Source: Maricaulis maris
GTDB taxonomy: Bacteria > Pseudomonadota > Alphaproteobacteria > Caulobacterales > Maricaulaceae
DNA: 64,000 nt
Assembly (NCBI RefSeq): GCF_003634045.1
Contig: NZ_RBIM01000007.1
Coordinates: 62,001 to 126,000 of the forward strand
Direction of reading: 5' to 3'
Below the pieces are notes generated by a model. That model did no database searches. It saw nothing but the letters and a program-made list of their open reading frames with translations, and was not told the DNA's origin. Shown piece after piece: positions 1-64,000 of the stretch. Within the stretch, counting starts at the first letter, position 1. Every line of letters starts with the position of its first letter. Both the position numbers and the translations under genes were made by a program.

Positions 1-474
1 GTCGACACGAACGGGTTGGAAGACTTGCCATTGTCGGTTCGCCGGGAACTGGCAGAGCGGACCGACCGCATCATAGATAGCGAGGGCGCCACCCTGGCGG
101 CGGAGATGCAGCGCTGGGCGCCGACCATGATGTTCTTCATGCTGCCGCTCTACGCGCTGATGCTGGCCGGCATGCACTTCTACAAGAAGGGCTATTTCTT
201 CTACGACCACCTTGTCGTGTCGCTGCACTTTCACGCCTTCATGTTCTTCCTGATCACCGGCCTGTCGCTCGCCGCGAACATCATTCCGGGCTGGATCGCG
301 GTCTTCGTCGGCCTGGGTTGGTCGAACTGGTATCTCTACCGGCTGCACCGGACGGTCTATTCACACGGGCGTTTCACCTCGCTCCTGCGTGTGGGCATCC
401 TGGATTTTGCCTATCTGGTCCTGCTCAGTTTCGGCCTGCTCGGCCTGCTGATCGTGGCCGTCATGATGTCCTGA
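1..474 (+). CDS. DUF3667-like membrane protein, C-terminal part
   Basis: The reading frame is open from the first base, so the 5' end of the gene lies outside the window; 157 residues are visible. They hold about four hydrophobic segments. The motif FYDHLVVSLHFHAFMFF, aromatic- and histidine-rich, followed by a second segment containing NWYLYRLHRTVY, is characteristic of the membrane half of DUF3667 proteins, whose function is unknown. The start of this family normally carries a small zinc-ribbon, which would be upstream of the window. It ends just before a strong bidirectional terminator and converges on sppA. The family call rests on pattern memory only. Confidence 0.7.
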   Translation, partial: VDTNGLEDLPLSVRRELAERTDRIIDSEGATLAAEMQRWAPTMMFFMLPLYALMLAGMHFYKKGYFFYDHLVVSLHFHAFMFFLITGLSLAANIIPGWIAVFVGLGWSNWYLYRLHRTVYSHGRFTSLLRVGILDFAYLVLLSFGLLGLLIVAVMMS

Positions 475-490
475 GCAAACGGGGACGCAA

Positions 491-520
491 AAAAAGGGCC
501 CGCCGAAGCGGGCCCTTTTC
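491..520. terminator. bidirectional intrinsic terminator
   Basis: An 8-bp perfect GC stem, GGGCCCGC / GCGGGCCC (496-503 with 508-515), closes a CGAA tetraloop. It is flanked by A5 on the left and T4 on the right, so it reads as a terminator on both strands. It sits between the convergent DUF3667-like gene and sppA and serves both. Confidence 0.9.
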
Positions 521-540
521 ATTTGTATCCGCTGTGCGGG

Positions 541-2328
541 TCAGCGCGGCAGGGCCGCATCCGAGCGCATCTGCACACCGGTCCGGGTCGCGGCCTCGCG
601 GGCTTCCAGCGCGGCGCGGACTTCCGGCAGTTCCATCAGCGCGTTGAGGCGGGCTGCGGACTGCGCCGTGTCGGCAGAGACACCGAACAATTCCTGGAAC
701 ACCTCGACCGGCGTTCTCTGCGCCGGGAAACGGCGCAGTCGAATCGCCTGGTCCGGATCAATGCCGGCAAACTCGCGTGCCGCATCAACGGCATCACGCA
801 GGCCGCCGATCTCGTCGACCAGACCGAGGTCCAGCGCCTGGGCGCCGGTCCAGACGCGGCCACGGGCAATCTCCAGCACGCGTTCCAGCGGCAGGTCGCG
901 GCCATCGGCGACGCGCTGGGTGAAGTCGTCATAGATGTCCGACATCTGGGCACGATAGGCGGCGCGCTGTGTTTCGCTCCATTCCTCCGACGCGGCGAAG
1001 GCGGTGGCGTATTCGCCGCCGACCGAGACCGTTTCGGCGTTGAGGCCAACCAGGCCGAACGTGCCGTCGAGCACGATCTTGCCGCCGAGCACGCCGATCG
1101 AACCGGTCAGTGTCGTTTCATGGGCCAGCACATAGTCGGCCGGAGCGGCGATATAATAGCCGCCGGATGCCGCGTAGGACGCCATGGACACAATGACCGG
1201 CTTGCCGGCTTCCCGGGCGCGGGTGACTGCATGCCAGACCTGGTCCGAGGCAATGGCAGACCCGCCGGGCGAATCGACGCGGATCACGATCGCACGCACC
1301 GACGGATCATCGGCGGCATCAAGGATGGCTTCCGACATGACGTCGCCACCGATCATGTCCTCGCCGCCAAACGGGCTGGCGGTCGGCGTGCCGGTGACAA
1401 TGGCGCCCTGGCCCTCGATCAGCGCAATGACCGGGCCATTGTTCCAGGCCGGCACGGCCTGGGCGTGATACTGGCCGATTTCGACAAAGCTGCCGCCTGC
1501 GCCGACACGGGCGAGCGTCGCCTCACGGGCCTCGATGACATGACCGAGCTGATCGACCAGGCCAAGGGCCTCGGCCTCTTCAGCGGTGTGCGGCGCGGTT
1601 TCGAACACGTCGCGCAGGGCGGCCTCATCAAGGCTGCGATCGGTCGCGATACGGCGCACCGCCGTGTCGTAGATCGATCCCATATAGGACAGGGTTGCTT
1701 CGCGATGGGCTTCGGTGAAATCCGATTGCGTGTAGGTGTTGGCGGCGTTCTTGTATTCGTGGAACTGCTCGAATTGCGGCACCGCATCGAAATGTTCGAA
1801 CAGGCCACCCAGGAAAGTCACTTCCGAAGCCAGGCCGGCCGGGGTGAAATTGGCGGTGTCCTGCAGCCAGATCTGGTCCGAACCGGAGACGGCGAAATAG
1901 CCGGTGACGCTGGTCCCCTCAAAACCCTGCGCATGGGTGACGACAAACTTGCCGGCGGCGCGGAAATCCGCAATGGCGTCGCGGATTTCTTCCGCCGCGC
2001 CCGGCGACATGCCGAATTCATTGGCGCGGATAAAGAGGCCGGCGACGCGGTTGTCGGTCTCGGCCTGTTCCAGGGTGCGAACCACATCGACCACCGCCAG
2101 TGGCTCGGCAAAGCCGAAGGGCGTGCGCGACGGGCTGTCGAGGCGACCGTCACGCAGGTCGAGTTCCAGCACCATGGCGGTCTGGGGCAGGGCGGTTTCG
2201 GTCCGGGCCCCTTCCATCATGGCCCCGATCATGGCGCCGATGAGAAAGACGCCGAGTACGACGGTCAGAAGTGATCCGACGACCACACCGACAATCGAGC
2301 CGAAGAATGTAATCCAGAACTGTTTCAT
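541..2328 (-). CDS. sppA: signal peptide peptidase SppA, long (67K) type
   Basis: This is an inner-membrane serine protease that degrades leftover signal peptides. The 595-residue protein begins with one N-terminal membrane anchor (about residues 8-38), followed by two tandem ClpP-like domains as in E. coli SppA. By family knowledge the active site is a Ser/Lys dyad split between the repeats. Candidates here are Lys193 in the motif HEYKNAANTY and Ser388 in SYAASGGYY, followed by TLTGSIGV. The start at 2328 was chosen over an upstream in-frame ATG at 2376 because it has an AAAGGG ribosome site at the right spacing and puts the anchor at the N-terminus. It ends at the shared bidirectional terminator. 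Confidence 0.95.
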   Translation of the reverse strand: MKQFWITFFGSIVGVVVGSLLTVVLGVFLIGAMIGAMMEGARTETALPQTAMVLELDLRDGRLDSPSRTPFGFAEPLAVVDVVRTLEQAETDNRVAGLFIRANEFGMSPGAAEEIRDAIADFRAAGKFVVTHAQGFEGTSVTGYFAVSGSDQIWLQDTANFTPAGLASEVTFLGGLFEHFDAVPQFEQFHEYKNAANTYTQSDFTEAHREATLSYMGSIYDTAVRRIATDRSLDEAALRDVFETAPHTAEEAEALGLVDQLGHVIEAREATLARVGAGGSFVEIGQYHAQAVPAWNNGPVIALIEGQGAIVTGTPTASPFGGEDMIGGDVMSEAILDAADDPSVRAIVIRVDSPGGSAIASDQVWHAVTRAREAGKPVIVSMASYAASGGYYIAAPADYVLAHETTLTGSIGVLGGKIVLDGTFGLVGLNAETVSVGGEYATAFAASEEWSETQRAAYRAQMSDIYDDFTQRVADGRDLPLERVLEIARGRVWTGAQALDLGLVDEIGGLRDAVDAAREFAGIDPDQAIRLRRFPAQRTPVEVFQELFGVSADTAQSAARLNALMELPEVRAALEAREAATRTGVQMRSDAALPR

Positions 2329-2533
2329 AAGAGCCCTTTCGCCCCGCGCTTTCATGATGAGCTGCAGGTCCTGCAAGAAGCGGTCCTGTCCGGGCCATTA
2401 TGTAGGCGTTCAATGCGATTGGGTCGAGGGACAGGACGTCGCGCGATCCCGCAACGTCCGGCAGGCAGACGCAGTGCGCCTGCGGGCGGACACCCTCAAG
2501 GGGCAAAGGGTCTGAAACGAGGCGGGAAATGAA

Positions 2534-2610
2534 TGGTCGGAGTAGCAAGATTCGAACTTGCGACCCCCGCCTCCCGAAGACGGTGCTCTACCAGGCTGAG
2601 CTATACTCCG
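2534..2610 (-). tRNA. tRNA-Pro (CGG)
   Basis: Read on the minus strand, this folds as a complete cloverleaf of 77 nt including an encoded CCA. The acceptor stem CGGAGTA pairs with TACTCCG, the D arm starts GCTC, and the anticodon stem CCGTC/GGCGG closes the loop TTCGGGA, giving anticodon CGG. The T arm is GCAAG-TTCGAAT-CTTGC. A C1-G72 first pair is typical of proline tRNAs. Confidence 0.95.
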
Positions 2611-2847
2611 AACCGAGGCGCGGCTTATAGCCAACTCTTCTGCCCCGTGCAACGCGGCAAAGACAGGCTTGCACAGTGATCTGCACAAGGGCTGGTTTTA
2701 CAGCCTGTCCGGGCAGGCGGGGGCGGCCTGGCCGGCGGTCGGGAACTGCAAAATTTGCGGGTTGAACTGAGATGAACCGCACAGGGCCGTTGCATCCCTC
2801 TCAGGGGTTATGTATTTACGCCGCTCGCCGTCTTAGACGGCTCCGGT

Positions 2848-2922
2848 TGGGGCGTCGCCAAGTGGTAAGGCACCGGTTTTTGGTATCGGCATTCCCAGGT
2901 TCGAATCCTGGCGCCCCAGCCA
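2848..2922 (+). tRNA. tRNA-Gln (TTG)
   Basis: This is a 75-nt cloverleaf with encoded CCA. The acceptor TGGGGCG pairs with CGCCCCA, followed by discriminator G. The anticodon stem CCGGT/ATCGG closes the loop TTTTGGT, giving anticodon TTG. The T arm is CCAGG-TTCGAAT-CCTGG. The U1-A72 weak first pair is typical of tRNA-Gln. It lies 237 bases downstream of, and divergent from, tRNA-Pro. Confidence 0.95.
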
Positions 2923-3694
2923 TCTCTTCCAAATCCATTTGTCCTGAATCAGGAATTCGGGCGACGGTCATCACCGCAAGTCGGGTGGCTGCGCGCGAGC
3001 CTTGATGTCGGGCAGCCGCGATCGGCTCACCCTGTTGACCGATGGATGGTGCCGGCAAGATCCGGGCTGCGAGCCTGGTCACTATGCGCAGGGTCCCAAT
3101 TCGTCGCGTATTCAGCGCCCGCACCGCACCGGATGCCGGATTCCAACCGACCCGTTGCATGCGGCAGGTATTTTCGGACCGGGAATGTCGAAATGGGCGC
3201 GAAAATCACCTAAGGGGTGTTCTGACGCCGCTATCACCGAAATGTGAGTATGTGTTTTTGCTGCGCGACAATTGTCAGCCATGGGGTCCGGCGATGCAAC
3301 CGGATGGCGCCATCTGTGCTATCTTTGGGCGAACTGTCACACGCAGGTGATCCTGATAGGCGAATCTTGCCTTATTGTGCGCAGTTCGGGCCGCATTGCA
3401 GCCACAAAGATGTATTGATCGTAGTGTAACGCTGGTGTTAGCGTTCAACGGATTTTCAAGCGGCGCGCCTGCGCCGACGAGATGGCGGGGAAACCGTCAC
3501 GGACCGGGTGGCCTGCAGTTGCGGTAACCACTCATGCAGACTTGGGAGGCTAAGCCGCTGTTTCAGTGGCTTGGCCAGGCCGCTTGAACCGAGGGTAGGG
3601 GCCAAGTCAGCTGGTTAGCTGACTCAGCATCGAAGTTTAATTGGGGCGGGGAGTCTTCCGGGACGAACCCGCATTGACCATTGTGAGGCGAGAA
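2923..3694 (+). other. long gene-free region ahead of the TonB cluster
   Basis: No convincing gene is present in these 772 bases; the short open frames here have no recognisable product, no good ribosome site and overlap each other. The region must hold the promoter of the DUF3450-ExbB-ExbD-TonB cluster. A small inverted repeat AACGCT-N6-AGCGTT lies at 3428-3445 and a group of hairpins at 3552-3623 (listed separately). Confidence 0.6.
3552..3623 (+). promoter_or_regulatory. structured leader with nested hairpins
   Basis: Three pairings are visible directly. AAGCCGCTG/CAGTGGCTT (3552-3560 with 3564-3572) closes a TTT loop. GTCAGCT/AGCTGAC (3606-3612 with 3617-3623) closes a GGTT loop. CTTGGCC/GGCCAAG (3570-3576 with 3600-3606) overlaps both, so it competes with their ends or extends them. 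No T-tract follows. The position about 70 bases before the first gene of the TonB cluster suggests a regulatory 5' leader; its function is unknown and it matches no riboswitch I recognise. Confidence 0.4.
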
Positions 3695-4477
3695 ATGGTG
3701 AACTTGAAGAATTTGGTTCGCGCGTCGCTTATGGCGACAGTGGCGGCGGGCGCCTTTGGGGGGGCCGCCGTTGCGCAGCTGAACCAAACGCTCGAAGTCG
3801 CGCGTGGCGATACGGCGAACGGGGCTCAGACCCAGTCGCGTATCGAGCAGCTGGACGACCAGCGGACCGACATCGAACTGGAATATCGTGCGCTGCTCGA
3901 GCAGATCGAGTCGCAGCGTCTGTTCGTCGAGCAGCAGCAGGTCTTCCTCCGCTCGCAGGAGAATGAAATCGCCTCGCTCGAGCAGCAGATCGGTCGCGTG
4001 GACAATATCGAGCGCGACCTCGCGCCGATGATGCGCGAAATGGTCGTGCTTCTGGAGGAGTTCGTCACGCTTGACCTTCCCTTCCGTCTTGAAGGCGAAG
4101 CCGGCCGTCTGGCCCGCATCGAACGTCTCTACGAGTATATTGACGATCCGAACATCACGCCGGCCGAGCGCTATCGCCTGATCCTGAATGCCTACGACAT
4201 CGAAGCCTCCTACGGTCGCGGTGTGAACACCTATGAAGAGGAAGTCCTCGAAGACGGTGTTCCGGTCCAGGTGACGGTTTTGCAGATCGGTCGCGTCGCG
4301 ATGATCCGCCGCTATCCCGACAACAGCCTGACGATGCTGCACAACGACTCGTCTGACTGGGAAGCCCTTCCGGGCAGCTATCTTGCCAACGTGACCCGCG
4401 CCATTCGCATCGCCCAGGAAGTGACGACGCCGTCGATCTTCCTCGCGCCGCTGCCTGGCCCGACGGTCGCCCAGTAA
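3695..4477 (+). CDS. DUF3450 periplasmic coiled-coil protein of the TonB/ExbBD cluster
   Basis: A 260-residue exported protein. Residues 1-27 form a signal peptide ending AAVAQ. Residues about 45-110 are a charged, glutamine-rich coiled coil, followed by an alpha-helical C-terminal half with motifs such as LARIERLYEYIDDPNITPAERYR kept short here as IDDPNITPAER. This order is the hallmark of DUF3450, which regularly accompanies TtpC/ExbB/ExbD/TonB modules. A role in force transfer or gating in the periplasm is inferred from context only. The start at 3695 has GAGG seven to nine bases upstream and gives a proper signal peptide; the longer frame from 3641 does not. First gene of the operon. Confidence 0.85.
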   Translation: MVNLKNLVRASLMATVAAGAFGGAAVAQLNQTLEVARGDTANGAQTQSRIEQLDDQRTDIELEYRALLEQIESQRLFVEQQQVFLRSQENEIASLEQQIGRVDNIERDLAPMMREMVVLLEEFVTLDLPFRLEGEAGRLARIERLYEYIDDPNITPAERYRLILNAYDIEASYGRGVNTYEEEVLEDGVPVQVTVLQIGRVAMIRRYPDNSLTMLHNDSSDWEALPGSYLANVTRAIRIAQEVTTPSIFLAPLPGPTVAQ

Positions 4478-4499
4478 CGGCTTGGAACGGAGAGTTAAA

Positions 4500-5888
4500 A
4501 TGAAGACCACCATGAAGATGCTCGCCGCTGCCGTTTCGCTTGGCGTGGCTCTTACCGCCGGTGCTGTGGCCCAGACCCAGCCGGCCGGTTCCCTCAATGA
4601 ACTCCTCAACCGCGTGCGTTCCGACGCCCGTGAAGCGAGCGCTGAAAATGCCGCTCGCCTGCGTGAGTTCCAGTCCTCCACCAACACCCAGCAGGCCCAG
4701 CTCAACACGGCTCGCAGTGAACTGGCTGCTCTCGAGCGTCAGGCGACCCAGTTGTCGGCCGACTTCGAAGCCAACCAGGTGCGTATCGACGAACTCGACG
4801 CCGAGCTTCGCCAGCGCCAGGGTGCTTTCGGTGAAATGTTCGGTGCGGCCCGTCAGGCCGCCGGCGAATTCGCTGCGATCCTGAACCAGTCCGTCATCTC
4901 GGCCCAGTTCCCGGGCCGCGCCGATGCGCTGGAAACCCTGTCCAACAGCCGGACCCTGCCGACCCGTGCGGAACTCGATTTCATTCCGCGTCGCGTCATT
5001 GAAGAAATGATCCAGCAACAGCAGGTCGTCACCTTCAATGGTCGTGTCACCGGTCTTGGCGAAGGTGCGGCGGTTCCGATCACCCGTGTCGGTCCCTTCC
5101 TGGCCTTCACCAACTACAACAACAATCAGCGCTTCGCCCTCTGGGGTCAGAACGAGAATACCGGTGCCTACTCGCTGACGGACATGCCGGCCCAGCCGCC
5201 GGCAAACTTCATCAGCGCGGCGTCGGCCCTGTTCAATGCGGATCCGAACGAGATCGTCGAAGGTGTCGTCGACCCGTCGCGCGGCGCCCTGCTGGACATC
5301 TACAAGAATGTTCCGGACATCAATGAGCGCATCCAACAGTCGGGTAATGTCGGCCTGGTCATCATCGGCCTGCTCGTCATCTCCGCCCTGTTCGGTATCT
5401 TCCGCATGATCACCCTGCTGCTGACGCAGGCAGCGGTCTCCGGCCAGAAGCGCAAGTCTTCCGGTTCCAAGGGCAACCCGCTGGGCCGTGTCATGCTGGC
5501 CTATGAAGGTGCCAAGGACAAAGACGTCGAGACGATGGAACTCAAGCTCGACGAAGCCATCCTGCAGGAGACGCCGAAGCTCGAATTCGGTCTCAACTTC
5601 CTGAAGCTGGCTGCCGGTATCGCACCGCTGCTGGGTCTTCTGGGTACCGTCACCGGTATGATCAAGACCTTCACCCAAATCACCCTGTTCGGTACGGGTG
5701 ACCCGCGCATCATGGCTGGTGGTATCTCCGAAGCCCTGATGACCACGGTTCTGGGTCTCATCGCGGCGATCCCGCTTCTGTTCATCCACAGCTTCGCGCA
5801 AAGCTTTGCGCGCGGCGTTCAGCAAGTGCTCGAAGAGCAGGCGGCTGGCATGATTGCCCGTCACGCTGAAGAACGCGCACAAGGCTAA
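4500..5888 (+). CDS. TtpC-like MotA/TolQ/ExbB proton-channel protein with long periplasmic N-terminus
   Basis: A 462-residue protein with a signal peptide (1-25), a coiled-coil periplasmic region to about residue 120, and a further periplasmic stretch. A membrane segment lies near 280-305 (LVIIGLLVISALFGIF). The C-terminal TolQ/ExbB domain contains GIAPLLGLLGTVTGMI and a final helix LMTTVLGLIAAIPLLF. TtpC proteins of Vibrio TonB2 systems have this build and are needed for TonB2-dependent uptake. ATG at 4500 follows CGGAGAG; a TTG at 4482 is in frame but lacks a signal peptide start. It follows the DUF3450 gene by 22 bases, and exbB follows by 14. Confidence 0.9.
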   Translation: MKTTMKMLAAAVSLGVALTAGAVAQTQPAGSLNELLNRVRSDAREASAENAARLREFQSSTNTQQAQLNTARSELAALERQATQLSADFEANQVRIDELDAELRQRQGAFGEMFGAARQAAGEFAAILNQSVISAQFPGRADALETLSNSRTLPTRAELDFIPRRVIEEMIQQQQVVTFNGRVTGLGEGAAVPITRVGPFLAFTNYNNNQRFALWGQNENTGAYSLTDMPAQPPANFISAASALFNADPNEIVEGVVDPSRGALLDIYKNVPDINERIQQSGNVGLVIIGLLVISALFGIFRMITLLLTQAAVSGQKRKSSGSKGNPLGRVMLAYEGAKDKDVETMELKLDEAILQETPKLEFGLNFLKLAAGIAPLLGLLGTVTGMIKTFTQITLFGTGDPRIMAGGISEALMTTVLGLIAAIPLLFIHSFAQSFARGVQQVLEEQAAGMIARHAEERAQG

Positions 5889-5902
5889 CCGGAGGAAGCG
5901 TT

Positions 5903-6439
5903 ATGGATTTCCAGGCCGTACAAACCGGCCTTCAGGAGTTCCTCGAGCGCGGGGGCCCCGTCCTGGTTGTCATCATGGCAACAACATTTGTGATGTGGGC
6001 CTTTATCCTCGAGCGCTTTGCCTATTTCTACATGGCCCATGAGGGCTTTGCGAAATCGGCAAAGAGGGAGTGGAATGCGCGGGCAGACCGGCAAAGCTGG
6101 TATGCCCACGCCATCCGCGACCAACTCATCTCGGAGGTCAAATCGCGTTGCGATCAGAATGTCGAGCTGGTGAAAACCCTCGTCGCTGTCGCTCCGCTCT
6201 TCGGACTGTTGGGAACAGTGACCGGCATGGTCTCGGTTTTCGACGTCATGTCGATTTCGGGTTCTTCGGACGCCCAGGCCATGTCGGCCGGTGTTTCGCG
6301 GGCCACGATCCCGACCATGGCTGGCATGGTGGCGTCCCTTTCGGGGCTCATCTTCGCCAACCAGATCGAACTCCTTGCCAAGCGTCGCGTGTCGAAGCTG
6401 GCGGACGAGCTCGAGATTGGTGAGGGGGCTGTGACATGA
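5903..6439 (+). CDS. exbB: ExbB-type proton channel subunit
   Basis: A 178-residue inner-membrane protein with three predicted membrane helices: residues 18-38, then the pair VAVAPLFGLLGTVTGMVSVF and ATIPTMAGMVASLSGLIF. These are the conserved MotA/TolQ/ExbB segments. With the ExbD proteins it would form the proton-driven motor that energises TonB. A strong GGAGGAAGCGTT ribosome site precedes the ATG. Its last four bases overlap the next exbD (ATGA), showing translational coupling. It is shorter than E. coli ExbB, as is usual for the ExbB2 member of TonB2-type clusters. Confidence 0.93.
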   Translation: MDFQAVQTGLQEFLERGGPVLVVIMATTFVMWAFILERFAYFYMAHEGFAKSAKREWNARADRQSWYAHAIRDQLISEVKSRCDQNVELVKTLVAVAPLFGLLGTVTGMVSVFDVMSISGSSDAQAMSAGVSRATIPTMAGMVASLSGLIFANQIELLAKRRVSKLADELEIGEGAVT

Positions 6440-6843
6440 GACGCCGTCAAAAGCATCAGGATGACCAGGCCGAAGTGAACATGACGCCGATGCTCGACAT
6501 CGTGTTCATCCTGCTCATCTTCTTCATCGTCACCGCCACCTTCCTGTCGGAAGAAGGCATCGACATGCGTCCGCCTGCGGACAATCCGAACGATCCGCCG
6601 CCGGATGCGGCACCGCCGATCGTGATCCAGGTCGACGGGGACAATGAGATCTTCGTCAACCAGGTTCGGACCGATGTCGATCGCGTGCTGTCAGCCGTCA
6701 ACCGCTTCCGGGCGGAAGAGCCGAGCTCGGCAGTGCTTCTCGAGGTCTATGACGAAGCTGATCACGGCATCATCGTTCAGATCTGGGACGAAATGGGCGC
6801 CAATGGCGTGCCGGTTTCGATCCAGCGTCAGACCGACGGATAG
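6436..6843 (+). CDS. exbD: ExbD-type biopolymer transport protein (first copy)
   Basis: A 135-residue protein with a short cytoplasmic N-terminus and one membrane helix, MTPMLDIVFILLIFFIVTAT. The Asp in the helix is the conserved proton-carrying residue of ExbD/TolR. A periplasmic domain follows. The stretch after the helix has proline/aspartate-rich spacing (PNDPPPDAAPP). It overlaps exbB by four bases, and the second exbD follows after 11 bases. Two adjacent, non-identical ExbD proteins suggest a heteromeric stator-like partner rather than a simple duplication. Confidence 0.94.
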   Translation: MRRRQKHQDDQAEVNMTPMLDIVFILLIFFIVTATFLSEEGIDMRPPADNPNDPPPDAAPPIVIQVDGDNEIFVNQVRTDVDRVLSAVNRFRAEEPSSAVLLEVYDEADHGIIVQIWDEMGANGVPVSIQRQTDG

Positions 6844-6854
6844 GGGAGGTTTTC

Positions 6855-7256
6855 ATGGCTAGACGTGCAAGCCGCGTGAATACCGAAGAGGAAGATGTCG
6901 AGCTGAACATGACGCCCATGCTGGACGTTGTTTTCATCCTCCTGATCTTCTTCATCGTGACCTCCGTCTTCATCAAGGAGCCGGGTGTGGACACTGTCCG
7001 CCCCGACGCCGTGACCGAAGGGCGCGAGAACCCCTCCATGCTCGTTGCCGTGACTGCGGACAACGAGGTGTGGGTCAATCGCCGGGTCTATGAGATGAAT
7101 GAGCTCCGCGGGGTTATCGAGCAGTTGCTGCAAGAAAATCCCAAGGGTGAAGCCATGATCCAGGGTGATGAAGGTGCCAATATCGGTCTGATCCTCGACG
7201 TCCAGGAGCTCCTCATGGAGATGGAAGTCGATGTGAAGATTTCGACGTTGCAGTAG
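6855..7256 (+). CDS. exbD: ExbD-type biopolymer transport protein (second copy)
   Basis: A 133-residue paralogue of the preceding ExbD. The helix reads MTPMLDVVFILLIFFIVTSV, with the same proton-carrying Asp, followed by a periplasmic domain. GGGAGG precedes the ATG. Placement between exbD and tonB, with spacers of 11 and 14 bases, puts it in the same transcript. Sequence outside the helix differs clearly from copy one, so the two probably have distinct partners in the ExbB-ExbD-TonB assembly. Confidence 0.94.
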   Translation: MARRASRVNTEEEDVELNMTPMLDVVFILLIFFIVTSVFIKEPGVDTVRPDAVTEGRENPSMLVAVTADNEVWVNRRVYEMNELRGVIEQLLQENPKGEAMIQGDEGANIGLILDVQELLMEMEVDVKISTLQ

Positions 7257-7270
7257 CGAGAGGAAAGAAA

Positions 7271-7888
7271 ATGGGAAGTTTCATTCGTCTCGTTATCGGC
7301 GTCCCGCTTGCGGCGATCATCACGGTGTTCCTGTTCTATGTGATGCAGGACCTGATCAAGACCGATGCCGTCGAGCAGGAGCAGGAAGCCGAGGACATCG
7401 TCTTCTCGATCAATGATGAAGTGGCCGAGGTGGAAGCCCGCCGCCGCGACACCACGATCGAGGATGTCCAGCAGGTCGATCCGCCACCCCCGCCGCCGCA
7501 GATCGAGCGGCAGCGTGCGGAACAGCCGTCGGAAGGTCTCGCCACCGTCATGGGTGCGATTCCGGACTTCGAGGCCCCGCAGCTCAACTCGGACAGCGTC
7601 AATTTCTCGGTCTCCGACCGTGATGCACAGCCGCTGGTCCGGATCGAGCCGCAATACCCGCTTCGCGCTGCGGAGCGCGGGATTGAGGGCAGCTGCTGGG
7701 TTCGCTTCGATGTGACGCCGGACGGAACGCCGACCAATATCGACATCTATCGCTGCGACAGCTCCTTCTTCGAGCGCGCATCGACCCGGGCTGTCGAGCG
7801 TTGGCGGTACAATCCGAAAGTTGAAAATGGTGTTCCTGTCGCCCGCCGTGGCGTGGAGACCCGCTTCGACTTCCGCTTGGCCGAATAG
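7271..7888 (+). CDS. tonB: TonB-type energy transducer
   Basis: A 205-residue protein with an N-terminal membrane anchor (residues 5-27), an acidic then proline-rich linker (DPPPPPPQIERQ) and a C-terminal TonB domain with RIEPQYPLRAAERGIEG and the RWRYNPKVENG turn. It would couple the ExbB/ExbD proton motor to outer-membrane receptors. Two cysteines in the C-terminal domain (GSCW and YRCDSS) are also present in the second TonB of this window, suggesting a disulfide. AGAGGAAAG precedes the ATG. A strong hairpin follows the stop codon. Confidence 0.94.
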   Translation: MGSFIRLVIGVPLAAIITVFLFYVMQDLIKTDAVEQEQEAEDIVFSINDEVAEVEARRRDTTIEDVQQVDPPPPPPQIERQRAEQPSEGLATVMGAIPDFEAPQLNSDSVNFSVSDRDAQPLVRIEPQYPLRAAERGIEGSCWVRFDVTPDGTPTNIDIYRCDSSFFERASTRAVERWRYNPKVENGVPVARRGVETRFDFRLAE

Positions 7889-7894
7889 TGATCC

Positions 7895-7924
7895 GGGCGC
7901 GGCGGGCCTTGGCCTGCCGCGCCC
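7895..7924 (+). other. strong intercistronic hairpin after tonB
   Basis: GGGCGCGGC (7895-7903) pairs perfectly with GCCGCGCCC (7916-7924) around a 12-base loop. No T-run follows, so it is not a classic intrinsic terminator. It could protect the upstream exbB-tonB message from 3' decay or reduce read-through into the TPR gene. Confidence 0.5.
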
Positions 7925-8025
7925 CACTGGCCACCTGGGATGAACCAAGGACCAAGGCGGTCCGCATCCCGTGAGATTTTGGAAAGCCGACCCGGGGAGT
8001 TGGGGTCGGTATGAAGGAGCCATCG

Positions 8026-9540
8026 ATGATCCGTTTCAACGGTTTCGATACATCGGGCCTGTTGCGCTCTGTCGCGACCCTTGCCCTCGCCGTTTCGCTG
8101 GCCGGGGTCATGATCTCCGACGCCGATGCCCAGCGCCGGCGGAATAATAACGAGGAAGACTCCGAGCAAAACCAGGCTGAGCGGGTTTTCTCGGCGGCGA
8201 TCGGCCAGATTGTGCTGGAAGCCCAGGAATTCCAGGCCAATGACCAGTTTCAGGAATCGATCACAGCCCTGACGCGGGCCTTGGGCAATTCCGGGATTAA
8301 CCCGTATGAGCGGATGATTTCGCTGCAGATGCGGGGGCGTGGATATTATGAGCTGGAACAGGTTTCACGCGCCATCCAGGACTGGGAAGCAGCCATCGCC
8401 ACCGGCGCCATGCTGCCCCAGGAAGTCGCTGACCTGCGCATCAATATCGGCCAGCTTTACATTGCCGAGGGTCAATATTCGCAGGGCATCCAGGCACTCG
8501 AAGCTGCGGTCGCCGTGCTCGGCAATGAGGGCATCAATCCGCGCGTGATGCGGATGCTGGCGCAAGCCTATGCCCAGGCCGAGCGTTATCGCGAAGGTGT
8601 GGTGTGGGCCGAGCGTTTCTGGAACGCCCAACCGGCGTCCGAGCGGGTACGCGGTGACTATTCGCTGATGCTGTTCTTCTATCAGCAGCTCGAGCGCGTC
8701 CCGGATCAGTTCCGCATCATTGAAGAGATGGTGCAGCGCTGGCCGACCGAAAAGAGCAATTGGCGCTCCTATGCGTCGCTGCTGGCACAGACCGGTCGCG
8801 AGCAGGACGCGTTCGAAGCCAACAAGATCATGTATATCAACGGCATGCTCACCGAGAGCCGTGAGATCGTGGCGTTGGCCCAATACTATTCCTTCTATGA
8901 ATACCCCTATCGCGGTGCCGTCATCCTTGAGCGCGAGCTCAATTCCGGCGCTGTCGAGCGGACCCGTAACAATCTCAACCTCTTGGCCAATATGTGGCGT
9001 CAGGCGCGCGAGTGGGAGCGGGCCATTCCGGTGTTGCGCCAGCTGGCTCAGCTGACCGGTGACGGGGATGACTTCCTCAAGTTGGCCGAAGCCCTGTGGC
9101 AGCGCCGCCAGCTGGATGAAGCTGAAGATGCCTTCACGGAAGCGCTCAACCGCGGCGGTCTCGACCGTCCGGGCGACGCATGGACCTTGCTGGGCAATGT
9201 GCGGGCCGAGCTGGGCCGCGAGGAATCGGCACTGGCGGCCTTCCGCGAAGGTGCGCGCTACCCGTATTCCCGCCGCACCGCCAATGGCTGGGCGACCTTC
9301 ATCACCAACCGTCAGCGGGCGGCACGCGACCGCGTGCGGATTCGCGAGCAGGTCCGTCAGGACGAGTGCCGTTTCTCGATCAGCGATTTGCTCGAAACCG
9401 CCACCCTGCTGGGTGATGTCGACGAGAATGGTCGCATCGTGGTCGATGTACCGGAGCGTTGTTCCGACCTCTACAACGTCCATGGCGAGCAATTGAGTGA
9501 AGTGGCTGAAGCGGAAGCTTCGGAGGCCGACGCTGGCTGA
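8026..9540 (+). CDS. tetratricopeptide-repeat periplasmic protein of the TonB cluster
   Basis: A 504-residue exported protein with an N-terminal signal sequence (hydrophobic core LATLALAVSLAGVMI, then SDADAQ). Helical TPR-like repeats run through most of the length, for example YYELEQVSRAIQDWEAAI and EGQYSQGIQALEAAV. TPR proteins are the usual last member of DUF3450/TtpC/ExbB/ExbD/TonB operons and probably scaffold the complex or its receptor. ATG at 8026 is preferred: AAGGAG lies 7 bases before it, and the earlier in-frame ATG at 8011 overlaps that site. It ends at a perfect intrinsic terminator. Confidence 0.88.
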   Translation: MIRFNGFDTSGLLRSVATLALAVSLAGVMISDADAQRRRNNNEEDSEQNQAERVFSAAIGQIVLEAQEFQANDQFQESITALTRALGNSGINPYERMISLQMRGRGYYELEQVSRAIQDWEAAIATGAMLPQEVADLRINIGQLYIAEGQYSQGIQALEAAVAVLGNEGINPRVMRMLAQAYAQAERYREGVVWAERFWNAQPASERVRGDYSLMLFFYQQLERVPDQFRIIEEMVQRWPTEKSNWRSYASLLAQTGREQDAFEANKIMYINGMLTESREIVALAQYYSFYEYPYRGAVILERELNSGAVERTRNNLNLLANMWRQAREWERAIPVLRQLAQLTGDGDDFLKLAEALWQRRQLDEAEDAFTEALNRGGLDRPGDAWTLLGNVRAELGREESALAAFREGARYPYSRRTANGWATFITNRQRAARDRVRIREQVRQDECRFSISDLLETATLLGDVDENGRIVVDVPERCSDLYNVHGEQLSEVAEAEASEADAG

Positions 9541-9568
9541 TCCCGACGTCCAAAACCAAAAATGATTG

Positions 9569-9600
9569 ACGCCCCGGCTGCTGCAGCCGGGGCGTTTTTC
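9569..9600 (+). terminator. intrinsic terminator of the first TonB operon
   Basis: A 12-bp perfect stem, ACGCCCCGGCTG / CAGCCGGGGCGT (9569-9580 with 9584-9595), closes a CTG loop and is followed by TTTT. It lies 28 bases after the TPR stop codon and separates the first TonB operon from the second TPR-TonB pair. Confidence 0.93.
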
Positions 9601-9696
9601 ATTGTGCGAAGAACGGTCCGGTCGCGCATTTCGCGCTTCGGGCCTTCAAAACAACCCCAAATAGCCACATTCCCGCCGTCTTGGCCGCCGAAGCTT

Positions 9697-9716
9697 TCAT
9701 TACATGACGGTAATGA
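9697..9716. promoter_or_regulatory. inverted repeat upstream of second TPR gene
   Basis: TCATTAC-N6-GTAATGA is a perfect 7-bp inverted repeat ending about 40 bases before the ATG at 9756. Size and spacing suit a dimeric regulator binding site; which regulator is unknown. Confidence 0.35.
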
Positions 9717-9755
9717 CGGGCTGGGGAGTTCGCGTCATGACTTGGGGAGAAGCAC

Positions 9756-11222
9756 ATGGACAGATCGGATCGCCCGGCGTTTGACGCCGGATGGCCCCGC
9801 CTTGCAGTGGCGGCGCTCATTCTCGTTCTCACACTCACAACGACAGGCCTGCCGACCGCACTTGCGCAAGATGATGACCGACCGGCCGGCGTGTTGTCGC
9901 CGGGCGTGGGGAGCCGGTTGCTCGAACTGATCGAACTCGAGGGGCAGGAAGCCTGGAGTGAGGCCGTGGCGGGTTATACAGCCCTGATCGATGGCCGGGC
10001 GCTGAGCGCCTATGAACGTGCCGTCCTGCTGCGCCAGCGCGGCCGCGCCCGCTACGAACTGGACGACATGTCCGGCGCGATCAGTGATTGGCGCACCGTC
10101 ATCTCGCTGGCTGTGCTGCCTGACGAGGAGGTCAATGCCCTGCGCATCAATACCGGCCAGCTGCTGATGGTCGATGGCCAATACCGGGCCGGGATCAACC
10201 AGATCGAGGCGGCGTTGGCGCGTGGTGTCACCCTGAATGCCGACCTCGCCATGCGGTTGGCCCAGGCCTATGCCCAGGACGAGGATCATGATGGCGGTCT
10301 GCCGCATGCCCGCAACTATTATCGCCTGGCCGAAGCTGAAGGCGCGGACGGGCGGCAGCATTTCTCGGTCCTGCTCTACTATTTCCAACAGCTCGGGCTC
10401 GTGACCGAGCAGTTATCACTGATGGAGGAGATGGTGGCCCGCTGGCCGGCCGAGAAAGCCAATTGGACCAGCTATGCCTCCTTGCTGGCCCAGACCGGCC
10501 GCGAGAGCGATGCCTTCGAGGTCAATCGCATCATGTATCTGGGCGGCATGCTGACCTCGAGCGAGGAGCTCGTGCGGCTGGCGCAGTATTATTCCTATTA
10601 CGACTATCCCTATGGCGGTGCGGTGATGCTGGAGCGCGAGCTCAATGCCGGCCGTGTCGAGGCGTCGGTCCGCAATATGCAGCTTCTGGCCAATCTCTGG
10701 CGTCATGCCCGCGAGTGGGAGCGTGCCCTGCCGGTGCTGGAACGTGTGGCCACGACGTCCGGTATCGGGCGCGACTATGAGGCCTATGGCGAAGCACTCT
10801 ACCGGGCGGCGCGGTTTTCCGATGCCGAGGCGATGTTCGTCCAGGCGATCAATCGCGGCGGCCTCGTCCGGCCCGGCGATACCTGGACCTATGTCGGCAA
10901 TGCCCGCATGGAGCAGGATGACCTGACCGGCGCCACCCGCGCCTTCCGGCGCGCGCTGGAGTGGGAGTATTCCCGCGCCGCAGCGCAAGGCTGGCTGGAA
11001 TTCATCGCCTCGAAACGGGAGATTCTCGCGGCCGGGGAGCGACTGGAAAGGCTGACCACGATCGAGACCTGCGAAATCGCGATCGAACGCGCCCGTCGGC
11101 AAGTGGTGGTGTCCGAAGATGAGTATGACAGCGAAGGGCGCCGCGTGCTCGATATACCGGCCATGTGCGAGCCCTGGTTCGACACTTATGGCAATCGCCT
11201 GCCGGCGTCTGAACGGATCTGA
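9756..11222 (+). CDS. tetratricopeptide-repeat protein, paralogue of the first
   Basis: A 488-residue secreted protein with a signal sequence (residues 15-38, ending TALAQ). TPR-like helices closely match the 504-residue protein encoded at 8026-9540; shared stretches include WPAEKANWTSYASLLAQTGR-type and REWERALPVL segments at matching positions. The two clearly arose by duplication. It has its own upstream inverted repeat and follows a terminator, so it is likely transcribed separately, perhaps with the second tonB 243 bases downstream. The ATG has GGGGAGAAG upstream. Confidence 0.85.
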   Translation: MDRSDRPAFDAGWPRLAVAALILVLTLTTTGLPTALAQDDDRPAGVLSPGVGSRLLELIELEGQEAWSEAVAGYTALIDGRALSAYERAVLLRQRGRARYELDDMSGAISDWRTVISLAVLPDEEVNALRINTGQLLMVDGQYRAGINQIEAALARGVTLNADLAMRLAQAYAQDEDHDGGLPHARNYYRLAEAEGADGRQHFSVLLYYFQQLGLVTEQLSLMEEMVARWPAEKANWTSYASLLAQTGRESDAFEVNRIMYLGGMLTSSEELVRLAQYYSYYDYPYGGAVMLERELNAGRVEASVRNMQLLANLWRHAREWERALPVLERVATTSGIGRDYEAYGEALYRAARFSDAEAMFVQAINRGGLVRPGDTWTYVGNARMEQDDLTGATRAFRRALEWEYSRAAAQGWLEFIASKREILAAGERLERLTTIETCEIAIERARRQVVVSEDEYDSEGRRVLDIPAMCEPWFDTYGNRLPASERI

Positions 11223-11465
11223 CCGGCCGGACTTGCGGTCGGCGCGACGCCCGCGCATGACCCCGCAATCGCCCCAATTGACCGCGATTGCGCCCCGCTT
11301 CTGCCCCGACCGGGGGCGAGGCTGACAGTGCGGCGAGGCCTCGTGTTGTGAGGCCGACCCGCACCGGCCAACCCGACGCCGGTGGACGGCGCCGGGCCCC
11401 TGGCCGGGTCTTGGGGCATACCTCTGTGAGGCCATGCAGAACACGCCCGTGGGGAGGCTTGTTCA

Positions 11466-12083
11466 ATGACAGCCATGATCCAGAATCTTCGTACCCCGAT
11501 GGTCTTGCCGGTTGCGGCCGCGATCACCGTCGGACTTTTCCTGCTGATGCGCGATTTGATCGCCGTTCCGATGGTGGAGCGGGTGCAGCAAAGCGAGACG
11601 CCGCGCTTCGTGATCAACGACGTTCCCGACGACACCGAGCTGGATGTCCGCATCGACATCACCGAAATCCCGCCGGTCGAACCGCCGCCGCCGATTGAAC
11701 GCCTGCCGGTGGATCGCGCGGTGCCGACCGATCCGGGCGATGGTGTCACCTACGCCCTGCCGCCGGTGGCGCCGACGGAGATCAGCCATACAGGTGGCCT
11801 GGTCACGCCGGATCGTTCGCCCATGCCCATTGTCCGTATCGAGCCGGTCTTCCCGGCGCGCGAGGCCTCCCGGGGCAATTCCGGCAGCTGCACCGTGATC
11901 TTCGACATCACGCCGCAAGGTCAGACCACCAATATCCGGTCCCTGGCCTGCGACAGCCGCGCCTTTGAACAGGCGACACTGAACGCCGTCAGCCGCTGGC
12001 GCTACAACCCGCAGATTGAAAATGGTCAACCCATCTATTTCCGCGGTGCGACGACAAGGCTCGACTATCGTCTTGATGGATAG
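11466..12083 (+). CDS. tonB: second TonB-type energy transducer
   Basis: A 205-residue protein, the same length as the first TonB. It has an N-terminal anchor, a proline-rich linker (PPVEPPPPIE) and a C-terminal TonB domain with RIEPVFPAREASRGNSG and RWRYNPQIENGQP. The cysteine pair GSC / LACDSR is conserved with the first copy. GGAGG lies 8 bases before ATG 11466. No ExbB or ExbD accompanies this copy, so it presumably uses the motor encoded upstream and may serve different receptors. A GC hairpin (12091-12116) follows the stop. Confidence 0.92.
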   Translation: MTAMIQNLRTPMVLPVAAAITVGLFLLMRDLIAVPMVERVQQSETPRFVINDVPDDTELDVRIDITEIPPVEPPPPIERLPVDRAVPTDPGDGVTYALPPVAPTEISHTGGLVTPDRSPMPIVRIEPVFPAREASRGNSGSCTVIFDITPQGQTTNIRSLACDSRAFEQATLNAVSRWRYNPQIENGQPIYFRGATTRLDYRLDG

Positions 12084-12131
12084 GTAAGGGGCGTGGGGGG
12101 GCTGTGCCCCCCACGCAACCCATCCAATGTT

Positions 12132-12183
12132 TGTCATCCCCGCGCGATGTCCGGCGAAGGCCGGACGCACGGCGGGGATGACA
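12132..12183. repeat. family A palindromic repeat, short form
   Basis: Outer arms TGTCATCCCCGC and GCGGGGATGACA enclose an inner GTCCGGC-GAAG-GCCGGAC hairpin. The same GTCATCCC...GGGATGAC frame recurs at 34997, 43395, 58703 and 62404. It lies between a forward and a reverse gene. Confidence 0.85.
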
Positions 12184-12204
12184 AGGGTAGATGGCGTGGC
12201 AACG

Positions 12205-12235
12205 AAAAAGGCCCGGATCGATTGATCCGGGCCTT
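12205..12235 (-). terminator. intrinsic terminator for the oligopeptidase gene
   Basis: A 12-bp stem AAGGCCCGGATC / GATCCGGGCCTT (12208-12219 with 12224-12235) closes a 4-base loop. Read on the minus strand it is followed by TTTTT, placing the terminator 23 bases after the stop codon of the reverse oligopeptidase gene. Confidence 0.9.
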
Positions 12236-12257
12236 GCTCATTCACTCACACGCGCCG

Positions 12258-14528
12258 CTACTCCGCCGCGATCGCGTCCACTTCATCATCGGCGAGGCCG
12301 ACGACCATCAGCGCAAACGCCCAGTTGAGGGCGGTTTCGCGCAGGCTGTCGAAGCGGCCGGAGGCGCCGCCATGGCCGGCCCCCATATTCATCTTCAGCA
12401 GGGTCAGGCCGTCATCGGTGCGGCGGTCGCGCAGCCGGGCGACGAATTTGGTCGGTTCCCAATAGGTGACGCGCGGATCGGTCAGCCCGCCCGTGGCCAG
12501 GACATGGGGATAGGCCATTTCCTGGATCTGGTCGTAGGGCGAGTATTCGATCATCGTCTGATAATCCTCGGCGCTTTCGATCGGATTGCCCCATTCCGGC
12601 CATTCCGGCGGCGTCAGCGGCAATTCCGGATCCGACATGGTGTTGATCACGTCGACGAAGGGAACCGCGGCAATGGCACCGGCAAACAGGTCGGGCTGCA
12701 GGTTGATCGCCGCACCGACCAAGAGGCCACCGGCCGAGCCGCCATAGGCGACGATATTGCCGCGGCTGGTATAGCCCAGCTCGGACAGAGCTTCACCGGC
12801 CGAGACAAAGTCGCGGAAGGTATTGATCTTCTGCTCGAGCTTGCCGTCCAGATACCATTGATAGCCATTCGCCATGCCGCCACGGATATGGGCGGTGGCA
12901 TAGACCATGCCGCGATCCACCAGCGATAGCGGCGTGACGCGGAAAGCGGCCGGAATGGTGATGCCGTAGGAGCCGTAGCCATAGAGCATCAGCGGCGCGC
13001 TGCCGTCGATCGGCGTGTCGCGGTGGTAAAGGATGGTGACCGGGATCTGGGCCCCGTCATGACCCGGCGCCATGATGCGACGGACGACATAGTCTTCCGG
13101 ATTGTGACCCGAGGGGACTTCCTGGCGTTTCAGCAGCGTGCGCTCCTGGCTGCGCAGGTTGAAATCATAGGTCTCTTCCGGCGTTGACGGGCTCTCATAG
13201 GAGAAACGCAGAATGTCGGTGGCGAACTCGTATCCGGCTGAGGCGCCCAGCGAATAAGCCTCCTCGTCGAAGTCGATATTGTATTCTTCACCGGTGGCGT
13301 ATTCGTGGACGACGATACGCGGCAGGGCGTTCTCACGCTCGACGCGAACCTGCCAGTCGGCAAAGCCGATGACGCCATTGATCAGCGTGCCGGGGCGGTG
13401 CGGGACAAAGTCTTCCCAGTTTTCGCGGCCGGGATTGTCGAGCGGGGCCGACATGATCTTGTAGTCGACCGCGCCGTCGATATTGGTGCGGAAATAGAAG
13501 CGGTCACTGGCTTCGGTGAGATAGTATTCGACATCGTCCTCGCGTGCCGCGATCAGGACCGGCTCGGCGGCCGGATCATTGGCGTCGATCAGCCGCATCT
13601 CGTTGGAGGTGTGACCGCCGGCATTGATGATGATGTGGTTGTTGTTGTCGCTCAGGCCGACCGAGACGAAGAAGCCGTCATCGGGTTCTTCATAGACCAG
13701 TTCCGACGGGCCGCCATTGGCGGGCTGGCGATAGACGCGCTTGGAGCGGCCATTATCGTCGCGCCAGACCCAATACAGGGTGGCGCTGTCATTGGCCCAG
13801 GTGAAATCGCCCGAGCTTTCATCCGTCAGGGTCGCGACGATGGCGCCGGTGGCGACATCCTTGACCCGGATCTCGTAATACTCCGAACCGCGCACATCGA
13901 CGCCGAAGGCGACATAGCGATGGTCGGGCGAGTGTTCCATGTCGGAAAAGTCGAGATAGTCGAAATCGGCCGCTTCGGCATCGCCATCGACCAGGACTTC
14001 TTCCTCACCCATCGGCTCGCCGGTTTCCGGATTGACCGGACGGCGGGCGAAGACCGGATACTGGCCACCTTCGCGGTAGCGCGTGTAGTAGGCAAAGTCG
14101 CCATCGCGCTCGGGCACCGAGCTGTCATCTTCCTTGATGCGGCCACGGATCTCCTGGAAAATCCGCTCCTGCAGCGCCTCGGTCGGTGCCATGACATTGT
14201 CGAGATAGGCGTTTTCCGCGTCGAGGAGTTCGCGGACATCGCTGTCCAGCACCTCCGGCTCGCGCATCACCTGCTGCCAGTTGTCATCCTTGATCCACTG
14301 ATACTCGTCGACGCGGGTAAAGCCGACCTGTTCGATGGTGACCGGGCGTTGTTCGGCGCGCGGCGCCTCAAGGCCCTGGGCGCGGGTGATCAGGGCGCCA
14401 TGGGTGTTGACGGCGGCGGTGGTCGCGGCCGGATTGTCGGACGTCATGTCAGTCTCCTGGCTGCAGGCGACGAGTGCGAGACCGGCAAGTCCCACGCCCA
14501 TCCGCCTGGCAAGCGGCAAATAACGCAT
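12258..14528 (-). CDS. oligopeptidase B-like S9 serine peptidase, lipoprotein
   Basis: A 756-residue enzyme of the prolyl oligopeptidase family (S9A). A lipoprotein signal ends LALVAC (Cys22), so it is probably membrane-anchored on the periplasmic side. A beta-propeller region spans about residues 60-470 and the alpha/beta-hydrolase domain follows. The likely catalytic triad is Ser598 in YGGSAGG, Asp684 in GLTDPRV and His719 in GAGHGG. The segment VPFVDVINTM followed by PEWPEWGNP matches oligopeptidase B, which cleaves short peptides after Arg/Lys. GAGGGGAAAC precedes the ATG. It is divergent from nothing; msrB lies 23 bases upstream on the same strand. Confidence 0.92.
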   Translation of the reverse strand: MRYLPLARRMGVGLAGLALVACSQETDMTSDNPAATTAAVNTHGALITRAQGLEAPRAEQRPVTIEQVGFTRVDEYQWIKDDNWQQVMREPEVLDSDVRELLDAENAYLDNVMAPTEALQERIFQEIRGRIKEDDSSVPERDGDFAYYTRYREGGQYPVFARRPVNPETGEPMGEEEVLVDGDAEAADFDYLDFSDMEHSPDHRYVAFGVDVRGSEYYEIRVKDVATGAIVATLTDESSGDFTWANDSATLYWVWRDDNGRSKRVYRQPANGGPSELVYEEPDDGFFVSVGLSDNNNHIIINAGGHTSNEMRLIDANDPAAEPVLIAAREDDVEYYLTEASDRFYFRTNIDGAVDYKIMSAPLDNPGRENWEDFVPHRPGTLINGVIGFADWQVRVERENALPRIVVHEYATGEEYNIDFDEEAYSLGASAGYEFATDILRFSYESPSTPEETYDFNLRSQERTLLKRQEVPSGHNPEDYVVRRIMAPGHDGAQIPVTILYHRDTPIDGSAPLMLYGYGSYGITIPAAFRVTPLSLVDRGMVYATAHIRGGMANGYQWYLDGKLEQKINTFRDFVSAGEALSELGYTSRGNIVAYGGSAGGLLVGAAINLQPDLFAGAIAAVPFVDVINTMSDPELPLTPPEWPEWGNPIESAEDYQTMIEYSPYDQIQEMAYPHVLATGGLTDPRVTYWEPTKFVARLRDRRTDDGLTLLKMNMGAGHGGASGRFDSLRETALNWAFALMVVGLADDEVDAIAAE

Positions 14529-14551
14529 CTGTTTCCCCTCAAGTGTGTGGC

Positions 14552-14959
14552 CTACTTCTCGCCATCGCCGGGCTTAAAGTCCAGCACGCCGCCATTGGTG
14601 CAATAACGCTGGCCGGTCGGCTGTGGCCCGTCGGGAAAGACATGGCCGAGATGGGCGCCGCAATTGGCGCAATGGATTTCGGTCCGCGGCAGGCGCAGTT
14701 TGAAATCGGTCTTGGTCTCGACATTGTCGCCCTCGACGGGCTGCCAGAAGGATGGCCAGCCCGAGCCGCTGTCATATTTGTGGTCCGAGGCGAAGAGCGG
14801 GATGTCGCAGACCTTGCAGTGATAGCTTCCGTCGCGCTTTTCGGCGTTGAACGGGTGGGTGAAGGCGCGTTCGGTGCCTTCCTGGAAGGCGATGGCATGG
14901 GTGTCGGCATCGAGCTTGGCCTTGAGGGCCTCGATCTCGGCAGCACTCAGTCGTGGCAT
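14552..14959 (-). CDS. msrB: peptide-methionine (R)-S-oxide reductase MsrB
   Basis: A 135-residue single-domain enzyme that reduces the R form of methionine sulfoxide in proteins. Zinc ligands are the pairs C48-KV-C51 and C97-AN-C100. The catalytic Cys120 is in RYCTNGG. The SGSGWPSFW motif is intact. Length matches stand-alone MsrB and no signal peptide is present, so it acts in the cytoplasm. It is encoded on the minus strand three bases downstream of the MFS gene and 23 bases upstream of the peptidase gene, likely one transcript. Confidence 0.97.
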   Translation of the reverse strand: MPRLSAAEIEALKAKLDADTHAIAFQEGTERAFTHPFNAEKRDGSYHCKVCDIPLFASDHKYDSGSGWPSFWQPVEGDNVETKTDFKLRLPRTEIHCANCGAHLGHVFPDGPQPTGQRYCTNGGVLDFKPGDGEK

Positions 14960-14962
14960 GGT

Positions 14963-16276
14963 TTACTCCGGCGTGGCAGGGGGCGTGGCAGCGGTATCGG
15001 GCGCCGGCAGGCCATGGGCCTCGCCGCGCTTCACCGACAATATGGGCGTGGTCAGGCAGATGACCAACAGCACCGCACCCAGCCCGACCATCGGGATCAG
15101 GGCTGACAGGTTCGGACCGAGCTGGCCGACCACGACGCCCATCAACACGGCACCGGCCGGCATGCCGCCGAACAGGCCGAGCTGGTAGACCGACATGACA
15201 CGGGCCAGCTTGTCCGGCGGGGCCTGTTCCTGGACCACTGAACGCGACAGCGAGATGGCCACACCGGCACCCAGCCCCCAGCCGAACACCAGCAAATAGA
15301 GCGACCAGAAGGGCAGGTGGAAATAGAAGGCCCCGGTCGCCATCACGGTCACCGCCTGGGCCAGGATCAGCGCCCGTCCGGGCCGCTCGATCTGGCCGAA
15401 TTTCACCAGCGCCACATTGGCGACCAGGGCGCCGACCCAGAAGGCGACCATCAGGCTGGCAATCTCCGGAAATCCGCCGCCATAGCTCTCGCGGATGATC
15501 AGCGGGATCAGCACCAGGAAGGAGCCGCCCACGACCAGAACGCCGAGCGCGATCATGATCAGCGTCATCGGCATCAGCACCGGAGAGGTGAAAACGGCCT
15601 TCACCCCGTCGGCCAGGTCTTCCATCGGGTGGGCGGTGGACTTGTCACGCTTGGAGCCCAAGCGCGGCAGGAAGGCGGCGGAAACGCCACCAATGCACAG
15701 GCCGGCGGCCTGCATCAGGAAGAGCGCGCCGGGGCCGGTGTAGGCGGCGAAATAGCCGACCGCCATGCCGGCGATCTGGGCCCCGAACTGGACCGCCGAG
15801 GCCATCACGACCGCCCGTTGCAGTTCGATCCCGCCATGGCGGGTGCGGGCCGAGATGCGGACCACCGGATTGATGGCGCTGTCGCGGGCCGGCATGACAA
15901 AGCCGCCGGCGACCCCGATCAGCAGGGCGAAACACACCATCACCCAATAGGTCAGATGGCCGGTCAGCAGCATCAGGCCCAGCGCGCCCGCCGACAGGCC
16001 GGCGAAGATGTAGAAGTAGAAGACAATGCCGCGCCGGTCCTTGCGCTCGGCTAGCACGCCGGCAAAGGGCAGCAGCAGCATCATCGGTGCCGTCAGCGCG
16101 GCCTGCGCCAGTCCGAGCCGTTCCGGGCTTTCCTGCAGGGTGAAGGTGATGACACCGGGAAACAGGGTGGTCTGCAGGCCGAATCCGAAAAACCAGCCGG
16201 CCACGAGGACCAGATAGGCGCCGAAGGGCGGCATGCGCAGTTTGCGATTGCCGGCGAGGGGACGAAAAACGGGCAA
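14963..16276 (-). CDS. major facilitator superfamily transporter
   Basis: A 437-residue protein with about twelve membrane helices. The N-terminus reads FRPLAGNRKLRMPPFGAYL, the pattern seen at the start of MFS_3-type exporters (EntS-like), and the loop LAERKDRRGIV fits the conserved MFS loop between helices 2 and 3. The substrate is unknown. The start used here is a TTG at 16276; an ATG at 16234 is also possible but would drop the FxPLxxNRxLR motif. Neither has a clear ribosome site. It is the first gene of a three-gene reverse run with msrB and the oligopeptidase. Confidence 0.85.
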   Translation of the reverse strand: MPVFRPLAGNRKLRMPPFGAYLVLVAGWFFGFGLQTTLFPGVITFTLQESPERLGLAQAALTAPMMLLLPFAGVLAERKDRRGIVFYFYIFAGLSAGALGLMLLTGHLTYWVMVCFALLIGVAGGFVMPARDSAINPVVRISARTRHGGIELQRAVVMASAVQFGAQIAGMAVGYFAAYTGPGALFLMQAAGLCIGGVSAAFLPRLGSKRDKSTAHPMEDLADGVKAVFTSPVLMPMTLIMIALGVLVVGGSFLVLIPLIIRESYGGGFPEIASLMVAFWVGALVANVALVKFGQIERPGRALILAQAVTVMATGAFYFHLPFWSLYLLVFGWGLGAGVAISLSRSVVQEQAPPDKLARVMSVYQLGLFGGMPAGAVLMGVVVGQLGPNLSALIPMVGLGAVLLVICLTTPILSVKRGEAHGLPAPDTAATPPATPE

Positions 16277-16411
16277 GGGGTGATCGGGTCTCGTGCGGAC
16301 TGGGGATCGCCGTTTCTGTGATCCGGCGTGATTTGTATTGCGCCTTGTCTAGCAACATGTTGGCCTTAAGCAAATCGGACTGGTCCGAAACAGAGCCAAA
16401 TGGGGCGAATA

Positions 16412-16843
16412 ATGAAATTCATCAAACCCGGCCTCGGCCTCCTTCTCGCGGCCTTCCTGATCTTCATGGGGTTGCAGAAATTCGGTGATGCCAATCCCGT
16501 TTTCCAGTACATCGCGGAGCAGTCGGGCCTGGCCTTCTTTGAGCCACAGGTTCGGGTGCTGACCGGTGTGTTGGAGATTCTTGCCGCCGCGCTCCTGTTG
16601 GCCGGGGTTTTCCTCAAACGCTTCGAGGGTTTCGGCGCGGCCCTGTCGCTGGCTGTGATCGGCGGTGCGATCGTCTTCCACCTCTCGCCCTGGCTCGGCA
16701 TCAATGCCCCGGTCGCCTTCACGGCAGATGGCGGCTATGAGCGCTCGCCCATGTTGTTTGGCATGGCGATTGTCTTTGCGGCTGTCGCGGCGGTGGTGAC
16801 CTGGATGGACCGGGACAAGTTGCCGCTTGTCGGCAAGGGGTGA
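16412..16843 (+). CDS. DoxX-like small membrane protein
   Basis: A 143-residue protein with four hydrophobic segments. The N-terminal part GLGLLLAAFLIFMGLQKFGD and the second segment LEILAAALLLAGVFL fit the DoxX-like superfamily, whose members are of largely unknown function. Start at ATG 16412 (GGGGCG upstream) rather than 16400. Divergent from the MFS gene; the shared 135-base intergenic region contains the perfect palindrome CAACATGTTG at 16353-16362, a possible operator. Confidence 0.6.
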   Translation: MKFIKPGLGLLLAAFLIFMGLQKFGDANPVFQYIAEQSGLAFFEPQVRVLTGVLEILAAALLLAGVFLKRFEGFGAALSLAVIGGAIVFHLSPWLGINAPVAFTADGGYERSPMLFGMAIVFAAVAAVVTWMDRDKLPLVGKG

Positions 16844-16934
16844 CCGCGACGGCGCGATTGCGCCGTGCATCCCTACCATTCATTAACGCGCAGGCGTCAT
16901 CCTGTCCGGCAGACTGGATCTGACAGGCACCCCC

Positions 16935-18026
16935 ATGGCGAATGCCGAACCCTTTGAGCTCAACGAGCCCGTTGCATCTCGCACGCGTGCGATCCTGGCC
17001 AAGCGCCTCGCCGACATTGTCGGTCTGCCGTCGAGCCGGATCACGCCGCGCGAGCGCTGGATCGTGGGCGATCTCCTGTTTGATGTGATCCGCGCCAGCG
17101 ATGTCGATCTGCGCAAGCGCTGCGCCAAGCGCCTGTCCGGTTTGAGCGATGCGCCGCACCGCCTGTTGCGCACGCTCGCCTGTGACGAATACGAGGTCGC
17201 CGCGCCGATCCTGGAAGATTGCCTCGCCCTGTCCGATTTCGACATGATGGAGGTCGCCCGGGTCGGCAAGCTGCAGCACCGCCTGGCCCTGGCCAAGCGC
17301 GAGAACCTGTCGGCGACCGTCTCGGCGGCCCTGGCCGCCGGTAGCGAAACACCGGTGATTGAACGCATCCTGCGCAACAAGACGGCCGTCCTCGCCATGC
17401 CCACGGTTGACCATCTGGTCGGCATGGCGGCGGATGAGAGCAATTTCGCGCATTTGCTGATCCGCCGCGAGGAATTGCGTCCGACCCAGGCCTTCCGCCT
17501 GTTCTGGACCTGCGAACATGTCGACCGCTACCAGATCCTCGAGCGCTTCGCCGTTGATCGCACCATTCTCATCGACGCCTCCGAAGACATCTTCCCGATG
17601 GCTGCCGAGGAGGGTTGGTCCGATCCGATGGTGAGCCGGATCCTGCGCTATATTGATCGCCGTCAACGCAATCGCGACGCCGCCGAGCTGAGCCCCTATG
17701 GCTCGCTGGAAGGCACGATGGAAGCGATGTCGATGGACGGGGCGCTGCCGGAAATCATCACCGAAATTTCGACCCTCGCCAATGTCGACCGCCGTCTGGT
17801 GTTGCAAATGGTCGACGACATGGCCGGCGAACCGGCCGCCATCCTGTGCAAGGCGACGGGCATGAAATGGGCCAGCTTTGAGCATTTCTGGCGCGGCCTC
17901 GGCCGTTCCTTGACCAGCGAACCGGTGGCCCAGGCCCGCAAGGTCTATGACAGTCTCTCTGTTGAAAAAGCCCAGACGGTGCTGCGCTACTGGAACCTGT
18001 CCATGGAAGACAAGGGCGGGAAATAG
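16935..18026 (+). CDS. DUF2336 protein
   Basis: A 363-residue, soluble, mostly helical protein. It resembles DUF2336 proteins of Alphaproteobacteria: an N-terminal charged region (ASRTRAILAKRLADIVGLPSS), repeated short helical pairs, and a C-terminal part containing LCKATGMKWASFEHFWRGLG. The helical pairs look HEAT-like. No catalytic motif is visible. A second DUF2336 protein is encoded at 51337-52419, and several copies per genome are usual in Caulobacterales. The gene stands alone, followed by a family D repeat. The molecular role is unknown. Confidence 0.8.
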   Translation: MANAEPFELNEPVASRTRAILAKRLADIVGLPSSRITPRERWIVGDLLFDVIRASDVDLRKRCAKRLSGLSDAPHRLLRTLACDEYEVAAPILEDCLALSDFDMMEVARVGKLQHRLALAKRENLSATVSAALAAGSETPVIERILRNKTAVLAMPTVDHLVGMAADESNFAHLLIRREELRPTQAFRLFWTCEHVDRYQILERFAVDRTILIDASEDIFPMAAEEGWSDPMVSRILRYIDRRQRNRDAAELSPYGSLEGTMEAMSMDGALPEIITEISTLANVDRRLVLQMVDDMAGEPAAILCKATGMKWASFEHFWRGLGRSLTSEPVAQARKVYDSLSVEKAQTVLRYWNLSMEDKGGK

Positions 18027-18041
18027 GGGGCTTCTTTGGGG

Positions 18042-18187
18042 CCTTCCCCTTGATGGGGAAGGTGGGCCGAGGCGGAGCCTCCGGTCGGAAGGGGTGAAGC
18101 GCGAGCGTGTTCTGTCACCGACCGCCTATCACCCACACCGTCTTGTCGCTGGCGCGACAATCCACCTCGCCCATCAAGGGCGAGGAC
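18042..18187. repeat. family D palindromic repeat, copy 1
   Basis: It starts with hairpin CCTTCCCC-TTGAT-GGGGAAGG followed by TGGGCCGAGGCGGAGCCTCCGGTCGG, and ends with ACCTCGCCC-ATCAA-GGGCGAGG. The same build, hairpin at each end with GGTGG/CCACC next to it, recurs at 29541 and 49958. It fills the space between the convergent DUF2336 and phosphoesterase genes. Confidence 0.75.
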
Positions 18188-18201
18188 CTTGTGACTATCG
18201 C

Positions 18202-18987
18202 CTAGCTCTGCCGCCGCTCCAGCTCCCAGACCTGCCCGGCCGCAAAGCTGCCGTCCGGCGCACTTTCCTGCCGGGTCATCCGGATCCCGTCCGCATTGAT
18301 ATCGATCAGGTTGAAGCTGGCCGTCTCCTGTCTTGTCCGGCGCGAGAAGGTGGTGCCGGTGCCGATGAACCAGCAGGTCTGATCCGGATCGGGCGCGGGC
18401 AGGACGAAGGTTTCGTGCAGATGACCGGTCAGGACCAGATCGCAGGCGGCTGACAGGCGCCGGGCGGCGGCAAGTCCGTTGCGGGTGGCCGCGCGTGGAT
18501 CGTCGGGACGCGGCGCGATCAGCGGGTGGTGACAGGCCAGGACACGGACCCGGTCGCCGGCTTGGGCGAAACCATCGAGCGCTTGGGCGATATCTCGGTC
18601 GGCGGCGCGGCCCAGAGACCAGTCGGGGCGCCATTGTGCGCGGCGGGCGGTGTGCAGCGTCTCGGCCTGCAGGGCTTCGTTCCGCCAGGCAGGTTTGATC
18701 TGGTGACCCAGGGCACGCTCAAAGCGCCGCCAGGGCCGCAAGGCCCGTTCGACCGGGGCGTAGACCGGGACGTCATGATTGCCCGGCCGGCCCACGACCG
18801 GTTTGCCAATGCGTTCAAACATTGCCGCTGCCGCATTCAGTTCACGCCAGCGCGCCGCCTGGGTGAAGTCGCCGGCCGCGACGATCAGATCGGGCTCAAG
18901 CGCCGCGCAGGCCGCCTCGAAACCGGCCACCAGTTCCGCGTCCTCGGCGCCAAAATGCAGATCGGCGATATGGATGATACGGGTCAT
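18202..18987 (-). CDS. calcineurin-like metallophosphoesterase
   Basis: A 261-residue enzyme with the full metal-binding set: Asp9 and His11 (ADLHFG), Asp40 (AGDFTQ), GNHD near residue 70, a CHHP motif in the middle and GHLH near residue 190. This is the signature of the calcineurin-like phosphoesterase superfamily, related to CpdA/Icc-type phosphodiesterases. The true substrate is unknown. The start overlaps the stop of the upstream lipid-kinase-like gene by four bases (18984-18987), so the two are translationally coupled. This pairing suggests linked phospholipid or nucleotide turnover, which is inference. Confidence 0.92.
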   Translation of the reverse strand: MTRIIHIADLHFGAEDAELVAGFEAACAALEPDLIVAAGDFTQAARWRELNAAAAMFERIGKPVVGRPGNHDVPVYAPVERALRPWRRFERALGHQIKPAWRNEALQAETLHTARRAQWRPDWSLGRAADRDIAQALDGFAQAGDRVRVLACHHPLIAPRPDDPRAATRNGLAAARRLSAACDLVLTGHLHETFVLPAPDPDQTCWFIGTGTTFSRRTRQETASFNLIDINADGIRMTRQESAPDGSFAAGQVWELERRQS

Positions 18988-19880
18988 TCGGACGGCTTCA
19001 GCACGGTAACGGGGTCGGGAAGGCGGGCGATGCGGGCGTGGCGCCCGAGCGTCAACGGTTCGCCGTCAATCATGGCGGCAAGCGGTTTGCGCGAGCGTAT
19101 CTCCGCGACATTGAATGCGATCGGTCGGGTCCGGGCATCAGGATTTTCGGTCCGGGTCAGCGTGTCGACGGGCGCAGCGGCCATGTCGCCGATATGCCGC
19201 CAGCGGGTCAACACCGCCGCGAAACTCGTGGCTTCACCCTGCTGGTCGGCCGTTTCCGGATCCGGCGCGATGGTCTCGTGCAGCGGATCGGTGGCGAGGG
19301 TGACATAGAGGCCGGAGGCGCGACCTTTCGCCGGGCGATCGTCAAAGCGGCAGGTCAGACGCGGCCGGAAAGCCTGTCCCAGCGAAGCGATGGCATTGCG
19401 CATGGCGCCGGCCAGCTTGTGGCGCCTGTCTTCATCACGCAGGCTTTCGCGGGCCCGGGCGAGGGCGGTCGGGAAACCGATCGCGGCGGCGATCAGGAAG
19501 AGATGGCCGTCCAGCGCGCCGGCGGTGAGGTCATGCCGCTCAAACCCGTCGGCCTCATCAAGCAGGCTCAGCGCATCGCGATCGCCGTAGAGCGCTCGCG
19601 GCAGGAGATTGGCGGTGCCCAGCGGCAGTGGGAGAAGGGGGAGCGGGCAGCGCGCCTCCATCGCCGCCGCCGTGACAGCGCGAATCGTCCCGTCCCCACC
19701 GGCGATGGCGAGCGCGTCGACACGGTCGAGCTTGATGGCGGACAGGGCCTTTGCCGCGTCGCCCTCCAGTGTTTCCACCTGCTGCACGCTGTCATGCGCC
19801 TTGAGCGCGTCCAGCAGCGGCGCGCCCTCACGGGCCAGCGTGCCGCCGCGCGGATTGATGATGATGGCAAGGCGAGGCAT
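18984..19880 (-). CDS. diacylglycerol kinase-like lipid kinase
   Basis: A 298-residue protein. The N-terminal DAGK catalytic domain begins INPRGGT and holds the nucleotide-binding motif AGGDGT (residues 60-65), followed by LPLGTANLL. The C-terminal beta domain has MIDGEPL, as in the YegS/DgkB family of lipid kinases. ATG 19880 was chosen because it places the first beta strand directly at the N-terminus. A longer frame (to 20111) adds a low-complexity stretch and would crowd the divergent Mrp promoter. Coupled by a four-base overlap to the phosphoesterase gene. Confidence 0.85.
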   Translation of the reverse strand: MPRLAIIINPRGGTLAREGAPLLDALKAHDSVQQVETLEGDAAKALSAIKLDRVDALAIAGGDGTIRAVTAAAMEARCPLPLLPLPLGTANLLPRALYGDRDALSLLDEADGFERHDLTAGALDGHLFLIAAAIGFPTALARARESLRDEDRRHKLAGAMRNAIASLGQAFRPRLTCRFDDRPAKGRASGLYVTLATDPLHETIAPDPETADQQGEATSFAAVLTRWRHIGDMAAAPVDTLTRTENPDARTRPIAFNVAEIRSRKPLAAMIDGEPLTLGRHARIARLPDPVTVLKPSE

Positions 19881-20167
19881 CGGGGCCTTTGTGTCTGCGT
19901 GGGTCTGACTCTGGGGCGATTGAGCCGTGGCGTCCAGTGCGGCGGCTGGACGGAGGCTTTGGTCCACAGGAGCCGACATTTGGATGGTGTCGTGGTGGTC
20001 TTGCCATTCGGGGTCGCGCCAGTGACGCCAGTCGCGGTCGGTACGCGCCACCAACCCGAATATCCCTACTGCAAGTGCGTCTGCATCTTCCCGGCCGCTT
20101 CGTCTGGTCAAGACTCGTCTGAGAAGCTAATTACCGGGGAAGCAGCGTTATCGCGCGGGGAGTTTCC

Positions 20168-20689
20168 ATGTTCTATGGCATCAGCCTGACCGCCATTCTG
20201 GTGGCGCTCTGGCTCACCTTGTCCGGCCCGTTCACCCTGTCCGGGGATTATCCCATCGTGATGGGATTGGGCTTGCTCAGCATCATCGGCACGGTCGCCT
20301 TGACCTACCGTATGCGCATTGTTGATCGCGAGACCGTTCCGATCGGTCCGGCATTGGCGCTGTTCACCTATTGGGGCTGGCTGGGCGGCGAGATCGTCAA
20401 GGCCAACCTGGCGGTACTGCGTCTGGTGATGAAGCCGGAAATCGAAGTCGAACCGCGCCTGATCCGGGTGTCGGCAGAGCAACGCTCCGATCTGGGTCGC
20501 AGCGTGTTCGCCAACTCGATCACGCTGACGCCGGGCACGGTGACGGTGGATGTCGAGGATGATGGTTTCCTGGTCCACGCGCTGGACAATTCCTTCACCG
20601 ACCCGGCCGGATTCGCGGAAATGGGCGCCCGCGCGGACGTCGCTTCCGACGGCCGCAAGACGGGTATGGCAACGGGAGAGGCGAACTGA
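20168..20689 (+). CDS. mrpE: Mrp antiporter subunit E
   Basis: A 173-residue protein with two or three N-terminal membrane helices and a soluble C-terminal domain. The C-terminal part contains RSVFANSITLTPGTVTVDV, close to the conserved ANSITLTPGT signature of MrpE/MnhE. MrpE helps assembly or stability of the multi-subunit Na+(K+)/H+ antiporter. GGGGAG lies 7 bases before the ATG. First gene of a ten-gene run in which almost every junction overlaps by 1-4 bases or is under 10 bases, so all are cotranscribed. Divergent from the lipid kinase gene. Confidence 0.95.
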   Translation: MFYGISLTAILVALWLTLSGPFTLSGDYPIVMGLGLLSIIGTVALTYRMRIVDRETVPIGPALALFTYWGWLGGEIVKANLAVLRLVMKPEIEVEPRLIRVSAEQRSDLGRSVFANSITLTPGTVTVDVEDDGFLVHALDNSFTDPAGFAEMGARADVASDGRKTGMATGEAN

Positions 20690-21006
20690 TGACCTTCCTG
20701 ACGTTCCTTGTCGCCATCGGGATGGCCGTGGCGATGGCCATCATGCTGGCCCGACTGTTTGCCGGTCCGACGCTTTATGATCGCGTGCTGGCGGCCAATT
20801 CCTTCGGCACCAAGACGGTGCTCTTCCTGCTGGTCTTTTCGGCGCTGGTCGGGCGCCAGGATGCCATCGATATCGCGCTGCTCTACGCGCTGATCAATTT
20901 CGTCGCGACCATCGCGATCCTGAAATTCTTCCGCTATCGCTCGCTGGAAATCGCCCTGGCGCAAATGTCGCTGCGCCGGGCCCTGGACGGGGATTACGAG
21001 AAATGA
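20689..21006 (+). CDS. mrpF: Mrp antiporter subunit F
   Basis: A 105-residue protein with three membrane helices. ARLFAGPTLYDRVLAANS is the MrpF/MnhF signature (GPT..DRV.A.N), and FVATIAILKFFRYR closes the last helix. It is a small structural subunit of the Mrp complex, homologous to archaeal MbhB-type subunits. The ATG shares a base with the mrpE stop codon (TGATG). It overlaps mrpG by four bases. The length is normal for MrpF. Confidence 0.95.
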   Translation: MTFLTFLVAIGMAVAMAIMLARLFAGPTLYDRVLAANSFGTKTVLFLLVFSALVGRQDAIDIALLYALINFVATIAILKFFRYRSLEIALAQMSLRRALDGDYEK

Positions 21007-21374
21007 GCGCCGCCGAGATCTTCCAGCATGCCCGCGACGTCTTTTCGATCGGAGCCCTGGCCGTCGGCCTGGTCTTCGTGATCGCCGGTGCGACGGGCGT
21101 GATGCGTCTGCCTGATTTCTACACCCGCATGCATGCGGCCGGCGTGACCGACACGCTGGGCGCCGAGCTGATCATTCTCGGCCTGATCGCCCAGGCCGGT
21201 GACTGGCAGACTGCCGCCAAGCTGGCCCTGGTCGGTCTTCTGCTCTTCCTGACCAGCCCGACCGCAACCCACGCGATCGCCAATGCCGCGCACCGGGCCG
21301 GACAGAAGCCGGACCTGTCGCATTTCAAGCCGAAACATCCGGCTGATACCGCCACGTCGGAGGGTCCGAAATGA
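21003..21374 (+). CDS. mrpG: Mrp antiporter subunit G
   Basis: A 123-residue protein with three membrane helices. VIAGATGVMRLPDFYTRMHAAGVTDTLG contains the conserved MrpG/MnhG signature (here split: GVMRLPDFYTRMHA and GVTDTLG). A polar C-terminal tail follows SPTATHAIANAAH. It is a small structural subunit of the Mrp antiporter. ATGA overlaps at both ends (with mrpF and with the next gene) show tight coupling. The length is normal. Confidence 0.95.
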   Translation: MSAAEIFQHARDVFSIGALAVGLVFVIAGATGVMRLPDFYTRMHAAGVTDTLGAELIILGLIAQAGDWQTAAKLALVGLLLFLTSPTATHAIANAAHRAGQKPDLSHFKPKHPADTATSEGPK

Positions 21375-21940
21375 ACCATGCCGATCTGACCCAGTATCTG
21401 GATTATTTGCTGATCGCCATGTTGCTGGCGGTCGGTTTTGCGATCGTCCGCCTGCGCAACCTGTTCGCCGTGGTGATGCTGACGGGCGTCTACTCGCTGC
21501 TGTGCGCCGCCTGGTTCGTGTCGCTGGATGCGGTCGACGTCGCCTTCACCGAAGCCGCGGTCGGTGCCGGTATCTCGACCGTGCTGATGCTGGGCGCGAT
21601 GCTGCTGACCGCCCGCGAGAGCGAGCCGGCCGGGGCGGGGCGTCACTGGGCCGCCTTTGCGGTGGTCGCCGCTGCCGGTGCGGCGCTGTTCTTCGCCATC
21701 CCGGACATGCCGGTCTATGGCGATGCCGAGAGCCCGGCCAACGCCTATCTCGGCCGTGACTTCATGGAGCGCACGCCGCAGGACATTCAAATCCCCAATG
21801 TGGTCACCGCCGTGCTGGCCAGCTATCGCGGCTATGACACGTTCGGCGAGACGGTCGTCGTCTTCACTGCGGCTTTGGGCGTGATGTTGCTGCTGGGCTT
21901 TGGCTCCGGCGCGCGTCGCAAGGATGAGGAGGAGGATTGA
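21371..21940 (+). CDS. MrpA C-terminal module as a separate protein (DUF4040/MbhD-MbhE-like)
   Basis: A 189-residue membrane protein in two parts. Residues about 10-85 are three helices with FTEAAVGAGISTVLMLGAML, matching DUF4040 (MbhD-like). Residues about 130-180 contain PNVVTAVLASYRGYDTFGET followed by a hydrophobic helix, matching the extreme C-terminus of MrpA (MbhE-like). In Bacillus-type Mrp these segments are fused to the 14-helix antiporter part of MrpA; here they stand alone. The antiporter part must come from one of the three MrpD-like proteins downstream. Overlaps mrpG by four bases. Confidence 0.85.
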   Translation: MNHADLTQYLDYLLIAMLLAVGFAIVRLRNLFAVVMLTGVYSLLCAAWFVSLDAVDVAFTEAAVGAGISTVLMLGAMLLTARESEPAGAGRHWAAFAVVAAAGAALFFAIPDMPVYGDAESPANAYLGRDFMERTPQDIQIPNVVTAVLASYRGYDTFGETVVVFTAALGVMLLLGFGSGARRKDEEED

Positions 21941-21941
21941 T

Positions 21942-22400
21942 ATGTCACCGCACCTGATCCTTCGGGTCATTTCCAAACTCCTGATCCCGCTCATCGTGGT
22001 GTTCGGGCTGTATGTTCAGTTTCATGGTGATTTCGGTCCCGGTGGCGGCTTCCAGGCCGGTGTCATCATCGCCGTCGCCGTCATCCTCTACGCGCTGATT
22101 TTCGGCATGGACGAGGCCCGCCGCGCGGTGCCGCCGACCGTCGTGCGTTACGGCGCCGCTGCCGGTGTGCTGATCTATGCCGGTGTCGGGATTGCGACCC
22201 TGCTCATGAACGGGGCCGGCGAGCCGCTGAACTTTCTTGATTATGACGCGCTGCACCCCGACCAGGGCCACCATACCGGCCAGCATTACGGTATTCTTCT
22301 GGTTGAGCTCGGCGTTCTGACCACGGTGTCGTCGGTCATGCTGGCGATCTTCTATGCCTTTGCCGGCCGGGTGCCGGATATCCCGGACGAGGAGTGGTAG
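21942..22400 (+). CDS. mrpB: Mrp antiporter subunit B
   Basis: A 152-residue protein with four membrane helices. FGLYVQFHGDFGPGGGFQAG is the MnhB signature (HG...PGGGFQ.G), and the C-terminal part GILLVELGVLTTVSSVM is typical. Start at ATG 21942 with GAGGAGGA upstream; an in-frame longer start at 21900 would overlap the previous gene by 41 bases and is unlikely. It is a core membrane subunit of the Mrp antiporter. mrpC begins two bases after its stop. Confidence 0.95.
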   Translation: MSPHLILRVISKLLIPLIVVFGLYVQFHGDFGPGGGFQAGVIIAVAVILYALIFGMDEARRAVPPTVVRYGAAAGVLIYAGVGIATLLMNGAGEPLNFLDYDALHPDQGHHTGQHYGILLVELGVLTTVSSVMLAIFYAFAGRVPDIPDEEW

Positions 22401-22402
22401 CG

Positions 22403-22921
22403 ATGCTGGAAATCCTCGCCGAACGTTTCAACTATATCCCCATTATCATCCTGATGATGATCGGGCTTTATGTGGTCATCGCCACCGGCAATCTGGTCAA
22501 GCGCCTGGTCGGCCTGTCGCTGTTTCAGACCTCGGTCTTCCTGCTCTACATCACCATCGGCAAGGTGTTTGGCGGCGGGCCGCCGATCATCGTCGATGAC
22601 GGGCATCACGGCGAAGATGCCGGTCATGGTGCCGAGGCTGCGGCGTCGCATGGCGCCGAAACCGCTGATCATGCGGCGGCCGCCACCGACCACGCCGCCG
22701 AGGCGGCCGATCATGCCGTTGACGCGGCCCATCAGGCCGCAGAAGTCCTTTACTCGAACCCGCTGCCGCACGTGCTGATCCTGACCGCGATCGTGGTCGG
22801 TGTGGCGACGCTGGCGGTGGGCCTGGCACTGGTCGTGCGTATCCGCGAGGCCTACGGGACCATCGAGGATGATGCGCTGAACGCCGCCGACTATTCGCTT
22901 GAATCCGGGAGCGCCGAATAA
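22403..22921 (+). CDS. mrpC: Mrp antiporter subunit C (NuoK-like) with histidine-rich insert
   Basis: A 172-residue protein, against about 110 for ordinary MrpC. Helices 1 and 2 (residues 11-30 and 37-56, with GLSLFQTSVFLLYI) and helix 3 (about 122-146, after NPLPHVLILTAIVVG, the NuoK-type NPLPQALVLTAIVI signature) are all present. Between helices 2 and 3 lies a roughly 50-residue insert rich in His, Ala, Asp and Glu (residues 64-114). Its histidines are at 68, 69, 75, 83, 90, 97, 104 and 110, four of them exactly seven apart. ATG 22403 follows GAGGAG. The stop overlaps mrpD (TAATG). Confidence 0.95.
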   Translation: MLEILAERFNYIPIIILMMIGLYVVIATGNLVKRLVGLSLFQTSVFLLYITIGKVFGGGPPIIVDDGHHGEDAGHGAEAAASHGAETADHAAAATDHAAEAADHAVDAAHQAAEVLYSNPLPHVLILTAIVVGVATLAVGLALVVRIREAYGTIEDDALNAADYSLESGSAE

Positions 22922-24444
22922 TGCAGTTTCTGGCTGACTTCCTGCCGGCGGGCCTCGCCGTGCACGCGCCTGCGCTGATTGTCGTCATCCCGCTGATCAT
23001 GGCGGCTGTCGCAGCGCTGATGCCAAACGGGCGACTGGGCTGGCTGGTGACGCTGATCACCGCCGCCATCGTTGCCCTCTTCGCCCTCAACCTGCTCGGT
23101 CAGGTCGTCGAAAGCGGCGTGATTTCCTATCATCTGGGCGGTTGGGCGCCGCCGATCGGTATCGAATACCGCGTCGACATGCTCAACATTCCGCTCCTGC
23201 TTGTGGTCGGCATTGTCGGGCTTTTGTGCGTGATCTACGCCCTGCCGAGCGTGGGCGACGAGATCGCCGAGAACAAGCAGGCGCTGTTCTATTCCGCCTT
23301 CCTGGTGTGCTTTGCCGGCCTGTTGGGCGTGACCATCACCGGCGATGCCTTCAACGTTTTCGTCTTCCTCGAAATCTCCTCGATCGCCACCTACACCATC
23401 ATTGCGATGGGGGCGGGCAAGGATCGGCGGGCGCTGACGGCGAGCTACAATTATCTCGTCCTCGGCACGATCGGGGCGACCTTCTTCGTGATCGGCGTCG
23501 GCTTCCTCTACATGGCCACCGGCACGCTCAACATGGCCGACATGGCGGCGATCCTGGAAGAGACCGGCCATAACCGGGTCACCCAGGCCGCTTTTGCCTT
23601 CATCGTGGTCGGGCTGGGCCTCAAGGCGGCGATGTTCCCGCTGCATGTCTGGTTGCCGAATGCCTATGCCTTCGCGCCGAATTTCGTCACCGCCTTCCTC
23701 GCCTCGACGGCGACCAAGGTGGCGTTTTATGCGCTGATCCGCTTCCTGTTCTCGGTCTTCCACCCCGATGTCAGCTTCGTGTCGATGTCCTTCACCTGGC
23801 TGTTTGCGGTCGTCGGCACCATCGCCATGGTGGTCGCCTCCCTGCAGGCCGTCTTCCAGACCGACGCACGGCGTTTGCTGGCCTATTCCTCGGTCGCCCA
23901 GGTCGGCTACATGATGCTGGGTCTGGGCATGGGGACGGCGGCGGGCCTGTCGGCCGGTATTCTTCACCTGATGAACCACGCCCTGATGAAAGGCGCCCTG
24001 TTCATGGCGCTGGGGGCGTTTGCGCTCAATTTCGGCGTTCGCCGGATCAAGGATCTGGCCGGGATGAGCAAGACCATGCCGGCGTCCGCCATGGCCTTCA
24101 CCATTGCCGGCCTGTCGCTGGTCGGCGTGCCGCTGACCGTCGGCTTCACCTCGAAATGGTATCTCGTCACGGCTGCGCTGGAGCGCGGCTGGTGGTGGGC
24201 GGTGGCGGCGCTGATGCTGTCCTCGCTGCTGGCGCTTGCCTATGTCGCCCGGCTCCTGTCGGCGATCTGGATGGACGCTCCGCCCAGCCATCATGGCGAG
24301 CTGAGCCAGCGCCGCCTGGCGCCGTGGATGGTGCTGGTGCCGATGTCGGTGCTGGCCCTGGCCAATATCTACTTCTTCTTCCACGCCGACCCGCTGGTCT
24401 GGCTGGCCCGTGCGGCGGCGGATGCCGTGATGGGGGGGAATTGA
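22921..24444 (+). CDS. mrpD: Mrp antiporter subunit D (NuoN/NuoM-like), first of three
   Basis: A 507-residue protein with about fourteen membrane helices and the proton-conducting antiporter domain shared with complex I NuoL/M/N. Visible motifs are FVFLEISSIATYTIIA (the conserved membrane Glu of helix 5), FPLHVWLPNAYAFAP and the discontinuous-helix segment HLMNHALMKGALFMALG with its Lys. The VDMLN start of the domain fits MrpD. It should form one of the ion-translocating channels. The ATG overlaps the mrpC stop codon. Confidence 0.95.
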   Translation: MQFLADFLPAGLAVHAPALIVVIPLIMAAVAALMPNGRLGWLVTLITAAIVALFALNLLGQVVESGVISYHLGGWAPPIGIEYRVDMLNIPLLLVVGIVGLLCVIYALPSVGDEIAENKQALFYSAFLVCFAGLLGVTITGDAFNVFVFLEISSIATYTIIAMGAGKDRRALTASYNYLVLGTIGATFFVIGVGFLYMATGTLNMADMAAILEETGHNRVTQAAFAFIVVGLGLKAAMFPLHVWLPNAYAFAPNFVTAFLASTATKVAFYALIRFLFSVFHPDVSFVSMSFTWLFAVVGTIAMVVASLQAVFQTDARRLLAYSSVAQVGYMMLGLGMGTAAGLSAGILHLMNHALMKGALFMALGAFALNFGVRRIKDLAGMSKTMPASAMAFTIAGLSLVGVPLTVGFTSKWYLVTAALERGWWWAVAALMLSSLLALAYVARLLSAIWMDAPPSHHGELSQRRLAPWMVLVPMSVLALANIYFFFHADPLVWLARAAADAVMGGN

Positions 24445-24448
24445 TCTG

Positions 24449-25930
24449 ATGTGGACGCCTGAACTCTCCCTCGCACTCGCCCTTGCCATCCCGGCAATTG
24501 GCGGCGTTTTTGTCGCGCTGCTGGGCTCGCGCCCGAATTTGCGCGAAGCGGCGACCCTGATCGCTGCCGTGCTGCTGGCCTTCAATGTTGCCTATCTGGT
24601 GGAGGTGGCCCAGGGCCATCCGACGCTGAACCTGGCGACGCTGGCGCCGGGCCTGCACCTGGTCTTCAAGCTGGAGCCGCTGGGCGCCATCTTTGCGGCC
24701 GTTGCCTCGGGCCTGTGGATCGTCAATTCGCTGTATTCGATCGGATACATGCGCGGCAATAACGAGAAGAACCAGACCCGTTTCTATGTCTGTTTCTGTA
24801 TCGCCATTGCCGGTGCCATGGGCGTGGCCCTGTCGGGCAATTTGCTGACCATGTTCCTCTTTTACGAGGTGCTCACCCTGTCGACCTATCCGCTGGTCAC
24901 GCACAAGGGTGATGCCAAGGCCAAGCGCGGCGGGGCGATCTATCTCTCCATCCTGCTGGGCACCTCGATCGGCCTGCTTCTGCCGGCCGTGATCGCCACG
25001 CATTTCCTCGCCGGATCGACCGACTTCGTGGCCGGTGGCCTGCTGGCCATCAACGAGATCACGCCGGCGATCTCCAGTGTGCTGCTGGTCCTGTTCGCCT
25101 TTGGTATCGGCAAGGCGGCGCTGATGCCGGTCCATCCCTGGCTGCCCAATGCCATGGTTGCACCGACCCCGGTCTCGGCCCTGTTGCACGCCGTGGCCGT
25201 GGTGAAGGCCGGTGTCTTCGCGATGCTGAAAGTGGGCACCTATATCTTCGGACCGGGGCTGATCGCCATCACTCCCGCCGCCGACGCGCTGGCCTGGATT
25301 GCCGGTATCTCGATCGTGCTGGCCTCCGTGGTCGCCATGACCAAGGATGATCTGAAAGCCCGGCTCGCCTTCTCGACCGTGTCGCAGCTGTCCTATGTGA
25401 CGCTGGGTGTGATGCTCGGTTCGCCGCTGGCCATGCTCGGCGGGGCGCTGCAGATTGTCATGCACGCCTGGGGCAAGATCACGCTCTTCATGAGTGCCGG
25501 CGCGATCTATACCGCCACCGGCAAGACCGAGATTTCGCAGATGGACGGGCTGGGTCGCTACATGCCCTGGCTGTTCATCGCCTATACGGTCGGTGCGCTG
25601 TCGATCATCGGCCTGCCGCCGCTGGGCGGCTCCTGGCCGAAATTCTTCCTGCTGCAGGGCGCCTGGGATAGCGGACATGGCTGGCTGATGGTGGCGCTGA
25701 TTGCCTCCTCCATCCTCAATGTCGCTTACCTGCTGCCCTTGTCGGCGCGCGGTTTCTTCTCGCCGCCGGCCGAGGCCAAGCTGAAGAAACAGCCGCCCAT
25801 GCTGGTCATCCTGCCGCCGGTCATCACGGCCGCCGGGGTGATCGTGCTCTTCTTCCTGATCGGACCGCTGCGTGACTATCTGGCGCCGGTCTTCCTGTCG
25901 TCGAACCTTGCTGCGGAGGCCGCACTGTGA
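24449..25930 (+). CDS. Mrp/complex I-type antiporter subunit, second MrpD-like
   Basis: A 493-residue, about fourteen-helix paralogue of the preceding protein. FLFYEVLTLSTYPLVTH carries the conserved membrane Glu, MPVHPWLPNAMVAPTPVSALLHAVAVVKAG is the NuoM/NuoL-type lysine-bearing helix pair (cited here in two parts: MPVHPWLPNAMVAPTP and LLHAVAVVKAG), and HAWGKITLFMSAG is the later helix. The VKAG lysine and discontinuous helix imply a working proton path. Four bases separate it from mrpD. Its end overlaps the next gene (GTGA). Confidence 0.92.
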   Translation: MWTPELSLALALAIPAIGGVFVALLGSRPNLREAATLIAAVLLAFNVAYLVEVAQGHPTLNLATLAPGLHLVFKLEPLGAIFAAVASGLWIVNSLYSIGYMRGNNEKNQTRFYVCFCIAIAGAMGVALSGNLLTMFLFYEVLTLSTYPLVTHKGDAKAKRGGAIYLSILLGTSIGLLLPAVIATHFLAGSTDFVAGGLLAINEITPAISSVLLVLFAFGIGKAALMPVHPWLPNAMVAPTPVSALLHAVAVVKAGVFAMLKVGTYIFGPGLIAITPAADALAWIAGISIVLASVVAMTKDDLKARLAFSTVSQLSYVTLGVMLGSPLAMLGGALQIVMHAWGKITLFMSAGAIYTATGKTEISQMDGLGRYMPWLFIAYTVGALSIIGLPPLGGSWPKFFLLQGAWDSGHGWLMVALIASSILNVAYLLPLSARGFFSPPAEAKLKKQPPMLVILPPVITAAGVIVLFFLIGPLRDYLAPVFLSSNLAAEAAL

Positions 25931-26244
25931 GCGATCAAAACGGCAAACATGATGAATTGATCCACCCGGTCGCACGGCCCTTCCTGTGGCTCGACGCGGC
26001 GTGGCTGAAATCCTCGATGATCTGGATTTTCCTGGTCGCGACGCTTGGTTTCGTGGCCGTCGACTTTTTCCATCACCGCCATGAATACGTCCACCTGGCC
26101 GAGTTCTACGGCTTTTACGCCATGTGGGGGTTTGGTGCCTTCGTGCTGGCGGTCATGGTCGGCTGGTTCGCCATTCGCGGCCTGCTGGGCCGGGACGAGG
26201 ATTATTGGGACGGCGATGACACAGATGAGGAGGGCCAGTCATGA
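25927..26244 (+). CDS. small two-helix protein inside the Mrp operon
   Basis: A 105-residue protein beginning with GTG, overlapping its neighbours by four bases on each side, so almost certainly part of the complex or its assembly. Two membrane segments are visible (about 30-48, WIFLVATLGFVAVDFF, and about 62-84). Between them is the polar, histidine-rich HHRHEYVHLAE. The C-terminal tail is strongly acidic (DEDYWDGDDTDEE). I recognise no family. Placement between the second and third MrpD-like genes suggests an accessory subunit. Confidence 0.8.
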   Translation: MSDQNGKHDELIHPVARPFLWLDAAWLKSSMIWIFLVATLGFVAVDFFHHRHEYVHLAEFYGFYAMWGFGAFVLAVMVGWFAIRGLLGRDEDYWDGDDTDEEGQS

Positions 26245-27968
26245 TTGAAGCCTTCTACGACGTCTCACCGGCCTGGCCTGTCATCATTGCCGGCCTGCTG
26301 GCCGCGGCTTTTCCGCTTTACCAGGTCCGCAAGGGCCTCGCCCTGTTGGCGCCAATCCTGGCGCTGGGCCTGTGGTTCAATGCCCCGTCCGGCGATCATC
26401 TGGGCGGTATCATCGAGCTGGGCGGGTTCAGGCTGGAAACCTTCCGCTTCGATGGATTGTCGCGGATCTGGGGCCTGATCTTCATCATCGCCGCCTTCAT
26501 CAACGGGCTCTACGGCCTGCATGAGAAGGATCGCGTCGCCGATGCGTCCGGCCTGATCTATGCCGGTGCTGGCCTCGGTGCCGTCTTCGCCGGTGACCTC
26601 CTCTCGCTCTTCTTCTTCTGGGAGCTGACGGCGATCTCCTCGGTCTTCCTGATCTGGGGCGCGCGCAACCAGGCCGCCTACAAGGCCGGCCTGCGCTATC
26701 TGGCGATCCATGTCCTGTCCGGCGTGCTTCTGCTCACCGGTGCGGTGATCCGGGCCAGCGAGACCGGTAGCTGGGCCTTTGACGAGACCCTGTCGATCGA
26801 GACGCTGGGCGGTTTCCTGATCTTCATCGCCTTTGGCATCAAATGCGCCTTCCCCTTCCTGCACAACTGGCTGCAGGACGCCTATCCCAAGGCCACCATT
26901 ACCGGCGCCGTCGTGCTCTCGGCCTTCACCACCAAGCTGGCGGTTTACGCGCTGGCACGGGGCTATGCCGGCACCGAGCAGCTGATCTGGATCGGCGCGA
27001 TCATGACCGCCTTCCCGGTCTTCTTCGCCGTGGTCGAAAACGATCTGCGCAAGGTCTTGTCCTATTCGCTCAACAACCAGCTCGGCTTCATGGTTGTCGG
27101 CATCGGTGTCGGCACCGAGCTGGCGATCAATGGCGCCGCGGCGCATGCCTTCGTGCACATCATCTACAAGGCGCTCCTGTTCATGAGCATGGGCGCGGTT
27201 CTGATGCGGGTCGGGACGGTGAAAGCGTCCGAGCTGGGCGGGCTGTTCAAGTCGATGCCGGCGACGACCGTCTTCTGCCTGATCGGGGCGGCGTCGATCT
27301 CGGCCTTCCCGCTCTTCTCCGGCTTTGTCGCCAAGGCGCTGACCCTGGCGGCCGTCGCCCAGGACGGGCATTGGTTGGTGTGGCTGGTCCTCGTCTTTGC
27401 CTCCGCCGGTGTGCTCGAGCATTCGGGCATCAAGATCCCGTATTTTGCCTTCTTCAGCCATGATCGCGGTCATCGTGTCCGCGAGGCTCCGGCCAACATG
27501 CTGATGGCGATGGGGATCGCGGCCCTGATCTGCGTCTATCTCGGGGTGAATTACGGTGTGCTCTACGAGCTGGTGCCCTTCCCGGAGGCGGCGCTGCATT
27601 ATGAGCCCTACACATTCGACCATATCGTCGGGCAGATGCAGCTCTTGCTCGGGGCCATGTTTGCCTTTGCCTTCCTGGTCCGGATGAAATGGTATCCGGA
27701 CGAGAAGCGGGGCGTGAATATCGACACCGACTGGTTCTACCGCCGCTTCCTGGCCGACACGGTCAATTGGGGCCACGCCATGTTCGGCCGTTTGTGGGCC
27801 TCGCTGGGCAATCTGGTCACCGGATTCCGGACCCGGACAGGTGGAAAACTGTTCGAGGTATTCAGTCCTATCGGTGCCCTGAGCCGGGATATCCCCAGTG
27901 GATTGCTCGCCATCTGGACCAGCGCGCTGCTGGCGATCGTCCTGCTGATTGCCTATCTCGCACCTTAA
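26241..27968 (+). CDS. Mrp/complex I-type antiporter subunit, third MrpD-like (NuoL-like C-terminal extension)
   Basis: A 575-residue membrane protein with the same antiporter core: SLFFFWELTAISSVFLIWG (membrane Glu), FPFLHNWLQDAYPKATITG, then HAFVHIIYKALLFMSMG with the lysine of the discontinuous helix. It has extra C-terminal length of about 80 residues, including a soluble-looking loop (MKWYPDEKRGVNIDTDWFYR) and a last membrane helix. This resembles the lateral-helix end of NuoL or MrpA. It may replace the missing antiporter half of MrpA. The ATG overlaps the previous stop. The operon ends at the terminator 24 bases downstream. Confidence 0.92.
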   Translation: MIEAFYDVSPAWPVIIAGLLAAAFPLYQVRKGLALLAPILALGLWFNAPSGDHLGGIIELGGFRLETFRFDGLSRIWGLIFIIAAFINGLYGLHEKDRVADASGLIYAGAGLGAVFAGDLLSLFFFWELTAISSVFLIWGARNQAAYKAGLRYLAIHVLSGVLLLTGAVIRASETGSWAFDETLSIETLGGFLIFIAFGIKCAFPFLHNWLQDAYPKATITGAVVLSAFTTKLAVYALARGYAGTEQLIWIGAIMTAFPVFFAVVENDLRKVLSYSLNNQLGFMVVGIGVGTELAINGAAAHAFVHIIYKALLFMSMGAVLMRVGTVKASELGGLFKSMPATTVFCLIGAASISAFPLFSGFVAKALTLAAVAQDGHWLVWLVLVFASAGVLEHSGIKIPYFAFFSHDRGHRVREAPANMLMAMGIAALICVYLGVNYGVLYELVPFPEAALHYEPYTFDHIVGQMQLLLGAMFAFAFLVRMKWYPDEKRGVNIDTDWFYRRFLADTVNWGHAMFGRLWASLGNLVTGFRTRTGGKLFEVFSPIGALSRDIPSGLLAIWTSALLAIVLLIAYLAP

Positions 27969-27991
27969 GTCTCAAAGGCTTGCATGAAACA

Positions 27992-28029
27992 AGAGGGCGC
28001 AACTCGCAAGGGTTGTGCCCTCTTTCTTT
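27992..28029 (+). terminator. intrinsic terminator of the Mrp operon
   Basis: The stem AGAGGGCGCAAC / GTTGTGCCCTCT (27992-28003 with 28012-28023, one G-T pair) is followed by TTCTTT. It lies 24 bases after the stop of the last antiporter gene. Confidence 0.9.
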
Positions 28030-28128
28030 GCAACAAAAATAGGAATATTATCCCCACCTGGGTGTAGCCATCTTAGCATCACGTCGGTCGCGGCCATCGG
28101 GGCGCCGCGTCAGAACGGGAGTGCACGG

Positions 28129-28515
28129 ATGAGCCGTATCATGTGCAAATTGGAAGAGGATGTCGCCCGGGCCCGCCTTGCCCAGAGTGCCGTCGCCTAC
28201 GCCTTCGGGATCTCGCAACGCGAGCTGGAAGCACCGACACGACGATCACGCGAGACCGCGCTGGCCCGCCAGGCCGCCATGTATCTCGCCCATGTTGCCT
28301 TTGAATTGCCGATCAGCCGGGTGGCGCTGGCTTTCGGGCGTGACCGCTCGACGGCGGCCCATGCTTGCCATCGCATCGAGGACCGGCGCGATGACCGGGC
28401 CTTTGACGACTATATGGACGCGCTGGAAGCGGCCTTGCGCACGGCACCGCGCTTGAGCGCCCTGCAACGCCTGGCCGGTCTGGAACGCTTCGAGCGCCCG
28501 GAGCGACTGACATGA
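28129..28515 (+). CDS. DnaA domain IV-like helix-turn-helix protein, GafY-like
   Basis: A 128-residue protein whose centre (residues about 58-95) matches DNA-binding domain IV of DnaA. ISRVALAFGRDRSTAAHACHRI, quoted in part as FGRDRSTAAHACHRI, parallels the DnaA signature GRDHTTVLHA.RKI. No AAA+ domain is present, so it is not a replication initiator. In Rhodobacter the GTA activator GafA combines a DnaA-like and a sigma-like region, and in Caulobacter the paired proteins GafY and GafZ do the same job. This gene and the next, overlapping by four bases, have that organisation. ATG 28129 was chosen; upstream in-frame residues are not protein-like. Confidence 0.75.
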   Translation: MSRIMCKLEEDVARARLAQSAVAYAFGISQRELEAPTRRSRETALARQAAMYLAHVAFELPISRVALAFGRDRSTAAHACHRIEDRRDDRAFDDYMDALEAALRTAPRLSALQRLAGLERFERPERLT

Positions 28516-29225
28516 GCGCGCCGCGCTGGATGCGGGCCCTGGCCCGTCCGGGTGCCCGGATGCTGCCGCCGGGAGAGGTCGAGGCGCGGGCGGTGGTGTT
28601 GCCGAAAGGCGACCGGCGACGTCGGCCGACGACATACCTGTCCGCCAGCCGTTTCGAAGAGGCGATGCGCTGTGGCTGGCTGGCGCGTCGCGAGAATGGT
28701 CTGGGCCTGTCGGCGGACGGCCAGGCGGCGCTGAAAGCCGGCACGCGCGGTGAGGACCCGGACCCGGCGGCACGTCATCGCGAGATGGAGGACCGGTCGC
28801 TGATCACGCCGGACGGTTCACTCAGGACCGCCCGCGCCAATCGCCGTGAAGGCCCGCTCGGCCCTTGGCTCGATGGTCTCGAACCGCACCAGCGCCAGGC
28901 CGGCGAACGTTTCATCAGCGATTATCACCAATCCACCCTGATGAGCCCGGTCACCCGCAACTGGTCTCCCACCGCCCAGCGCCGCAGCGAGGGCCGCCGC
29001 AAGGGTCCGGAAGACGCGGCCGTCTCGGCGCTTGCCGCCAAGGACAGGGTCATGGACGCTCTCGACACCCTCGGCCCCACCTTTGCCCGCGTCATCGAGG
29101 CCGCGCTCGTCCATGAAGACAGTGCCGCCGCGCTGGAGCGCCGTTTTGGCTGGGCGGCGCGGTCGGGCCGCACAGTGCTTGGCCTGGCGCTGACGCGGCT
29201 GGCAGAGATCTATCGGCTGGTTTGA
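28512..29225 (+). CDS. DUF6456 protein, GafZ-like (sigma-region-like C-terminus)
   Basis: A 237-residue basic protein. The N-terminal half has a winged-helix-like segment (YLSASRFEEAMRCGWLARRENG). The C-terminal half (about 150-237) matches DUF6456: it has RQAGERFISDYHQSTL, then ALDTLGPTFARVIEAALVHED and RSGRTVLGLALTRLAEIY. The last part looks like sigma-factor region 4 or a related HTH. Coupled to the DnaA-like gene by ATGA. The pair is the best candidate in the window for the transcription and anti-termination regulator of the GTA operon about 30 kb away. The GafZ equivalence is inference from architecture. Confidence 0.7.
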   Translation: MSAPRWMRALARPGARMLPPGEVEARAVVLPKGDRRRRPTTYLSASRFEEAMRCGWLARRENGLGLSADGQAALKAGTRGEDPDPAARHREMEDRSLITPDGSLRTARANRREGPLGPWLDGLEPHQRQAGERFISDYHQSTLMSPVTRNWSPTAQRRSEGRRKGPEDAAVSALAAKDRVMDALDTLGPTFARVIEAALVHEDSAAALERRFGWAARSGRTVLGLALTRLAEIYRLV

Positions 29226-29256
29226 GGGAGGCTTCACCCTGTTGCCTCTCCACTTG

Positions 29257-29354
29257 ATTTTTCCCGGGCGTAGACCCGGGACCCACGAAACGATCCGGCA
29301 AGCGATAAGTTTCCCGTAGGTCCCGGATCGCGCCAGGGCGCGTCCCGGAAAAAT
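29257..29354. repeat. family B palindromic repeat, copy 1
   Basis: Arms ATTTTTCCCGGGCG.AGACCCGGGACC and GTAGGTCCCGGATCGCG...CCGGAAAAAT face each other across about 40 bases. Copy 2 is at 58391-58485 with most bases of both arms the same. Confidence 0.8.
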
Positions 29355-29395
29355 GGAGTGTGGGGTTAAGGTGTGGCGCTCGTGCGCTCACCCCG

Positions 29396-29450
29396 TCATT
29401 CATCCCTTGCCGAGATGCGGCCTGCTTGCCGACAAGTGATGTATGGATGC
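29396..29450. repeat. family C outer frame without the core palindrome
   Basis: CATTCATCCCTTGCCGAGA is joined directly to TGCGGCCTGCTTGCCGAC and AAGTGATGTATGGATG. At 62221-62351 the same two flanks surround a roughly 70-base core palindrome. The locus therefore looks like an empty or deleted copy of family C. Confidence 0.65.
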
Positions 29451-29540
29451 TTGCGAGCGACGGCTCGGCTGTTGGAAATCTCACCTTCCCTGGTACGCCC
29501 GCGGGACATCGCGCGCCGGCAGCAAGAAGAGCGCTCTGGC

Positions 29541-29698
29541 CTTTTCTTCCCCGCAATGCGGGGAAGTGGGCCGACGCGGGAGCGTCGGGTCGATGGGGCT
29601 GAGCGAAGCGAGGGGAAGTCCATGCCGCCTGCGGCGTCACCCCTCCGCCACGCCCTCGCGGGGCGTGGCACCTCCCCACGGGATGGGGAGGAAAAATC
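29541..29698. repeat. family D palindromic repeat, copy 2
   Basis: It starts CTTTTCTTCCCC-GCAAT-GCGGGGAAGTGGGCCGACG, contains GATGGGGCTGAGCGAAGCGAGG, and ends GGCACCTCCCC-ACGGGAT-GGGGAGGAAAAA. It has the same layout as 18042 and 49958 and ends ten bases before the sufE stop codon. Confidence 0.8.
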
Positions 29699-29707
29699 AT
29701 CGAGCCC

Positions 29708-30127
29708 CTAAAGCGCTTCCGCTTCACCCCGTATCCGCCCGATCATCGAGGCCAGGCCATTCGAGCGTTGCGGGGAGAGGTGTTCGGCGAGGCCGATTTT
29801 GGCCAGCACGTCGCGGGCATCGACGGACAGGATTTCTTCGCCTGTGCGACCGGAATAGAGGCGGACCATCAGGGCGGCCAAGCCGCGGACGATATGGGCG
29901 TCGCTGTCGGCCCGGAAGGTGAGCGTGTTGCCGGCGGTCTCGGTGACCAGCCAGACCTGGCTGACACAACCTTTGACGCGATTGCCCTCGGTGCGTTCGT
30001 CCCCGGGCATGTCCGGCAACGCCTTGCCCATGTCGATGAGATAGCGGTAGCGCTGCTCCCAGTCGTCCAGAAGGTCGAACTCGTCCACGAGGTCGTCGAT
30101 TTCAGTTTGGATATCTTGTGCCGTCAT
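29708..30127 (-). CDS. sufE: SufE-like sulfur acceptor for Fe-S cluster assembly
   Basis: A 139-residue cytoplasmic protein of SufE length. The sulfur-accepting cysteine is Cys54 in NRVKGCVSQVWL, the diagnostic motif. The C-terminal helix has the typical SPQRSNGLASMIGRIR ending. SufE receives persulfide from the cysteine desulfurase SufS. No other suf genes are near, which is common in Alphaproteobacteria. It runs on the minus strand with a DUF5330-like gene 98 bases upstream and is convergent with the GafZ-like gene across repeats. Confidence 0.95.
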   Translation of the reverse strand: MTAQDIQTEIDDLVDEFDLLDDWEQRYRYLIDMGKALPDMPGDERTEGNRVKGCVSQVWLVTETAGNTLTFRADSDAHIVRGLAALMVRLYSGRTGEEILSVDARDVLAKIGLAEHLSPQRSNGLASMIGRIRGEAEAL

Positions 30128-30225
30128 GTCAGCGCCGACGTAGTGCGGGCGGGGCGGCGTGGCAAGCCGGAGGTGCGGTTTGCAGTCAGTTCGGGCCGGT
30201 TGGCGCGGTGATCACGGGGAAACGG

Positions 30226-30546
30226 TCAGGATTTGGCCCGGGCCGGGGTGGGCGCATGGGGCGTCGGAGACGTCGACGAGGCCGTCTGGCGTTCCTGATG
30301 GTCCTCGATGGCGTCACCAATGCGCGACACGGCCATCTCACCGAGGAAGCTGCCAAGTCGGGCGGCTTCGGAACCGGCTTCACAGATCACTTCGTTTTCG
30401 GCGCACCAATCCGAGACCTTGGCGGTTGCGTCAAGGCGGGTCTCGGCGGTGTTGAACGGCAAGTCGATCGCGTCGCCCGCAAAATCCTGCGGTACGAAGA
30501 AACTCACGACTGCCAGCCAAAACGCGGCGCGCAGTAAAAACATCAT
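30226..30546 (-). CDS. DUF5330-like small exported protein
   Basis: A 106-residue protein starting MMFLLRAAFWLAVVSFFVPQ, an N-terminal membrane or signal segment. It is followed by a region with two cysteines (SDWCAENEVICEAGSEAA) and a low-complexity Thr/Pro/Ala tail. The N-terminus and cysteine pair match DUF5330 proteins of Alphaproteobacteria, which often lie beside sufE. The start at 30546 has GAGG six bases upstream. Function unknown; the cysteines could form a periplasmic disulfide. Confidence 0.65.
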   Translation of the reverse strand: MMFLLRAAFWLAVVSFFVPQDFAGDAIDLPFNTAETRLDATAKVSDWCAENEVICEAGSEAARLGSFLGEMAVSRIGDAIEDHQERQTASSTSPTPHAPTPARAKS

Positions 30547-30775
30547 GTTCGACCTCACTCATGACCGAAACCGGGTGTACCGATCTCAATGCAGGATAGA
30601 GGCTAGGGAGAATTCTCAGTAATAGCGAGCGATTACGGGCTTTACCGAAAACGGTGTGCGAATTCGATCCGCGAATTTTGTGTAAAATTGTCGATAAATT
30701 CGATCTTGTCTCTGATCGGGACACGTTTCGTTAACATTTGGCGGGATTCAGCGAAAACCAACGTTCAAATTTGAC

Positions 30776-31858
30776 TCAATTCGCGCTGCTTCCCAGACAC
30801 CGGCTGACGTCCATCAGGGCATGTTCGGCGATGCAGAAACTGTCTTCATACATGAAATGCCCGGCGGCGACGCATTGCTGCAGGTCAAGACGGACCCAGG
30901 CGAGGCAGCGTTCGACCACCGGATCGGCCAGCAGGGCGTCAACCACCTGGTCGGTACGGGCCGGGTCGCCATTGTTCAGTGATTGCAGGGCCGCGACCGA
31001 GAGAATGCGGCCGATCCGGCTGCGGTCCGGGTCGGGCACGGCTTCACCGACGGTCAGCGTCAGCTGCGGCGCCACCGAGGCGCGGTCGGACAGGGGCGCG
31101 GCATCCATGTGTTCAAACAGGGCGGAGGCCGGCAGGCCATTGTCGAAACCGCCGGACAGCGTCATCAGGACTTCGTCCGTCATGTTGATCGGCTGGCTGC
31201 CCATCACCGACAGCTCGGCCAGACGGTCAGACCGGTCGCCATAGCTGCGATTGGCCCAGCGTTCACTCTGCAGGTCGTAGGCGGCGGCGCGATAGCGTTC
31301 GGAGACTTCGCGGATCTCGGCATTGTCGGCGGCCATGGCGTCGACGACCGAGGCCTGGGCATCCTCCGACGACGCGAAACTGGTGGCATAGGTCGGGTCG
31401 TACATCAGGCCGGTCATGGCCGCTTCCGGACCGTAATAGTCGGCCAGCTCGCGGACCTCGTCGAGATATTCCGGGTGGCGGGCGGCAATGATGGCAGCAT
31501 AGGCGATCCAGGCCCGTACCAGGCGTTCCTCGCCATAAAAGGCGGTCAGCCGGTTCATGGCGGTATCGAGATCCTGGCTCGAGGCGATGGGAGCCGAATG
31601 CAGGTCTGCGATCACACCGTGATAGGCGGCGTATTCGCCGGCCGAGCGTTCCACCAGTGTCGGATTGCGCGGTTCAACCTGGCCAAGCTGCAGCACGGGC
31701 GCGGCCGGTGCAGCGCTGGTCGCATCGGCCGGCGTCTCCGGCACGGTCGACGCAGATGGCGCCGTGCCGGACGGTTCACTGGCAGGCGGTGTGGCGTCTT
31801 GGAGTGTCAGACTCATGCTCATGCTCAGCGCGCCAATGGCGAGGAGAGACGTCAACAT
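30776..31858 (-). CDS. secreted protein of unknown function
   Basis: A 360-residue protein with a signal-like start (MLTSLLAIGALSMSMSLTL). A Ser/Thr/Pro/Ala-rich linker (about 25-60) and a helical body follow. Short motifs such as NRLTAFYGEERLVRAWIAYAAI are visible but fit no family I know. Four cysteines near the C-terminus (ERCLAW, LQQCVAAG, DSFCIAEH, SRCLGSS) probably form disulfides. ATG 31858 has AAAGGAG about ten bases upstream; the longer frame to 31972 lacks a signal sequence at its start. It is divergent from the DivJ-like kinase, sharing a 190-base intergenic region. Confidence 0.7.
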   Translation of the reverse strand: MLTSLLAIGALSMSMSLTLQDATPPASEPSGTAPSASTVPETPADATSAAPAAPVLQLGQVEPRNPTLVERSAGEYAAYHGVIADLHSAPIASSQDLDTAMNRLTAFYGEERLVRAWIAYAAIIAARHPEYLDEVRELADYYGPEAAMTGLMYDPTYATSFASSEDAQASVVDAMAADNAEIREVSERYRAAAYDLQSERWANRSYGDRSDRLAELSVMGSQPINMTDEVLMTLSGGFDNGLPASALFEHMDAAPLSDRASVAPQLTLTVGEAVPDPDRSRIGRILSVAALQSLNNGDPARTDQVVDALLADPVVERCLAWVRLDLQQCVAAGHFMYEDSFCIAEHALMDVSRCLGSSAN

Positions 31859-32049
31859 TACACAATACTCCTTTGAACCCGGCTCATACTGCCTTGCCTT
31901 GAACCCGCATCCAAGGGGGGTAGCGTGATGAATTATCACGACGCTTACCGCATGGGATGCGTAAACGAACAAAGTTTAAGATTCAGTATTTGTTAACGTC
32001 GAAGGCGAAGATTCCATTCAGCAATAAAAGCGAGTCGCACCGGTTCGAC

Positions 32050-33789
32050 ATGAAGCCGAAAACGCCTGCCATAGCAGCCTGGTTCGCACGCCAAGGCGGA
32101 ACGCTTGTCAGCCTGATCTGGCTTGGCACGCTGGCGGCTGCCTTGCCGCGGCTCTGGCCAATCCTTGACGGCGGACCGCTGGAGAAAACACTGCTGGTCG
32201 CCGGCATCGCCGCGCCTGCCCTTGTCTCCTTCCTGCTGATACCCCGCATGGAGCGCGCGTTCGAGCGTTTCCTGCTGGCCTTGGTGTGGACCGGCTTCGC
32301 CGTCGGCGTCACCCTGACCGGCGGCGGCGTGACCGGTATAGGCGTGCTGGCCTTCCTGCTGGCACCGGCGATCGCGTCGGCCTGCGGTGAGCGTGATGGG
32401 GTCGTCAAAGCCGCGGCCCAGTCGGGGCTGGCGGCGCTGGTCGTGGCCGGGCTGCAGTTGACGGGTTTCGTTGCGCCGGCCCCGATGTCGGTCGAACTCC
32501 ATCTGCCCTTCGTGCTCGGTTGCGTGCTCACCCTGTCGACCGGTTTTGCCTTTGGCGCCCTGCGCGCCGTGCATGATGCCGACAAGGCCCGGGCCGAGGC
32601 CGAGCGTGGCCGGGTTCGCGCCAAGGCGTTTGATGCCTCGCCGGTACCACTCATTGCCTGCGATGCCGACGGCCATATCCTGGCCGCGTCGAAAGGTCTG
32701 CGCGACCTGTCACCCGGCCTGCCGCGCGAGCTCAAGGGCCTGCCGCTGGCCGATCTCGGTTTTGACGAGGATGACCGCGCCCAATTGGCCGCCTCCGGTC
32801 GCCGTGCCGCCCTGCGTGATATTGACGGCCAGCTGGTGGTGCGGGGGACTCGGGGGTACAGCGAAGATGTCCGCGTCCAGTCGCATCCGATCCATGGCGG
32901 TTCGGTCATCGCGCTGGCCAAGGATAGCGGCCCGGCGCTGGAAGCCGCGCTCAGCCAGGCCCGTCGCGATCGCGAAGCGGCCGAAGAAGACGCCCGCGCC
33001 AAGTCACAATTCCTGGCCTCGGTCAGTCATGAGCTGCGCACGCCGCTCAATGCCATTATCGGCTTCTCCGACGTCATGAAGGCGCGCCTGTTCGGGCCGC
33101 TGCCGGCGCGCTACGCCGAATATGCCGACCTGATCCATGAAAGCGGCCAGCACCTGATGGAGCTGATCGGCGACGTGCTCGACATGTCCAAGATCGAGGC
33201 CGACCGCTATGAACTGGTGCGCGAGACCTTCGATATCAGCGAAGTGGTCAACCTGTCGGCCAAGATGATGCGCCTGCAGGCAGAAGAGGCCGGCATCAAT
33301 CTCAAGATCAAGCGCCATGACGGCCCGGTCCTGGTCGATGGCGACCGCAAGGCGCTGCGCCAGATCCTGCTGAACCTGTTGTCCAATGCCGTGAAATTCA
33401 CGCCCAAGGGCGGCGCGATCGTGGTCATGGCCCGCCCGTCCGGCGGCCAGCTTGTGCTGGCGGTCGGTGATAGCGGTGTCGGCATTGACCCGGCCGAAGC
33501 CGGCCGTCTCGGCCAGCCCTATCAGCAGGCGGCCAATGCCCGTGACATCGACAAGCGCGGCACCGGTCTTGGCTTGTCACTGGTGCGCGCCTTGTCGGAA
33601 CTGCATGGCGGCTCGATGAATATCGCCAGCCGCAAGGGCGAGGGCACCACGGTGACCATCTCCCTGCCCATCCTCGCCGAGGACACGGCCGATGTGGAAC
33701 CCCTGCCGGGCCTCGACGTCCGCCAGCAAATCCAGCGCGCCCAGGAAGCCAGCCAGGACATGACGGTGGCGAAAGCGGACGTGGCTTAG
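32050..33789 (+). CDS. membrane PAS sensor histidine kinase, DivJ-like
   Basis: A 579-residue kinase with five or six membrane helices (residues 15-170), a PAS-like region (about 195-295), and a HisKA domain with His327 in SVSHELRTPLN. An HATPase domain follows with NLLSNAVKFT, DSGVGI and GTGLGLSLV. The segment IIGFSDVMKARLFGPLP and then YAEYADLIHESGQHL closely resembles DivJ/PleC cell-cycle kinases; DivJ phosphorylates DivK and PleD. The call to DivJ is tentative. No ribosome site clearly marks the start; 32050 was chosen because the upstream in-frame bases (from 31957) are AT-rich like a promoter. Confidence 0.85.
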   Translation: MKPKTPAIAAWFARQGGTLVSLIWLGTLAAALPRLWPILDGGPLEKTLLVAGIAAPALVSFLLIPRMERAFERFLLALVWTGFAVGVTLTGGGVTGIGVLAFLLAPAIASACGERDGVVKAAAQSGLAALVVAGLQLTGFVAPAPMSVELHLPFVLGCVLTLSTGFAFGALRAVHDADKARAEAERGRVRAKAFDASPVPLIACDADGHILAASKGLRDLSPGLPRELKGLPLADLGFDEDDRAQLAASGRRAALRDIDGQLVVRGTRGYSEDVRVQSHPIHGGSVIALAKDSGPALEAALSQARRDREAAEEDARAKSQFLASVSHELRTPLNAIIGFSDVMKARLFGPLPARYAEYADLIHESGQHLMELIGDVLDMSKIEADRYELVRETFDISEVVNLSAKMMRLQAEEAGINLKIKRHDGPVLVDGDRKALRQILLNLLSNAVKFTPKGGAIVVMARPSGGQLVLAVGDSGVGIDPAEAGRLGQPYQQAANARDIDKRGTGLGLSLVRALSELHGGSMNIASRKGEGTTVTISLPILAEDTADVEPLPGLDVRQQIQRAQEASQDMTVAKADVA

Positions 33790-33832
33790 GGGCTGAGGCG
33801 GCAGTAGATGATTTAACGCGTCTGCCCCTTTC
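33789..33832 (+). terminator. possible weak terminator after the DivJ-like kinase
   Basis: GGGGCTGAGGCG (33789-33800) can pair, with two mismatches, with CGCGTCTGCCCC (33817-33828). Only a short T run follows. Weak support. Confidence 0.3.
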
Positions 33833-33938
33833 CAAGTTCTACTCGGTTTGCCGCGCGCCGATCCCGTTCTCTTTTAGTTTTGCGCAATCACTCAACTTAG
33901 GGTAATGTGTGTCAAGTCAAGCAGCCTAGGGGGTGGGT

Positions 33939-34772
33939 GTGTCACTCGACTTGGACGTTCTGATTGGGACACTCGCCGTAGGGGCATTCGGCTGGTTCGT
34001 GTGCCTGATGGCCGCCCGAATCTATGGCGTCCGCTTGTCTGCCCTCATCGATCGGATACCCCAGGTAGCGGGAAGCCGAATCGCGGCGGCCTTGCTGGCC
34101 TCATACGCGGTGGGTTTGGGATTCGAGAATCTCTCTAACTACGTGTTTTCTCACGATAAATTAATGGTTACCGTGAATCTGGACACGGATGCGTCGCTGC
34201 GCGCGAAGGCTTTGTTTGGTCGCGAGGTAGTTCCGTTTTCCAGCGCGTCGGTGGTCACGCATGGCTGGGATGATATGGCTCGGAGTTATGTGCGCCTTGA
34301 TTTAACGGAAGCGCTTGGCGACGAGCAGGCGGTCTGTTTGCGCCGGCTTTTAGAGGCAGTGGTGATCTGCGGTGCCGAGAGTGGCGTATCAAACATGGAT
34401 CAGGTGCTGGAACGGATTGCCTCCAACCTTTACTATCACGCCAAGAACATTGTGTTTCTCTCAGAAGGTTATCGCGAAGAACTTGTTAATCTACAGCATC
34501 GATCGGACTTGGCGCGCTCGATCGCTTTCCTGTCCGCTATTCTCTTTGTTGGGGTCGCGCTGCACTTCGTCGCGTATATGGCATCGATGATGGTGGCCAA
34601 ATCGGTCACGATGGCTGGATGGTTGCCACTTGCCTTGCTTTTGGCACTCTTGGCGCTCGTCGCATTTTCTGGATACCTGACTTATACGCAGGAGGAGTGG
34701 GAGATAAACAGGCGCGTGTTCGGCTATTTCCGGTCGCTGCGGTTGATTGGCGAATACCCATCCGCACACTAG
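33939..34772 (+). CDS. orphan membrane protein, atypical composition
   Basis: A 277-residue protein with N-terminal membrane helices (about 7-28 and 48-65), a soluble middle region (about 75-195) with two cysteines, and two C-terminal helices (about 200-225 and 232-255). No family is recognised. Base use is visibly less GC-rich at third positions than in neighbours (for example AAATTAATGGTTACC and CTTGTTAATCTACAG), which suggests recent acquisition. GTG at 33939 is preferred because TAGGGGG lies six bases upstream. It is isolated, with a repeat-rich gap behind it. Confidence 0.65.
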   Translation: MSLDLDVLIGTLAVGAFGWFVCLMAARIYGVRLSALIDRIPQVAGSRIAAALLASYAVGLGFENLSNYVFSHDKLMVTVNLDTDASLRAKALFGREVVPFSSASVVTHGWDDMARSYVRLDLTEALGDEQAVCLRRLLEAVVICGAESGVSNMDQVLERIASNLYYHAKNIVFLSEGYREELVNLQHRSDLARSIAFLSAILFVGVALHFVAYMASMMVAKSVTMAGWLPLALLLALLALVAFSGYLTYTQEEWEINRRVFGYFRSLRLIGEYPSAH

Positions 34773-34846
34773 GAGGTAAGCCCTTGGTTGGGTACCGATC
34801 TTGGAAAGTGCGCGGATCAATCCATGTATTACGTGTCTGCCAGCGG

Positions 34847-34927
34847 GCCGTATCGGGTTCTTGAGGTCAAGGGCGGCGCAGCCGCCGCTTCGCGGTTTCA
34901 CCGTTGAGCTGAAGACCCGGATACGGC
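34847..34927. repeat. family C palindromic repeat, copy 1
   Basis: GCCGTATCGGGTTCTTGAGGTCAAGGGCGGCGC and its counterpart TTGAGCTGAAGACCCGGATACGGC (each quoted only to show the arms GCCGTATC / GATACGGC) enclose AGCCGCCGCTTCGCGG. Copies 2 and 3 are at 58555 and 62244. Confidence 0.85.
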
Positions 34928-34996
34928 TTACTCTTGGCAAGCGCTATAGGGATGGGCGCGCGCCGGGGGCGCCGCCCCAGGAGAATCCACAACGGG

Positions 34997-35127
34997 GTCA
35001 TCCCGGACATATGCCCGGCCTCGAGCCGGGCGGAGATCTGGGACCCATTGTTGCGAATGCTGGCAGCATTGGGCGTATGGGGCCCTGACTTTCGCCCGGC
35101 CTTCGCCGGGCGTCCATCAGGGATGAC
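34997..35127. repeat. family A palindromic repeat, long form, copy 2
   Basis: Arms GTCATCCC and GGGATGAC enclose a hairpin GCCCGGCCTCGAGCCGGGC on the left and CGCCCGGCCTTCGCCGGGCG on the right. The right end CCCTGACTTTCGCC...CGTCCATCAGGGATGAC is almost identical to that of the copy at 43395. Confidence 0.85.
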
Positions 35128-35139
35128 GAGCGGCCCGGA

Positions 35140-37467
35140 TCAGCCTTTCGGCTTGCGCTTCAGCGTTGCGCCCTTCTCAAACGGTTTGGCGCCGTCCTTC
35201 TTGAAGCCGGGCTTCTTGCCGGCCGGCTTGTCATAGCCGCCGGCCTTTTTCTTGAAACCGCCCGGCGCCGGTTTGCGCTTGCGGGCCCAGGAGCTGTCCT
35301 CGCCCTTGTCGGGGCGGGCATTGGGATTGGTCAGGTCGCCAGCGGGGCGAGCCTTGGCGGCCGGACGGTCATCGCGGGATGCAGCCGGCTTGTCGGCCCG
35401 CGGACGGCGGGGCTTGTCGTCCTTTTTCCAATCGGACTTGTCGGCCCGGGGCTTCTTTTCCCAAGGCTTGTCGTCACCGCCGACCGGTGTGTCAGCGCGG
35501 TCAAAATCCGGCTTCGGCTTGCCCTTGAAGGGGCGGTCACCATCAGCCTTCTTGCCGTAGGGCTTCTTGTCGCCGAACGGTTTCTTCTCGTACGGCTTTT
35601 TGTCGCCATAGGGTTTCTTGTCCCAATAGGCCTTCTTCGCATACGGTTTTTTCTCGTAGCGCGGCTTGTCGCCGGAGGTCTCGCCATCACGCTCGCGCTG
35701 GTCATGCGGCTTGCGGTCCTCATAGGAGCGCGGCGCGCTGTCATCGCGATTGCGGCTGACCGGATAACCGTCGCTGTCGGTCTCACGATGGCGGGACTTT
35801 TCGCGGTGACGCATTTTCGGCGTGCGGGCATCGGTCGGCCCGTCATTCGGTCCGGCGCGCTCCATCTGCGAGCCGTCATCCGGGGTGACACGAATATTGT
35901 TCTCGCCGCCGCCGTTTTCAGCCAGGGCCTTGGCGAAGCGGTCGGCATGTTCGGCGTCGATCTCGAAACGGGTCTCGCTCTCGCCAATCTGGATCGAGCC
36001 GATCTCGCGCTTGGTGACATGACCGAGGCGGCAGATCAGTGGCAGCAGCCAGCGCGGCTCGGCCTTGGCCTTGCGGCCGGCCGACATGCGGAACCAGACG
36101 CTGGCCTTGAAGTTCTCGCGCGGCTTGCGCTCGGGACGCTCATTCTGCGCCGCCGGGCCGGACAGCAAGTCTTCGGCTGAAGGCAGGGTCGCCAGACGGG
36201 CGCGCAGGAAGGCGGCGGCCAGTTGCTCGGCGGTGAATTTTTCCAGCAGGGCGTCGGTGTCGACCTTCATCGCCTCGTCGACCTCCTCGGTGAGGATCGG
36301 ATCGGCCATCAGGCGTTCGCGGTCTCGGGCGCGGACATCGTCCGAGCTCGGCGCCTCGGCCCATTCGGCCTGCAGCTTGGCATCGCGCAGGAGGCGATTG
36401 GCGCGGCCGCGGCGGGTGTGCGGCACGATGATCGCGCAGACGCCCTTGGCGCCGGCGCGGCCGGTGCGGCCTGAGCGGTGCAGCAGCACGTCGGAATTGG
36501 TCGGCAGGTCGGCATGGATGACCAGTTCTAGACCCGGCAGGTCGATACCGCGGGCGGCGACATCGGTGGCCACACAGACACGGGCACGGCCATCGCGCAG
36601 GGCCTGCAGGGCGTGGGTGCGTTCCTTCTGGGTCAGCTCGCCGGACAGGGCCACGGCGGCAAAACCACGATTGCCGAAGCGGGCGGCCAGACGGTTCACC
36701 GCCTCACGCGTGGCGCAGAAGATGATGGCGCGCTCGGCGTCGTAATAGCGCAGCACATTGATGATCGCATTCTCGCGATCCGACGGCGCCACCGACAGGG
36801 CGCGGTATTCGATATCGGCGTGCTGACCGCGCTCGGAGACTGTCGAGATGCGCAGCGCGTCCTTCTGGAAGCGGCGCGCGATGTCGGCAATGGCGCGTGG
36901 CACGGTGGCCGAGAAGAGGAGGGTGCGACGGCTCGCAGGCGCGGCGTCGAGGATGTATTCGAGGTCCTCGCGGAAGCCGAAATCGAGCATCTCGTCGGCT
37001 TCGTCCAGAACCACGGCCTTCAGCTGCGACATGTCCAGCGCGCCACGCTCGATATGGTCGCGCAGGCGGCCCGGCGTGCCGACCACGATGTGACAGCCGC
37101 GCTCCAGCGCCCGGCGTTCGGTGCGCGGATCCATGCCGCCGACGCAGGAGGCGATGCGGCCGCCAGCCTCGCCATAGAGCCAGGACAGTTCACGCTCGAC
37201 CTGCAGCGCCAGTTCGCGTGTCGGGGCCACCACCAGCGCCATCGGCAGGTCGGGCATGTTGAAATTGGTGTCGTCGCCCAAAAGCGTCGGAGCCATCGCC
37301 ATGCCGAAAGCGGCGGTCTTGCCGGAGCCGGTCTGGGCCGAGACCAGCAGGTCGCGCCCGTCAGCATCTTCCGCGATCACAGCGGACTGGACTTCGGTGA
37401 GGGCGGCATAGCCCTTCTTTTCAAGCGCAGCAGCAAGGGCCGGCGCAATGCGCGGATTCAGAGTCAT
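35140..37467 (-). CDS. DEAD-box ATP-dependent RNA helicase with long basic tail
   Basis: A 775-residue helicase. RecA domain 1 has a Q motif, Walker A AQTGSGKT (Lys50), PTRELA, DEAD at residues 155-158 and SAT. Domain 2 ends with HRSGRTGRAG. A DbpA/CsdA-like RNA-binding region follows around residues 480-560. The last 200 or so residues are a Lys/Asp/Pro/Tyr-rich disordered tail with repeated KKPYGDKKPY-type units, suited to RNA binding or condensation. ATG 37467 has GGAAAA upstream; the frame to 37506 is less likely. Probably acts in ribosome assembly or cold-adapted RNA turnover, by family knowledge. Confidence 0.95.
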   Translation of the reverse strand: MTLNPRIAPALAAALEKKGYAALTEVQSAVIAEDADGRDLLVSAQTGSGKTAAFGMAMAPTLLGDDTNFNMPDLPMALVVAPTRELALQVERELSWLYGEAGGRIASCVGGMDPRTERRALERGCHIVVGTPGRLRDHIERGALDMSQLKAVVLDEADEMLDFGFREDLEYILDAAPASRRTLLFSATVPRAIADIARRFQKDALRISTVSERGQHADIEYRALSVAPSDRENAIINVLRYYDAERAIIFCATREAVNRLAARFGNRGFAAVALSGELTQKERTHALQALRDGRARVCVATDVAARGIDLPGLELVIHADLPTNSDVLLHRSGRTGRAGAKGVCAIIVPHTRRGRANRLLRDAKLQAEWAEAPSSDDVRARDRERLMADPILTEEVDEAMKVDTDALLEKFTAEQLAAAFLRARLATLPSAEDLLSGPAAQNERPERKPRENFKASVWFRMSAGRKAKAEPRWLLPLICRLGHVTKREIGSIQIGESETRFEIDAEHADRFAKALAENGGGENNIRVTPDDGSQMERAGPNDGPTDARTPKMRHREKSRHRETDSDGYPVSRNRDDSAPRSYEDRKPHDQRERDGETSGDKPRYEKKPYAKKAYWDKKPYGDKKPYEKKPFGDKKPYGKKADGDRPFKGKPKPDFDRADTPVGGDDKPWEKKPRADKSDWKKDDKPRRPRADKPAASRDDRPAAKARPAGDLTNPNARPDKGEDSSWARKRKPAPGGFKKKAGGYDKPAGKKPGFKKDGAKPFEKGATLKRKPKG

Positions 37468-37884
37468 ATGGTGCTTTTCCAGTGCCAAAATGCCGGCCAC
37501 ACCCATCAGCGGCCGGGTTCCATCAGTGTCCCGGTAAGGACGCCGAGAGGGCGACTGGCCGGAATATGCGGGGCTTTAGCACAGGATAGGCGGCAAAGGC
37601 CAATGGTGTGGCAGCAGGGCGGGCATGCAGATGTGGGGGTGAGGCGCGAACGGGTGATCGGCAGGTCATGAGAGCGGGGCACAGGTCCTCGGATGAGTGT
37701 GCCAGGTGTCGTCCGATGTTTCGGAACCGTGTCCGGTCAGCTTGCCGCCTATCATGGCGAATCTGCGCATTGGCTGATTTATTGTTTTGCGACAGGACCG
37801 TTCTGTGGTGGACTATCAATTCGCATGACATTTTTGCTGTGTCGGTTCGACTGCGTGATCGGCCCCGCAACCGGAGCATTCGCG

Positions 37885-38979
37885 TTGGAGAGACAACCCG
37901 CCGGCTCGGAGCCCAGACGCTTCCTGATCATCGATGATGACGATCTCGATCGGATGGTGATCGAGCGCAAGCTGGGTCAGCTGGAGCCGGGTGCAGTGTG
38001 TTGCCACGCGGCGACCGCCGAAGATGCGCTTCGCCAGGTGGCCCGGGGTCCGGCCTTTGACGCTGCATTCGTTGATTTTGCCATGCCGGACGAGGACGGG
38101 CTGAGCACCATTCGCGCGCTGCGGCGGCAAAAATCGCTTGAGCTGGTGCCGGTGATCATGGTCACCGGGAGCGCAGACCCGGTGCTGGCCGCGTCGGCCA
38201 TCATCGAGGGCGCGGATGCCTATCTTGGCAAGGAGGACATGACCGACTCGCGGTTTGCCTGGGCGCTCGTCAGTGCGACCGAGCGGGCGAGATTGCGCCG
38301 CGAGGCCCGGGCCAAGGAGGTCGCGATGCGTGAATTTGCGTTCAACGCGGCCCATGATCTCAAATCACCGCTGAACGGGATTACCGGATTTGCCACGCTG
38401 CTGGCGAAAGCCGTCGACGGTGTCTCGCCCCAGGCCCGGGAGTTTGCGGCAAAGATCCGGACACAGGGTTTCAAGATGGCGGAATTGATCGACTCGATGC
38501 TGGACTACGCGATTGCCGGTGAAGCGATCGGCGAGACCCCGGTCGTCGCCCTGCAGGATGTTGTCGACGATGCCGTCGCATCAACCCGGGCCGCGTTGGA
38601 CGCGGTCGACGCGACCGTGCATGTCAGCGCGGCCGGACGGGCGCCCATGGATCGCCTGCAGGTCGAGCGGGTCGTGCGCAACCTCATCCTCAACGCGGTC
38701 AAATACCGCTCGTCCGCACCTCTTGAGATAACGATCCGGACCCGCGAAGAGGCCGGTGGCGTGGCGGTCGAAATTACCGATAACGGGCTGGGCGTTCCGG
38801 CTGATCTCCAGGACCGGATTTTCGAGCCCATGCAGCGCGCGCACCAAGAATCGGCAGACGGTCACGGTCTGGGCCTGGCGATTTCCCGCAAGATCATCAA
38901 TGCCCATGGCGGCCGGATCTGGTGCGAGCCACGATCTGCCGGCGGCAGCCTGTTCACTTTCACCCTGCCGGAGGCCTGA
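37885..38979 (+). CDS. receiver-histidine kinase hybrid (N-terminal REC)
   Basis: A 364-residue soluble protein. A receiver domain (residues 11-135, phospho-acceptor Asp64 in FVDFAMPDEDG) precedes a HisKA domain with His157 in AAHDLKSPLNG. An HATPase follows with NLILNAVKY, DNGLGVP and GHGLGLAIS. The REC-first order suggests a kinase whose activity is set by an upstream phosphodonor. Start: TTG 37885 has GGAG eight bases upstream; ATG 37825 and 37693 are alternatives but add non-conserved residues. First of a three-gene signalling cassette, with four bases before the next gene. Confidence 0.88.
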   Translation: MERQPAGSEPRRFLIIDDDDLDRMVIERKLGQLEPGAVCCHAATAEDALRQVARGPAFDAAFVDFAMPDEDGLSTIRALRRQKSLELVPVIMVTGSADPVLAASAIIEGADAYLGKEDMTDSRFAWALVSATERARLRREARAKEVAMREFAFNAAHDLKSPLNGITGFATLLAKAVDGVSPQAREFAAKIRTQGFKMAELIDSMLDYAIAGEAIGETPVVALQDVVDDAVASTRAALDAVDATVHVSAAGRAPMDRLQVERVVRNLILNAVKYRSSAPLEITIRTREEAGGVAVEITDNGLGVPADLQDRIFEPMQRAHQESADGHGLGLAISRKIINAHGGRIWCEPRSAGGSLFTFTLPEA

Positions 38980-38983
38980 CCGA

Positions 38984-41182
38984 ATGGCGCAGACCCCGCC
39001 CACACGCCTCGCTGCCCTCGTCGCCCGGGCCGGACCCCATCGCGGGCATATTGCGCTGGCGCTGGTGTCGATCGCGATCTGCGTCACCGTCATGATCGGC
39101 TGGAAGCTGGGTCTGGAAACGGTGGTGCGGTTGTCGCCGACCCTGTCTCCGATGCAGTTCAACACAGCCCTGGCGCTGGCGCTGGTGGGCATCGGGGCGA
39201 TTGCCGGGAGCCTGCGGTATCGCCTCGTAGCGGGCGTGCTGGCAGGAGCGGGGGCAGGCATTGCCGCCCTTAACCTGCTTGAAATCGCGACCGGTGTCCG
39301 ACTGCCGCTGGATGAGTTGTTCCACGCCCATCAATTTGTCGAACCCGGCGCCATTGCCGGCCGGATGTCGCCCAATTCTGCATTGGCGATCCTGTTGATG
39401 GGGCTGACCGTCTTCGTGCCCCAGATCCGATTGTCGGGTCGACCAATACGAGGCGCGGCCATTGCCGCCTTCATGTTCAGTGCGGCGGCGATCGGCGCGA
39501 TCGCGGCGTCGGTGATCGGCTATTTGATCGGCGCCGCGGAAGTCTTCGGGTTCGTGCCGGAAACGCGGATGGGTGTGCTGACGACAATCGCCGCAACCTG
39601 TCTGGCGGTTCCGATCTGCGAGTCGATGCTGGCGGCCCTTCTGCGTCGGCGCCGTTTGCCCGTGGCGGGCCTGCTGGCCGGTTTCGGCCTCGCACTGGGG
39701 ATTGTGCTCGCGTCCGCGCATGGTGCCATTCGCGAAGATGCCCAGAATGCACGACGCGCCCAGCTCGACCTGGAACTGGGATATGTCGCGCGCCAGCTTT
39801 CGGGCAGCATTGCCGACCGGGTCCTGGCGATGGAACGCATGGCGCAGAGATGGGGGCGGGTCGGCGGCCTGTCAGAGGAGAATTGGCGTGCCGACGCGCT
39901 GCGCTACGCCTCAGACTATCGGATGATTCAGGCTGTCAGCTGGGCCGGGACCGATGGCATTCTGGCCTGGGTGGAACCCCTTGCCGGCAATGAGGAGGCG
40001 GTCGGCCTTGATCTGTTCAGTTTTCCGGACCGGCGCGCCGTCTATGAGCGTGCCCGCGACAGCGGCCGCACGGTTGCAACGCCCGTTCTCGATTTCGTGC
40101 AGGGCGGCAGGGGCTTCATCACCATGTCACCGGTTTACGTGCGCAATGGTGAGTTCGACGGCGTCATGAATGCCGTTTTCGTATTGTCTGAGGTGGTCTC
40201 GGCCATGCCGGTTTCGCCGGTATTGGGTGAGGCGGAGCTTCTGCTGGCCGACACCACAACCGAGATGATTATGTGGGACCAGGTCCAAGTCTTGGATGGG
40301 ACTTTCTTTGTCGGCATCGGGCAGGACGCCGCAGCCGTGCTCCAGCCCCGACAGGTGATCGCTGACCTGGTGCTTGTCCTCGGTCTCATTTCCGGCGGAC
40401 TGGCCCTGCTGGCCTCGGCTGCCCTGCTTCGCTCGCTGGCGCAGAACCGGCAGATCGCGCAGACCAATCGGGACCTCGAACAAGCCAATTCCGAACTCGA
40501 CAGCTTTGCCTATCTGGCCTCGCACGACCTGAAATCGCCGATGCGTGGCATCCGGCAATTGGCCGACTGGCTCGAACAGGACATGGCGGCGAACCTGTCA
40601 GAGGAGGCGCGGCGCTATCTTGGCCTGATCCATTCGCGGATCGGTCGCTTGCAGGACTTGTTGGATGCCCTGCTTGAATTTTCCAGGGTCGGGCGGAATG
40701 CGATGGTGCTGCAGAGCGTCGACGTGCTGGAGGAGGTCCGGCGCGCCGTTGCCCTGCAGGATCTTCCCGAGACGTGGACGGTCGATATCCGCGGCGACCG
40801 GCTGGAGGCGAGGGTCGACAAAAATCTGCTTCTCGTGATCGTCGCCAATCTTGTCCGCAATGCCGTCAAGCACCATGATCGGGAGGCCGGGCATTTGCAG
40901 GTGGTTTTGACCTGTGATGTGGATGACTGGACACTGGCCGTGATTGATGACGGGCCGGGCATACCTCGTGAGAAGCAGGAACGGGTGTTCGAAATGTTCC
41001 AGACTCTCAAGGCCAAGGATGTTGTTGAGGGCAGCGGCATGGGATTGGCGATTGTGTCCAAGGCCGTTGCGCGTTTGGATGGCGATGTCCATGTCGAGTC
41101 GGATCCATCCGCAGGGCGCGGGTCCCGTTTTATTGTTCGCTGTCCGCTTGTGGTGAGGGAAGCTGATGCATCTCAATCGTGA
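38984..41182 (+). CDS. membrane histidine kinase with CHASE-type sensor domain
   Basis: A 732-residue kinase. It has several N-terminal membrane helices (residues about 20-240) and then an extracytoplasmic region of CHASE type, with a long helix followed by DYRMIQAVSWAGTDG and RGFITMSPVY. A membrane helix follows near 460-485, then HisKA with His514 in ASHDLKSPMRG and HATPase with NLVRNAVKHHD, DDGPGIP and GSGMGLAIV. GGAGG lies ten bases before the ATG. CHASE domains sense small extracellular ligands; which one is unknown. Its last 17 bases overlap the downstream receiver gene. Confidence 0.88.
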   Translation: MAQTPPTRLAALVARAGPHRGHIALALVSIAICVTVMIGWKLGLETVVRLSPTLSPMQFNTALALALVGIGAIAGSLRYRLVAGVLAGAGAGIAALNLLEIATGVRLPLDELFHAHQFVEPGAIAGRMSPNSALAILLMGLTVFVPQIRLSGRPIRGAAIAAFMFSAAAIGAIAASVIGYLIGAAEVFGFVPETRMGVLTTIAATCLAVPICESMLAALLRRRRLPVAGLLAGFGLALGIVLASAHGAIREDAQNARRAQLDLELGYVARQLSGSIADRVLAMERMAQRWGRVGGLSEENWRADALRYASDYRMIQAVSWAGTDGILAWVEPLAGNEEAVGLDLFSFPDRRAVYERARDSGRTVATPVLDFVQGGRGFITMSPVYVRNGEFDGVMNAVFVLSEVVSAMPVSPVLGEAELLLADTTTEMIMWDQVQVLDGTFFVGIGQDAAAVLQPRQVIADLVLVLGLISGGLALLASAALLRSLAQNRQIAQTNRDLEQANSELDSFAYLASHDLKSPMRGIRQLADWLEQDMAANLSEEARRYLGLIHSRIGRLQDLLDALLEFSRVGRNAMVLQSVDVLEEVRRAVALQDLPETWTVDIRGDRLEARVDKNLLLVIVANLVRNAVKHHDREAGHLQVVLTCDVDDWTLAVIDDGPGIPREKQERVFEMFQTLKAKDVVEGSGMGLAIVSKAVARLDGDVHVESDPSAGRGSRFIVRCPLVVREADASQS

Positions 41183-41597
41183 AGTTTCCATCCTGTTGGT
41201 CGAGGATGATGATATCGACGCCGAGGCTGTTTCGCGGGGCCTGCAACAGGCCCGGGTTGCCAATCCGGTTGTACGGGCCCGCAATGGCGAGGAAGCGCTC
41301 GCGATTTTGCGGCGGGAGGACGGGGCGTCGGGCATCCGGCCTCCCTATCTCGTGCTTCTCGATCTCAACATGCCGGTGATGAACGGGATTGAGTTCCTGG
41401 GCGAGCTGCGCGCCGATCCGGCGCTGACCCGGGCCGTGGTCATGGTGTTGACCACCTCGAACGCCGACAGGGACCGGCTTGCGGCGTTTGATCACCATGT
41501 CGCCGCCTATATCCTCAAAGCCCGGGCCGGGGCCGAGTTCGAGGCCGCGATCAAGCTGATCGGGCATTATTGGCGCTACGTCGAATTTCCCGACTGA
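41166..41597 (+). CDS. stand-alone response regulator, Rcp1-like
   Basis: A 143-residue receiver domain without an output domain. The acidic pocket is VEDDDID, the phospho-acceptor is Asp66 in LLDLNMPVMNG, the switch Thr is in VLTTS and the conserved Lys is in YILKA. The extended loop before the phosphorylation site matches Rcp1-type regulators that pair with phytochrome-like kinases. The 17-base overlap with the CHASE kinase indicates that they are partners. With no output domain it may pass phosphate onward or act by protein contact. Confidence 0.92.
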   Translation: MHLNREVSILLVEDDDIDAEAVSRGLQQARVANPVVRARNGEEALAILRREDGASGIRPPYLVLLDLNMPVMNGIEFLGELRADPALTRAVVMVLTTSNADRDRLAAFDHHVAAYILKARAGAEFEAAIKLIGHYWRYVEFPD

Positions 41598-41628
41598 TGC
41601 CGGCCACTGGCGGGCTTGCGGCCGTCGG

Positions 41629-43224
41629 TCAGGCCTTCGCCTTGGCCTTGTCGGCCTGCAGGATCAGCTTCCGGTAGTCATTGAGATCGCCATCATAGCG
41701 CGTCGCGCGGCCATCCTTGACCAGCCAGAGCTGGTCGGCCGTGCCTTCGGCGAGATAGACGTCGTGGGTGATCAGGACGACGGCGCCATTATAGTCGTTG
41801 AGGGCGTAGATCAGGGCTTCGCGGCTGTCGATATCAAGGTGCGAGGTCGGCTCGTCGAGGATCAGGATGTGCGGCTTTTCCAGCGCCATCAGGCCGAGCA
41901 GCAAGCGCACCTTCTCGCCGCCGGACAGTTTCTCGATATTGGTTTCGACCTTCTCGTAGGGAAAGCCCATCCCCGCCGCCACGGCGCGGCAGCGTGACGG
42001 GATTGTGCCCTCGGGCAGGGCGTCGCGGACATGGTCGAGCACGGTTTCGCCGGGGCGCAGCTCATCCATCTGGTCCTGCGAGAAATAGCCGATGCGCAGG
42101 GAGCGCGCCGCGGTGCGTTCGCCGGACATCAGCGGCAGGCGGCGAGCGATGGATTTGACCAGCGTCGTCTTGCCCTGGCCATTGGCCCCGACAATGGCGA
42201 TGCGGTCATCGGGATCCAGCCGCAGTTCGACACCTTTGAGAATTTCCGCGTCCTTGCCGTAGCCGACCGAGGCGCCGCGCAATTGCAGCAGCGGGGCGGC
42301 CAGCTTGTCGGTCGAGGTGGGGAATGAAAACGGCGTCGTGCGTTCGGCGATCGGGATGGAGATGTCCTGCATCTTCTGCAGCCGTTTCACGCGTGACTGG
42401 GCCTGGCTCGCCTTGGAGGCCTTGGCCCCGAAACGATCGACGAAGGATTGCAGGTGGGCGCGGTCGGCTTCCTGCTTGGCGCGCTGGCTTTCCAGCAGCG
42501 CGGTCTTGGCGGCGCGCAGTTTCAGCCAGTCATCATAACCGCCCGGCGAGATGGAGAGCTGCTTGTGTTCCAGCGCCAGCGTGTGGGTGACGCAGCGGTT
42601 CAGCATTTCCCGGTCATGCGAGACGATCAGCACGGTGTGGGGGTATTTCTTGAGATAGGTCTCCAGCCAGGCGGCGCCTTCAAGGTCGAGATAATTGGTC
42701 GGCTCATCCAGCAGCAGAAGGTCGGGCTGTGAGAACAGCACGCCGGCAATCGCCGCCCGCATCCGCCAGCCGCCGGAGAACTCGCGTGTCGGACGCGACA
42801 GGTCGGCATCGGTGAAGCCCAGACCCATCAAGACTTCCGCCGCCCGCGATTCCGCCGACCAGGCGTCGATATCGGCCAAGCGCATGAAGATCTCGGAGAT
42901 GCGGTCCGGATCGGTCGCGGTTTCCGACTCCTGCATCAGGGCATGCCGTTCGGCATCGGTAGCCAGCACCACGTCCAGGATGGTCTCGTCGGACGGTGCG
43001 ACCTCCTGCGCCACCCAGCCCATGCGGGCACCGCGATTGAGGCGGATCGAGGCGTCGGAGGAGGGCTGGTCGATCTCCTCGCGGATCAGCTTCAACAGGG
43101 TCGACTTGCCGGTCCCGTTGCGCCCCACCAGCCCGACCTTCCAGCCGGAAAAGATCTGTGCCGAGGCATTCTCGAACAGCGAGCGTTCGCCGATGCGATA
43201 ATCGAGGTTTGAAATCGTCAGCAT
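41629..43224 (-). CDS. ABC-F family ATP-binding cassette protein
   Basis: A 531-residue soluble protein with two ABC ATPase domains in tandem and no membrane domain. Walker A sequences are GRNGTGKST and GANGQGKTT. Signature motifs are FSGGWRMR and LSGGEKVRLL, and Walker B ends LLLDEPTNYLD and LILDEPTSHLD. The linker between domains is the basic coiled coil expected of ABC-F proteins, which act on ribosomes to relieve stalls. It is shorter at the C-terminus than Uup (no DNA-binding coiled coil). Convergent with the response regulator gene. Confidence 0.95.
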   Translation of the reverse strand: MLTISNLDYRIGERSLFENASAQIFSGWKVGLVGRNGTGKSTLLKLIREEIDQPSSDASIRLNRGARMGWVAQEVAPSDETILDVVLATDAERHALMQESETATDPDRISEIFMRLADIDAWSAESRAAEVLMGLGFTDADLSRPTREFSGGWRMRAAIAGVLFSQPDLLLLDEPTNYLDLEGAAWLETYLKKYPHTVLIVSHDREMLNRCVTHTLALEHKQLSISPGGYDDWLKLRAAKTALLESQRAKQEADRAHLQSFVDRFGAKASKASQAQSRVKRLQKMQDISIPIAERTTPFSFPTSTDKLAAPLLQLRGASVGYGKDAEILKGVELRLDPDDRIAIVGANGQGKTTLVKSIARRLPLMSGERTAARSLRIGYFSQDQMDELRPGETVLDHVRDALPEGTIPSRCRAVAAGMGFPYEKVETNIEKLSGGEKVRLLLGLMALEKPHILILDEPTSHLDIDSREALIYALNDYNGAVVLITHDVYLAEGTADQLWLVKDGRATRYDGDLNDYRKLILQADKAKAKA

Positions 43225-43531
43225 TGACGGGGTCCAACGGGCGTTGAAGTGGCCGGAAAAAGGGGTGGTGAGGGCCGGACTTCAACCGCGCCGCATCACC
43301 CGCCGGACATCACGCCCGTACTCTTGGCCGGGGTCATAGCGGCTGAAGGGCGATCCGGCCAGTGCTGGCTGCGGTGAGGGGAAATTCGAACCCTTGTCAT
43401 CCCCGCTGGATGTCCGGCGAAGGCCGGACGCAAGGCGGGGACCAACATGTTGCTATCAGCTGGGTCCCTGACTTTCGCCCCGCCTTCGCGGGGCGTCCAT
43501 CAGGGATGACAACAGGGGAGAGCCCCGTGCC
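43225..43531. other. gene-free stretch with a family A repeat
   Basis: These 307 bases hold the upstream region of the ABC-F gene and a family A palindrome at 43395-43511. No gene is seen. Confidence 0.75.
43395..43511. repeat. family A palindromic repeat, long form, copy 3
   Basis: Arms TGTCATCCC and GGGATGACA. The left half carries GTCCGGCGAAGGCCGGAC, as in the copy at 12132. The right half carries CCCTGACTTTCGCCCCGCC and CGTCCATCAGGGATGAC, as in 34997. It thus links the two sub-types. Confidence 0.85.
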
Positions 43532-44428
43532 CTAACTCCGCACCTCACCGCGGTCAGCCCCGCGCAGAAACGCCAGCGCAGCAGCGAAGTCGCCGATTTC
43601 GATGTGGTGGCGGGCGACGATATGGCCGTGGCGGTCCATCAGTTCGATGCGGGCGGTTTCGCGCGGGTCTCGTGCAGCCAGCGCGTCGGCGGCCGAGATC
43701 GGGAAGTCGAACAGGGTGGCGCGGTCTTCACCGGCCAGGGTGGCGGCGGTACGACCGGCATCGCGGGCGCTGGCCCAGACGCGTGTCTCGGCAAAGCGGG
43801 GCGGGGTCCAGCGAGCCCAGGGGGCGTCGGTCGGGCCGGTATAGGTGCCGCCCATCGTGGCATCATACAGCGTCGGCTGGCGCTCCATGTCGCGCAGGAC
43901 GAGAATGGCCGAGGTGGCCCGCTCATTGCCGGGCAGGGTGAGGCTGAGCTGGCGCTGACCGCTGCGGGTCGAGACCCCGATCTTCAGATCGCCCTGGTCC
44001 TGCACGATCGACCAGACCGGCATGTCCGGCATGACACCGCGGCTGGAGGTCCAGGTGAAATGGGTGCCGGGGAAATCCATCGCCGGAATGCGGACCCAGC
44101 CGGCAAAGGCGTCGACGACGCGGTTTTGCAGATCACCGACGGCGGGGTCGTTGCAGGCAATGCCGGACGCTTGTTGTTGCAGCTCACGGGCATAATCGTC
44201 GAGGGCGTGCAGCGAGATGCCTTCACGCAACAACAGGCCGCGGGCTTGCAGGCGGGCAGCGTCAAGGGCGTTGCGCTGACCGGCCGTGAAGAGGTCGCAG
44301 CGGGCATCGACCGCGAGGGCGAGTTGACGCTCGCCATAAATGGCGGCGGTCGCATCGTCGGCCAGGGCCGGTGCGGCCAGACTGGTCAGTCCCAATCCGA
44401 GGCAGATCGTTTTGATGATCGCGTGCAT
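43532..44428 (-). CDS. secreted protein of unknown function
   Basis: A 298-residue exported protein. The signal peptide is MHAIIKTICLGLGLTSLAAPALA. The mature part starts helical (about 25-90, with two cysteines, DARCDLF and GIACND) and becomes beta-rich (GDLKIGVSTRSGQRQLSL, TSAILVLRDMERQPTLYD). No family is recognised. The start at 44428 follows GGGA and gives a clean signal peptide. It lies downstream of the BcsB-like gene on the same strand with about 100 bases between, so an operon is possible. Confidence 0.65.
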   Translation of the reverse strand: MHAIIKTICLGLGLTSLAAPALADDATAAIYGERQLALAVDARCDLFTAGQRNALDAARLQARGLLLREGISLHALDDYARELQQQASGIACNDPAVGDLQNRVVDAFAGWVRIPAMDFPGTHFTWTSSRGVMPDMPVWSIVQDQGDLKIGVSTRSGQRQLSLTLPGNERATSAILVLRDMERQPTLYDATMGGTYTGPTDAPWARWTPPRFAETRVWASARDAGRTAATLAGEDRATLFDFPISAADALAARDPRETARIELMDRHGHIVARHHIEIGDFAAALAFLRGADRGEVRS

Positions 44429-44531
44429 GACAGATCCCGCTTGCATGGGACCTGTCTAGCAGGCGGGCTTTGATGCCACGTGAAGAAGGGTGGTTAATGC
44501 TTAGCGAATTCAATCACTAAGTTTTGCCACA

Positions 44532-46232
44532 CTAGGCTTGGGCCCGGGCCTGTTTGCGGCGACCGAAGAAACCGCGCACCAGCAGGAGGAACGCCGCTCC
44601 GAACAGCAGGAAGGCGGCGTCGCGGGTATGGTCGACGGCGAATTCCTGGACCCGTTCGACCAGGCTTGGTGCGACCACGGTGTAATCCAGTGCGGTGACC
44701 CCGCGGGCACTCCAGACCGCAGCCCGGCCTTCCAGTGCCGTCCACAGGTCGGACCGGGCCAGCGAGCGACCGGCGGCCTCGAAGGAGGCAATGTCCGGTG
44801 CGGTCAGCGTGCCGATCCAGCGACCATTATTGGCCTGGTCGCGGAACAGGGAGGCGACACCGATCCCCACTTCATTACCGGCTTCCGCATCCGCGGCGTC
44901 GGCATAGGCGGCGGCGGCGAGGCGCATCAGGCCGCGTTGTCCGCGCGAGCGTTCGGCAGCGCGCAAGGCGGCGCGCAGCTCGGGCGGGGCATTGCGGTCA
45001 ACGGCGGCGATCTCGGTCGAGCCGGGGCCGATGACCAACAGGTTGTGATTGGCCGGGGCGGTCTCGCTGGCATCGCCATACCAGGCATAGAGCCAGGCCT
45101 CGCCGGAGATCAGCGCGGCGCGGGCGAGGACGGACAGGGCACCATGGCGGTCGGCGTCGAACTGGGTCGAGAATTGTACCGCAGTGCGAGACCCCTGATC
45201 GGCACTGAAGGGCAGGCCGCTGTCGGCAAAGGTGCGCAGGTCGGCATTGGCGTGCAGCGTGCGGGCATCGCGGATCTGACGTGTGCCGAGACGGGTTGCC
45301 GTCATCGCATCGGCGGCGAGGAAGCCGCGGCGATAGCCGATGAAGGAGCGCGCTGCCATCAGGCGGGCCGCGGCGGTCGCCTCGTCGAGATTGCGGCCGG
45401 TAACGACCAGATGCGGCAGGCCGCGTTCATTGCGGAAGGCGATCTCCGGACCGGTCGAGCGATCACCCGAGCGCAGGGCGGCGCGGTCGTCGGCGGCGAG
45501 ACGGTCATTGTCGGCGATGCGGACAATCAGGTCGGCCTCGTCGGCATTGGCGGTGAAGAGCGGGACCTGGCCGGCGCGCAGGGCGAGACCTTGGGCGACC
45601 AAGGCTTCCAGCGTCACTCGTTCACGACTGGCATCGGTGATGAGGGCGATCCGGCGCGGCGCGGCAAAATCGGCAGCCAGCGCCTGTTCCAGGCTTTCCA
45701 GCGTGTCGATCGGTGCCACCGGCTCCAGCGTCAGCCGCATTTGCGAGCGACGGGCATCGACAATCCAGCCGGCGGCCGAGGTGTCGGTGGAATAGGCGAT
45801 CTCGAGCGTGTTGCTGCCGGGACGGAAATCAGCGGAGAAGAGCGCGAAACGGGCTTCCATCGGCCGTGCCTGCGGCCGGATGGTGATCGCTTCACCGCCA
45901 TTGACCGAGACATGGATCAGGCCGGCCGTGCTGTCGCTGGCCGGGCGGGCTGCCAGGCGCAGCCAGGCTTCCGAGGTCTGGACATGCGGCGGCAGGGTGA
46001 AATCGATCCGGGCCAGCCGGCGCGTGGTGGAGAGGATGAAGGCATCGGCGCCGCCATCGAGATCCGACAGGCTGCGCTCTTCCGTGTTGACCGGAATTGT
46101 ATCAACCTCTGCCGCAGGCGTTTGTCCCGCCGCCGCGTCGGTCGATCCTGTACTCTGGCCCCAAACGGCAAATGTGCCGGACGCAACGATAGCCAAAGCG
46201 GCAACCGCAGACGACAATACTCGTACCAACAT
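44532..46232 (-). CDS. BcsB-like periplasmic protein with C-terminal membrane anchor
   Basis: A 566-residue protein with a signal peptide (residues 1-25), a long beta-rich periplasmic part and one C-terminal membrane helix (DAAFLLFGAAFLLLVRGFFG) followed by a basic end. The layout resembles bacterial cellulose synthase subunit B: jelly-roll-like domains with VSVNGGEAITI and RPGSNTLEIAYS, separated by flavodoxin-like segments. No BcsA, BcsZ or other polysaccharide gene lies near, so a role with a distant glycan synthase is inference. ATG 46232 has GAGGGAG upstream. It is divergent from DUF1491. Confidence 0.55.
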   Translation of the reverse strand: MLVRVLSSAVAALAIVASGTFAVWGQSTGSTDAAAGQTPAAEVDTIPVNTEERSLSDLDGGADAFILSTTRRLARIDFTLPPHVQTSEAWLRLAARPASDSTAGLIHVSVNGGEAITIRPQARPMEARFALFSADFRPGSNTLEIAYSTDTSAAGWIVDARRSQMRLTLEPVAPIDTLESLEQALAADFAAPRRIALITDASRERVTLEALVAQGLALRAGQVPLFTANADEADLIVRIADNDRLAADDRAALRSGDRSTGPEIAFRNERGLPHLVVTGRNLDEATAAARLMAARSFIGYRRGFLAADAMTATRLGTRQIRDARTLHANADLRTFADSGLPFSADQGSRTAVQFSTQFDADRHGALSVLARAALISGEAWLYAWYGDASETAPANHNLLVIGPGSTEIAAVDRNAPPELRAALRAAERSRGQRGLMRLAAAAYADAADAEAGNEVGIGVASLFRDQANNGRWIGTLTAPDIASFEAAGRSLARSDLWTALEGRAAVWSARGVTALDYTVVAPSLVERVQEFAVDHTRDAAFLLFGAAFLLLVRGFFGRRKQARAQA

Positions 46233-46289
46233 AGAACGCTCCCTCACCCGTTTACAGATTATTAAGCAATTGGGCGGCCAGCAACGAAA

Positions 46290-46619
46290 ATGAGTGCTCT
46301 GAAATCAAAATTCTGGGTCGACGCCTTGATTCGCAGGGCTGAATTGGGGTTGGCGGCGATTTATGTGATTCGCCGGGGAGACGAAGATGCCGGGGCAGTG
46401 CTCGTGAAGGTGGTAAGTGGGCCGTCGCTGGCACAGCTTTATGTGCCGTCGCGGGACGAGGAGGGCAGTCGTATCTGGACCTGCCGGCGCGAAACCGACG
46501 AGGCCGAGCTCGACGCCTGGTGCCGCAAGCGCATCGACCAGGACCCGGATCTCTGGCTGATCGAGATCGAGGACCGGCAGGGGCGGCATTTCCTGACCGA
46601 GCCGGTAGACAATCCTTAA
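46290..46619 (+). CDS. DUF1491 protein
   Basis: A 109-residue soluble protein. LKSKFWVDALIRRAELG at the N-terminus, RRGDEDAGAVLVKV in the middle and WTCRRETDEAELDAW then RIDQDPDLWLIEIED at the end match the DUF1491 family of Alphaproteobacteria. Function unknown. It begins 57 bases from the divergent BcsB-like gene. The next gene starts 57 bases after its stop codon, in the same direction. Confidence 0.85.
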   Translation: MSALKSKFWVDALIRRAELGLAAIYVIRRGDEDAGAVLVKVVSGPSLAQLYVPSRDEEGSRIWTCRRETDEAELDAWCRKRIDQDPDLWLIEIEDRQGRHFLTEPVDNP

Positions 46620-46675
46620 CGTCACCGCGCTAGGGTCAGTGCGGTTCCAACAGCTCAACAAGGTTCGAGTTTGCG

Positions 46676-47065
46676 ATGTTGTTTCTTTTCAACGATGTCG
46701 TCTTCGACCTGGGTGATCTGAAGAGCGTTTTGCGCTCCGGCAAAATTCCGCTTTCGACCGCCCAGATCGAGACTTTGACGGCCGCCCAGCTGAATTCCCT
46801 GGTGCGCGAGGCCGTGTTTGCTGACCCGCATATCGCCCATAACAAGCCGGAACATGTCCGCCATCTGGTGGCGCTGATCAGCTTTGTCGCGCCCGGCGCG
46901 AATGCGCTGCTGGCGGTCCGGCCGGACGACGCCACCGGCTTTCAGGAGGTCGGCCTGCGCTATGCCAATGTCTCGATCACGACGCTGGCTTCGCTGTGGC
47001 GCGATCAGACCAATGGCGATCTCACGGCGCACCAGATCAATGACCAGGTCTGGCTGGCCGCTTGA
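46676..47065 (+). CDS. conserved hypothetical protein
   Basis: A 129-residue soluble alpha/beta protein without signal peptide or membrane helix. It begins MLFLFNDVVFDLGD and contains LISFVAPGANALLAVRPDD. I recognise no family. AAGG precedes the ATG at a loose distance. Codon use is like that of its neighbours and no overlapping frame is better, so it is probably a real gene. It lies upstream of prfC by 64 bases in the same orientation. Confidence 0.65.
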   Translation: MLFLFNDVVFDLGDLKSVLRSGKIPLSTAQIETLTAAQLNSLVREAVFADPHIAHNKPEHVRHLVALISFVAPGANALLAVRPDDATGFQEVGLRYANVSITTLASLWRDQTNGDLTAHQINDQVWLAA

Positions 47066-47129
47066 GGTGGCTTGCCTAGCGGCCCGGTAACAGGGTAACC
47101 GAACGCCCTGCATCACCTGTGAGTCCATC

Positions 47130-48737
47130 ATGACGACCCCGACTTCAGACGCTCCGGAATGGGCGCGCCGCCGCTCTTTCGCGATCATCTCCCACCCGGA
47201 TGCCGGTAAGACCACGCTGACCGAGACCCTGCTCCTGTCAGCCGGTGCCATCCGGCTGGCTGGTCAGGTGCGCGCCCGCGGCGAAAACCGCCGGACCCAG
47301 TCGGACTGGATGAAGATCGAGCAGGAACGCGGGATTTCGGTCTCGGCCTCGGTGATGACCTTCGAACACCGCGCCTTGCTGTTCAACCTGCTCGACACGC
47401 CGGGCCACGAAGACTTCTCCGAAGACACCTATCGAACGCTGACTGCGGCTGATAGTGCGATCATGGTGCTTGATGCGGCCAAGGGCGTTGAGCCGCGGAC
47501 CTTGAAGCTGGTCGAGGTCTGCCGCCTGCGCGACATTCCGATTGTCACCTTCATCAACAAGATGGACCGCGAAGCGCTCGATCCGGTCGACCTGCTGGAA
47601 GACATCCAGGACAAGCTGGCGCTGGACACGGTACCGATGCAATGGCCATCCGGTTCCGGCAATCGTTTCAAGGGTGTGCTTGATCTGCGGACCAAGAATT
47701 TCGTCGGCTATCAAAAGCCTGGCGATGATCGCGACGACACCGCCGCCAGCCCGCGCTGGGCGCTCGATGGCGACGAGATCCGCGCGCATGTGTCCCAGGA
47801 CGAGTTGGCCGAGCTGGAAGAGGGCGCGGAAGTCGCGGCCGAGCTGTGCCCGGCCTTCAAGATGCAGAGCTTCCTGGAAGGCCATATGACGCCGGTCTTC
47901 TTCGGCTCGGCCCTGCGCGGCTTCGGCGTGCGCGAGTTACTGGATGGTCTCGCCGACATCATTCCCGGACCGGGGCCGATGGCGGCGATCAAGGGCGGCC
48001 AGGCAGTGGAACTCGAGCCGGGTGGCAAGGAAGTCGCCGGCTTCGTGTTCAAGGTGCAGGCCAATATGGACCCCAATCACCGCGACCGGGTCGCTTTTGT
48101 GCGCCTGTGTTCCGGCACGTTCAAACGCGGCATGAAACTCAAGACCGAGGCCGGTAAGCAGCTCACCGTGTCATCGCCCATCCTGTTCTTCGCCCAGGAT
48201 CGCGAAATCGCCGACGAGGCTTTCGCTGGTGACGTGATGGGTGTGCCCAACCACGGCACGCTGCGGGTTGGTGACAGCCTGTCCGAGAGCGGCAAGCTGC
48301 GCTTCTCGGGCATCCCGAACTTCGCGCCGGAAATCCTGCGCCGGGCCCGCTTGGCTGATCCGCTGAAAGCGAAACACCTCAAGAAGGCCCTCGAGAGCCT
48401 CGCCGAAGAAGGCGTGACCCAGCTCTTCCGGCCGACGCTTGGCGGTGATTTCATCGTCGGTGCGGTCGGCGCGCTGCAGATTGATGTGATGCGTGAACGG
48501 GTCGCGGCGGAATACGGTCTCGAGGTCGATTTCGAGCCGGCCCCCTATGATACCGCGCGCTGGTTGTCGGGCGATCGGGACAAGATCGAAGCCTTTGCCG
48601 ACCGCCACAAATCGGCCATGGCCGAGGACATCAATGGCGATGCGGTCTTCCTCGCCAAATCCGCTTGGGAAGTTTCCTATTCGGAGGAGAAATTCCCCGA
48701 CCTCACCTTCCATCGCGCCAAGGAGCGTTCGGCATGA
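47130..48737 (+). CDS. prfC: peptide chain release factor 3
   Basis: A 535-residue translational GTPase that recycles RF1/RF2 from the ribosome after peptide release. G1 is SHPDAGKTT (residues 21-29), G2 surrounds ERGISVSASV, G3 is LDTPGHEDFSEDTYR and G4 is FINKMDR. These, with the RF3-specific RRTQSDWMKIEQERGIS-type switch (quoted in part), separate it from EF-G. Length is normal. Its stop overlaps the start of the MscS gene (ATGATGA), so the two are coupled. Confidence 0.97.
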   Translation: MTTPTSDAPEWARRRSFAIISHPDAGKTTLTETLLLSAGAIRLAGQVRARGENRRTQSDWMKIEQERGISVSASVMTFEHRALLFNLLDTPGHEDFSEDTYRTLTAADSAIMVLDAAKGVEPRTLKLVEVCRLRDIPIVTFINKMDREALDPVDLLEDIQDKLALDTVPMQWPSGSGNRFKGVLDLRTKNFVGYQKPGDDRDDTAASPRWALDGDEIRAHVSQDELAELEEGAEVAAELCPAFKMQSFLEGHMTPVFFGSALRGFGVRELLDGLADIIPGPGPMAAIKGGQAVELEPGGKEVAGFVFKVQANMDPNHRDRVAFVRLCSGTFKRGMKLKTEAGKQLTVSSPILFFAQDREIADEAFAGDVMGVPNHGTLRVGDSLSESGKLRFSGIPNFAPEILRRARLADPLKAKHLKKALESLAEEGVTQLFRPTLGGDFIVGAVGALQIDVMRERVAAEYGLEVDFEPAPYDTARWLSGDRDKIEAFADRHKSAMAEDINGDAVFLAKSAWEVSYSEEKFPDLTFHRAKERSA

Positions 48738-49951
48738 TGACAGCCGCACCGGCAGTGACGCCGGCCAGCCCGACGATAGACGACAGCCTGCCCGAACAGG
48801 CGCAGGAGCTGTGGGGCATCGCGATCGAGGTCTGGAATACCTCCTTTCTTGGCGTCAGTGTCGGACAGGGTCTGGCCGCGCTTTTGATCGTGGTGATCGG
48901 CCTGGTCGCCCGCGGGCTGATCGCGCGCTGGCTGATCGCCGCACTCAAGCGCCTTGCCGAACGCACGGAGACCACCTTCGACGATGCCGTCGTCGATGCC
49001 TTGAGCGGCCCGATGAAACTGGTGCCGGTGATTGTCAGCCTCTTCTTCGCGCTGAACATTCTCCAGATCGGCGCCGAGGGCGCCCTGCGGGGCCATCAAT
49101 TCGTCCAGTCGCTGGTCGTGATTGCCCTGTTCTGGTCGCTGCATAATGCGGTCGGCCCGCTGGCCCATGCCCTGCAGGGCCTGCGCAATGCGCTGACCCC
49201 GGTCATGGTCGATTGGATGACCAAGGCGCTGCGCATTGTTTTCATCATCGTCGGCGCGGCCGCCGTTCTGCAGGTGTGGGACATTCCGGTGGCGGGCATA
49301 GTCGCCGGTCTCGGCCTGTTCGGCGTTGCCATCGGTCTGGGCGCCCAGGACCTGTTCAAGAACCTGATCGCCGGCATTCTCATCCTGACCGAAAAGCGCT
49401 TTCTGCCGGGCGACTGGGTGAAGGTGGATGGCGTTGTCGAAGGCACGGTGGAGGAAATCAATTTCCGCTCCACCGTGGTGCGCCGCTTCGACAAGGGGCC
49501 GGTCTATGTCCCCAATTCGAAACTCTCCGACAATGCGGTCACCAATTTCACCCGCATGACCCATCGCCGCACCTATTGGATCATCGGCGTGCGCTATGAC
49601 ACCACCGCTGAGCAATTGCGCGAGATCCGCGACAAGGTGCTCGGTTATGTCGAGAGCCATCCCGAATACGCCCAGGCGCCGGAGGTTTCGACCTTCATGC
49701 GGGTCGACAGTTTCGGCCCGTCCTCGATCGACTTCATGCTGTATTGCTTCACCAAGACCACCAATTGGGGCGAATGGCTGCGCCTGAAGGAAGAGCTCGC
49801 CTTTTTCATCAAGGAGACGGTTGAAGCCGCCGGCACCGAATTCGCCTTCCCCTCGACCAGCATCTATGTCGAAAGCGGCGCGGAAGTGTTTTCGCCGCCG
49901 GGCGATGACGCGGCGAAGGCCGTGCTTGCGGGTGAGGCCGGCAAGGGCTGA
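48734..49951 (+). CDS. MscS-family mechanosensitive ion channel
   Basis: A 405-residue inner-membrane protein with four or five helices. The pore-lining region is VAGIVAGLGLFGVAIGLG, with the Gly/Ala pattern of MscS helix 3. The following beta domain has FLPGDWVKVDG and GTVEEINFRSTVVRRFD, and the alpha/beta end closes the vestibule. It releases solutes on hypo-osmotic shock. ATG 48734 follows AAGGAG by eight bases and overlaps the prfC stop. A family D repeat follows the gene. Confidence 0.95.
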   Translation: MMTAAPAVTPASPTIDDSLPEQAQELWGIAIEVWNTSFLGVSVGQGLAALLIVVIGLVARGLIARWLIAALKRLAERTETTFDDAVVDALSGPMKLVPVIVSLFFALNILQIGAEGALRGHQFVQSLVVIALFWSLHNAVGPLAHALQGLRNALTPVMVDWMTKALRIVFIIVGAAAVLQVWDIPVAGIVAGLGLFGVAIGLGAQDLFKNLIAGILILTEKRFLPGDWVKVDGVVEGTVEEINFRSTVVRRFDKGPVYVPNSKLSDNAVTNFTRMTHRRTYWIIGVRYDTTAEQLREIRDKVLGYVESHPEYAQAPEVSTFMRVDSFGPSSIDFMLYCFTKTTNWGEWLRLKEELAFFIKETVEAAGTEFAFPSTSIYVESGAEVFSPPGDDAAKAVLAGEAGKG

Positions 49952-49957
49952 GGCGGA

Positions 49958-50110
49958 CTTTTCCTCCCCACAAAGTGGGGAGGTGGATCGTCGCGCCAGC
50001 GGCGAGACGGAGGGGCCGCCTTAGGCGGCGAGCGGATTTCCTCGCTATGCTCGGCCCCATCGGCCCCATGCTGCGCATCGGCCCACTTCCCCATGTGATG
50101 GGGAAGAAGA
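49958..50110. repeat. family D palindromic repeat, copy 3
   Basis: It starts CTTTTCCTCCCC-ACAAA-GTGGGGAGGTGG, contains GCGCCAGCGGCGAGACGGAGGG, and ends CCCACTTCCCC-ATGTGAT-GGGGAAG. It sits between the convergent MscS gene and the hypothetical gene at 50116. Confidence 0.8.
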
Positions 50111-50115
50111 GATCG

Positions 50116-50589
50116 TCATCCGCTCGGCAGCAATCCGGCCCGTCGCCGCAGCGCCTGAGCGGCGCCCGAGTTTAGCTGCCAGTCCAGATCCGTGATCACA
50201 TCCGGGATATCGCCCCAGGCCGCCAGGAAAGCGGACCGGGCCGCGTTGAGTTGCTGATACAGGAGCGCCACCCCCGGATCGGCGGCATCCAGCCCCTCGG
50301 CCAGCGCCCAGCGCGACAGGTCCGCCGCATCGGCCAACTCGGCAAATCCGCGCCCTATCATCATCACTGCCAGCAAGGTGTCGTGGGTTGCGAGGTCGCC
50401 ATACTCGTCAAACACGGTCACCCGCAGGGGCGGCAGGGTGTCGCTGTGAACGAGGATATCGACGGCATCACCGTGCAGGACCGCAAAGTCGGACGGAACA
50501 ATCTCCAGCCGCAAGCGCGCCGCCGCCAACCAGGCATCCAGCCTGGCAGTGGCGCGTGTTGCGGCGGCGGGGTCGAAGGGGGCAGGCAT
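50116..50589 (-). CDS. hypothetical protein
   Basis: A 157-residue soluble protein, alanine- and leucine-rich, with no signal peptide. It starts with a helix (TRATARLDAWLAAARLRLEIV) and then a beta-rich centre (LPPLRVTVFDEYGDLATHD). No family is recognised and the ribosome site is weak. The high coding quality of the frame and lack of competing frames support it. Divergent from the toxin-antitoxin pair. Confidence 0.55.
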   Translation of the reverse strand: MPAPFDPAAATRATARLDAWLAAARLRLEIVPSDFAVLHGDAVDILVHSDTLPPLRVTVFDEYGDLATHDTLLAVMMIGRGFAELADAADLSRWALAEGLDAADPGVALLYQQLNAARSAFLAAWGDIPDVITDLDWQLNSGAAQALRRRAGLLPSG

Positions 50590-50669
50590 GTTGGGAGACT
50601 GGCATGGTCGGAGGAAGCCGGGAAGTTTCCCAGATACTCTTCGGTCGCTCGTTCCGGACGCAGCCCGGA

Positions 50670-50683
50670 TGTGTTATAACACA
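50670..50683. promoter_or_regulatory. candidate operator of the AbrB-Doc pair
   Basis: TGTGTTATAACACA is a perfect 14-base palindrome centred about 30 bases upstream of the antitoxin ATG. The TATAAC within it could be the -10 element. Antitoxins of the AbrB/MazE type usually repress their own promoter at such sites. Confidence 0.6.
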
Positions 50684-50705
50684 CGTGACCACACGAGGTG
50701 ATGTC

Positions 50706-50933
50706 ATGACCCGTCTGAAAATTCGCACAATCGGCAACTCGCAGGGCGTCGTTTTGCCCAAGGCCCTGCTCGAACGCTTCAAGCTGGCGGCCGGTGACGT
50801 CCTTTATGTGACCGAAGCACCGGACGGATCAATGCGGATCACCCCCTATGACCCGGCTTTCAGCGAACAGCTCGAGGCGGCAAAGGAGGGCATGGCTGCC
50901 TATCGCAATGCCTTGCGTGAATTGGCCCGGTGA
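50706..50933 (+). CDS. AbrB/MazE-like antitoxin
   Basis: A 75-residue protein with the swapped-hairpin DNA-binding domain of the AbrB/MazE/SpoVT family: RTIGNSQGVVLPKALLERF, then AGDVLYVTEAPDGSMRITPYD. The C-terminal part (residues 50-75) would bind the toxin. ATG 50706 lies 9 bases after GAGGTGA. The stop overlaps the GTG start of the Doc gene by four bases, the usual antitoxin-first coupled layout. It would neutralise Doc and repress the operon at the palindrome upstream. Confidence 0.9.
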   Translation: MTRLKIRTIGNSQGVVLPKALLERFKLAAGDVLYVTEAPDGSMRITPYDPAFSEQLEAAKEGMAAYRNALRELAR

Positions 50934-51340
50934 GCGCCCCGAAATGGTTGTCACCGGCAGTCGTGTTTGCCGTTCACGACATGCAGATCGCAGAGCATGG
51001 CGGTGCGGCGGGTCTGCGCGATGCGGAAGGTTTGGACAGCTCGCTGGTTCGTCCGTCGCAAGCCTATGAGTCTGGACTGACGGACCTGCATGCGCTGGCC
51101 GCGAAATATGCGCACGGCCTCGCTTCGGCGCATCCGTTCGTGGACGGCAACAAGCGCACGGCGTTTTTGGCGGCGTTCATATTTCTCGGGATCAACGGAT
51201 TGAATTTGACGGCATCGGAAATTGATGTCGTGCGTCATACCTTGGCCTTGGCCGCAGGCAAGTGTTTGCAAGGCGAATACGCCGAGTGGTTACGCATGTG
51301 GACGAAGCCGGTCGACCTGGCAAATGCGCCCGCCCCCTAA
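50930..51340 (+). CDS. Doc-like Fic-domain toxin
   Basis: A 136-residue protein with the Doc catalytic motif HPFVDGNKR (His68, Asp72, Lys75). Doc toxins of phage P1 phosphorylate EF-Tu and halt translation, by family knowledge. It starts with GTG inside the antitoxin stop region. The usual antitoxin is Phd; here it is AbrB/MazE-like, a swapped partner. The 3' end overlaps the convergent DUF2336 gene by four bases. Confidence 0.92.
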   Translation: MSAPKWLSPAVVFAVHDMQIAEHGGAAGLRDAEGLDSSLVRPSQAYESGLTDLHALAAKYAHGLASAHPFVDGNKRTAFLAAFIFLGINGLNLTASEIDVVRHTLALAAGKCLQGEYAEWLRMWTKPVDLANAPAP

Positions 51341-52419
51341 GCCGCCATGTCCCGGCGCATGCGCCAGAAGCGCATCGCCCTTGCGGCGTCGTCGGGGGTG
51401 ATCTTGTCGTAGAGCTGGCCCAGTTCTCGGGCATCGCGGAAGGCGTCTTCGCCGCCATTGTGGCGCAGCACGGCGAGAGTGACGAAGAGGGCCTTGTCGA
51501 AGCCGGCGGAGCGGCAGATCAGGGCGAGCGGATCAATGCTTTCCTGTTCGATGGCGCGCTTGGCGGCCGGGTAGTCGACGCCGGTCATTTCGGCGAAGGC
51601 GACATGGCATTTCACGTCTTCGCCCTCGCGCATGAGGCGGGCCAGAAGGCCGCCATCGAGCTTTTTGCGCATCGCCATGGCGCGCACGAATTTGCGGGCT
51701 TCCTCGACCGCCTTGTCCTGCTTCATGCGGGCTGCGAGGCGCGCCCTGGAGACGGCCATCGCCTGGTCGATGATGTCCGGATCGACGCTGTCAAACTTCT
51801 CCATGATCTGGTCGCGCAAATGATTGCGCACGGTCAGCATCATGTCGGCGAGGATGTCGTTTGGCGTATCACTCCGGCGGACCAGCGGCGCCTGCAGGAC
51901 TTGCGAGGTTTCGGCCCGTTCGGAGACGGTCTCGAAGGCTTCCCGTGACAGCTGGGCGCCCTCGTTCGAGATCAGCGTCGCGACCGTTTCGTCATCGCCG
52001 CGGCGAACAATCGTGTCGGACAGGCGTTCGGAAACGGCCTCGCGTTTCGACATCGCCTTGAGGTGGTGCTGGCCACCCTTCTCGGCGATGGCCATCAAAT
52101 CATCCTCGGACAGGACGGAGGATTTCGACAACATCGGGCCGGCGACCTCGATCGCGTCCTGGGCCAGTTTCAGGACCAGGCCGCGCGGCGCCAGTGGCGT
52201 GTCGGCGAAGCGCTGGGACAATTCCTCGCGGGCGTCCTGGGCAGTCTGTTCGGCCAGCGCGGAGAGGACTTCATCAAACCGTCCCGATACCGCGCTGTCA
52301 CGCGCCGGCGGTTCCTCGAAGAAGAGATCGGTCACCTCGCGCAACAGGGTCCGCCGGCGATCACTCGATTTCTCGCGTGCCAGGTCGACCAGATTGTTGA
52401 GCTTGCTGATGACAGCCAT
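51337..52419 (-). CDS. DUF2336 protein, second in the window
   Basis: A 360-residue helical, soluble protein. It has an N-terminal charged segment LARHEK-like (LVDLAREKSSDRRRTLLREV), then FEEPPARDSAVSGRFDEVLSAL, and repeated helical pairs. The end has LICRSAGFDKALFVTLAVL, the counterpart of the LCKATGMKWASFEHFW region in the protein at 16935. ATG 52419 has GGAG six bases upstream, so it is preferred over 52449. Function unknown. It is not adjacent to the other copy and similarity between the two is moderate. Confidence 0.82.
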   Translation of the reverse strand: MAVISKLNNLVDLAREKSSDRRRTLLREVTDLFFEEPPARDSAVSGRFDEVLSALAEQTAQDAREELSQRFADTPLAPRGLVLKLAQDAIEVAGPMLSKSSVLSEDDLMAIAEKGGQHHLKAMSKREAVSERLSDTIVRRGDDETVATLISNEGAQLSREAFETVSERAETSQVLQAPLVRRSDTPNDILADMMLTVRNHLRDQIMEKFDSVDPDIIDQAMAVSRARLAARMKQDKAVEEARKFVRAMAMRKKLDGGLLARLMREGEDVKCHVAFAEMTGVDYPAAKRAIEQESIDPLALICRSAGFDKALFVTLAVLRHNGGEDAFRDARELGQLYDKITPDDAARAMRFWRMRRDMAA

Positions 52420-52534
52420 GGGGCACTCCAAACGAGGATAGGGGCTCAATCTGCCTGCCGCGGGTAAAAAAAACGTACGGGCGATGGTTCAAATTGTTCA
52501 CGACGCGCTGAAAACCGCGACGATTGCACAACCC

Positions 52535-52921
52535 TCAGTTCGGGTTGCTCTGAGCGGCTCTCAGGGCTTGTATTTCCTGCTCGCTCGGTGGCCGTTCAGA
52601 TGTGGCTTCGATGCGGGCGCTGACCGCGCTGGACAGGCCTGTAACTCGGCCGGGCGCGCGATAGGGTGTCGGCGTGCTGGCGAGCAGGGCGCAACCGGGA
52701 TCGCTGCCGGTCAGCTCGGCCCGGGTCCACACCCAGGACCGGCACATCGCGTCGTCGTCGCACAGGACGGCACAGGCTTGCGGGGTGAGATCGGGCTGGG
52801 TCATTCGCTGATAGACGGCGCCGCGGCGGGCGTGGCCGTCCATGACGTCATCGGCAAGGGCCGGTATCGCCGGGACAAGCCAGGCCGTCAGCAGGGCCGC
52901 GATCCGGAGCCGCGGTTTCAC
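52535..52921 (-). CDS. PAN/Apple-domain secreted protein
   Basis: A 128-residue exported protein. A signal peptide (LRIAALLTAWLVPAIPALA) precedes one PAN/Apple-like domain with three cysteines spaced as in the family (ACAVLC, MCRSWVWT, GCALL). The GTG start at 52921 overlaps the stop of the GGDEF-EAL gene (GTGA), giving translational coupling. PAN domains bind protein or carbohydrate. The pairing with a c-di-GMP enzyme suggests a surface or matrix link, which is inference. A short disordered tail follows. Confidence 0.75.
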   Translation of the reverse strand: MKPRLRIAALLTAWLVPAIPALADDVMDGHARRGAVYQRMTQPDLTPQACAVLCDDDAMCRSWVWTRAELTGSDPGCALLASTPTPYRAPGRVTGLSSAVSARIEATSERPPSEQEIQALRAAQSNPN

Positions 52922-54888
52922 GCTTGCGCCTGACGCGGTGCCGGTGCCGCGATGTCCGGACGGGCCCGGCGTGGTGAAAGCGTCGTCGTCAGGCACGGCA
53001 GGACGTCGTCCGCCGCCATTGGCGCGCCGATGAGATAGCCTTGGACGTGGCGGGCGCCGAGCGAGCGCAGAATATGCATCTGGGCCTCGGTCTCGACGCC
53101 TTCGATGACACAGCCAAGATCAAGCGTCTGTGAAAGCGACAACATGGTCCGCACGATCTTGAAGGACGAGCTGTCGGTCAGCATGTCGCTGACGAAGGAA
53201 CGGTCGATCTTCAGCTTGGAGACCGGCAATTGCTGCAGATACTGCAGGGAGGAATAGCCGACGCCGAAATCGTCCAGGGCGACCGAATGGCCCGCTTGCG
53301 AGATCCGGTTGATGGCGTGGCGGGCCTGGTTGAAATCGCTCATCATCGCGGTTTCGGTGATCTCGAATTCGATCCGGCTGGCCGGCAGGCCGCTGGCCTT
53401 CACGGTTTCCAGCACGCTGTCCATGGCCTGCGGCGACATCAGGTCGTGGGCGGACAGGTTGAAGGACAGGGCGACATCCTCCGGCCAGTCGGCCATGGCA
53501 GCGAGCGCCTTGCCCAGCAGGACCTGGGTCAGGGGCCGGATCAGGCCGGCGCGCTCGGCTGCGGCGATGAAGACGTCCGGTGCGACCGTTCCCAGCTCCG
53601 GGGAGTCCCAGCGGGCGAGGGCTTCAAAGCCGGTGATCTTCGACTTCACCAGATCATATTGCGGCTGGAACTTGACCGTGAATTCAGCCTCGTAGTCGCA
53701 ACGGCGCAGCGCCTTGTCGATCTGGCCCGACGCCGTCATCTCGTGTTCCAGCGCGGCGTTGAACAGGACCGCCTTGCCTTGCAGGGCGCGCTTGGCGAAA
53801 TAGAGTGCATGGTCGGCCCGTTCCATCAGGTCATGGGTCGATAATTGCGGGTCGTCGCAGATCAACAAGCCGACCGAGCCCGATCCCTTGCAGGTATATT
53901 CGCCCAGGTCATAGGGTTCCGAGAGTTGCGCCTCGATCCTGTGGCCGAGCTGCAGCACAGTTTCGGTCCGGGTGCATGGTGCCGGGGCGATGAGGGCAAA
54001 TTCGTCACCGCCGAGGCGGGCCGGCATGGCCGTATCACCGGCGACACCGGTCAGGCGCCGGGCGACAGTCTTGAGCATTTCGTCGCCGGCCGCGTGGCCA
54101 TAGGTGTCGTTGACCGGTTTGAAACCGTCGAGATCAACCAGTCCGAGAATGAAGGGCTCGCCATGGCTGCGCAGGCGCGCCAGCCGGCTTTCCAGGGCCA
54201 GGAAAAAACTGCGCCGGTTGGGCAGGTCGGTGAGGGCGTCGCATTCGGCCAGGTGGCGGGCTTCGGCGGCAAGAACCTCGGCGGTCTCGCGGTCCTTGAC
54301 GGCTTCCAGCCGTGCCTTCACCGCGTTGACGACGGCATTGCGGATGATCACGGCAATGGCGACCGATGTCAGGACTCCGGCAAAGCCGACCGAGAGGTAG
54401 TCGTTCATCATGTGCGGAAGATTGGCGTGTACCAACCAGCCTAGCATGACGCAGCAGATCGCCACGGCGATGACGATCGACCGCCGTCGCGGCAGCAGAG
54501 TCGCGAAAACGGGCATCATCAGGACGGAATAGACAAGGTTTTCCTGCTCGAAGGACAGGAGTTGCTGCAGGTTGGAATTCAGGAACAGAACCAGACAGAT
54601 AACCCCACCCAACAGGTCCAGCTGACGCGTCGACAACTCGTGACGCAGGCAGAAGTGGACAAAGGTGAGTGTCGCCAGGCCGACGACATTCATCACCAGC
54701 ATGGGGCCGTCATAGAGCGGATTGGGGAAGAGGAGCCGGGTCACGAAGTCATAGGCGATGAACATCAGGATCGCGATGGTCGCGCCGTTCAGGATCGGCT
54801 TGTAGGCAATCAGGACCTCGTCGGCCTCCGGCAGGGCCGGGCCGGGAGGCTGCGTCGTCTCCGGAATGTCTTGGCGGGGTGTCCGCAT
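52918..54888 (-). CDS. membrane GGDEF-EAL cyclic-di-GMP enzyme
   Basis: A 656-residue protein. The N-terminal part (about 30-185) has five or six membrane helices of an MHYT/MASE-like kind. The GGDEF domain has an intact GGDEF at 293-297. The EAL domain has EAL at 422-424, and the later DDFGVGYSS motif is intact. Both domains look catalytically competent, so it could make or degrade c-di-GMP. A short helix (about 185-215) links membrane and GGDEF. It is coupled to the PAN-domain gene by overlap. It faces the channel gene across a 197-base divergent intergenic region. Confidence 0.95.
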   Translation of the reverse strand: MRTPRQDIPETTQPPGPALPEADEVLIAYKPILNGATIAILMFIAYDFVTRLLFPNPLYDGPMLVMNVVGLATLTFVHFCLRHELSTRQLDLLGGVICLVLFLNSNLQQLLSFEQENLVYSVLMMPVFATLLPRRRSIVIAVAICCVMLGWLVHANLPHMMNDYLSVGFAGVLTSVAIAVIIRNAVVNAVKARLEAVKDRETAEVLAAEARHLAECDALTDLPNRRSFFLALESRLARLRSHGEPFILGLVDLDGFKPVNDTYGHAAGDEMLKTVARRLTGVAGDTAMPARLGGDEFALIAPAPCTRTETVLQLGHRIEAQLSEPYDLGEYTCKGSGSVGLLICDDPQLSTHDLMERADHALYFAKRALQGKAVLFNAALEHEMTASGQIDKALRRCDYEAEFTVKFQPQYDLVKSKITGFEALARWDSPELGTVAPDVFIAAAERAGLIRPLTQVLLGKALAAMADWPEDVALSFNLSAHDLMSPQAMDSVLETVKASGLPASRIEFEITETAMMSDFNQARHAINRISQAGHSVALDDFGVGYSSLQYLQQLPVSKLKIDRSFVSDMLTDSSSFKIVRTMLSLSQTLDLGCVIEGVETEAQMHILRSLGARHVQGYLIGAPMAADDVLPCLTTTLSPRRARPDIAAPAPRQAQA

Positions 54889-55085
54889 GGCAAGGCCCGA
54901 TCACTGTTCGTCGCCTTGATAGATGTGTGACCTTAAATCGTGGATAAGCGGTCCGGTAAAATTCGATCTATCTGTGATTTTCTTCAAATGTGATCTGCCA
55001 CCAGATGATTGAATTTCAACGGGGACAGGGCTAGGAGCAGGCCTGACTGCCAGTCGGGACAACGGTGGCGGGGCTGCCGAGGGGG

Positions 55086-55928
55086 ATGGGTGTGAAGGCT
55101 TTCATCGAGAGTTCGCGTTTTCGCAATTTCATCATGACGCTGATCGTTTTCAACGCGATCACGCTGGGGCTGGAGACCTATCCCTATGAGGGCGCGTGGT
55201 TCACCACCTGGCTGCCCATGGCGGATCGCATCATTGTCGGCGTGTTTGTCGTCGAAATCCTGCTCAAGCTGATCGTCTACCGTCACCGCTTCTTCCTCAA
55301 TGGCTGGAACTGGTTCGATCTGACGGTGATCATCATCTCCATCCTGCCGGCGGCGGGCGGTTTCTCGGTCCTGCGGGCGTTGCGCATTGTCCGCGCCTTC
55401 CGCCTGTTCTCGGTCATGCCGGACCTGCGCAAGGTGGTCGAAGCCCTGTTGCGGGCCATTCCGGGCATGGGCGCGGTGATGGCGGTGCTGGGACTGATGT
55501 TTTACGTCTCGGCGGTGATGGCGACGAAATTCTTCTCCGAGACAAATCCGGAGCGGTTCGGCTCGCTGGGCGAAAGCGCCTTTGCCCTGTTCCAGGTGAT
55601 GACGCTGGAAGGCTGGGCCACCGATGTCGCCTTGCCGGTGATGGAATTTCACCCCTGGGCCTGGATTTTCTTCCTCGTTTTCATCGTCCTGACCAGTTTC
55701 GCCGTCCTCAACCTCTTCATCGCCATCATTGTCGACAGCCTGCAGGCCAAGCATTTTGACGATGAGGAGGCGCGCGACGCCGAAGCGGATGCCGATCGTG
55801 ACAAGTTGCACGCGGAAATCAGCGGCATGCGGGTTGAAATCAACCGCCTGACAGCCCTCGTTCAGCGCTCATTGGGCGAGGATCCGTCGGCCAGTATCGC
55901 CGAAAAAGACGCCGACAAGTCGGAATAG
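55086..55928 (+). CDS. single-domain voltage-gated cation channel (NaChBac-like) with TLEGWAT filter
   Basis: A 280-residue, six-helix channel. The S4 helix carries arginines at 97, 100, 103 and 106, three residues apart. The pore loop contains TLEGWAT at 173-179 (Glu175, Gly176). The S6 helix has FAVLNLFIAIIVDSL. The C-terminal tail is an acidic then heptad coiled coil (about 225-262). This is the build of bacterial homotetrameric voltage-gated Na+ channels, whose filter is usually TLESW. ATG 55086 was used; GTG 55092 has better spacing from GAGGGGG and is equally possible. The 3' end overlaps the convergent penicillin-binding gene by 67 bases. Confidence 0.92.
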   Translation: MGVKAFIESSRFRNFIMTLIVFNAITLGLETYPYEGAWFTTWLPMADRIIVGVFVVEILLKLIVYRHRFFLNGWNWFDLTVIIISILPAAGGFSVLRALRIVRAFRLFSVMPDLRKVVEALLRAIPGMGAVMAVLGLMFYVSAVMATKFFSETNPERFGSLGESAFALFQVMTLEGWATDVALPVMEFHPWAWIFFLVFIVLTSFAVLNLFIAIIVDSLQAKHFDDEEARDAEADADRDKLHAEISGMRVEINRLTALVQRSLGEDPSASIAEKDADKSE

Positions 55929-57832
55929 AAGGCGGCCAGGCGCTCCTCCCGTTCCGAGCGTGTGCGTGGCGCGGGGGCCGAGAGCGGTCGCGACGGCAGG
56001 CCCTGATGGACCCGCGTCATATAGCGCTGCCAGATCATCGCCGGCAGGCCGCCGCCGGTGACATTGTCCATCGGCGTGTCGTCATCATTGCCGACCCAGA
56101 CCCCGGCCGTGAAATCGGCGGTATAGCCAACAAACCAGGCATCGCGGAAAGACTGGCTGGTGCCGGTCTTGCCAGCGGCGGGGCGATCACCCAGCGCCGC
56201 CCGGCGCCCGGTCCCGGTCAGCACCACATCCTGCAACATGGTCGACATGGATTGTGCCACGGCAGCCGTCGTCGCCCGCTGCGCCGGTGCGGTTTCGTGC
56301 TCATAAAGCACATCGCCGCGTGAATTGGTGATCGAGGTGATGAAATAGGGTTCGCGCCTCGCCCCGTCATTGCCGAACACGGCATAGGCGGAAGTCAGTT
56401 CCAGCAGGTTCACCTCGGCGGCGCCGAGCGCGATGGCCGGCAGTTCGGGCAGCGGTGAGGTGATGCCGAAACGGCGTCCGACCTCGACCACGCGATCAAT
56501 CCCGACCTGGTCACCGACCTGGGCTGCGACCGTGTTGATCGACCGTTTCAGCGCCTCCTGCAGGGTGACCAGCCCTCGGAAACCGCCGGAGAAATTCTGC
56601 GGCGTCCAGCCTTCCAGATCGACCGGCTCGTCCCACACGGCCGAGGACGGGTCATAGCCCGCTTCCAGCGCTGCCGTGAACACGAAGGGTTTGAAGGCCG
56701 AGCCGGGCTGGCGCTGGGCCTGGATGGCGCGGTTGAACTGGCTGGTCGCATAATCGCGGCCGCCGGAGAAAGCCCGCACCGCCCCGTCCGGTGCCAGCAG
56801 CACGACCGCCGCCTCGGCGGCATTCTGGCTCGCGCCTTCGCTGGACAGGACTTCTTCGACGATGTCATGGGCGGCGCGGGCCAGTGCCGGGTCGAGTGTG
56901 GTGTGGATCACCAGGTCCGGCACCTCATCACCGATCAGCCCGGTGGCCTCGGCGAGGGCAAAATCGAAGGCATGGCCCCAGATCGCCGTGCCGCCGGGAT
57001 CGGACGTGTCGGCGACCGGCACTGCCGGTTCGGCAATGGCCGCATCATGGGCCGCCTGGTCGATGAAACCGGCCACCAGCATGGCGTCGAGCACCGTCGC
57101 CGCGCGCGCTTGCGCGGCGGCAAGGTTGACCGTCGGATCAAGCCGGCTCGGCGCCTTGGGCAGGGCCGCCAACAGGGCCGCTTCAGCCAGGGTCAGCTCG
57201 GTCGCCGGCTTGTCGAAATAACGCCGGGCGGCCGCCTCGACGCCAAAGGCGCGGGCGCCCAGATAGATGCGGTTGAGATAAAGCTCGAGGATTTCGGTCT
57301 TGGTCAGATGGTTTTCCAGCTGCCGCGCCAGTCGCATTTCCTGGATCTTGCGGCGCAATTGCCGGTCCGGTGTGAGGATCAGATTCTTGACCAGCTGCAT
57401 GGTGATGGTCGAGCCGCCCTGGACCGATCGTCCGGCCCGGAAATTGACCCATAGCGCCCGGAAAACGCCGCGCAGATCGACCCCGTCATGGGCGTAGAAA
57501 CGCTGGTCCTCGATCGCCAGGAAGGCTTGCGGCACATGGGCGGGCAGGGTGTCGAGGCCGACCGCGCGGGCATAGAGCGGGCCGCGCACGGCCAGCACAT
57601 GGCCCTCGCGATCCATCAGCGTCACCGCCGGTTCGCGCCGGGTCGACCAGAGTTCGGCGGCCGAGGTCGGCACCGCCGGCAGATCATGGAAGGCCCATTG
57701 CCAGCCGAGCGCGGCCAGCAGCGAGCCGACAAGCACAAGCGATCCCAGCACGGCGGCCAAGATACGCCGCGTGCGCTGCTCGCGTCGTTCGCGTTCCATC
57801 AAGTGATCCGCACGAAACGGCTCCTGATACAT
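55862..57832 (-). CDS. class A penicillin-binding protein (1A/1C type)
   Basis: A 656-residue bifunctional peptidoglycan synthase. It has an N-terminal membrane anchor (about 22-45) and a glycosyltransferase domain with catalytic Glu108 in IEDQRFYAHDG and GGSTITMQLVKNL. The transpeptidase has SAFK (Ser378, Lys381), SIN (431-433) and KTGTS (555-559). It acts at the outer face of the inner membrane. The ATG at 57832 follows AAGGGGGG about 11 bases upstream; ATG 57799 is an alternative. It is divergent from the YcgN-like gene and convergent with the channel gene. Confidence 0.95.
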   Translation of the reverse strand: MYQEPFRADHLMERERREQRTRRILAAVLGSLVLVGSLLAALGWQWAFHDLPAVPTSAAELWSTRREPAVTLMDREGHVLAVRGPLYARAVGLDTLPAHVPQAFLAIEDQRFYAHDGVDLRGVFRALWVNFRAGRSVQGGSTITMQLVKNLILTPDRQLRRKIQEMRLARQLENHLTKTEILELYLNRIYLGARAFGVEAAARRYFDKPATELTLAEAALLAALPKAPSRLDPTVNLAAAQARAATVLDAMLVAGFIDQAAHDAAIAEPAVPVADTSDPGGTAIWGHAFDFALAEATGLIGDEVPDLVIHTTLDPALARAAHDIVEEVLSSEGASQNAAEAAVVLLAPDGAVRAFSGGRDYATSQFNRAIQAQRQPGSAFKPFVFTAALEAGYDPSSAVWDEPVDLEGWTPQNFSGGFRGLVTLQEALKRSINTVAAQVGDQVGIDRVVEVGRRFGITSPLPELPAIALGAAEVNLLELTSAYAVFGNDGARREPYFITSITNSRGDVLYEHETAPAQRATTAAVAQSMSTMLQDVVLTGTGRRAALGDRPAAGKTGTSQSFRDAWFVGYTADFTAGVWVGNDDDTPMDNVTGGGLPAMIWQRYMTRVHQGLPSRPLSAPAPRTRSEREERLAAFYSDLSASFSAILADGSSPNER

Positions 57833-57898
57833 GCTATAGCCACCCCCCTTGGCTTCAGTCTAAAGCCTTCCAATCGAGGCGAAATTCAGGCGCGACCC

Positions 57899-58360
57899 AT
57901 GGCATTGCCTTTCTGGAAGATGAAATCTCTCGGCGAGATGAGCAAATCGGAATGGGAGTCATTGTGCGACCATTGCGGCAAATGCTGTCTGATCAAGCTG
58001 GAGGACGAGGATACCGGCCTCAACCTGGACACCGATGTCGCCTGCAAACTCTATGACTGCAACAAGGGCGGCTGCCGCCATTACGCCAACCGCCACACCC
58101 ATGTCCCCGACTGCGTCGTGCTGACGCCGGAAAACGTTCCCCAGCTCAAATGGATACCGCAAACCTGCGCCTACCGCCTGATCGCCGAAGGCCGCGACCT
58201 TTACGACTGGCACCCGCTGAAAACCGGTGACCCCGACAGCACCCGCAAGGCCGGCATGTCGGTGATCGGCCGGGTCTATTCCGAGAGCCAGTTCGAAGAT
58301 CCCGACAGCGTCGACTGGGAAGCGCGGATCACGGAATGGCCGGGTGAGGGGGAGGAGTAG
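57899..58360 (+). CDS. YcgN/UPF0260-like cysteine-cluster protein
   Basis: A 153-residue protein with eight cysteines in YkgJ/YcgN-type spacing: C23-x2-C26-x2-C29-C30, then C49, C54, C59 and C72. It has the motif DHCGKCCLIKLED and the end DWEARITEWPG. The family is thought to bind zinc or an iron-sulfur cluster; the molecular role is unknown. The frame is open far upstream, but ATG 57899 begins the conserved part. It is divergent from the penicillin-binding gene (66 bases between) and followed by a 780-base gene-free stretch. Confidence 0.9.
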   Translation: MALPFWKMKSLGEMSKSEWESLCDHCGKCCLIKLEDEDTGLNLDTDVACKLYDCNKGGCRHYANRHTHVPDCVVLTPENVPQLKWIPQTCAYRLIAEGRDLYDWHPLKTGDPDSTRKAGMSVIGRVYSESQFEDPDSVDWEARITEWPGEGEE

Positions 58361-58390
58361 GTGGGGCTGTCAGACTGGTCCGGTTTTCAC

Positions 58391-58485
58391 TTTTCCCGGG
58401 CGAAGACCCGGGACCGACGGGCCTTGTTGACAGGCGATGAGTCTCCCGTAGGTCCCGGATAGCGCTGCCGCGCTTCCGGGAAAAA
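58391..58485. repeat. family B palindromic repeat, copy 2
   Basis: TTTTCCCGGGCGAAGACCCGGGACC (arm) faces GTAGGTCCCGGATAGCG...CCGGGAAAAA. It matches copy 1 at 29257 in both arms and in the phrase GTAGGTCCCGGAT. Confidence 0.8.
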
Positions 58486-58554
58486 TGTGTGTTGCAGTCG
58501 GCGGAAAAACGCGCCCGGCGCGCAACCGTCCTTAAATCCCTTGTCAGCCAGCGG

Positions 58555-58635
58555 GCCGTATCCGGTTCTTGAGGTCAAGGGCGGCGCAGCCGCCGCTTCG
58601 CGGGTTCCCCCTTGAGCTCAAGAACCGGATACGGC
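58555..58635. repeat. family C palindromic repeat, copy 2
   Basis: Arms GCCGTATCCGGTTCTTGA and TCAAGAACCGGATACGGC are perfectly complementary over 18 bases. They enclose GGTCAAGGGCGGCGCAGCC and CCTTGAGC. The outer flanks CTTGTCAGCC and GGCAAGTGATTTATG match those of the other family C loci. Confidence 0.9.
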
Positions 58636-58702
58636 TGTCTCCCGGCAAGTGATTTATGGCGGGGCATGCGCGCGGCGCCAGCCCTTCCACATCCCCCAAT
58701 CC

Positions 58703-58801
58703 CCGTCATCCCCCGGCTTGTCCGGGGGACCTCGTCCACCCGCTCGACGGGGAAGCGAAGGTCCCCCGGATCGCGGCCTTGCCGCGACCGGGGGATGACG
58801 G
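58703..58801. repeat. family A palindromic repeat, CCCCCGG sub-type, copy 4
   Basis: CCGTCATCCCCCGG and CCGGGGGATGACGG form the outer arms. GGCTTGTCCGGGGGACC matches the copy at 62404 base for base over this stretch. Confidence 0.85.
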
Positions 58802-58922
58802 TGGTGGTGGGGTATCGAAACAGCGCGGAAGAAGCGGCCCGCGCTCCACCGCCTCCCCCCGATAGCTTGCATTTGCACCCACGCCTTTACCGCGGCGCAA
58901 CCCTCGCCCCACTCCGGTGTTT

Positions 58923-58941
58923 CAAATTCGAGCCAAATTCG
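58923..58941. promoter_or_regulatory. 11-bp-period direct repeat upstream of GTA genes
   Basis: CAAATTCG occurs twice with start points 11 bases apart (58923-58930 and 58934-58941), one helical turn. It lies about 125 bases before the leader terminator. A candidate activator site for the GTA promoter; no other evidence. Confidence 0.3.
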
Positions 58942-59065
58942 TCACAAGAGCGATCAAGCAGGGCGCGCCGCCAACCCGCCTTCACGACAAATGCCAGTGA
59001 CATTCCCCCCGACGGGGCCACAAGGCGCGGATAAACCCGCCACTATCCCCGTATCTGTCCCGAAG

Positions 59066-59100
59066 AACCCGTGACCATCCAGTTGGTTGCGGGTTTTTTC
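59066..59100 (+). terminator. intrinsic terminator in the GTA leader
   Basis: AACCCG (59066-59071) pairs with CGGGTT (59090-59095), with ACCA/TGGT pairing inside, and TTTT follows. It points towards the GTA genes and ends 45 bases before the first GTA start codon. No gene lies within 700 bases upstream on this strand. Position and direction suggest an attenuator that must be overcome for GTA expression. Confidence 0.8.
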
Positions 59101-59144
59101 GTGGTGGATATCCGACCGGTGACGGCGCCGGCCTATTGTTCGGC

Positions 59145-59669
59145 ATGCCCGGAATTCCCCAGACAAAGCCGAAAGACGACGTGGCCTGGTACCCCTATTT
59201 TTTGCGTTCGCAGAGTGGGGCGACCGGGCCGGAGCTGGCCGAAATGTGCGGCCTGTCCATCCCGACCGTAAACCGGCATTTGCGCCGGCTGCGCGCCTAT
59301 GACGCGGAGACCCTAGCCGGCCTCAAAGAGCAGGCCATCGAGCGCCGCAAGGATGAAGCCGTGATCGAATTCCTGATCGGCGACCCCGGCAAGGCGACGC
59401 GCATTGCCAATGGCCTGGCGGCGCTCTGCAAGCTTGATCGCGCCACGCCCGACACCGCCGCAACACCCGATACACCAGACGAAGAGGACGCGATCGATGA
59501 CGCCGCCCGACACGCTCGCGACGATGCTTTCCTTCGTCGATACATTCTGGACCATGACGATGCGGGAGCGGGTGAGGGCGTGGAAGACGGCGAAGCCGCC
59601 GGCCCGCGACGCGATCCATACCGACTTCCGCTACCGCGCGACGGGCCCACAGCTGCCGCCGCCGGGTGA
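59145..59669 (+). CDS. GTA g1-like protein, probable small terminase
   Basis: A 174-residue protein with an N-terminal helix-turn-helix (GPELAEMCGLSIPTVNRHL) and a helical, acidic middle. Its position first in the GTA cluster matches RcGTA g1, a small terminase-like DNA-recognition subunit. ATG 59145 is used; a TTG at 59136 is in frame. The last 173 bases overlap the large terminase gene. The C-terminal 60 residues, in the overlap, look unconstrained, so this end may have been extended by frame drift. Confidence in the role is moderate. Confidence 0.65.
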   Translation: MPGIPQTKPKDDVAWYPYFLRSQSGATGPELAEMCGLSIPTVNRHLRRLRAYDAETLAGLKEQAIERRKDEAVIEFLIGDPGKATRIANGLAALCKLDRATPDTAATPDTPDEEDAIDDAARHARDDAFLRRYILDHDDAGAGEGVEDGEAAGPRRDPYRLPLPRDGPTAAAAG

Positions 59670-60849
59670 GTGGCGGACCTGGCTATTCCTCGGTGGTCGC
59701 GGCGCCGGCAAGACCCGCGCCGGGGCCGAATGGGTGCGTCACCGGGCGCTGCGGACGGTGAGCCGGATCGCGCTGGTGGGGCCGACGTTCAATGATGTCC
59801 GCGAAGTGATGATCGAGGGGCCGTCCGGCCTGTTGCGACTGGGCTCGCGGGCCGAGCGGCCGCGCTATGAAGTCAGCCGCAAACGCCTGGTCTTTCCCTC
59901 CGGCAGCCTGGCCTATGCCTTTTCCGCCGAGGATGCGGACGGGTTGCGCGGGCCGCAATTTGACTATGCCTGGGGCGATGAGTTCGCCGCCTGGTCGGAC
60001 CCGCAACGTGTACTCGACACGCTGCGCATGGGGGTCCGGCTGGGCGGTGCACCGCAAATCCTGCTGACCACCACGCCGCGCCCGATCCCGGCCCTGAAAG
60101 CCCTGGTCAAGAGCTGGGATCCGAACGGGCCGGTGCGGGTGACGCATCAACCGACCGCCGCCAATGCCGCCAATCTGGCGCCGGGCTTTGTCGAAGCGCT
60201 CAACGCCGCCTATGGCGGCTCGATGCTGGGCCGGCAGGAAGTCGAAGGCCTGTTGATCGATGATCCCGAAGGCGCGCTGTGGACGCGGGACCAGATCGAA
60301 GCGGCACGGCTCGAGACGGGTCATCCGGTGCCGGAGCTGGACCGGATCGTGGTGGCACTCGACCCGCCGGCCAGTGGCGGGCCGCGCTCGGATGAATGCG
60401 GGATTGTGGTGGCCGGGGCGCAGGGCGAGGGACCGGCCCGCTGCGCTGTGGTGCTGGCCGACTTGTCCTTCGGCCCGGCCTTGCCCGCCGATTGGGCCGC
60501 CCGCGCCGCGACCGCCTTTGAGGATTACAGCGCCGATGCGCTGATCGCCGAAGCCAACCAGGGCGGGGAAATGGTGCGTTCGGTCCTGCAGGCCGCCGCG
60601 CCCGGCCTGCCCGTGCGCCTGGTCCATGCCAGCCGCGGCAAACGCGCCCGCGCCGAACCGGTGGCCGCCCTCTACGCCGCCGGCCGGGTCCGCCATGCGC
60701 GGCCCTGTCCGGCCCTGGAAGACCAGATGTGCGCCTTTGGCGCCGCCGATGGTCCCAAATCCAGCCCCGACCGCGTCGACGCGCTGGTCTGGGCGATCAG
60801 TGATCTTGTGCTGGGGCGGGTCGGGGCGCCGCGTTTGCGGCGGCTGTGA
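59497..60849 (+). CDS. GTA g2-like large terminase
   Basis: A 450-residue packaging motor. It has an ATPase domain with Walker A GGRGAGKT (residues 66-73), a Walker B region near FDYAWGDEFAAW, and the coupling motif ILLTTTPRP. The C-terminal nuclease domain has ALDPPASGG and the acidic DALIAEANQGG then DRVDALVWA. It would cut and pump random host DNA into GTA heads. ATG 59497 follows GAGGA. A longer frame to 59404 exists but adds low-complexity residues. No frameshift is seen. Confidence 0.93.
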   Translation: MTPPDTLATMLSFVDTFWTMTMRERVRAWKTAKPPARDAIHTDFRYRATGPQLPPPGEWRTWLFLGGRGAGKTRAGAEWVRHRALRTVSRIALVGPTFNDVREVMIEGPSGLLRLGSRAERPRYEVSRKRLVFPSGSLAYAFSAEDADGLRGPQFDYAWGDEFAAWSDPQRVLDTLRMGVRLGGAPQILLTTTPRPIPALKALVKSWDPNGPVRVTHQPTAANAANLAPGFVEALNAAYGGSMLGRQEVEGLLIDDPEGALWTRDQIEAARLETGHPVPELDRIVVALDPPASGGPRSDECGIVVAGAQGEGPARCAVVLADLSFGPALPADWAARAATAFEDYSADALIAEANQGGEMVRSVLQAAAPGLPVRLVHASRGKRARAEPVAALYAAGRVRHARPCPALEDQMCAFGAADGPKSSPDRVDALVWAISDLVLGRVGAPRLRRL

Positions 60850-60886
60850 TCCGTCACCTGTCACCATCAACCAAAAGGAGGCAGCC

Positions 60887-61945
60887 ATGCCCCACTGGCT
60901 CGACCGATTGTTTGGCCGGGAGGAGAAATCCGCCCTGTCCAGCCGTCTCATTGCCCTGACTGCGGGGTCGCAGACCGGATGGTCGCCGCGCGCCTTGCCG
61001 GCGATGATGCAGGCCGGTTATGCCCGCAATGCCATCGTCCATCGCTGCGTCCGGCTGACCGCGGAGGCCGCCGCCGCCGTGCCGCTGACCGCGTCAGACG
61101 CGGAGATCACCCGGCTATTGGACATGCCCAATCCGGACCAGTCCGGGCCGGAGCTGTGGGAAACGCTCTATGGTTATCTACAGCTGGCGGGAAATGCCTA
61201 TCTCGAGCTTGCCAGCCTGGCCGATGAACCGCGCGCGCTCCATCTTTTGCGCCCGGATCGCATGCGTGTACTGGCCGGGCCGACCGGTTGGCCGGAGGGG
61301 TGGGAGTATGCGGCGGCCGGCCGGAAACGTCGTTTTCAGCGCGATCGGGCCTCGGGCCGCAGCCCGGTTTTCCACATCCGCCTCTTCCATCCCGGCGATG
61401 ATCATTATGGCCTCTCACCACTGGAGGCGGTGGGCCGGGCGCTGGATCTTCACACCGCCGGCTCCGACTGGGCGCGCGCCCTGCTGGACAATGCGGCGCG
61501 GCCGTCCGGCGCGCTGGTTTTCAAGGGCGAGAACGGCCAGCTCTCGCCGGACCAGTTCGAGCGTCTGAAAGCCGAGCTGGAGGCCAGCCATACCGGCCCG
61601 AACAATGCCGGACGTCCGCTGCTGCTGGAAGGCGGGCTCGACTGGACGCCGATGGCGTTGAGCCCGGCCGAGATGGACTTCACCACCGCCCGCCGCGAAG
61701 CGGCGCGAGAGATCGCGCTGGGCCTCGGCGTGCCGCCGCTCCTGCTCGGCCTGCCCGGCGACAATACCCACGCCAATTACGCCGAGGCCAATGCCGCCTT
61801 CCTGCGCCAGACCGTGCGTCCGCTGGTGATGAAAATGGCCCGCGCCCTGAGCGTCTGGCTGCGGCCCTGGGCGACGCCGGAGCTGGAGATCAAGCCGGAT
61901 TTCACCGTCCTGGAGGACGGCCAGAAGGAGGCGCGCCATGCGTGA
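60887..61945 (+). CDS. GTA g3-like portal protein (HK97 type)
   Basis: A 352-residue portal protein. Conserved features include NAIVHRCVRLTAEAAAAVP near the N-terminus, GNAYLEL, and GLSPLEAVGRALDLH. The region PPLLLGLPGDNTHANYAEAN is present, quoted here as LGLPGDNTHANYAEAN. This is the HK97-type portal of RcGTA g3. ATG 60887 follows the strong site AAAAGGAGG. It begins 37 bases after the terminase gene and overlaps g3.5 by eight bases. Confidence 0.95.
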   Translation: MPHWLDRLFGREEKSALSSRLIALTAGSQTGWSPRALPAMMQAGYARNAIVHRCVRLTAEAAAAVPLTASDAEITRLLDMPNPDQSGPELWETLYGYLQLAGNAYLELASLADEPRALHLLRPDRMRVLAGPTGWPEGWEYAAAGRKRRFQRDRASGRSPVFHIRLFHPGDDHYGLSPLEAVGRALDLHTAGSDWARALLDNAARPSGALVFKGENGQLSPDQFERLKAELEASHTGPNNAGRPLLLEGGLDWTPMALSPAEMDFTTARREAAREIALGLGVPPLLLGLPGDNTHANYAEANAAFLRQTVRPLVMKMARALSVWLRPWATPELEIKPDFTVLEDGQKEARHA

Positions 61946-62177
61946 GGCCGACAATTGGACCGTCCAGAAACAGGTCACCCTCGGCCTGGTCTTCGCCATC
62001 CTCCTGCAAACCTCCGGCGCTCTGATCTGGTCCGGCCGGGTCGGTGAACGTCTCGACCAGCTCGAACATGTCAGCGACCGCGCCAGCCCTTTGGCCGAAC
62101 GCCTGGCGAGGCTGGAAGCCGAGATGCGCCTGGCCCGCGAGAGCCTGGTGCGGATCGAGCGGCGGATGGAGGAGTGA
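61938..62177 (+). CDS. GTA g3.5-like small membrane-anchored coiled-coil protein
   Basis: A 79-residue protein with one N-terminal hydrophobic helix (residues 14-33) and a coiled coil (about 36-79, RLDQLEHVSDR ... RLARLEAEMRLARESL). Size and position match the small orf g3.5 between portal and protease in RcGTA. Its function is unknown. It overlaps the portal gene by eight bases, so it is coupled. A repeat-filled gap of about 370 bases follows, unusual inside this operon. Confidence 0.8.
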   Translation: MREADNWTVQKQVTLGLVFAILLQTSGALIWSGRVGERLDQLEHVSDRASPLAERLARLEAEMRLARESLVRIERRMEE

Positions 62178-62243
62178 GTTTTTTCGATATTGAAGTGAGG
62201 CGCCGCAGCGCCCACCAATCCATTCATCGCTTGCCGAGACGTC

Positions 62244-62322
62244 GCCGCATCCGGTTTTCCAGGTCAAGGGCGCGAAGCGCCGCTACGCGGTTTTACCCTT
62301 GAGCTGGAAAACCGGATGCGGC
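62244..62322. repeat. family C palindromic repeat, copy 3, inside the GTA operon
   Basis: Arms GCCGCATCCGGTTTTCCAGG and TGGAAAACCGGATGCGGC enclose GTCAAGGGCGCGAAGCGCC. Outer flanks CATTCATCGCTTGCCGAG and GACAAGTGATCCATGGATG match the empty locus at 29396. Confidence 0.9.
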
Positions 62323-62403
62323 CTGCTGGCTGACAAGTGATCCATGGATGATTGCGCGCCGACGGCGCTGAATTTCCAACTCTATTCCAACTCCCATCTA
62401 CCC

Positions 62404-62504
62404 ACCGTCATCCCCCGGCTTGTCCGGGGGACCTCAACCATCCCGCCAGCCGGTTAGCCGGGGTCCCCCGGACCGGCGCTGTGCGCCGGCCGTGGGATGA
62501 CGGT
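62404..62504. repeat. family A palindromic repeat, copy 5, inside the GTA operon
   Basis: Arms ACCGTCATCCC and GGGATGACGGT enclose CCGGCTTGTCCGGGGGACC and CGGGGTCCCCCGGACCGG. It is the closest relative of the copy at 58703. Confidence 0.85.
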
Positions 62505-62549
62505 GAGCGAGTGATTTCAATCTTCCCCCCCCAAACCCGGAGTCCTCCC

Positions 62550-62984
62550 ATGCCAGATACCCTCGCCATCGAGGGTCATGCCAGCCTGTTCGGGCTGGCT
62601 GACCTTGGCGGCGATGTTGTGGCGCGCGGCGCTTTTGCGGCCTCGCTCGCCACCCGCCGCACCATTCCGATGCTGTTCCAGCACGATCCGTTCGAGCCGG
62701 TCGGCGTGTGGACCGCGATCACCGAAGACGCGCGCGGCCTGTTCGTGCGCGGCGAAATCCTCGCCACCGGCGCGCGGGGACGGGCGACAGCGGCGCTGGT
62801 CCGGCGCGGCGCGGTGGACGGGCTGTCCATCGGCTTTCGCACCCGCGCGGCCCGGCCTCGCAAGGTCCGGGGCCGTCTGCTGACCGCGATCGATCTCTGG
62901 GAAGTCTCCATCGTGACCTTCCCCATGCTGCCCCAGGCGCGCCTGCGTCTTGTGGCTCCGGCGGGCGACCGTGTCGCCGCCTGA
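62550..62984 (+). CDS. GTA g4-like prohead protease (HK97 type)
   Basis: A 144-residue HK97-type maturation protease. Catalytic residues are His45 (FQHDPFEPVG) and Ser93 (DGLSIGF). The Asp/Glu partner is likely in the DLWEVSIVTFP segment. It cleaves the capsid N-terminal delta domain during head maturation. ATG 62550 is used; CGGAG lies about ten bases upstream. It is separated from g3.5 by repeats but from the capsid gene by only 50 bases. Confidence 0.94.
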   Translation: MPDTLAIEGHASLFGLADLGGDVVARGAFAASLATRRTIPMLFQHDPFEPVGVWTAITEDARGLFVRGEILATGARGRATAALVRRGAVDGLSIGFRTRAARPRKVRGRLLTAIDLWEVSIVTFPMLPQARLRLVAPAGDRVAA

Positions 62985-63034
62985 CTTTCCACCCTTTGAC
63001 AACTCCCACCCTTTTCCAACCCCAGGAGATTTAT

Positions 63035-64000
63035 GTGAGCAAGGAAACCAAGATGACAGCCGCGACCGGTGACAGCCGCGCGGTGATGGGCGAGCTGCTG
63101 GCTGCCTTCGAACAGTTCAAACAGGCCAATGACCAGCGCCTCGCCGAGATCGAGACGCGGGCCGCTGCCGACGTGTTGCTGGAAGACAAGGTCGCCCGCA
63201 TCGACAAGGCCCTCGACAGCCAGAAATCCGCCCTCGACCGGCTGGTCCATGAGGCCGCCCGTCCGGGCCTCGCCACCGGTGCGGACAGGTCCGCGGCCTC
63301 TCTCGGCTTTGCCGCCTATATGCGCAGTGGCCAGATCGGGGAGGGCAAGTCCGCGACCGCCGGTACGCCCGGCGAGGGCGGTCATGTCGTGCCGGTCGAG
63401 ACCGAGGCGCATATCGACCGCCTGCTGGCCGAAGCCTCGCCGATCCGCTCGATCGCCACCGTGCGCCAGAGCACCATGGGCGTGTTCCGCAAACCGGTCT
63501 CGCGCGGCGGCGCAGCGACCGGTTGGGTGTCGGAGACGGCCGCCCGCCCCGAGACCGATGCGCCGAGCCTCGAACTGATCGAATTTCCCGCTGCCGAGCT
63601 CTACGCCATGCCGGCCGCCACCCAGCAATTGCTCGATGACGCCATGGTCGATGTCGAGGACTGGCTGGCGCAAGAGGTCCGCGATGTCTTCGCCGCCCAG
63701 GAAAGCGCGGCCTTTGTCGCCGGCGACGGCATCAACAAGCCGCGCGGTCTGCTGGACTACACGGCGGTTGCCGAGGGCACACAGGCCTGGGGGGAGCTGG
63801 GCTATGTCGCGACCGGCACGGCGGGCGGCTTCGATGCGGCAGATCCGGCCGATGCGCTGATCGACCTCATCTATGCGCCCAAGACCGCCTATCGCGCCAA
63901 GGGCCGTTTCGTGATGAACCGTCAGACGGTCTCTGCCGTGCGCCGCTTCAAAGATGCCGACGGCAATTATCTCTGGCAGCCGGCGCTGGGCGAGGGCGCA
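63035..64000 (+). CDS. GTA g5-like major capsid protein (HK97 fold), 3' end outside the window
   Basis: The first 322 codons are present and open to the last base. Residues about 18-72 form a coiled coil (the scaffold-like delta domain cut by the protease). Then follow SLGFAAYMRSG, TAGTPGEGGHVVPVETEAHI, WVSETAARPETDAPSLE, ATQQLLDDAMVDVEDWLAQ and GDGINKPRGLLDY, all typical of GTA/HK97 capsids. The start is GTG 63035 with AGGAG six bases upstream; an overlapping ATG at 63033 meets a stop at once. It is the most strongly expressed gene expected in the operon. Confidence 0.96.
   Translation, partial: MSKETKMTAATGDSRAVMGELLAAFEQFKQANDQRLAEIETRAAADVLLEDKVARIDKALDSQKSALDRLVHEAARPGLATGADRSAASLGFAAYMRSGQIGEGKSATAGTPGEGGHVVPVETEAHIDRLLAEASPIRSIATVRQSTMGVFRKPVSRGGAATGWVSETAARPETDAPSLELIEFPAAELYAMPAATQQLLDDAMVDVEDWLAQEVRDVFAAQESAAFVAGDGINKPRGLLDYTAVAEGTQAWGELGYVATGTAGGFDAADPADALIDLIYAPKTAYRAKGRFVMNRQTVSAVRRFKDADGNYLWQPALGEGA

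Follow-up and report, generated by a model that had tools for sequence, protein, structure and literature searches.

Gene transfer agents (GTAs) are domesticated viruses that ship DNA between cells, and their switch circuit is known from Caulobacter crescentus and Rhodobacter capsulatus, with GafY and GafZ acting as a two-protein switch. In a 64,000-nucleotide stretch of the Maricaulis maris genome (hereafter, the window), two coupled genes at 28129–29225 resemble this switch, and a GTA cluster lies further downstream. Does the pair control this GTA, and if so, through which DNA elements?

According to the available text of PMC9632790, the R. capsulatus protein GafA has a split form in C. crescentus, where GafY and GafZ are separate proteins, and 759 GafZ homologues, 494 with GafY adjacent, were found among 1,331 genomes searched. 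Because GafZ homologues with an adjacent GafY are described there, the split pair itself is of an already known kind. The same text states that the GafYZ motif could not be predicted, and the accessible part of PMC11150451 calls prediction of the GafY motif difficult and maps one site. In the available portions of the literature on GafY, GafA, gafYZ and DUF6456 (including PMC13236601, PMC10688885, PMC6363796, PMC9638019 and PMC9765227), we found neither a GafY motif nor gafYZ at the head of a GTA cluster. The new part of this study is a candidate GafY box with its spacing, proposed from sequence comparison.

The gene pair encodes orthologues of GafY and GafZ

The first gene (28129–28515, forward strand) encodes a stand-alone DnaA domain-IV protein of 128 aa, and the second (28512–29225, forward strand) encodes a DUF6456 protein of 237 aa. 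The stop codon of the former and the start codon of the latter overlap by four bases (ATGA). In the 128-aa protein, Bac_DnaA_C is the sole Pfam match (E 1.4e-15, residues 19–83), so no ATPase domain was found in it; DUF6456 is likewise the sole Pfam match of the 237-aa protein (E 1.2e-28). A whole-genome search returned a single DUF6456 gene and three DnaA_C genes, namely a 483-aa frame taken as dnaA, the gene at 28129–28515 and a 163-aa protein on another contig (G000:C6:28483-28674). Caulobacter GafY gave no match to this third locus, which is surrounded by genes that we take to be phage-like.

To place the pair, GafY proteins of five Caulobacter genomes were compared with the three DnaA_C loci of this genome. 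All five had the 128-aa protein as their best match (E about 1e-25) and reached only 1e-8 to 1e-7 against DnaA. Similarly, GafZ of all five Caulobacter genomes matches the 237-aa protein. DUF6456 was present in all 19 Maricaulis genomes searched and in 26 of the 41 genomes of that search overall, and GafY adjoins GafZ in 24 of 26 loci examined.

Structure models agree with these assignments to differing degrees. The AlphaFold model of GafY (mean pLDDT 87) matches DnaA DNA-binding domains among solved structures, the best being 3pvp (E 1.1e-4), with 1j1v at an rmsd of 1.7 and a target TM of 0.83. For the GafZ model (mean pLDDT 78), the top two and most of the high-probability Foldseek matches are sigma factors or their -35-binding domains, with non-significant E-values throughout (3hug, E 0.49; 3vfz, E 0.81; target TM 0.76–0.83). 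The original prediction had read the pair, from the letters alone, as a split GafY/GafZ-like system made of a DnaA-domain-IV-like protein without an ATPase and a coupled DUF6456 protein, and had proposed structure prediction and profile searches as checks. Both were run: the GafY fold is that of DnaA domain IV, and profile and reciprocal searches place both proteins inside the GafY and GafZ families, neither outside. Collectively, the pair is well supported by sequence as orthologous to Caulobacter GafY and GafZ.

The arrangement resembles C. crescentus GafY/GafZ (CCNA_01111/01112), which work with RogA and IHF and are likewise encoded by two coupled genes for a DnaA-IV protein and a DUF6456 protein. 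R. capsulatus GafA, a GTA regulator, has corresponding DnaA-like N-terminal and DUF6456/sigma-like C-terminal parts (available text of PMC9638019 and PMC6363796). However, GafA is one fused protein with an omega-binding middle, whereas Maricaulis has two overlapping frames and no single polypeptide carrying both domains. The split gafA of Hyphomicrobiales, as described in the accessible part of PMC9638019, also has a small DnaA-like gene before the DUF6456 gene and sufE adjacent; in the window, sufE lies beside gafYZ at 29708–30127 on the reverse strand (SufE Pfam E 1.5e-47). The upstream neighbor differs, being a Proton_antipo_M gene (NADH dehydrogenase/antiporter type) in Maricaulis and mucR in Hyphomicrobiales.

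A candidate RogA-type operator overlaps the gafY promoter

Ahead of gafY, a candidate core promoter (TATCCC, 19 bp, TAGCAT; 28049–28079, forward strand) with a presumed start site is conserved in the Maricaulis alignment. Its -35 is overlapped by a candidate RogA operator, TAGGAATATTATCC (28040–28053), which recurs in each of the 18 gafY promoters aligned from Maricaulis, with one or two spacer changes in four of them. The same eighteen promoters have TAGGAATAttATCCcC in common with few changes. In Caulobacter, an operator of this type also lies over the gafYZ promoter, where TAGGAATATCTTCC occurs in five of five genomes. The available text of PMC9632790 reports that RogA bound the gafYZ promoter region, which contains two GGAA-N4-TTCC inverted repeats, and that RogA was found at gafYZ and one other promoter only. 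In our survey of 80 named relatives, 56 carry the pattern TAGGA-N6-TCC no more than about 135 bases ahead of gafY, compared with a mean of 0.1 and a maximum of 2 in shuffled sequences.

Elsewhere, this genome encodes a RogA orthologue that is S24-like and 208 aa long (G000:C1:333642-334265). It has matches of at least 41 percent identity in 19 of 20 genomes tested, including all five Caulobacter genomes; the sole genome without a match (G034) is also without DUF6456. By sequence, then, the coupled gafYZ genes are predicted to stand under a RogA-type operator. Additionally, a weak and doubtful IHF-site candidate, TCTCAAAGGCTTG (27970–27982, forward strand; 8 of 9 consensus positions), is the top-scoring IHF place upstream of gafY in the six closest genomes, at a position unlike that in Caulobacter. 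The TATCCCC in the gafY promoter was also considered as a GafY site; as the -35 on which the RogA operator lies, it has a simpler explanation, and we do not claim it.

The GTA cluster and its linkage to gafYZ

The GTA cluster starts at 59145 on the same strand, 30.6 kb downstream of gafYZ. It opens with a g1-like gene (59145–59669, forward strand; HTH_24, E 2e-7) that has a conserved start and is assigned to g1 by its position. The GTA head genes (terminase large subunit, portal, protease and capsid) were identified with PHROGs and Pfam from 59497 to the end of the window at 64000, on the forward strand, and the cluster, which includes a GTA_TIM tail protein, extends beyond the window to about G000:C7:136106. 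From the g1-like gene onwards, the order is terminase, portal, protease, capsid, connector, tail completion, tail tube, tape-measure-like and GTA_TIM. Within the subset of RcGTA genes sought, head and tail genes thus form one run with a GTA_TIM tail protein, as in an RcGTA-type GTA, and the frames are open from g1 through a 1254-aa tail protein. A DUF4760 gene of obscure function lies between the tail-completion and tail-tube genes (L154:4528-5049).

Several repeats were seen around these genes. Related GC-rich repeat blocks lie before g1 (58555–58803), between the portal and protease genes (62244–62505) and after the capsid gene (L154:2270-2559), and are loosely like the three terGTA repeats of Caulobacter; since a similar block also stands beside gafZ, no terGTA is claimed. 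A near-identical hairpin sequence, TTTCCCGGGCGWAGACCCGGGACC, occurs after gafZ (29260–29283) and before the GTA (58392–58415).

To determine whether this proximity is particular to one strain, we surveyed 109 family genomes. In 83 of them terL was matched at an E-value no worse than 1e-60, and DUF6456 was present in 89, 88 of these over the curated cut-off; G270, below the cut-off, was left out of the linkage count. Both gafZ and terL were present in 79 genomes, on different contigs in 36, which are uninformative on linkage, and on one contig in 43. Among the latter, the two genes lie within 50 kb of each other in 36 genomes, all 36 with the same strand and gafZ upstream, and are 118 kb or more apart in the other seven. 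Within Maricaulis, seven of 11 genomes have gafYZ and the GTA on one contig, and the distance in these seven is 19 to 31 kb. The two published C. crescentus loci are far apart by gene number (CCNA_01111 and CCNA_02880), unlike the 30.6 kb on one strand here; three of five Caulobacter genomes carry both on a single contig, at distances of 0.15, 1.75 and 1.83 Mb.

At the other extreme, gafY, gafZ and terL stand together in 13 of the 36 genomes within 50 kb, which belong to two genera (nine of g18 and four of g22), 12 of which keep TAGGA-N6-TCC before gafY. In these adjoining loci (L242-L254), about 190–350 bases separate gafZ from the first possible terL start, and the gap often holds a short frame with a -10-like sequence just before the frame start. 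The GTA expected about 30 kb downstream was found where the original prediction put it, and co-occurrence in one window, which was offered as support and is weak alone, reflects a conserved linkage of gafYZ to the GTA.

A candidate GafY box at a recurring spacing from the GTA promoter

For C. crescentus, the accessible text of PMC11150451 gives the PgtaT promoter as -35 AATCAT and -10 TATCTTT with an IHF site upstream. It further reports that GafY binding needs -123 to -113, that loss of this interval ended GafY-dependent activation and that mutation of ACTATG abolished GafY binding. With our anchoring, ACTATG falls at -123 in the two of five Caulobacter genomes that contain it, and a start codon falls at the published +251, so our positions agree with the numbering of that paper. 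All five genomes have GGGGAT at -118 to -113, inside the mapped YBE interval.

In the window, the sequence aligned with mapped PgtaT is TATCCG, 19 bp, TATTGT (59109–59139, forward strand), with the start codon directly after. A candidate GafY box, the inverted repeat GCGGATA-N10-TATCCCC (59027–59050), starts 82 bp before this -35 and is proposed from its position and conservation. With distances counted from the first base of the -35, all five Caulobacter promoters and 13 of 17 Maricaulis promoters have GGAT at -80; of the other four Maricaulis promoters, one has it at -79, one shows GGAC, one TGAT and one nothing. The second half of the box, ATCC, stands at -64 in 13 of the 17 and at -63 in one. 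The 17 are those of 19 Maricaulis genomes that gave terL loci (G007 and G012 partial). G006 and G014 are included in these counts, with GGAC and ATCC in G006 and GGAT at -80 and ATCC at -64 in G014, and lie outside the offset averages over 15 promoters; G006 is also outside the promoter alignment.

Averaged over the 15 Maricaulis promoters, scores peak at -82 for GGGGATW, at -65 for WATCCCC and at -32 for the forward IHF consensus. The five Caulobacter promoters peak at the same three offsets, with a weak second half (4.4 versus 4.2 for the next best). PgtaT shares with Maricaulis the GGAT at -80, whereas the Maricaulis box is a near-symmetric inverted repeat and its IHF match is weaker than in Caulobacter, where the best IHF match is at -32. 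The corresponding candidate in the window, ATCCAGTTGGTTG (59077–59089, forward strand), is partial, with 7 of 9 consensus positions. In Maricaulis, a reverse IHF consensus at -88 that overlaps the box has a higher mean (5.67) than the forward one at -32 (5.13), which makes the IHF site of this genome uncertain. The individual reverse match at 59021–59033 fits 8 of 9 positions, as it does in two close relatives.

Two further features were noted near the core promoter. An inverted repeat between the -35 and -10, CCGGTGACGGCGCCGG (59116–59131), lies in the place of the Caulobacter ZBE and is doubtful as a GafZ-binding site; its sequence is not conserved among close relatives. A strong intrinsic-terminator-like hairpin (59062–59098, forward strand; RNA fold -21.7 kcal/mol, z -6.4) lies after the box and ahead of the core promoter, where it overlaps the IHF-like site at -32, and occurs in six of the 17 Maricaulis promoters, those of the closest relatives. 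We rejected it as an antitermination target downstream of the promoter: the PgtaT alignment sets the promoter at 59109–59139, and the hairpin is therefore upstream and outside that transcript. Judged by sequence and spacing, a GafY-binding element is predicted far upstream of a weak sigma-70 GTA promoter.

Held-out tests of the promoter layout

Fourteen Maricaulis promoters entered the scoring models, G009, which is without the box, being outside the training. The model trained on Maricaulis only placed five of five Caulobacter promoters above all window positions but one, which we take to be the GTA promoter of the window. The reciprocal Caulobacter-only model placed two of the 14 Maricaulis promoters above all background. 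A joint model scored 60.3 at 59109, a promoter that was in its training, versus 9.7 at the next-best place in the window.

In other genomes of the family, a composite promoter score of at least 12 was reached in 22 of 43 held-out genomes with GafZ and at one of 59 opposite-strand loci. It was also reached in one of the 13 genomes with adjoining genes (12.3, ahead of gafY) and in one of three genomes in which GafZ was not found (G416, 84 percent complete, 22.2). Scores stayed below 12 in all six g21, all three g23 and six of eight g7 genomes, all with GafZ. At 13 other loci, two of five with GafZ scored above 20, and all eight without GafZ scored below 2. A strict regular expression for the core promoter had given one poor candidate in 13 loci of other families, and the scoring model was used instead.

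In what we regard as the fairest test, the -35, -10 and start codon served as the sole anchors, with the 13 genomes with adjoining genes and the three without GafZ excluded; of 48 held-out genomes, 42 passed the core threshold, set at 10. Among 122 offsets compared, the two box halves did best at -82 and -65 and the forward IHF consensus at -32, in each case exceeding the average offset by 4.4 to 4.6 standard deviations. With thresholds of 12 and 13 (35 and 31 genomes), these offsets were unchanged at 3.9 to 4.7 standard deviations. For the reverse IHF consensus, the peak lay at -9 or -88 (3.1 to 3.4). GGA, which makes up the first three letters of the box motif, stands exactly at -80 in only nine of the 42 core-anchored genomes, many of whose anchors are doubtful. 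As related genomes are not independent, all held-out figures are descriptions rather than probabilities.

When 13 Maricaulis genomes were scanned for the palindrome, allowing at most one mismatch, 57 sites came up, the GTA promoters among them, versus 21 for the reversed pattern. A GafY regulon was not recovered: among the matches listed for neighbor comparison (36 stretches and 20 search loci, some with identical sites and some from other families), neighboring genes were not common between genomes, except for one pair of 37 percent identity between G005 and G007. Four places in G004 (L200, L201, L202 and L203) have paralogous genes at sites that resemble GGGATA-N10-TATCCC with one mismatch.

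Discussion

Based on these observations, we consider it highly probable that the pair at 28129–29225 is the Maricaulis GafYZ activator of the RcGTA-type GTA from 59145, working through RogA, IHF and sigma-70 steps. Repression, binding, looping and antitermination in Maricaulis are modeled on Caulobacter experiments. By this analogy, RogA on the operator over the gafY -35 would normally silence gafYZ. Once RogA is relieved, GafY would bind the inverted GGGGATW/WATCCCC element that starts 82 bp upstream of the GTA -35, IHF would bend the DNA between this element and the promoter, and GafY would bring sigma-70 RNA polymerase to the g1 promoter, whose -35 is poor. GafZ would then join the polymerase and let it run through the long GTA cluster. 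That the pair acts on the GTA from 59145 in this strain is what we infer.

Several observations weigh against the activator reading. The IHF match at -32 is partial (7/9) and is outscored by the reverse match at -88, and the ZBE-like repeat is not conserved. The palindrome scan of 13 Maricaulis genomes recovered no regulon, the Caulobacter-only model placed only 2/14 Maricaulis promoters above background, and the composite score reached 12 in only 22/43 genomes, plus 2/5 more loci. With core-only anchors, many of them doubtful, GGA was exactly at -80 in only 9/42 genomes. Moreover, G416, 84 percent complete and with GafZ not found, has a composite promoter, and the two loci are 118 kb or more apart in 7/43 one-contig genomes.

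Alternatively, the small protein could be a DnaA-related replication regulator whose link to the GTA is incidental, as its DnaA domain IV fold and the earlier name hdaB of the Caulobacter gene, cited in the available text of PMC9632790, might suggest. This is very hard to reconcile with the position of GafY beside GafZ in 24/26 loci, the RogA-type operator before gafY and the linkage, up to adjacency, of gafYZ to terL; the same text also ascribes the replication phenotype to GTA induction. It is only slightly easier to suppose that the pair is a genuine GafYZ that no longer acts on the GTA because the latter has decayed or answers to a different activator. In favor of this, g1 is preceded by a long leader rich in repeats and by a terminator-like hairpin, and some GTA genes were not identified; however, the GTA frames stay open from g1 up to and including the 1254-aa tail protein, and close relatives have conserved both the promoter elements and the distances between them, so we regard this alternative as quite improbable.

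A different question, compatible with a GafYZ activator, is whether the -82 element is bound by another protein, such as IHF, DnaA or RogA, and this has a real but minor chance of being correct. The element resembles a DnaA box (consensus TTATCCACA), the reverse IHF match overlaps it at -88 in Maricaulis, and genome-wide GafY sites could not be derived. In contrast, its Caulobacter counterpart is contained in the -123 to -113 interval, without which GafY-dependent activation was lost, and shares one base with ACTATG, whose mutation abolished GafY binding; the best Caulobacter IHF match is at -32, and RogA was found at gafYZ and one other promoter only. On balance, we lean slightly towards the proposal that, in Maricaulis, its relatives and Caulobacter alike, GafY recognizes a DnaA-box-like inverted repeat, GGGGATW-N10-WATCCCC, positioned 80–82 bp upstream of the GTA -35, and that IHF acts at -32. 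This layout may reflect a fixed DNA loop, preserved while most of the sequence around it has changed. The activator genes range from the head of the GTA cluster in two genera to unlinked positions.

Where gafYZ adjoins the GTA, gene order alone points to a functional link. The comparison with Maricaulis supplies a candidate recognition sequence and spacing for GafY. Collectively, Maricaulis shares the operator, the upstream element and the core promoter, which suggests joint inheritance of the parts of the GTA switch circuit known from C. crescentus and R. capsulatus.
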